Source: a virus. From it: a stretch of 21,069 nucleotides of DNA. Location of the stretch: positions 1-21,069 of the IMG/VR virus record IMGVR_UViG_3300013120_000890, one strand, 5' to 3'. Under the pieces are notes generated by a model. That model saw only the letters and a list, made by a program, of their open reading frames with translations. It searched no databases and had not been told where the DNA came from. A program made the translations under genes and the position numbers. Positions 1 through 21,069 of this stretch are shown here, piece by piece (the stretch's first letter is position 1; every line of letters begins with the position of its first letter).

Positions 1-515
1 TTGGCGAAGAGCGCCAGGTGAGCGGCGGCGCCTTCGCGCCCATGCACACAGATCACCTCGCGAAGCACCTCGGCCCGAGTCACCTTCTCGACCTCCCGTC
101 TTTCAGCCGGAGCGAAATCCGAGTGAACCTCGATTTCACGCGCAGTTTGGCACGCCAATTCCAAGCAGTCCTGCAGATGGTGCGGATGACTGCTTGCGGA
201 TGTGCCGAAACACTGCTTGACCGTCGTTTTGGGGACTGCTTGCCCCCCGAAACCAGGTACTGCTTCCGAAGCAGTCTCCGGGGCCGCGCACGGGCCGCCA
301 CACGTGGCCCACGTCGCGCCTGGAGCGATGGCCTGGCCCCATGCGTCGAGGCCGACTGCCGAAGCACTCAGGGCGCAAACGTGCGCGCCAGTCAGCGCCA
401 GAACCAGGCCAACGAGAACCGCGCATTTGTGATGAAATGCGACGTTTTCGCCGGACCCGCCGAAACGGCCAGCCCGTAAGTCGCGAGAAGCCAAAGACCT
501 GGGGGACAGGCCCAC
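1..515 (-). CDS. Possible secreted protein, cut off by the left window edge
   Basis: An open frame on the minus strand runs without a stop from about 515 through the window edge. Between about 447 and 385 it encodes a basic/His stretch and then a hydrophobic core (HHKCAVLVGLVLALTGA) followed by HVCALSA, which looks like a signal peptide with a cleavage or lipobox-like site. The end of the visible frame is rich in charged helix-forming residues (CQTAREIEVHS, ERREVEKVTRAEVLREV). There is no ATG in frame; candidate starts are GTG at 515 or TTG at 494, both with poor ribosome-binding sites, so the N-terminus is unresolved. A cluster of AAGCAGT repeats overlies the middle of the frame and could be the real reason for the sequence pattern. 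I do not recognise the family. In a phage context, a lysis or envelope protein would be plausible but is not shown. Confidence 0.33.
   Translation of the reverse strand, partial: MGLSPRSLASRDLRAGRFGGSGENVAFHHKCAVLVGLVLALTGAHVCALSASAVGLDAWGQAIAPGATWATCGGPCAAPETASEAVPGFGGQAVPKTTVKQCFGTSASSHPHHLQDCLELACQTAREIEVHSDFAPAERREVEKVTRAEVLREVICVHGREGAAAHLALFA
163..275. repeat. Cluster of six AAGCAGT repeats
   Basis: The heptamer AAGCAGT lies on the plus strand at 163-169 and 269-275, and on the minus strand (ACTGCTT) at 189-195, 212-218, 235-241 and 259-265. The four inner copies are spaced 23, 23 and 24 bases, about two helical turns. The last two form a perfect palindrome, ACTGCTTC-C-GAAGCAGT, at 259-275. 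The arrangement resembles an iteron or operator array for a DNA-binding protein. The binding protein is unknown. Confidence 0.7.
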
Positions 516-528
516 TCCGCGCTTTTCA

Positions 529-1092
529 TCAAATCTGACGTTTGTTTGACGTTTTGCCACGGGATGCCTTCTTTCCTCGAGCCTTCGGCTTCTCGGACTT
601 GCGGATGCTCTCCAGCAGAGCGGTTGCCCACTCCGCCGGGGATGTATTCAGGTTGCTGGTGGTCTCGCCCTCGCGCGCGATCTTCGTGGCCTTGAGGTCC
701 TTGAGGTGGCAGCGAACGATGCGGTCGAAGGTCTCGGCCGCCTGGGCGTTGCCGGCATCCATGGCGCGGGAATACTGAACGAGCGCCAGGCCCATGGCCT
801 CGACCGCGATCAGATCCGACGATTCGTTCAGCACGAAGTCGACATGAAGCTGCGCCACGATGTCGTCGAACAGTCGTTGCTCGTCCTCGTCCAGGATGCG
901 CTTGGCGAAGAAGCCATGCTTCAGGGCATTGAGATTGCCCTTCGCCTTCTCAGGTGGGCAACCGCCGTGGTTCTTGGGATTCGCGCCGTGGTAGTAGCAG
1001 ACGCGGTAGCCCGGCGTGACGCGCCGCTTGCAGCGTTCGCCGGTCTGCTTGCTCTTTGCCGTGCAGCGCTTGTCGTCGCTCATTTTGCTCAT
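529..1092 (-). CDS. Cys/His-rich phage-type protein (HGGxSTG-like)
   Basis: The product is 187 aa from the ATG at 1092; the frame extends to an ATG at 1164, but that start lies inside the toxin-antitoxin promoter and has no ribosome-binding site. The N-terminal third has C10, C21, C32 and H35, followed by HGG (42-44) and KHG (58-60). This is the pattern of the small Cys/His 'HGG...KHG' proteins common near terminase and regulatory genes of phages, whose role is not established; metal binding is inferred. The middle is helical and acidic (LDEDEQRLFDDIVAQL), and the last 30 residues are a Lys/Arg/Ser-rich tail that could bind nucleic acid. It is transcribed divergently from the AbrB/Doc pair. 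Confidence 0.75.
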   Translation of the reverse strand: MSKMSDDKRCTAKSKQTGERCKRRVTPGYRVCYYHGANPKNHGGCPPEKAKGNLNALKHGFFAKRILDEDEQRLFDDIVAQLHVDFVLNESSDLIAVEAMGLALVQYSRAMDAGNAQAAETFDRIVRCHLKDLKATKIAREGETTSNLNTSPAEWATALLESIRKSEKPKARGKKASRGKTSNKRQI

Positions 1093-1150
1093 TGTCCAAG
1101 AGCCTTTGTCGTGGCTGGCCGCCGGACGGCGCGGGATGCGGAAAACGCCC

Positions 1151-1191
1151 TTGACGAGCGCCACGGTTGGTGATACACTGGATATACAGTG
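1151..1191 (+). promoter_or_regulatory. Promoter and palindromic operator of the toxin-antitoxin pair
   Basis: A -35 element TTGACG (1151-1156) is followed after 17 bases by a -10 element TACACT (1174-1179). The palindrome CACTG-GATATA-CAGTG (1176-1191) overlaps the -10 and the expected start site, a typical place for antitoxin or toxin-antitoxin repression. A strong ribosome-binding site GGAGG (1203-1207) precedes the ATG at 1215. Confidence 0.65.
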
Positions 1192-1214
1192 GATAACCTT
1201 TTGGAGGTCCGACG

Positions 1215-1442
1215 ATGATCAAGACGCTGACGAGGCACGGGAACAGCCTGGCGCTCGTGATCGACCGGGGCGTTCTGGATTTGCTGAAGATCGATGGCGA
1301 CACCCCTCTCGACATCACCACGGATGGGCAGATCCTGCTCATCTCGCCCGTGCGAGACGCTGAACATCGGGAGAAGTTCGAGACCGCGCTCAAGGCCGCA
1401 AACCGCCGTTACGGCCACGCCCTCAAGCGGCTGGCGGACTGA
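1215..1442 (+). CDS. AbrB/MazE-type antitoxin
   Basis: This 75-aa protein begins IKTLTRHGNSLALVIDRGVLDLL, wording typical of the swapped-hairpin AbrB/MazE fold: a KxGNS-like strand, the hydrophobic LALVI strand, and then LLKIDGDTPLDITTDGQILLISP. The C-terminal 30 residues are charged and helical and would be the toxin-neutralising tail. Ribosome-binding site GGAGG sits 7 bases before the start. Its stop lies 3 bases before the Doc toxin start, so the pair is surely co-translated. By family knowledge the N-terminal dimer binds the promoter palindrome and represses the operon, and the tail inhibits the partner toxin. Confidence 0.85.
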   Translation: MIKTLTRHGNSLALVIDRGVLDLLKIDGDTPLDITTDGQILLISPVRDAEHREKFETALKAANRRYGHALKRLAD

Positions 1443-1445
1443 CGT

Positions 1446-1832
1446 ATGGAACCGATCTTCCTCAGCCTCGGTGAAATTGTCGAAATCCACCGGAACCAGA
1501 TCGAGCTCTACGGGGGCGATCCGGGCATCCGTGATCTTGGATTGCTGCAGTCGGCGGTGGCCATGCCCCAGGCGGCGTTCGGCGGAGACTTTCTGCACGG
1601 CGACCTCTGCGAGATGGCGGCCGCATACCTCTTCCACATCGTGCAGAATCACGCCTTCATCGACGGGAACAAGCGCACCGGCGCGGTCGCGGCAGACGTC
1701 TTCCTGGCGCTGAATGGCCTGGACCTCACCGCCAGCGAGGCCGCGTTCGAGAAACTGGTCAGGCAGGTCGCCGAGGGCAAAGCGGACAAAGCGACCGTCG
1801 CGGAGTTCTTTCGCCGCCACACGCAATCCTGA
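1446..1832 (+). CDS. doc: Doc-family (Fic-fold) toxin
   Basis: This 128-aa protein carries the Fic/Doc active-site loop HAFIDGNKR (H69 to R77), the full HxFx(D/N)GNKR signature, within a helical domain of the length usual for Doc. Doc of phage P1 phosphorylates the threonine of EF-Tu and stops translation; that chemistry is inferred here from the motif and size, while larger Fic enzymes AMPylate. The start GLxDxGLLQSAV-type region (GIRDLGLLQSAVAMP) is also characteristic of Doc. It sits directly behind an AbrB-type antitoxin, a common alternative to Phd. On a phage or plasmid such a pair stabilises carriage or aborts infection by other phages. Confidence 0.92.
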   Translation: MEPIFLSLGEIVEIHRNQIELYGGDPGIRDLGLLQSAVAMPQAAFGGDFLHGDLCEMAAAYLFHIVQNHAFIDGNKRTGAVAADVFLALNGLDLTASEAAFEKLVRQVAEGKADKATVAEFFRRHTQS

Positions 1833-1878
1833 TCGCCGCAGTCTTCCAAGTTCAGCCACTGCCATCTTGCGAAATCCT

Positions 1879-1956
1879 TTACTCACCGATTCGGTCACGC
1901 CACCATTGGAACAGATTCAAGATCAGCGTGGCGTCGCGGATGTACACAGGTGTCAC
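1879..1956 (-). CDS. Possible 25-aa microprotein, end of a small leftward operon
   Basis: A GTG at 1956 overlaps the TGA of the preceding HTH gene as GTGA, the same arrangement as the junction just upstream. The short frame (MTPVYIRDATLILNLFQWWRD...) ends at TAA 1879. It is amphipathic with a Leu/Trp-rich centre, and AGGGGA lies a few bases before the GTG. The overlap is the main argument for translation. No family is recognised, and the frame could be chance. Confidence 0.35.
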   Translation of the reverse strand: MTPVYIRDATLILNLFQWWRDRIGE

Positions 1957-2219
1957 TTCCCCTGAGATTTCTTTCTTGGGACGCCGACGACCTCCTGGGT
2001 CTCGGCGATGTAGGCGTCGAGCGCGTCGTGGTGGATGCGCCACTCGTTGTCGATTTTCAGGACCTGGTTGAACGCGCCCATGTGGATCATCTGGCGCACC
2101 TTCCGTCGCGGGATAGAGAGCGACGCGCTTGCCTGCTTGACCGTTAGCCAGGGCTGGCCCTCCGGCCAACCACAGAGGAAGCAGTGCAGCACGTAGTTGG
2201 GCTTGTCGGATGCGGTCAC
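1953..2219 (-). CDS. Small helix-turn-helix (excisionase/MerR-like) protein
   Basis: The product is 88 aa starting at GTG 2219, which overlaps the stop of the upstream gene (GTGA). Residues from about 24 to 75 (PWLTVKQASASLSIPRRKVR, then GAFNQVLKIDNEWRIHHDALDAYI) match the small winged helix of excisionase/MerR-type 'helix-turn-helix domain 17' proteins: recognition helix, wing with WRI, and a closing helix. An N-terminal C-x-x-C (CFLC) is a possible metal site. In mobile elements such proteins direct excision or regulate early genes; which applies here is unknown. The tail is basic. Confidence 0.65.
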   Translation of the reverse strand: MTASDKPNYVLHCFLCGWPEGQPWLTVKQASASLSIPRRKVRQMIHMGAFNQVLKIDNEWRIHHDALDAYIAETQEVVGVPRKKSQGK

Positions 2220-2473
2220 TTGGCGGACCCCTTGTGAAGGGCGTAGTCGTTCAGGGCGATGAGCGTCGCGTCGGCCTCGGAAAGTCCGCCGTCGAACATG
2301 CAAATCGCCACGCGCTCCTCGAACTCGAAGCGCTGGTCGGCGTTCATGGAGGGCAGCGCACGCGACATGAACTTCGCCGCCATGCGTTGGGTGAGCGAGA
2401 ATGTTGTGTTCGGTCGAATCGGCGGTGGACCGAATCGCTTGACCGCCGGTCTGATTGGGCGACTGAATGTCAT
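2216..2473 (-). CDS. Small conserved-type hypothetical protein
   Basis: The product is 85 aa from ATG 2473, chosen because GGAGGT (minus strand, 2480-2485) lies 6 bases upstream; the longer frame to 2674 would run back through the divergent ATPase gene. The N-terminus is basic and Pro-rich, and the C-terminus (FEERVAICMFDGGLSEADATLIAL) is the short 'EERxAIxxFDGGLxxxDA' helix pair seen in many small phage and plasmid proteins of unknown role. It is the first gene of a leftward chain with the HTH protein and the 25-aa frame, divergent from the AAA_14 ATPase. Confidence 0.6.
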   Translation of the reverse strand: MTFSRPIRPAVKRFGPPPIRPNTTFSLTQRMAAKFMSRALPSMNADQRFEFEERVAICMFDGGLSEADATLIALNDYALHKGSAK

Positions 2474-2525
2474 GACGTGACCTCCATGTGCGGTCGGATT
2501 GCCTTCCGATTGCCCGGAAAAGCAT

Positions 2526-2554
2526 TTGACAAATCTAAAGTAGCAGTTTAGAAT
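2526..2554 (+). promoter_or_regulatory. Near-consensus promoter with internal inverted repeat
   Basis: TTGACA (2526-2531), a 17-base spacer and TAGAAT (2549-2554) form an almost perfect sigma-70 promoter. The expected RNA start falls at about 2561, immediately before the ATG at 2562. An inverted repeat TCTAAA-N7-TTTAGA (2534-2539 and 2547-2552) lies across the spacer and -10 and is a candidate repressor site. Confidence 0.7.
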
Positions 2555-2561
2555 TCTCACT

Positions 2562-3728
2562 ATGGAGTTCATTCCCAGACAACTGGCTTCCGAGTTGAAA
2601 GCGGCCGCCAAGGCCTTCCCCGCGCTGATCCTCACCGGGCCGCGACGGGCCGGCAAAACGACGCTGTTGCGCAAGGTCTTCCCGAAAGCCGACTACTATC
2701 TCCTCGAAGACCCGGACCTGATTGCGCGTTTCCGGGCGGACCCCAGGTCGTTCATTGAGGAGATCAAGCCCCCGGCGCTTCTCGACGAGATTCAGAACGT
2801 GCCCGAGGTATTGAACTACCTGCGGACCCTGATCGACGCCCATCCTGAGCGCAAGGGGCAATGGTTCCTCACCGGCTCGCAAGAGGCCCCCTTGATGCAA
2901 GGAGTGACCGAGTCCATGACGGGACGGGCCGCTGTGTTCCAGTTGCTGCCCATGTCCTGTGAAGAGACCGACAAGGTGTCGCTCCTGAACGGCGGGTTCC
3001 CGGAGGTGCTCGACCATCCAAGGACTCGCCGTACCTGGTTTCGCTCCTACATCCAGACTTATCTCGAAAGGGACGTTCGAGCCGTTACTTCGATCCGCGA
3101 TCTCGCCACCTTCCGGCGATTCCTTGCCCTCCTGGCGAGCCGTTGCGGGCAGTTGCTCAACAAGACGGACATCGCCGCGCCGCTCGGCGTCTCCGTGCCG
3201 ACAATCACCTCCTGGCTCAGCGTTCTGGAGATCACGTCGCAGATCGCGCTTGTGCCGCCTTTCTACGAGAACTTCGGCAAACGTCTGGTCAAGTCGCCCA
3301 AGCTCTACTTCCTCGATTCCGGTCTGGCATGTCATCTCCTCGGCATCGAGTCCGAGCAGGATCTGAATAAGTCCCCGTTCCTGGGACCGATCTTCGAGGG
3401 ATTTGTGGCGGCCGAGATTCTCAAGCGGCAGGTCAACACGGGGCACAGCAAGTCGCTCTACTACTTCCGGGATCACCAGGGGCTGGAGGTCGACTTCCTG
3501 CTGGACTTGAGCGGCCGGCGGCTGGCGCTGATCGAAGCGAAGGCCACGCGGACGCCGGTGCCACGCGCGGCCGAGTCGCTCTTGCGACTGACGAGGGCGA
3601 TCAAGGACTACGATGTCCGCCGATTCGTCGTCCATCGCCCGTCGGGCGGATCGCGTCGTCTGACCGCGTTGAGACCGGGCGTCAAGGCCCTTCCGGTGGA
3701 CCGATTGGCTAACATCTGGCAGGCGTGA
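2562..3728 (+). CDS. AAA_14 / DUF4143 ATPase
   Basis: This 388-aa protein has an N-terminal AAA_14 ATPase domain with Walker A GPRRAGKTT (26-34, K32) and Walker B ALLDEIQN (D74, E75). It then has the DUF4143 region, including the helical YIQTYLERDVR segment and a winged-helix-like part (NKTDIAAPLGVSVPTITSWLSVLE). Near the C-terminus D311 and E325-A-K327 form the PD-(D/E)XK-like core VDFLL...IEAK usual in this family. Length is typical. The biochemical role is not established, though such proteins are very common in accessory DNA. The start has no ribosome-binding site and the promoter ends 7 bases upstream, so leaderless translation is likely. Confidence 0.88.
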   Translation: MEFIPRQLASELKAAAKAFPALILTGPRRAGKTTLLRKVFPKADYYLLEDPDLIARFRADPRSFIEEIKPPALLDEIQNVPEVLNYLRTLIDAHPERKGQWFLTGSQEAPLMQGVTESMTGRAAVFQLLPMSCEETDKVSLLNGGFPEVLDHPRTRRTWFRSYIQTYLERDVRAVTSIRDLATFRRFLALLASRCGQLLNKTDIAAPLGVSVPTITSWLSVLEITSQIALVPPFYENFGKRLVKSPKLYFLDSGLACHLLGIESEQDLNKSPFLGPIFEGFVAAEILKRQVNTGHSKSLYYFRDHQGLEVDFLLDLSGRRLALIEAKATRTPVPRAAESLLRLTRAIKDYDVRRFVVHRPSGGSRRLTALRPGVKALPVDRLANIWQA

Positions 3729-3860
3729 GCCGAAGCGATGGGTGATTGGTCTGGTAGGTCTCTGGAATGTTGCCTCAGCACTCCCAAATGCAAACTCGCA
3801 GTCTTTGCGATCTTTCTCAGCCCGTCCCGTGTGCACGCGCGCGCACGTGAACGCGTGTAC

Positions 3861-4057
3861 GTACGCACGTGAGCGCGAGCATGCGCGTGCGTATGTGTGA
3901 AGCTGTAGAAGAGATTGCGAGATTGCGCCGTGTGCTGTAAGGCCATGTAATACGGTGAATTCTGATGCGCAATCTTGCTGTTGGCGATTGCGGTGAAGAT
4001 TGCGGGATTGCGTTATGCGCTCGCACGCGAGCGCGCGTGTGTACGCACGTGAGCGCG
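3861..4057. repeat. 17-bp direct repeat, copies 180 bp apart
   Basis: The sequence GTACGCACGTGAGCGCG occurs exactly at 3861-3877 and 4041-4057, inside the two alternating purine-pyrimidine tracts that bracket the GATTGCG cluster. Confidence 0.85.
3913..4012. repeat. Six GATTGCG iteron-like repeats
   Basis: GATTGCG is found at 3913-3919, 3921-3927, 3986-3992, 3998-4004 and 4006-4012 on the plus strand and at 3968-3974 on the minus strand. The first two are perfect 8-base tandem copies (AGATTGCG) and the last two are also 8 bases apart. Six copies of a heptamer in 100 bases is far beyond chance. Confidence 0.8.
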
Positions 4058-4089
4058 CGTGAGGCTTGGGGACTCGTGGGTTTGCCATC

Positions 4090-6450
4090 CTATCGTCGCT
4101 CCAGGTAGTAGGCCGAATGCGTCCCGCTTCCATGCCGCCGGATCACCGCTTCACCCACGGGCGTGTCCACTCGACGCCGCACGAGAACTCCGAAGGCGAC
4201 GCGGCGACCGCGTTCGCTTCTGCGATTGAGGGCCTGCTGGAAGCACCCGCAGTCCTCGGCGATCTCCATGAGCTCAGCCACGGTCATCAGGTTCTTGTCG
4301 TGGCGATCCCACCACGCCGCCACGAACGTCTCCCATTCCTGTCCGATTGGATCAGCCGCCTGACGCCACTCTTCTTCGTTCGTGCGCCAGCGGTTGAAGC
4401 AGTTCGTGTGGAGGATGCCGCCGATGGTCTCCGACCAGGTCTCGAAACCGCCGAAGCGGTTGGCGTGAGGCTTGTGGCCTTGATCGAGCCAGTTCTCGAT
4501 CATGCCCAGGAGCACGGAGAGGATGCGTCGCCGGCTGTGCTTGACGTGGGCGCGCAAGTCGGGATGGAGGAAGTTCTTCCGTGCCTCGGGATGCGGCGTG
4601 CGCGGCTGCAGCAGGATCGGCACCGTGCGCTTGGCGATCTCGGCGCTGCACTCGGTGTTGTTGCCGGAACCCACGACGGTTAGCGTGTTCGGCAGGCTGA
4701 CGATGCGCGATGCGCCGAGGATGCGGCCTTGGTATGTCGTCGCGGTCAGGATCGACGCCAGCGCGCCGCTCTCGACGGTCGGCGGCAGGTTGTCCAGATG
4801 GACGATGGTTTCGCCCTGGAGCAGCAGGGCAAGCAGCCGCTTGTCGCGCTCCTCGTCGCGGTCGGTGATCTGCAGCGCCGGGGTCTCGCGTCCGAGGATG
4901 ACGCCGCCGAAGACCTCCTCGGCGAGCTTCGTCTTGCCGGTGCGTTCGAGGGGAGAGAGCAAGAGATGCAGAGGGCGGTTGCCGTCGATGGCGGGCGCGA
5001 CGAGAGGCGTGAGCATCAGACCGATGAAGTTCTGGCGGCTGGCCTCGTCCTTGAACGGGAAGTCGACCAGAAGCTCGTGTATCTCCTCCTGAATCTGCTG
5101 GATGTCACACTCCGGCTCGATGCCCTTCAGTTCCGGCGGTTCGTCGTAGTAGATGCCGTTGCGCCAGCCGGGACGGACGCGCACGAAGCCCGGGCCGTAA
5201 ACCGGATAGTGAACGAGTAGATCGAGATCGCGCACGCGCGCGTCCTGCTGGGCCCCGGCGATGACGAGTCCGGCATAGTCCTTGTTGCACGGCTTGTAGA
5301 CGAGGACCGCGCCTTCGCCGTTCTTGCGTTGATACCACGCGCCAAGCTTCACGTGCTCGTCCACGATCAGACGTGTGCGGTCGGCGATCAGTTCGCTCCA
5401 GCGACGCTTCCCGCGCGGCCCCAATAGTTCGCCGGGGATGTAGCCCTTGCGGTAGACGAGGTCCACGGGCAGAGCCTGGACGACCTGGTCGGCGAAGTCC
5501 TTGCTCGATTGCTCGGTGTAGCGTTCGAGGTCGTCCTTGTGCGGGCCGGGGATGAGGATGACGTCCGGCATGCATGTATCGCCGTCGGATGATCGCTTGC
5601 CGGACGCTTGTCGCGGCTGAATTGTCCGCGGTTCCTTCGTGCCCGCCTCGATGCCGCTCTGGATTGTGGCAGCGGCTTCGTGCTCACCGAGGCCGATCAC
5701 CGCAGAGGTCGAGGAAAGCTCCGACTCCACGCGTTGCCGTTCGAGATAGCCGCCGGCGACCAGTTGCCCCAGGTTGAAGGCGGCGCGATTAAGCGTGTCG
5801 TTGCGCGTGCCTTCGGTCGCGCTACGCAGGTTGCGCAGCTCCAGCTTCAGCGCCGTCTCCGCATAGCGCGAGGTCTCCGCGCTGGCCGGGCGTCTGGGGG
5901 GAGGATGCGTGGGCCTCGATGCGTTCCGGTTCGCTTGGTCGAGGAGCCACGCCGGCAAGGGAGACATAGCGTCCCCATTGCGCTTGGCGTAGGGTTCAGC
6001 GACGCCCTTGAGCATCGACGGCGGCGCGACGACGTATCCGCCCTCGGCCTTCAGGTCGATACCCGGGCGCAGGTTGTTGCGGCCTTTCAGTTCGCCGTTC
6101 GAGTGGGCGAAGTAGAAGTGCCGTCCGTCGTTCGGCGTGCGGACCTCGCAGGTCGGCGGCAGCCTCCCGAACTCCTTTTGCAGCTCCTGCAGCGACGCCT
6201 CGCCGTCGCCTTTTCCGTGGCGATCCACATCGAGAACGACAACGCCCGACGCCGTGCCCGTTCTCAGGCCGACGTTGGCGGCGGGATGTTCCGCCCACCA
6301 TCCACGAATGCGCTCGGGGTCGGCGGTCGCGTCCTTGAAGCCGTGCGGCGTCAGCGGCGTCTTGCCGCCCGGCTTCAGCGGAAAGACGGCCCACCCTCGC
6401 GCGGCGTATTCGAGCGCCGCATCAAGGAAACCGTTGGTATGCTCTGGCAT
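4090..6450 (-). CDS. Prim-Pol primase fused to a C-terminal ATPase/helicase
   Basis: This 786-aa protein is the likely replicative primase-helicase. Residues about 10-170 are a bifunctional Prim-Pol (AEP) domain: metal-binding D74 and D76 in VVLDVDRHG, the nucleotide-binding H111 in DGRHFYF, and D132 in GIDLKAEGGYVVAPPS. A linker of about 130 residues rich in Pro, Arg and Ser follows. The C-terminal half is an ATPase with an unusual Walker A, SPLERTGKTKL (G505-K506-T507, first Gly replaced), and a Walker B-like IVHLDN (D553). Downstream, VVGSGNN and R-rich segments fit a helicase core of the phage primase-helicase type. ATG 6450 has GGAG about 8 bases upstream. It is the last gene of the leftward operon and ends beside the repeat-rich candidate origin. 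Confidence 0.88.
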   Translation of the reverse strand: MPEHTNGFLDAALEYAARGWAVFPLKPGGKTPLTPHGFKDATADPERIRGWWAEHPAANVGLRTGTASGVVVLDVDRHGKGDGEASLQELQKEFGRLPPTCEVRTPNDGRHFYFAHSNGELKGRNNLRPGIDLKAEGGYVVAPPSMLKGVAEPYAKRNGDAMSPLPAWLLDQANRNASRPTHPPPRRPASAETSRYAETALKLELRNLRSATEGTRNDTLNRAAFNLGQLVAGGYLERQRVESELSSTSAVIGLGEHEAAATIQSGIEAGTKEPRTIQPRQASGKRSSDGDTCMPDVILIPGPHKDDLERYTEQSSKDFADQVVQALPVDLVYRKGYIPGELLGPRGKRRWSELIADRTRLIVDEHVKLGAWYQRKNGEGAVLVYKPCNKDYAGLVIAGAQQDARVRDLDLLVHYPVYGPGFVRVRPGWRNGIYYDEPPELKGIEPECDIQQIQEEIHELLVDFPFKDEASRQNFIGLMLTPLVAPAIDGNRPLHLLLSPLERTGKTKLAEEVFGGVILGRETPALQITDRDEERDKRLLALLLQGETIVHLDNLPPTVESGALASILTATTYQGRILGASRIVSLPNTLTVVGSGNNTECSAEIAKRTVPILLQPRTPHPEARKNFLHPDLRAHVKHSRRRILSVLLGMIENWLDQGHKPHANRFGGFETWSETIGGILHTNCFNRWRTNEEEWRQAADPIGQEWETFVAAWWDRHDKNLMTVAELMEIAEDCGCFQQALNRRSERGRRVAFGVLVRRRVDTPVGEAVIRRHGSGTHSAYYLERR

Positions 6451-6468
6451 GTGTGTCTCCGTATTCGG

Positions 6469-6798
6469 TTATGGCGCCTCCGCGTCGTATCCGGCTTGTG
6501 TCAGCGCGCGTTCGACGTCCTCGACCGACCGCGCGAGCACGTAGACGCCGCCGAAGCGCTCGATCATCCGCTGGAAGTTGCGCTGGTCCTTGGTCTGCCT
6601 TCCTCGGTCGGACTTGACCTCGATCTCCAGACGGCGGCCGTCCGGGAGTATGCCCGTCAGGTCAGCCTGACCCGGCAGACCGGCCCTGACGAAACGATTC
6701 CCCATGCGCGCGGCCAGAACGTTGGCTCGCCAGAGGCGCATCCAGCGCTTCGTTCCGAAGGCGCGCAGGATGTCGTTCTGGATCGCTTTCTCTTTCAC
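6469..6798 (-). CDS. VRR-NUC domain nuclease
   Basis: This 109-aa protein is a stand-alone VRR-NUC domain, a PD-(D/E)XK fold found in phage structure-specific nucleases and in FAN1. The core reads GQADLTGILPDG with D46, then LEIEVKSDRG with E60 and K62, followed by the family's Q-rich helix (QTKDQRNFQRMI) and the GGVYVLARS strand. The start is GTG 6798, overlapping the helicase stop as GTGA, with CAGGAG about 9 bases upstream. In phages it is thought to process branched or flap DNA during replication. It lies between helicase and primase, which supports that role. Confidence 0.85.
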   Translation of the reverse strand: MKEKAIQNDILRAFGTKRWMRLWRANVLAARMGNRFVRAGLPGQADLTGILPDGRRLEIEVKSDRGRQTKDQRNFQRMIERFGGVYVLARSVEDVERALTQAGYDAEAP

Positions 6799-8345
6799 GT
6801 CTGGGCGTACTCCTGAAACCGTTCGCGCATAGCCTCGCGCCGCACATCCTGGACAAAGCCTCTCGGCCAGCAGCCGAATATGTCTTTGTAGCGATAGGCG
6901 GCCCAGCCGGGCTTGAAGCCCTTCATCGCGGCCTGGCAGACGAAGCCGTGATAGACCGCGCGCTTCTCATCGAGCGTGGCGTGCTGCGGGTCGACCAGCT
7001 CGCCGTCAGCCACGACCGGCCAGTCGCCGAACCGTTCTTTGAATCGATAGGCCGCCCAGCCAGGCTTGTAACCCGCGGCCATGCGCTGGCCCTCGATGAG
7101 TCGCCAGAACTCCGCTCGGTAGGCAAAGTCCGCGTCGTCGAACTCATCAAGCCGCCCAGTCCCATGGATGGGGACACGCTCCCGCGGCGTCGCCGATTCC
7201 GGCGTCCAGCCGCAGTCGGGACAGCACGGCTCGCCCGGATCGAACAGCAACTGGCAGGCCTTGCACCGGCGCAGCCGAAGCGGATCGCTCTCACCGACCT
7301 TCTTGTCGCTGTCGAGTGTGTACTCGATGCGTCGAGTCACGCGACCGTGGACGTGGTGGTTGCCGGCATGATCGAGGACGATGGCCCCGTCCTTGTCGGG
7401 ACAGGCGCGCATCACGCGTCCGATGGCCTGGAGGTGAAGATTCAGACTCGCCGTAGGCCGTGCGACGATGGCCGTTTCCAGCGCCGGCAGATCCCAGCCT
7501 TCGGTGAGCACCATGCAGTTGCTGACCACCTGGGTGCGGCCGTCGCGAAGACGTTCGAGGATCGCCTCGCGCTCGTGTTTCGGCGTCTTGCCGTCGATGT
7601 GCTCGGCAGGAACGCCGGCGGCTTGAAAGGCGGCGGTGATCGCCTGGCTGTGTTCGACGTCCACAGCGAATGCAACGGTCCTGCGTCCGGACGACTTCTC
7701 CAGCCAGGTCTTGACGATGTCGGCGTTCTGATCATCGGTGTTCGTGCGTTTGGAGAGTTCCCCGACGGCGTAGTCGCCCATGCTGATCTTGACCCGCCGA
7801 AGGTCAGGCGACTTGCCCGCATAGACGCGCGGGTCGTGAAGCACCCCGGACTCGCAGAGCTCGTCCGTGTAGGCAGCCACGACGATTTCACCGAACACGT
7901 CCCCGAGGCCGCGGCCATCTAACCGGAACGGCGTCGCCGTCAGGCCGACGACCTTGGCGTCGGGATAGTGCTCAAGGATGTGCTCGTAGCTGCCCGCCCG
8001 CGCATGGTGACATTCGTCGATGACGATCATCTCTGCTCGCGGCATCTCACGGCGAATCAACGTCTGGACGCTGGCGACCTGTACCTTCGCAAGGGGCGCG
8101 GGAGCATAGCCGGCCATGATCCGGCCCGGCCACAGGCCGAGTCCCTCGAGATGAGCGGCCGCCTGGTCGATGAGTTCCTTGCGGTGAGCCAGCCAGAGCG
8201 TCGGCAGGCCCAACTCATCGACCAGGTCGACGGCCATGATCGTCTTGCCTGACCCGGTGGGCGCGACCAGGATGGGCCGTCTGTCGAGGACGGTCTTCAC
8301 ATGGTCCACGGCGTTGCGCTGATAGTCTCGGAGAGAAAATCGCAT
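6795..8345 (-). CDS. SF2 DEAD/DEAH-type helicase
   Basis: The product is 516 aa from ATG 8345, preferred over GTG 8363 because GGAG sits a suitable distance upstream. Superfamily 2 motifs are complete: Q-like FSLRDYQ, Walker A APTGSGKT (28-35), DECHH (D110-E111), TATP (136-139), and the RecA2 motif VI QAIGRVMR. A four-Cys zinc ribbon follows, C361-x2-C364 and C375-x2-C378. The C-terminus carries two copies of a 19-residue module, at about 425-443 (GYKPGWAAYRFKERFGDWP) and 476-494. This matches the phage helicases that remodel forks or recombination intermediates. It overlaps the VRR-NUC gene by four bases. Confidence 0.9.
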   Translation of the reverse strand: MRFSLRDYQRNAVDHVKTVLDRRPILVAPTGSGKTIMAVDLVDELGLPTLWLAHRKELIDQAAAHLEGLGLWPGRIMAGYAPAPLAKVQVASVQTLIRREMPRAEMIVIDECHHARAGSYEHILEHYPDAKVVGLTATPFRLDGRGLGDVFGEIVVAAYTDELCESGVLHDPRVYAGKSPDLRRVKISMGDYAVGELSKRTNTDDQNADIVKTWLEKSSGRRTVAFAVDVEHSQAITAAFQAAGVPAEHIDGKTPKHEREAILERLRDGRTQVVSNCMVLTEGWDLPALETAIVARPTASLNLHLQAIGRVMRACPDKDGAIVLDHAGNHHVHGRVTRRIEYTLDSDKKVGESDPLRLRRCKACQLLFDPGEPCCPDCGWTPESATPRERVPIHGTGRLDEFDDADFAYRAEFWRLIEGQRMAAGYKPGWAAYRFKERFGDWPVVADGELVDPQHATLDEKRAVYHGFVCQAAMKGFKPGWAAYRYKDIFGCWPRGFVQDVRREAMRERFQEYAQT

Positions 8346-8366
8346 GGGGGTCTCCACCAGCACGGG

Positions 8367-9098
8367 TCAGAACGGACAGTCCGGGAGCTTGCTCGACACA
8401 TCGGCCCATTGCTCCGGGGTGACGCGTTCGGCGTCCTCGTGGCCGCAGACCTCCTTGATTGCGGCGAACCATGCTTTGTGGAGATCCTCTTCATTCGTGC
8501 CGGTGGTCTCCGCCGATTTGGCGAACAGCGCCCAGACGTCGTCCATCGTGGAGGTCGACGACTTCTTGGCCTGCGCCGGCGACGCCTTGGGCGGTGCTTT
8601 CGGAGCGCCCTTGGGTTTCGGCGCGGGCGCGGCGCGGCCTCCGGAATGGGCGCGTAGCTTGTGGCCCAGGCGGGCGACCATGGCGCGGCGCTGATCGGCG
8701 TCGGCGTGGGTGATGCCGGCGCTCGGCTCCGAGTCGTAGGCGTTGATGAACTGCACGCGGATGCGCTTCTTGCCCTGGTACTCGTTCCACTCGAGGGTGA
8801 TCTGGACCTGGGGCAGCTCCCGCTGCTCCTCGAACCAGAACGGATCGAGGCCGGGCCAGCTGAAGGCGTCCTTGAGCATGTCGATCTGAAAGTCATTGAG
8901 GGTGCCGTCGCGCTTCTCGATGTAGCAGTAGGCGACGACGTCGAGTTCCTCGCTCTCGATGTTGCGCCAGTCGCCGTCGGCATACTCGTCGATCAGTCCG
9001 AAGCGCAAGATGAGCGTGCACAACTTGTTGGGTCCGGTCTCGTTGACGCCCACATCCATGACGTGGGCACGGAAGCGTCCTTCACGATTGGCATTCAT
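8367..9098 (-). CDS. Probable phage single-stranded DNA-binding protein
   Basis: The product is 243 aa, start ATG 9098 with GAGGAG upstream. The N-terminal 130 residues are beta-rich and polar (RFRAHVMDVGVNET, LILRFGL, QVQITLEWNEYQGKKRIRVQFI), compatible with an OB fold. A flexible linker rich in Pro, Ala, Lys and Gly (about 150-180) and a helical segment follow, and the last residues are KLPDCPF. Ending in D-x-P-F resembles the partner-binding tail of bacterial SSB. Its place between a RecA-like ATPase and a helicase fits. I do not recognise a specific Pfam family, and SSB-like is an inference from architecture. Confidence 0.6.
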   Translation of the reverse strand: MNANREGRFRAHVMDVGVNETGPNKLCTLILRFGLIDEYADGDWRNIESEELDVVAYCYIEKRDGTLNDFQIDMLKDAFSWPGLDPFWFEEQRELPQVQITLEWNEYQGKKRIRVQFINAYDSEPSAGITHADADQRRAMVARLGHKLRAHSGGRAAPAPKPKGAPKAPPKASPAQAKKSSTSTMDDVWALFAKSAETTGTNEEDLHKAWFAAIKEVCGHEDAERVTPEQWADVSSKLPDCPF

Positions 9099-9099
9099 G

Positions 9100-9933
9100 C
9101 TATTTCTCCTCGGTTTTCTGTTCGCTGAAAAGGGTGTCCCAGACGGCGGTGTCGTTCGCGTACACGGGAATGGGGTCGGACAGGCGGCGGCTCTTGGCCA
9201 TGCAGTGCGGCATCTCGACGGGCCACAATGTGCGCGTGCCGCAGCCGTGGCCCTTGCCGTCCTTCACGTCCACGTCGTAGCCCAGGAAGAAGACGTGGTC
9301 GACCCACTCGCGCACGCGCAGGCGGATGGATGCCTTGCCGCTGGACGGCGACTGGAGGCGCGGTTCATATCGCGTCCAGTCTTCGCCCTGGGGATTGGGC
9401 ACGTTCGTGGTGCAGTCGTGGCAGATGAGGATCACGTTGCGGCCCACACGGACGTGGCGGTCGAGGTCGCCCAGCAACGTCAGGAAGGTCTCGTAGGTGT
9501 GCTGATAGCCTTTGCCGTAGCCGTAATCCTCGATGCGCTGAATGCGATTGCCCTTTTCGTGGGGCACGTTGGCGATGGTCCAGGCGACGGCCAGTTCCTC
9601 GGCGCGCGTGGCGCTGTCGATGACGACAGTCTTGACGTCGTCCCAGCCGTCGCCGTTCAGCACGCCGCGCAGGTCGTCCCATGTTTCGACACCGGCGATG
9701 CGCTGTGTGTGTTCGGGTAGGAGCACGGCGAGCGAGTCGTCCAGATCGAAGCTGGCCACGGGCCCCGGCGCGATATCGGCCAGGCTGGTCTTGCCCACAC
9801 CCCCTGGCCCGTAGAGGACGATGCGGTGTCCGGTGTGCGGCGCAGGCTTCTCGAAGCTCAATGTTCGGCGTTGCTGCATGGCCGATTTCGGCGCGTCGCG
9901 CCGTGCGCGAGGCCGTGTCAGTGTTCCTGGCAT
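9100..9933 (-). CDS. Sak4-like RecA-fold ATPase (AAA_24)
   Basis: The product is 277 aa from ATG 9933. AAGGAG (9943-9948) is 9 bases upstream of this ATG, whereas the ATG at 9942 directly abuts it, so the shorter start is preferred. Walker A GPGGVGKTS lies at 42-50 (K48) and Walker B VVIDSA around D106. A ...LICHD strand follows. This is the arrangement of phage AAA_24/Sak4 ATPases, single-domain RecA relatives that help single-strand annealing. It is placed directly after a PD-(D/E)XK nuclease and before an SSB-like protein, as in many phage recombination modules. The nuclease stop lies one base before this start, and the ribosome-binding site is inside the upstream gene. Confidence 0.82.
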   Translation of the reverse strand: MPGTLTRPRARRDAPKSAMQQRRTLSFEKPAPHTGHRIVLYGPGGVGKTSLADIAPGPVASFDLDDSLAVLLPEHTQRIAGVETWDDLRGVLNGDGWDDVKTVVIDSATRAEELAVAWTIANVPHEKGNRIQRIEDYGYGKGYQHTYETFLTLLGDLDRHVRVGRNVILICHDCTTNVPNPQGEDWTRYEPRLQSPSSGKASIRLRVREWVDHVFFLGYDVDVKDGKGHGCGTRTLWPVEMPHCMAKSRRLSDPIPVYANDTAVWDTLFSEQKTEEK

Positions 9934-9934
9934 G

Positions 9935-11002
9935 TCATTCATCTCCTTCCGAAAGTTCGGGGTTTGCGTCGGCAGCAATCTCGAAACCGTCCGGAGGCGC
10001 CTCCGGATCGACGGTGATCGATTGCAGGCAGAGGTTGGCGTACTCGCAGAACGAGCAGGTGTTGCGCCCCACGTTGCGGAACCACCGCCCCCAACGGCGG
10101 CAATCGCTCAAGAGCTTGGCCTGCTGCCAGCACTCGACGCGGAACTCTTCGAGATCGTCTTCGAGGCGCGGAACCTCGCGACGCTGGTAGTAGTAGTCGG
10201 GCCGCTCTTCGATGTCCGCGAGGAGGCGGGTTCCGTACTCCTCCGGTGTTTCGGGGCGAGTGGACAGCTTCATGCCCGAGCCGGCGGATTGACGCGGCTT
10301 GCCGTCTTTCTTGAGGATGCGTTCGCCGCTTTGCTCATCGGTGACGACCTTCAGGCCATCGTCATCAAGCAGCGGGACCTGTCGCGGGCGGATGGTGGGC
10401 TTGCGGATGACGTCGTAGAGCACGCCGGCAACGTCGTGGCCCTGGTGGAACGCCGAGATCACGTACAGCGAGATCTGCTGATCGCACCGGAGCCGGAGCC
10501 AGTAGTCGGAATCCGGCCCGATGTCCTCGCCCGCGGTCTTGCGCTCCAGCACGAACAGCCTGCCGTCCGGAATCCGGACGATGCCGTCGCGCCTGCCGGT
10601 CAGCCGCCACGTGCGGCTCTCGCGGCCGCTGTGGGGATTGACCAGCGGAGCTTCCCACGGTTTCTCGATCTCGACGTATTCCAGGGCATCGTCGCCGTAG
10701 CGCCAGAAGTAGCCGGCGAGCAGGTTGCCTACGATCTCGCGCTCGATCTCCCAGTCGTAGGGTTCGGCCCAGTGCGGGCAGGTCGCGTAGTCCGTCGTCG
10801 CCTCGAGAATCGCCTCCTCAGGCGATACACCATGGCTCCAGTGCTCCAGTCCGACGTGGACGGCCGCGCCGAGGCGGAGCGCCGCGGCTTCCCGCCTGCT
10901 CCGCAGCTTCAGCTCGTACTGGAAGTAGTACTGCCGGAGGCAACGGCGGGCGCAGGCCATGGCGCTGTGGGTGAGCGGTCGTTTGCTGTGGCGGGAAGTC
11001 AT
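9935..11002 (-). CDS. PD-(D/E)XK exonuclease with Fe-S-type cysteines (Cas4/AddB-like)
   Basis: This 355-aa protein belongs to the PDDEXK_1 group. The core is visible as GAAVH (45-49), D139 in LTGRRDG, E153-R-K155 in FVLERKT, and Q176...Y180 (QISLY). Cysteines C17/C21 near the N-terminus and C316, C319, C325 near the C-terminus match the Cas4/AddB layout, in which one N-terminal and three C-terminal cysteines hold a 4Fe-4S cluster. Such phage enzymes resect double-stranded ends for recombination with a Sak4- or Beta-type partner, here the next gene. The start overlaps the upstream stop as ATGA. Confidence 0.85.
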   Translation of the reverse strand: MTSRHSKRPLTHSAMACARRCLRQYYFQYELKLRSRREAAALRLGAAVHVGLEHWSHGVSPEEAILEATTDYATCPHWAEPYDWEIEREIVGNLLAGYFWRYGDDALEYVEIEKPWEAPLVNPHSGRESRTWRLTGRRDGIVRIPDGRLFVLERKTAGEDIGPDSDYWLRLRCDQQISLYVISAFHQGHDVAGVLYDVIRKPTIRPRQVPLLDDDGLKVVTDEQSGERILKKDGKPRQSAGSGMKLSTRPETPEEYGTRLLADIEERPDYYYQRREVPRLEDDLEEFRVECWQQAKLLSDCRRWGRWFRNVGRNTCSFCEYANLCLQSITVDPEAPPDGFEIAADANPELSEGDE

Positions 11003-11307
11003 CGAGTGTCACCCCCCTCGGTTAGAATGTGCTCCGGCTCATCGGCGACTCTCTCGACGGTGTAGGCGTCGTCGCCGAAATCCTTGGAGATGTAGGAAAT
11101 GAAGAGCTTGGCCAGTTGCCGCCCCACGGCGGTGCCGCGGTCGATGAGACAGATGCGCTGCGTGCGGTCGAAGCGGAACGACGCATCCAGCCGCATGGCG
11201 GCTTCGCCGAACACGTTCTCGGTGTTCGTCGCGGCCAGGAACAGGCGTTCTTCGATCTGCTGGTTGGTGATGCCGTCTGCGAACCGGAAGCGATATTTCT
11301 TTGTCAT
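10999..11307 (-). CDS. Hypothetical protein, first gene of the replication operon
   Basis: The product is 102 aa from ATG 11307, selected because GGAGGAG (minus strand, 11317-11323) lies 9 bases upstream; the longer frame to 11505 would cross the promoter motifs. The sequence begins with a basic patch (MTKKYRFRFADG) and continues as a mixed alpha/beta domain (NQQIEERLFLAA, RICLIDRGTAVGRQLAKLFI). No family is recognised. It overlaps the nuclease gene by four bases (ATGA), so it is translated together with the recombination genes. A role as a small DNA-binding or regulatory protein would fit its position but is not shown. Confidence 0.7.
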   Translation of the reverse strand: MTKKYRFRFADGITNQQIEERLFLAATNTENVFGEAAMRLDASFRFDRTQRICLIDRGTAVGRQLAKLFISYISKDFGDDAYTVERVADEPEHILTEGGDTR

Positions 11308-11331
11308 GGCTGTTGTCTCCTCCACCCAGTT

Positions 11332-11358
11332 ACTACCCGTGGGCCGGCGAACGTTCAG
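11332..11358 (-). promoter_or_regulatory. Proximal promoter-like motif of the replication operon (copy A)
   Basis: Read on the minus strand, CTGAACG (11358-11352) and ACGGGTAGT (11340-11332) are separated by 11 bases. The right half continues AAC, giving 12 bases identical to copy C at 16683-16694. The predicted start site at about 11326 lies just before the GGAGGAG ribosome-binding site of the gene at 11307. Confidence 0.65.
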
Positions 11359-11421
11359 GTGTTTCTCTTTCTGGCCCGCCACCGCTATGGGTTTGTGGCG
11401 AGGAACGCCCGCTGATAAAGG

Positions 11422-11448
11422 ACTACCCGTCGGTTGGGAATCGTTCAG
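11422..11448 (-). promoter_or_regulatory. Distal promoter-like motif of the replication operon (copy B)
   Basis: On the minus strand CTGAACG (11448-11442), 11 bases, then ACGGGTAGT (11430-11422). It is exactly 90 bp upstream of copy A in the same orientation, so the operon would have tandem promoters of one class. The spacer sequence is unrelated to that of copy A, so the motif is not simply a recent duplication. Confidence 0.6.
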
Positions 11449-11507
11449 GAGAAAAGCCCGGTCTGTCGGAGAACGGCGCGATAGGGGCTGGAGTGAGTGG
11501 CGCAAGG

Positions 11508-11516
11508 TGATATAAT
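11508..11516 (+). promoter_or_regulatory. Extended -10 promoter of the ATPase-kinase-regulator operon
   Basis: TGATATAAT gives a perfect TGn-TATAAT extended -10 (TATAAT at 11511-11516). No good -35 is seen, which is acceptable for extended -10 promoters. RNA would start near 11523; GGAG (11551-11554) lies 7 bases before the ATG at 11562. This promoter type differs from the motif driving the neighbouring replication operon. Confidence 0.65.
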
Positions 11517-11561
11517 GCGGCGTCTTGCGACGCTGCCGGTTAATGTCAGTGGAGACTTGGA

Positions 11562-13463
11562 ATGAGCGAAGACACCGGAGTTCAACTAGATGGCTGCCAC
11601 AAGCTGAAATCCATCGAGGTCATTGGCGGGTTCCTCGACGGCAACCGTTTCGACTTGTCCGACGGCCTGAACTGTCTCATAGGCGGCCGCGGGACGGGCA
11701 AGACGACTGTCCTCGAGTTCATCCGGTATGCGCTCGATGCGTTGCCGGAAGGCGAAGACAACCATCCGCTCTGCCGCGAGATCGAGAGCCTCGTCCGCAG
11801 CAACCTAGGCGGCGGCCGCATTCAGTTAACGATTGAGACCAAGGACGGTCTGAGCTACATCGTGAATCGGACTTGGGGCGAGGAGTCCCAGGTGTTCACG
11901 CCGGACGGCAGGCCAACCGGAATATCCCTGGGGCATGGCGCGTTCTTCTCGGCGGACATCTACAGCCAAAACCAGATCGAGAGCATCTCGACCAACCCTC
12001 GTTTCCAGCTCGTCTTGATTGACAGCTTCATCGAGCAGGAGATCGCGGAAATCCAGGCTGAACTGAATCGTCTATATCGCGCGCTGGGCGGCAACGCGGC
12101 CGAGGTACTTCGTGTGGAGGGAGAAACCGCCGAACTCGTCGAGGGACTCAGCGAGCTTCCCACCGTGGAGGAGAATCTGAAGGCCTTCGCCGAGGCCCAG
12201 GGCGATGACGCAGAGAAGATTAACGAGCAACATGACTTGAAGGCGCGTCGTGACCGCGAGAAGCGGGCGCTCCACGGGCTCAACGAGGCGTTCGGGCAGT
12301 TTCGGCAGAACCTGCAGTCCTGCATTGGCCATCTCGATGACCGGGCAGGCACGGTGCTGCCATCTGACCTCGTGACCGGCCCCAATGCAGCGGTACTCGC
12401 TGACGTCCAACGCGCCGCGCAGGAGTGTGCGCGGGAAGTCGACGGCAGTATCCAGGCCGCCATCGAACGGATCGAGCAGGCCATGGCGAGCATGGGGGCG
12501 TTCGGCGAGACGCTCTCCGCCGCGCACCAGGAACAGGAGCAGGCATTCCGCCAAGTCATCGAAGCGCACAAGCAGGCGCAAGCCCACGTGCAGGAGCGGT
12601 CTCGACTGGAGCGGCTTCGGAACGATCTTCAGGCGAAGAAGCGGTCCCTCGACGAGAAGCGTTCCCAACTACAGCAGCTTCAGGAGAAACGCACGGGCCT
12701 CATGCAGCGCGTCTCCGAACTGCGCGATGGAAGATTCCAGCGCCGGCAGCAGGTGGCCGCCGAATTGACTTCCCGCCTGTCTCCGTCGATCCGCGTGACC
12801 GTGGAGCAGTTCGGCAACAGTCAGCAATACGAGGGCCTGCTCGCCGACGGTCTCAAGAAATCGGGCGTGCAGTCCAATCGCACCGCGGCCAAGATCGTCA
12901 GCGGCATGTCGCCGGTCGACTTCGCTCGGGCGGTGCGCCAGAACGACCACAATGCGCTGGTGGACTTGGCGGGGCTGACGGCAGACCAGGCGGGCAAGGT
13001 CATCATAGCGTTGGCGGGAACCCAGCGGATCTTCGATATCGAGGCCGTCGAACTCCTGGACCTGCCCCGGATCGAACTCCTCGATGGCGACGCGTACAAG
13101 GACTCCACGATGCTATCGACGGGGCAGAAATGCACCACGATTCTTCCGATCCTGCTCCTCGAGAGCGAAAGCCCGCTGCTGATCGACCAGCCCGAGGACA
13201 ATCTCGATAATCGCTTCATCTACGAGACTGTGGTCAAGAGCGTGTCGGAGATGAAAGCGAAACGCCAGTTGCTGTTCGTGACGCACAACCCCAACATTCC
13301 CGTGCTCGGTGACGCCGAGAAGGTCTTCGTGCTGACGTCTTCGGGCAAGAAGGCGTCTGTCGAATGCGAGGGAACGGTAGATGAGTGCAGGACCGACGTG
13401 GAGACCCTCCTCGAGGGCGGCAAAGAGGCTTTTGAACTGCGAATGAGGAAATACGGCCACTGA
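11562..13463 (+). CDS. SMC/TrlF-like ABC ATPase, first gene of a three-gene signalling operon
   Basis: This 633-aa protein has a split ABC-type ATPase head around a coiled coil. Walker A GGRGTGKTT (41-49, K47) is near the N-terminus. Residues about 160-410 are rich in Glu, Gln, Arg and Leu heptads and form the coiled coil. The C-terminal head has signature LSTGQ (518-522), Walker B PLLIDQPEDN (D542, E545) and the switch His in FVTHNPN (H575). The wording of the C-terminal head is that of TrlF/RecF-like 'PEDNLDN' ATPases. There is no CxxC zinc hook, so it is not Rad50 or RloC, and no PHP or nuclease domain is apparent. The stop overlaps the kinase start (TGATG). Role inferred: ATP-dependent sensor or effector working with the kinase and regulator that follow. 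Confidence 0.88.
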   Translation: MSEDTGVQLDGCHKLKSIEVIGGFLDGNRFDLSDGLNCLIGGRGTGKTTVLEFIRYALDALPEGEDNHPLCREIESLVRSNLGGGRIQLTIETKDGLSYIVNRTWGEESQVFTPDGRPTGISLGHGAFFSADIYSQNQIESISTNPRFQLVLIDSFIEQEIAEIQAELNRLYRALGGNAAEVLRVEGETAELVEGLSELPTVEENLKAFAEAQGDDAEKINEQHDLKARRDREKRALHGLNEAFGQFRQNLQSCIGHLDDRAGTVLPSDLVTGPNAAVLADVQRAAQECAREVDGSIQAAIERIEQAMASMGAFGETLSAAHQEQEQAFRQVIEAHKQAQAHVQERSRLERLRNDLQAKKRSLDEKRSQLQQLQEKRTGLMQRVSELRDGRFQRRQQVAAELTSRLSPSIRVTVEQFGNSQQYEGLLADGLKKSGVQSNRTAAKIVSGMSPVDFARAVRQNDHNALVDLAGLTADQAGKVIIALAGTQRIFDIEAVELLDLPRIELLDGDAYKDSTMLSTGQKCTTILPILLLESESPLLIDQPEDNLDNRFIYETVVKSVSEMKAKRQLLFVTHNPNIPVLGDAEKVFVLTSSGKKASVECEGTVDECRTDVETLLEGGKEAFELRMRKYGH

Positions 13464-14599
13464 TGGTGATCGACGGCAGTCAAGATAGTCTTGAGCGTGC
13501 GCTTCAGCGGTTCGAGAAAGGCGTCTCGACGCCTTGGCCGGATCGCGCCAAGCTGGCCTCGCAGCTTGGGGACAGCCTGCGCTCCATCAAGACCCCGGAA
13601 TCCCTTGTCCTGGCCGTTCGACTTCTGAAGCATCTCGCGGAGGACGAGAAGTGGGAGGTGCGCAAGGCGACGGCCGAGTCGCTCATGCACCTCCGGTCGG
13701 ACGAGTTCGACGTGCTTATCTCCCGGCTCGCGAACGACTCGACCGCCTGGGTCCGCAAGGCGGCCGAACGCACGCTCGCCCGGCGCAAGCGACTGGAGCA
13801 GGTCGAAACCAAGAAACGGCAACGGATTGAGGGCGTCTACGACGACTATGATTGGTTCGTGGAGAAGTACGGGCGCACTGCCGCGGACCGGGCGCTTCGC
13901 ATTGGCGAGCGGTACTTCGAAATTCTGGCGAGCGCCGCGACGCACGAGATTCGCGGCGTCCTGACATCGCTCATTGGAGTGCTGGAACAACTCAGTAAGG
14001 ACGGTGTGTCTGCCGCTGATCGTGCTGCCGGCTTGGAGAAGGCCCAGGAACGAGCGGCGTTCTTGGACCGCATCCTGGACGACATGAAGGGATACGCCCA
14101 GGAGTTGTCGTGCGACTTCCAGCGCGAGAACCTTCGGGACATCGTCGATGCCGCCATTGAGCTTGTTGAGGACAAGATTCGCTCGACCGGCAGAAGCCTG
14201 GCTGACGTTGATGTGCTGAATGAGGTCGAGAGCTTCGTGTTCCTGGAAGCATCGCGCTATCAGATGGTCCAGGTGTTCGAGAACGTGATCCGCAATGCAT
14301 TCGAGTCGACAGATGAGAATGGGCGCATCCGGATCACCGGCGATCTTGGGGATGAGAAGCGCATCGTCGTCAGCATCTCAGACAACGGCGTCGGCATGTC
14401 GCCCGAGGAAATCAAAGACGCTTTCATCCCGTTCAAGACAAGCAAGAAAAACCAGGGCGGCACCGGCTTCGGCCTCGCCATTGCCAAGAAGATTGTCCAG
14501 GCCCATGGTGGAACCATTGTCATGGAAAGCATCGAAGACCAGGGCACGACTGTCGTGATAACGTTGCCACTCACTCAAGAGGATCGTTTGGACGCATGA
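13463..14599 (+). CDS. Cytosolic histidine kinase with N-terminal HEAT-like repeats
   Basis: This 378-aa protein has an N-terminal helical region with HEAT-like units (about 48-105: LLKHLAEDEKWEVRKATAES, then LISRLANDSTAWVRKAAERT). The kinase core follows: phospho-acceptor H161 in ASAATHEIRGVL, N box N274/N278 in ENVIRNAF, G1 DNGVGM (307-312) and G2 GGTGFG (332-337). There is no signal peptide or membrane segment, so it senses something inside the cell, with the HEAT scaffold the likely input or docking surface. It overlaps the ATPase gene upstream and the response regulator downstream (ATGA), so all three are made together. HEAT repeats in front of a kinase core are uncommon. Confidence 0.88.
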   Translation: MVIDGSQDSLERALQRFEKGVSTPWPDRAKLASQLGDSLRSIKTPESLVLAVRLLKHLAEDEKWEVRKATAESLMHLRSDEFDVLISRLANDSTAWVRKAAERTLARRKRLEQVETKKRQRIEGVYDDYDWFVEKYGRTAADRALRIGERYFEILASAATHEIRGVLTSLIGVLEQLSKDGVSAADRAAGLEKAQERAAFLDRILDDMKGYAQELSCDFQRENLRDIVDAAIELVEDKIRSTGRSLADVDVLNEVESFVFLEASRYQMVQVFENVIRNAFESTDENGRIRITGDLGDEKRIVVSISDNGVGMSPEEIKDAFIPFKTSKKNQGGTGFGLAIAKKIVQAHGGTIVMESIEDQGTTVVITLPLTQEDRLDA

Positions 14600-15459
14600 C
14601 CGAGCACACACACCGCGCATTGATCGTTGAGGACGACGCCAAGATCGTCGACGTCGTCACCGATCACATCGAGTCGCTGGGTCACGGCTGCGACTGCGCC
14701 GCCAATCAGGCCGAAGCCCGGGAACTGCTCGCTGCAAGGAAGTACTGCTACGTGTTGCTCGACTTGGAGATCCCCGTCAAGCCGAAGCGCATGGCGCGCA
14801 AGGAATATGGCATCAACCTCCTTGAGGAGATCCGCCGCCGGGCTGAGACATGCCGGACGATTGTCATCATCATGACGAGCCACGGCACGGACGGCCCATA
14901 CTTGGCGGTTGAGATGATGAAGAAGGGGGCGGACGACTACATCTGCAAACCGTTCAATTCTGGCCCGGGCGGCCGCGCGCCGACGGACGTGATCAAACAG
15001 GCGCTCCAGAAGGGCTGTAAGCATTCCCCCGGGCACTGCCCGGTGCTTGCCGGCGGGGAAAGCGCACCTCAAGCATCGCAAACATCCGACCCCGCAGAAC
15101 CGACACCGTTCGAGGGAGGCGAACTCGTCTTCCATGATGACCGGGTTGAGCTTCTTGGCCATACGATTCTGACGGACAAGGGAAATGACTTCAGCCGTCG
15201 CCTGCTTGACCTGCTTGCGCAAAGGAAGCCGAGCGGCGAATACAAGGCATACAGTGGGAAGAAACTTGCCCAACATCTCGATTCCCTGGGGCAGAAGGGC
15301 CAGAACGATGTGGCTGGTTACGTGAAGTATCTGCGCGACCAGATCACAAGCGTGCTCGGCAAGGCTGGTGTCAGCTGCGAACGCCACGACGTGATCGAGA
15401 GCGGCGGTAGGGGCTACCGTCTGAACCCATGGATCGACGTCGAAGGCATCGACGGCTGA
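14596..15459 (+). CDS. Response regulator (REC + winged helix)
   Basis: The product is 287 aa. The receiver domain has the acidic triad E12/D13/D14, phospho-acceptor D56 (VLLDLEIP), T94 and K118 (ICKPF). After D56 there is an insertion of roughly ten residues (PVKPKRMARKEYG) before the helix LLEEIRRR, and another short insert after KPF. A linker of about 35 residues rich in Ser, Ala and Pro leads to a C-terminal domain (about 170-280) that ends in ESGGRGYRLNP, the wing of OmpR-type winged helices. It is the partner of the HEAT kinase and should bind DNA when phosphorylated. The target is unknown; the palindromes just downstream are candidates. It starts inside the kinase gene (ATGA). Confidence 0.85.
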   Translation: MTEHTHRALIVEDDAKIVDVVTDHIESLGHGCDCAANQAEARELLAARKYCYVLLDLEIPVKPKRMARKEYGINLLEEIRRRAETCRTIVIIMTSHGTDGPYLAVEMMKKGADDYICKPFNSGPGGRAPTDVIKQALQKGCKHSPGHCPVLAGGESAPQASQTSDPAEPTPFEGGELVFHDDRVELLGHTILTDKGNDFSRRLLDLLAQRKPSGEYKAYSGKKLAQHLDSLGQKGQNDVAGYVKYLRDQITSVLGKAGVSCERHDVIESGGRGYRLNPWIDVEGIDG

Positions 15460-15519
15460 GTCCACGCCGCGTCCAAGCCTTGCCTCTCAGCCAGACCTCC
15501 TGTCCGCCCCACCCCCGAC

Positions 15520-15539
15520 GCCCATGACCTTACATGGGC
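15520..15539 (+). terminator. Hairpin after the response regulator gene
   Basis: GCCCATG (15520-15526), a 6-base loop and CATGGGC (15533-15539) form a perfect 7-bp stem about 60 bases after the stop codon, followed by TTCCCTGTTCC. The tail has too few T residues for a textbook terminator, so a protein-binding site is the alternative. Confidence 0.4.
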
Positions 15540-15547
15540 TTCCCTGT

Positions 15548-15571
15548 TCCCATATGAGATCTCATGTGGGA
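15548..15571. promoter_or_regulatory. 24-bp near-perfect palindrome, candidate operator
   Basis: The 24 bases centred on GAGATCTC pair as TCCCATATGAGA with TCTCATGTGGGA, with a single T-G mismatch and no loop. It shares CCCAT...ATG(T)GGG ends with the hairpin just upstream. The right arm can instead pair with TCCCAC (15579-15584) through GTGGGA (15566-15571). It could be an operator, perhaps of the response regulator, or a switch between RNA structures. Confidence 0.5.
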
Positions 15572-15727
15572 TTCGCGTTCCCACCCACCTGGATTTGCAG
15601 TTCCCTTCTCCACTCCGAGATACACAGCGTGCCGCCTCTGCGAAAATGTTGAGCGTAGGGATTCGACTTGTTCGACACCGCGGTGCGTCACATCGAGTCC
15701 GGCTTCGCGCGACGGAGTGCATTCGCA

Positions 15728-15922
15728 ATGGTTGTATCACGGAACGAAAGCAAACAGAGCTCTCCCGTCATCCTGCTTTGCCCCAACTGCGATAAGCGTC
15801 TGCCGCTGAGCGGCACGCTCTCGATGCGGGGCACGACAGGGATCTACTGCCGCCACTGCCATCGCACGGTCCAAGTCACCATGGACCTGGCGAGCGAGGC
15901 GGCCAACGATCAGGACGAGTGA
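15728..15922 (+). CDS. Zinc-ribbon microprotein
   Basis: The product is 64 aa from ATG 15728 (GGAG about 10 bases upstream); the frame is open back to 15668, but that part is composed differently and lacks a ribosome-binding site. It has two CxxC knuckles, C18-P-N-C21 and C41-R-H-C44, spaced like a minimal zinc ribbon, followed by a strand (TVQVTMDL) and an acidic tail. No enzyme is implied; such proteins usually bind nucleic acid or protein. It stands alone between the signalling operon and the sigma factor, reading in the same direction. Confidence 0.6.
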   Translation: MVVSRNESKQSSPVILLCPNCDKRLPLSGTLSMRGTTGIYCRHCHRTVQVTMDLASEAANDQDE

Positions 15923-16113
15923 GCCGAGAATGGGGTCCGAGCCTATGAGCCAGCGCCTCCATCATTCAAACCACGAGCGACTCTAAGAGAGCCACCACAA
16001 CCGGCCTGAGCCGTTGAGCCAGTGCCGCCTGAGCCCAGTCGGTAGGGACCTTCCCGAAAGCTGGGCCTCGCCTGTGCCCGTGTCTCCGGGACGTCCCAGG
16101 AAGGCACAGGCGC

Positions 16114-16668
16114 ATGGAGCGCAACGAGTATGGTGGTCTCATCGCACGATGGAAGGTGGACCTGATCAGGGCGAGAGCCAAACGACTCTACTTTCGAGAG
16201 GACGAGATCGACGACCTCGAACAGATCGTCGTCCAACAACTCATCAAGGTGGACTTCGATCCGGACGTTCCCGGCGGCGCTTCGGAACGTACGTTCGTGA
16301 TCGCGGTCATCGACCGGCAACTGCTGAAGGTCAAGCGGAACCGTCAACGGGACAAGCGACGGGCCGGTTTCGAATCCGCCTCTCTCGACGCCGATCCCGT
16401 CTTCACGGAGAAGGCATTCTTCGCGCTCACGCGTTCGGAGAAGCACGAGCTACGGATGGACGTCCAACAAGCGCTCATCGGCTTGAGACCTGAGGAACGC
16501 TCCATCTGCGAGGCCCTCGGGCATGGCCACTCGCAGGCCGAGATCGCGCGAGCCACGGGACGTTCCAAAGCCGCCATCTGCAATGAGGTCAAAAGGCTCA
16601 GGTCGAAGTTCCGCAAATGGGGCTTGGGCGACTACGTGGATCAAGACGGGAGCGAATCGAGCGGCTGA
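16114..16668 (+). CDS. Small sigma-70-family RNA polymerase sigma factor
   Basis: The 184-aa protein has the two-domain layout of ECF-sized sigma factors. Residues about 10-85 resemble region 2 (DEIDDLEQIVVQQLI, then RTFVIAVIDRQLLKVKRNRQRDKRR). Residues about 112-170 are region 4 with a clear helix-turn-helix (LRPEERSICEALGHGHSQAE, IARATGRSKAAICNEVKRLR). AGGAAGG lies about 9 bases upstream of the ATG. The protein would direct host RNA polymerase to element promoters. Its stop codon (16666-16668) is part of the left half of the CTGAACG-N11-ACGGGTAGT motif, which also occurs twice before the replication operon, so this sigma factor is the natural candidate to read that motif. No anti-sigma gene is adjacent. 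Confidence 0.82.
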   Translation: MERNEYGGLIARWKVDLIRARAKRLYFREDEIDDLEQIVVQQLIKVDFDPDVPGGASERTFVIAVIDRQLLKVKRNRQRDKRRAGFESASLDADPVFTEKAFFALTRSEKHELRMDVQQALIGLRPEERSICEALGHGHSQAEIARATGRSKAAICNEVKRLRSKFRKWGLGDYVDQDGSESSG

Positions 16669-16691
16669 ACGCTGGGCCGTCAACGGGTAGT
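16665..16691 (+). promoter_or_regulatory. Promoter-like motif of the recombinase cassette (copy C)
   Basis: CTGAACG (16665-16671), 11 bases, ACGGGTAGT (16683-16691), continuing AAC. The spacing is the same as in copies A and B at 11332-11358 and 11422-11448. It overlaps the end of the sigma-factor gene and points to the gene at 16752, whose AGAAGGA ribosome-binding site follows about 40 bases downstream. Confidence 0.65.
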
Positions 16692-16751
16692 AACCAGTTG
16701 AGGAATGCCCCGGCAGACTCCAAGCACGATTCGCTTTCAGAAGGACCGCGT

Positions 16752-16961
16752 ATGTCAAACCCACTCGGCCCGAACGAGCTGACCGCCTCGGAGCGCATTT
16801 CCGAGGTGGCTGATATCCTCGCTGATGGGCTTCTCCGGGCCAAGCTGCGCGATATGCGCAAGGCTATATCCCGCAGGAGGATACGAGATAATACCCTTGA
16901 TAATCCCGGCGGATTACGCCCTCATGGGCTCGAACCACAAGCTGATGGAGAGAGCCCATGA
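16752..16961 (+). CDS. Small conserved protein of the DUF2924/recombinase cassette
   Basis: The product is 69 aa from ATG 16752, with AGAAGGA upstream. The N-terminal half (PNELTASERISEVADILADG, LLRAK) is the short helical protein commonly found just before DUF2924 and serine recombinase genes. The C-terminal half is basic and then Gly/Pro-rich and looks poorly conserved, possibly altered. Its stop overlaps the DUF2924 start (ATGA). The role is unknown; conserved position suggests it helps or regulates the recombinase. Confidence 0.6.
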   Translation: MSNPLGPNELTASERISEVADILADGLLRAKLRDMRKAISRRRIRDNTLDNPGGLRPHGLEPQADGESP

Positions 16962-17419
16962 AACAATCGGTGCTGAAGCAGGTCGCGGAGCTTCCGAATC
17001 TGGACTCGGGCCAGCTCAAGGAGAGATGGCGCACGTTGTATGGGTCGGAGCCGCCGGCCTACAACAAGTCGTACCTCGTCAAGCGCCTGGCCTATCGCAT
17101 CCAGGAACTGGCCTACGGCGGGCTGTCCCAAGCCGCGCAGGCGCAACTACGCGACGCCTTGGATGGGGACGATGCGGACGGCATGACGAGTCGAATGCAC
17201 CGGCGAAGAAGGAAGGACGGCATGCCAGTAACCGGAACGCGCCTTGTGCGGGAGTGGCAGGGGAACCGCTATGAGGTCACCGTCGTGCATGGCGGGTTCG
17301 AGTTCGAGGGCCGGAAGTACCGATCTCTGACCGCCATCACCAAGGCCATCACCGGGACGCACTGGAACGGTCCGGGCTTCTTCGGCCTGCGCAAGCCCAT
17401 CGGGAAGGCGGCATCATGA
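16958..17419 (+). CDS. DUF2924 protein
   Basis: This 153-aa protein matches DUF2924: N-terminal QVAELPNLDSGQLKERWRTL with YGSEPPAYNKSYLVKRLAYR, the family's signature that places a conserved Tyr/Asn/Lys before a basic helix. The C-terminal part is a small beta domain (GTRLVREWQGNRYEVTVV, then FEFEGRKYRSLTAITKAITG, THWNGPGFFGL), also typical. GGAGAG precedes the ATG. The family is almost always upstream of a large serine recombinase, as here, with a four-base overlap. A DNA-binding accessory role in recombination is inferred, not proven. Confidence 0.88.
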   Translation: MKQSVLKQVAELPNLDSGQLKERWRTLYGSEPPAYNKSYLVKRLAYRIQELAYGGLSQAAQAQLRDALDGDDADGMTSRMHRRRRKDGMPVTGTRLVREWQGNRYEVTVVHGGFEFEGRKYRSLTAITKAITGTHWNGPGFFGLRKPIGKAAS

Positions 17420-19011
17420 GCGGGACACGGAACACCCAAGCCCCGCCGGCGCGCATCCGCTGCGCGATCTACACGCGCAAGTCCACCGATGAGGGGCTGG
17501 AGCAGGAGTTCAACTCGCTGGATGCCCAGCGCGAGGCCGCCGAAGCGTTCATCGCCAGCCAGCGCCAAGAGGGGTGGATCGCGCTGCCAACGCGCTACGA
17601 CGACGGCGGGTACTCCGGCGGCACGATGGAGCGTCCGGCGCTCGACCATCTGATGCGCGACGTCCAGGCAGGCCGCGTCGACTGCGTGGTGGTCTACAAG
17701 GTGGACCGGCTGTCGCGCTCGCTCATGGACTTCACCAAGATCGTGGAGATCTTCGACCGCTGCGACGTCTCGTTCGTATCGGTGACGCAGCAGTTCAACA
17801 CCACGAGTTCGATGGGCCGGCTCACGCTGAACATCCTGCTGTCCTTCGCCCAGTTCGAGCGCGAGATCATCGGCGAGCGCATCCGCGACAAGATCGCGGC
17901 GGCCAAGCGCAAGGGAAAGCACACCGGCGGCATGCCCATCCTCGGCTACGACATCGACCACGCGAATCGCCGCCTCGTCATCAATCCAGATGAGGCCGAA
18001 CTCGTCCAGCGCATCTTCAAGCGGTTCATCCGGCTCGGATCACCGCTCAAAGTCGCTCAGGAACTGAACGAGGAAGGTTTGACCACAAAACGCTGGGTCA
18101 GAGCGAACGGAAAGGTGCGCGAGGGCCGCCCATGGAACAAGGCGCACATCTCGCGTTTGCTGAACAACCGGAAGTACGTCGGCGAAGTCACGCACAAAGG
18201 CGCGGTGTACCCCGGCGAGCACGAAGCCATTATCTCGCGCAAGCTCTGGGACGACGCCCACAAGATTCTCGCCACGAACCGCCATCAGCGGGCGGGGCGC
18301 ACACGCGCCAAGACCCCGGCGCTGCTCAAGGGCATCATCCGGTGCGGACACTGCGGCAACTCCATGGGCATCACCTTCACCCGGAGGAAAGGCAAGCTCT
18401 ACCGCTACTACCTCTGTGTTCACGCCTCGAAGAACGGCTATGCCTCGTGTCCGGTGAAGAGCGTTGCCGCCGGCGAGATGGAGGAAGCGGTCATGGGGCA
18501 ACTGCGCGCGGTCTTCCGCAGCCCCGACCTCATCGCCAAGACATATCGTGCGGCCAGGTCGAAGGAGGCGGCGGAACTTGACGGACTGCGTGCAGAGAAG
18601 GGGGGCATCGAGGACCGGCTCCGCGTCCTGAAGGAGATGGCGGCGGGCTTGAAGCGAGGCGGCAGGAACCGCATCCCCAACGGTAACGCGGCAACCGCTG
18701 AACTCGCCCGGATCAGGGACGAGATCGCCGAGACCGAGAGCGGCCTTTCGATGGCGGCGCGCGACCTGCAATTGCGCGAAGCCGCCGAGGTGACCGAGCG
18801 CGACGTGATCGACGCGCTCCAGTCCATCGAACCCATATGGAACGAGCTTTTCCCCGCCGAACAGGCGCGCATCGTCCAGTTGCTGGTAGACAGCGTCGTG
18901 GTGAACCCGAACGGCCTGGAGGTCTGTGTGCGTTCGAACGGGCTGCGGTCGCTCATCACCGAACTGAACGGCGCGGTGTCCGACGCGCAGGAACGGAGCA
19001 GCGAATCATGA
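17416..19011 (+). CDS. Large serine recombinase (integrase)
   Basis: The 531-aa protein has the resolvase/invertase catalytic domain first: nucleophile S23 in IYTRKSTDEG, the conserved arginines in YKVDRLSRSLMDF, and EREIIGERIRDKIAAAKRKG at the start of the long E helix. The recombinase domain follows (LGYDIDHANRRLVINPDEAE, NRKYVGEVTHKG). The zinc ribbon is at about 311-352 (RCGHCGNSMG...CPVKS), then a coiled-coil stretch. Length and order are usual for phage and island integrases. These enzymes join attP and attB without replication, normally with a directionality factor. The gene overlaps its neighbours on both sides by four bases. Confidence 0.93.
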   Translation: MSGTRNTQAPPARIRCAIYTRKSTDEGLEQEFNSLDAQREAAEAFIASQRQEGWIALPTRYDDGGYSGGTMERPALDHLMRDVQAGRVDCVVVYKVDRLSRSLMDFTKIVEIFDRCDVSFVSVTQQFNTTSSMGRLTLNILLSFAQFEREIIGERIRDKIAAAKRKGKHTGGMPILGYDIDHANRRLVINPDEAELVQRIFKRFIRLGSPLKVAQELNEEGLTTKRWVRANGKVREGRPWNKAHISRLLNNRKYVGEVTHKGAVYPGEHEAIISRKLWDDAHKILATNRHQRAGRTRAKTPALLKGIIRCGHCGNSMGITFTRRKGKLYRYYLCVHASKNGYASCPVKSVAAGEMEEAVMGQLRAVFRSPDLIAKTYRAARSKEAAELDGLRAEKGGIEDRLRVLKEMAAGLKRGGRNRIPNGNAATAELARIRDEIAETESGLSMAARDLQLREAAEVTERDVIDALQSIEPIWNELFPAEQARIVQLLVDSVVVNPNGLEVCVRSNGLRSLITELNGAVSDAQERSSES

Positions 19012-19424
19012 TCGACAAGCCGACGCTGGTTGCTGATGGCGACAACATTCTGATCCGGATCCCCATGCGCTTCAAGAAGCGCGGCGGCCGCAAGGAGATC
19101 ATCGCGCCCGAAGGCCTGGACAGCGCATTCCCTGTCGCGGCTCCGGCCCAGGAGCCGATAGTGACCGCACTCGCCCGCGCGCATCGTTGGCAGCGGATGC
19201 TCGACGCTGGCGAGGTCACTTCTATCGCGGAACTGGCAGAACGCTTGGACGTGGACAGCTCTTACGTAGGCCGCATCCTGCGACTCACCCTTCTGGCCCC
19301 CGATATCATCGAAGCCATCCTCGCCGGTCGCGAGCCAAGCGGCCTCTCCCTCGCCAAGCTCACACAGACCCTCCCAATGCTTTGGAACGAGCAGCGCCAG
19401 CTATTCGGCTTTGAGCAGCGGTAG
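19008..19424 (+). CDS. KorB/ParB-like helix-turn-helix protein behind the recombinase
   Basis: The product is 138 aa from ATG 19008, overlapping the recombinase stop (ATGA). The N-terminus has a beta segment and a basic patch (IRIPMRFKKRGGRKEI). The region from about 52 to 115 (ALARAHRWQRMLDAGEVTSI, AELAERLDVDSSYVGRILRL, APDIIEAILAG) is the KorB/ParB-type helix-turn-helix usual for the last gene of DUF2924-recombinase cassettes. It may control direction of recombination or repress the cassette; neither is shown. It ends the rightward operon, and about 1.1 kb without a clear gene follows. Confidence 0.75.
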   Translation: MIDKPTLVADGDNILIRIPMRFKKRGGRKEIIAPEGLDSAFPVAAPAQEPIVTALARAHRWQRMLDAGEVTSIAELAERLDVDSSYVGRILRLTLLAPDIIEAILAGREPSGLSLAKLTQTLPMLWNEQRQLFGFEQR

Positions 19425-19620
19425 CCTCGATACCCACCTCAGCCCGCACACCTCGTCCACATCCTTGCACGTTCTGTAAACCAGTATCGTGTTGTCACCA
19501 AGTGACTTACGTTCTTTAGGACTTGTTCCATGGCGATTTGAGCGGGTCAACCTCCTACTCCGCGCGGGAGTCGAACTCCAAAGGAATTCGTTGTCATAAG
19601 TCCTTGTGCCGCAACAACTG

Positions 19621-19658
19621 GAATCTTCCGGACGAGGTGAGCAAAGTCCGGAAGATTC
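19621..19658. repeat. Perfect 13-bp inverted repeat with 12-bp centre
   Basis: GAATCTTCCGGAC (19621-19633) and GTCCGGAAGATTC (19646-19658) are exact reverse complements around a 12-base centre. It lies about 200 bases behind the recombinase cassette. No T-run follows on either strand, so a protein-binding or recombination site is more likely than a terminator. Confidence 0.7.
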
Positions 19659-19790
19659 AGAGAAACAGAGAGAGAAGGGGCGATTTGGGGGCGAAATGGG
19701 GGTGATGTGGGGTGGAGCGCGTCCCAAGGGCGGCGAGCGCCCCGGATGTGCCGCGAGTCGTAAGTCCTTCGCCGGCAAACAGAACGCAAC

Positions 19791-19846
19791 AGGGCTCGCC
19801 GAAGTCTATCGGCGAGCCCTGAATGCCCGGAGCAATTTCGCTCCGG
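19791..19846 (-). terminator. Two hairpins behind the tmRNA fragment
   Basis: A 12-bp perfect stem AGGGCTCGCCGA / TCGGCGAGCCCT (19791-19802, 19809-19820) and a 7-bp stem CCGGAGC / GCTCCGG (19827-19833, 19840-19846) lie just downstream of the tmRNA 3' end on the minus strand. GTTGCGTTCTGTTT follows the first stem on that strand. This is the normal place for the tmRNA transcription terminator. Confidence 0.55.
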
Positions 19847-19849
19847 TGA

Positions 19850-20092
19850 ATCTGGTGTAGGCGGCGGGAATCGAACCCGCGTCCTGCAATCGGTAAGGCT
19901 CTGAAGCGCAAAGACTTACAAGAACAGCCTTCGCCGTGCGGACTATATGCGGAACAGAACCGCAATAACCCCCTTGCCGCATTGGCCCGCAAGTGGGACC
20001 GTTTCAGCCCCGAAGTCCAAGCCGCGCTTCAGGCACTCGCAGCGGTACTGCAGCACCAAGAGGGCAATGGGAAGCAGACCAATGTGGGCTGA
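19850..20092 (+). pseudogene. Open frame resembling the tail of a tRNA/tmRNA-adjacent integrase
   Basis: This frame is open for 80 codons without an ATG and reads through the tmRNA fragment (CRRRESNPRPAIGKALKRKD) into a protein-like end: NPLAALARKWDRFSPEVQAA, LQALAAVLQ, stop at 20090. Reading through a tmRNA or tRNA end into a helical Leu/Ala-rich tail is known for tyrosine integrases whose gene ends at the attachment site. The rest of such an integrase is absent, so this is treated as a relic. Chance is the alternative. Confidence 0.35.
19853..19930 (-). ncRNA. ssrA: 3' fragment of a tmRNA gene (probable attachment-site relic)
   Basis: On the minus strand the end reads GGACGCGGGTTCGATTCCCG followed by CCGCCTACACCA. 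That is a T-arm (GCGGG-TTCGATT-CCCGC), a 7-base acceptor half (19863-19857), the discriminator and a CCA. It differs from the common bacterial tmRNA 3' end in one acceptor base. The matching 5' acceptor strand (GTAGGCG-like) was not found within 450 bases, so this is a 3' piece, not a full gene; its upstream limit is approximate. Such fragments mark phage or island attachment in ssrA. A fragment of a tRNA gene is the alternative. Confidence 0.5.
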
Positions 20093-20249
20093 CGAATGGA
20101 GGTACTGTCCACTCGCAGGTTTGAGTACACCCGAATCCCGGAGATCAGAGGCCCAGGGGAGTAGGGATCGGTGCCTGACCAGCGGATTGAAAGTCCGTTG
20201 TCGCCCCGACGTAACGTCTGGCCAGGCCATATCGTCCGACAACACTGAT

Positions 20250-20396
20250 TCTGTCTTGGGCTCCTGCTTGGCCACGATTAGAGAGACGTATCCTCGCCTC
20301 GCTGCTGTCGTGGCCGCCTGGCCCGACCTGCCCGAGCCGATCCGCGCGGCAATCCTGGCGATGATCCGTTCCACGACTGGGGAGCATGGACAATGA
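20250..20396 (+). pseudogene. Second integrase-tail-like fragment
   Basis: The last 48 codons of a longer open frame read ATIRETYPRLAAVVAAWPDL then PEPIRAAILAMI, with stop at 20394-20396. The W-x-x-L-P-x-x-I-R-A-A-I pattern is a recurrent short C-terminal tail in planctomycete-type elements and resembles the 'WDRFSPEVQAAL' of the fragment at 19850-20092. The upstream part of the frame looks non-coding, so only the tail is called. Confidence 0.35.
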
Positions 20397-20479
20397 TTCC
20401 ACATGCTACCCCGCTGACAGAATTGACAGAACTGACAGAACCAACGCGCAAAGGCAGGCCATCTGCTAGCGGCCTGTGA
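20393..20479 (+). CDS. Possible 28-aa microprotein with LTE repeats
   Basis: An ATG overlapping the preceding stop (ATGA) opens a 28-codon frame whose centre reads LTELTELTEPTRKGRP, the translation of three tandem 9-base repeats. The overlap is suggestive, but no ribosome-binding site or family is seen. The DNA repeat may matter rather than the peptide. Confidence 0.22.
   Translation: MIPHATPLTELTELTEPTRKGRPSASGL
20414..20440 (+). repeat. Three tandem 9-bp repeats (YTGACAGAA)
   Basis: CTGACAGAA (20414-20422), TTGACAGAA (20423-20431) and CTGACAGAA (20432-20440) follow each other without gaps, 74 bases before the small terminase gene. Terminase recognition sites often lie in or beside that gene, so a packaging-site role is possible. 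Confidence 0.7.
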
Positions 20480-20513
20480 ATGAGTGAGCCACAAGTCATC
20501 TGGAGGAAGTGCA

Positions 20514-20903
20514 ATGACACCGAAACAACAGCGGTTCGTCAGAGAATACCTGACGGATTTCAATGCCACGCGGGCCGCAATTCGAGCCGGATATTCCCCG
20601 AAAGGGGCGTCCGTTCAAGGGGCGAGATTGTTAGCAAATGCTAAGGTGCAGGCCGAGGTCGAGCAGCTCGCGAAGTGCAAAGACGACGAACTTGGCCTGA
20701 GCAACGACCGGATACTGCACAAACTCGCCCAGATTGCCTTCTCGGATGACGAGGAGACAAAGGACAACCTTCGGGCGCTGGACATCATGTGCAAGACGCG
20801 GGGCATGTACCTCCGCAAGCCCGACCTCGACCAGGAGGGCATCGTTATCAACCTGAACATGGGCGAACCTCCAGATGCCGATGAAGAGGCCCAAGACAAC
20901 TGA
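20514..20903 (+). CDS. terS: Small terminase subunit (Terminase_2 family)
   Basis: The product is 129 aa from ATG 20514, chosen over 20484 because GGAGGA lies 7 bases upstream. The N-terminal 55 residues (LTPKQQRFV-type start, EYLTDFNATRAAIRAGYSPK, SVQGARLLANAKVQAEVEQL) are the DNA-binding domain of the Terminase_2 small subunit: a helix-turn-helix followed by the invariant 'GarLlaNakV' stretch. The rest is a helical oligomerisation segment and an acidic tail (EPPDADEEAQDN). It recognises phage DNA for packaging and passes it to the large subunit, which should lie beyond the right edge. This is the only packaging gene visible. Confidence 0.9.
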   Translation: MTPKQQRFVREYLTDFNATRAAIRAGYSPKGASVQGARLLANAKVQAEVEQLAKCKDDELGLSNDRILHKLAQIAFSDDEETKDNLRALDIMCKTRGMYLRKPDLDQEGIVINLNMGEPPDADEEAQDN

Positions 20904-20972
20904 AGGGGCTCACGAGTGCACAAGCCCCGTTGATTGCGCCCCAGCCGCCGGACGTCTCGAAAGGAGCGGAAC

Positions 20973-21069
20973 ATGACAGAGAGCACCGGGATCGTGACAA
21001 CCCGTTGTGTCGCAATGGAGCGCCAGCCAGGGGAACTTCTGAGCCCCTTGAAGGCCGTTCGGTCAAAGT
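20973..21069 (+). CDS. Start of an unidentified gene, cut by the right edge
   Basis: An ATG at 20973 with a strong ribosome-binding site (AAAGGAG, spacing 6) opens a frame that stays open to the window end for 32 codons (MTESTGIVTTRCVAMERQPG). The spacing of 69 bases after the small terminase gene, same strand, suggests the next gene of the packaging module. The visible part does not show large-terminase motifs, and no family is recognised. Confidence 0.55.
   Translation, partial: MTESTGIVTTRCVAMERQPGELLSPLKAVRSK

Follow-up and report, generated by a model that had tools for sequence, protein, structure and literature searches.

A tmRNA gene 3' end beside a phage serine integrase as a probable attachment half-site

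Integrases at tRNA and tmRNA genes

The genes for tRNAs and for tmRNA (ssrA) are regarded as the territory of tyrosine integrases, and the accessible part of the 2014 Islander paper states that only tyrosine integrases, not serine integrases, were known to target them (PMC4383910). The islands described in that part carry the 3' end of the gene they enter, which restores the target, as we propose here for an integrase of the other class. As far as the accessible text goes, 16 tyrosine systems of Mycobacterium abscessus use tRNA/tmRNA sites and none of the six serine systems is named there as doing so (PMC10654092), and a 2025 TIGER/Islander note, in its available sections, sorts islands by integrase type and by site, the two not being crossed (PMC12424338). 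The nearest precedent for a serine enzyme at such a gene, judged from the available portion of its description, is the group of DsiB islands in Dehalococcoides ssrA, which have a CcrB-like serine recombinase (DsiB) and whose insertion was placed in the T loop (PMC3146451).

The stretch analysed here (the window), 21,069 bases long, is a virus record from IMG/VR that is linear-ended and comes without a host genome. It shares with the DsiB islands, as the accessible text presents them, a serine recombinase adjoining an ssrA 3' piece and a ParB-domain gene in the module, and the tandem repeats of the ssrA 3' end reported for those islands are listed as a further likeness (PMC3146451). The same text gives the DsiB islands a small partner (DsiA), RecF-like, Mom-like and polymerase-domain genes and a 20-bp repeat, whereas the window has an integrase of PHROG 95, a DUF2924 gene before it, a gene with a weak HTH match after it and a phage setting, no DsiA-like partner was found beside the integrase among the scanned translations, and the relatives of this integrase lie at tRNA genes as well as at ssrA. 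Targeting of tRNA genes by this family was not found in the titles and abstract openings of the open-access literature searched, nor in the accessible portions of PMC12884075, PMC10654092, PMC11476347, PMC12424338 and PMC7426155.

The domain architecture of the window integrase is that of the phiC31/Bxb1-type enzymes, which are known for short shared cores and are not known to restore a gene; here, in contrast, 31-49 bp are common to element and target gene. The enzyme also matches the catalytic pattern of Bxb1, R-x-S and DRLxR, as given in the accessible part of PMC12884075. Among its best matches in the phage collection are the integrases of the Acidithiobacillus phage AcaML1 (55% identity over 71% of the protein) and of the Wolbachia phage WO (42% identity over 67% of the protein).

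A tmRNA 3' end next to the integrase module

The minus strand of the window carries, at 19853..19884, the 3' end of a tmRNA (ssrA) gene, made up of GGAC, the T arm, the 3' strand of the acceptor stem and CCA. Compared with tmRNA and tRNA genes taken from the collected integrase loci, these 32 nt (GGACGCGGGTTCGATTCCCGCCGCCTACACCA) agree in up to 31 of 32 bases with 37 distinct tmRNA genes (median 28) and in at most 24 of 32 with 52 distinct tRNAs (median 20), which confirms the identity. The tmRNA covariance model, a check put forward in the initial annotation, gave an RF00023 match at 19935-19853 (minus strand; 34.3 bits, E 1.4e-10) below the gathering score of 47, and this score alone is not decisive because tRNA genes score alike, e.g., a tRNA-Ala (G002:C140) at 33.3 bits. 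That annotation had placed a tmRNA 3' fragment at 19853-19930: the fragment itself holds, the supported extent is the shorter 19853-19884, and upstream of GGAC there is no consistent likeness to tmRNA although the Rfam match reaches 19935. The finding that would have spoken against a mere fragment, a full tmRNA or tRNA gene at this place, did not appear, as ARAGORN called no complete gene of either kind in the window; a full or permuted tmRNA was likewise rejected, the permuted model reaching only 22.9 bits.

Among genomes with related integrases, all 37 have an RF00023 match (31 of them above the cut-off), and the window piece could be aligned, over 19-37 nt at the T arm and acceptor, to 22 of the 28 tmRNAs with an ARAGORN tmRNA call among the 30 ssrA loci of these genomes. 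In a sample of 392 Planctomycetota genomes, 150 had a match at E 1e-6; among the matches listed none starts before base 48 of 98, GGAC being base 62, and for a host ssrA corresponding to the window the sample gave only partial matches. The exact 31-mer of the piece was absent from 291 genomes of one phylum. Annotated phages and plasmids contain similar att DNA only as T-arm matches of 32-40 nt, in 10, 3 and 5 records, and the sole RNA annotation under these matches is the tmRNA of Streptomyces phage Annadreamy. A pair of viral contigs, L023 and L024, share this T arm and acceptor but were rejected as cases of a bare 3' piece, for they carry a permuted tmRNA gene (473-807 and 9101-9435, respectively; tag ATEEAFALAA).

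To the left of the fragment lies a compact module on the plus strand. It begins with a DUF2924 gene (16958..17419; PF11149, E 2e-49) directly upstream of the integrase, a large serine integrase of 531 aa (17416..19011) with Resolvase, Recombinase and Zn-ribbon domains (PF00239, PF07508 and PF13408) that matches the PHROG 95 integrase at E 3e-126, so that the serine recombinase noticed beside the fragment is a genuine one. Its S23, D97, R98, L99 and R101 are invariant in 12 of 12 aligned integrases, the window included, and no second serine recombinase was found among the scanned window translations (Pfam, PHROG). The following small gene (19008..19424) matches PHROG 14161 'recombinase' and has a weak ParB-type HTH match below the Pfam cut-off. 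By tblastn, 176 of 181 loci have a DUF2924 match just upstream of the integrase; the small gene is matched in 128 of 181, either after the integrase or fused to it. The arrangement DUF2924, integrase, small HTH-like gene is found in records of planctomycetes, proteobacteria, verrucomicrobia and viruses.

On the other side of the fragment, a stretch with no clear gene (19885..20483, the proposed P side of the att site) extends to a terminase small subunit gene (20484..20903, plus strand; PF03592, E 5e-27; PHROG 51, E 5e-29). The fragment is thus flanked by phage genes, integrase left and terminase right (Pfam, PHROG), as one would expect either of the attP in a free phage or where two elements join. 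Farther left, the window encodes a primase-polymerase, a helicase, an AAA protein and a PD-(D/E)XK nuclease (Pfam). A related replication block (56-80% protein identity) occurs in contig L321, whose serine integrase is another member of the family (48% identity) and has the opposite relative orientation; a T-arm search of this contig found none. Within the P side, 19890-20396 (plus strand) holds a frame of 80 codons that runs antisense to the T arm, lacks a start codon and has a protein-like tail, as well as a second tail (AAWPDLPEPIRAAILAMIRS). Similar tails occur at 5035-5127 of L008 and at 637-572 of L101, in the latter next to a tRNA-Asn-like fragment; a comparison with annotated phages gave no match. 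At 20160-20230 there is, by eye, an anticodon-arm-like hairpin (GCGGATTGAAAGTCCGT) with no tRNA call.

Immediately 3' of the tmRNA end, and on the same strand, is a hairpin at 19827..19846 (one mismatch), followed by a second at 19790..19821 (13 paired bases per arm). Both inverted repeats have at most one mismatch per arm and the 201-nt hairpin region folds with z = -4.4, and the hairpins of the initial annotation are therefore real; their role as terminators is more conjectural. The second hairpin, whose T run is weak, may be the terminator of a restored ssrA, and hairpins carried in this way would let such a gene end its transcript. Nearer the integrase module, a 38-bp inverted repeat, GAATCTTCCGGAC..GTCCGGAAGATTC, spans 19621..19658, and similar repeats lie at the same place in L192 and L027, all of them ssrA-linked. 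The pattern shows no general enrichment around integrases: 14 loci were found in 487 kb of neighbouring sequence and 31 hits in 805 kb of distant sequence. Dyad scans for a crossover point gave no clear centre.

Target genes of related integrases

We surveyed two sets of loci with related integrases, the first comprising 21 viral loci, the best 80 of more than 580 bacterial loci and the window (102 loci), and the second the best 80 of more than 580 viral loci; a few contigs repeat across the sets (L242/L008, L261/L078). In the first set, T arms at 0.5-2 kb from the integrase faced it in 28 cases and pointed away in 2, none lay at 0-0.5 kb, and farther off the counts were 5 facing and 1 away (2-4 kb) and 9 facing and 3 away (4-6.5 kb). 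In the second set, 16 T arms faced the integrase and 2 pointed away at 0.5-2 kb; at 2-3.1 kb the numbers were 5 and 4. For 44 of 47 facing, the binomial p is about 1e-10, a value that ignores kinship among the loci and counts the window itself. Two T arms that look like chance (L194, and L051 at 573 bp) were kept in the counts. Intact tRNA or tmRNA genes (ARAGORN) within 2 kb and with the 3' end facing the integrase are present in 22 of the 102 loci and in 11 of the 80, whereas only two intact genes within 2 kb face away in the first set, each adjoining or overlapping a facing one. The targets include tRNA-Asn, -Met, -Arg, -Ser, -Glu and -Gln and ssrA; in L093 a tRNA-Ala lies at 2.4 kb. Of the 102 loci, 74 lack a facing T arm at 0.5-2 kb, and some of these end too soon. 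Among the close relatives without a target label, L187, L188, L190, L002 and L026 could not show a site as they stop 24-752 bp past the integrase. In the close relatives L025, L029, L191, L193 and L189, the 1.6-6 kb examined downstream held no T arm.

At six loci (the window, L192, L186, L195, L027 and L063), ssrA lies 0.5-2 kb from the integrase. It is intact, at 0.8-1.0 kb, in L027, L063 and L195, sits at the contig end in L186, and is a bare 3' piece in the window and in L192. More distant facing copies are found in L026 and L040 (4.5 and 4.7 kb), and an ssrA-like end faces the integrase at 2.9 kb in L198/L199; a second match in the L063 genome (L107) proved to be tRNA-Ala. L192 is a second viral contig with only the GAC...CCA end of ssrA, its T arm at 868 bp from the integrase (856 in the window). 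Its piece starts at GAC right after unrelated sequence, ends at CCA and differs from that of the window at 3 positions over the shared 31 nt, and CCA is followed, in the same order as in the window, by a repeat that resembles a terminator and has a T run, by an inverted repeat (CTCCGGAC..GTCCGGA) and by the small gene.

The integrases themselves group in part by target. In full-length blast searches with the window integrase, those of L186 and L195 are the best two matches and those of L192 and L027 are in the top eleven; among relatives whose target is known, the top four by score all lie at ssrA and the fifth at tRNA-Ser. On a 57-row integrase tree the target labels need 19 changes compared with 35.8 when shuffled (0 of 200 shuffles as low), whereas ssrA taken by itself needs 6, which does not improve on shuffled labels. 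Of the starred sets that include the window, the smallest has 25 rows: 12 with no target, 6 with ssrA, 4 with tRNA-Ser, 1 with tRNA-Ala, and others.

One relative, L082, allows the carried piece to be compared with its intact counterpart. There, a tRNA-Asn piece (4851-4899) running from the anticodon stem to CCA is identical in 49 of 49 nt to the intact tRNA-Asn of the same assembly, with no likeness to the intact gene on either side of it. By eye, the other flank consists of host genes (GcvH/GcvT-like) and not of a tRNA 5' half; L041 is alike, with a tRNA-Asn fragment near 4830 beside the module and host-like genes, by eye, on the other side, and for this reason a simple attP does not explain these two cases. 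The point where the shared piece starts varies by target: in the T stem for L060, at GAC in the two ssrA carriers and in the anticodon arm in the tRNA-Asn carriers L082, L217 and L041. Among 14 islands searched for a distal repeat (9-75 kb examined, several cut by contig ends), a clear one was found only in L060 (tRNA-Met), where 68 nt at 97% identity, starting in the 3' strand of the T stem, recur 46 kb away. The likeness continues, by eye, for about 140 nt, which suggests insertion next to an earlier copy; since a tyrosine integrase lies on the host side of the tRNA, this island is not clean proof. A distal 17-nt match in L094 was judged to be chance.

Origin of the fragment

We consider it probable (roughly 0.7) that the fragment serves the neighbouring serine integrase as the P' half of its attachment site; this enzyme would target ssrA and restore it. 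The initial annotation had recognised attachment-site sequence oddly placed beside a serine integrase, and rightly so. Its suggested cause, a leftover from an earlier integrase, is less probable than an att site of the serine integrase itself, since the relatives at tRNA/tmRNA 3' ends show the same orientation and similar distances. The phage, or an equivalent junction of two elements, would carry GGAC, the T arm, the acceptor strand and CCA of ssrA together with the downstream hairpins. Its integrase would cut here and recombine the phage site with the 3' portion of ssrA in the host, and insertion would join the host 5' part of ssrA to the phage-borne 3' end beside the integrase. The gene would then stay whole and might still yield a working tmRNA, while the host's own 3' end would be pushed to the far side of the prophage.

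A difficulty of this proposal is direction. Known serine integrases act one-way, and a shared crossover combined with a full half-site would make attL equal to attB, which would explain tandem arrays, leaves direction unexplained and is hard to square with such enzymes. The candidates that we propose for setting the direction are the DUF2924 protein and the small HTH-like protein, both conserved. More tentatively, and with less than even odds, a widespread family of serine integrases may have evolved tRNA/tmRNA targeting with restoration independently of the tyrosine integrases, attP and attB sharing a whole half-site; insertion would then regenerate attB, and directionality would have to come from the other half-site or from accessory proteins. 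If this is true, two unrelated enzyme classes would have converged on the same way of restoring a gene, it must be asked how such an enzyme avoids running backwards with a half-site common to attP and attB, and genome engineering would gain a large number of new integrases whose targets can be predicted.

A junction between two tandem or nested elements at ssrA, the boundary also considered in the initial annotation, the left one with the serine integrase and the right one with the terminase, would have a sequence layout identical to that of attP, and we regard it as improbable while giving it more weight than the other alternatives. Besides the clear terminase gene at 20484, a weak terminase-small-like match at 529-1164 (minus strand; PHROG 9231, E 8e-6) would allow the window to hold two phages, the terminase protein has no tblastn match in the collected integrase loci, and the second copy of the att region in L060, with high similarity by eye over some 140 nt, is what tandem insertion gives. 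However, the terminase-like match is weak, a relative of the protein at 529 is also present in the stretch beside the ssrA of L027, and the two right-side translations scanned include no integrase, a thin test as the record ends 1.2 kb past the fragment.

Still less probable, in our view, is that the fragment is left over from the attP of an earlier tyrosine integrase and has no connection with the present enzyme. It is true that ssrA 3' ends are classic tyrosine sites, that the P-side frames, antisense to the T arm and in the later stretch (19890-20396), resemble read-through tails, and that in L013 a tyrosine integrase adjoins the tRNA-Asn fragment; this locus, so confounded, was set aside as a clean case and retained in the 102-locus counts and the tree. 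Yet the position of the fragment recurs across the serine integrase family, no tyrosine integrase (PF00589, Phage_integrase) was matched among the 13 window translations scanned with Pfam, and in the 45 target-labelled loci a jackhmmer search with two queries only, and hence of limited sensitivity, found such enzymes in just two, L013 and L060, and a further one in the L027 stretch at 18 kb from ssrA. Very unlikely is a chance T-arm-like hairpin, or a tmRNA remnant or small RNA with a role of its own in the phage: phages do carry tmRNA genes, as the permuted ones of L023 and L024 illustrate, but 31 of 32 bases are as in tmRNA, the window has no 5' half, and both position and orientation recur in relatives.

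Several other genes of the window have counterparts near related integrases. Beside the integrase module, 11562-15459 (plus strand) encodes an SMC-like ATPase, a HEAT/histidine kinase and a response regulator; matches near the integrase comprise ATPase, kinase and regulator in L077, ATPase and kinase in L074, and the ATPase in L252. This cassette may be defence or regulatory cargo, its PADLOC matches being partial and weak. A gene pair at 1215-1832 (plus strand), by eye an antitoxin and a Fic/Doc-like toxin, matches in both members genes adjoining the integrase in L228. The protein encoded at 2562-3728 (plus strand) matches the PADLOC candidate defence family PDC-S01 at E 6e-101.
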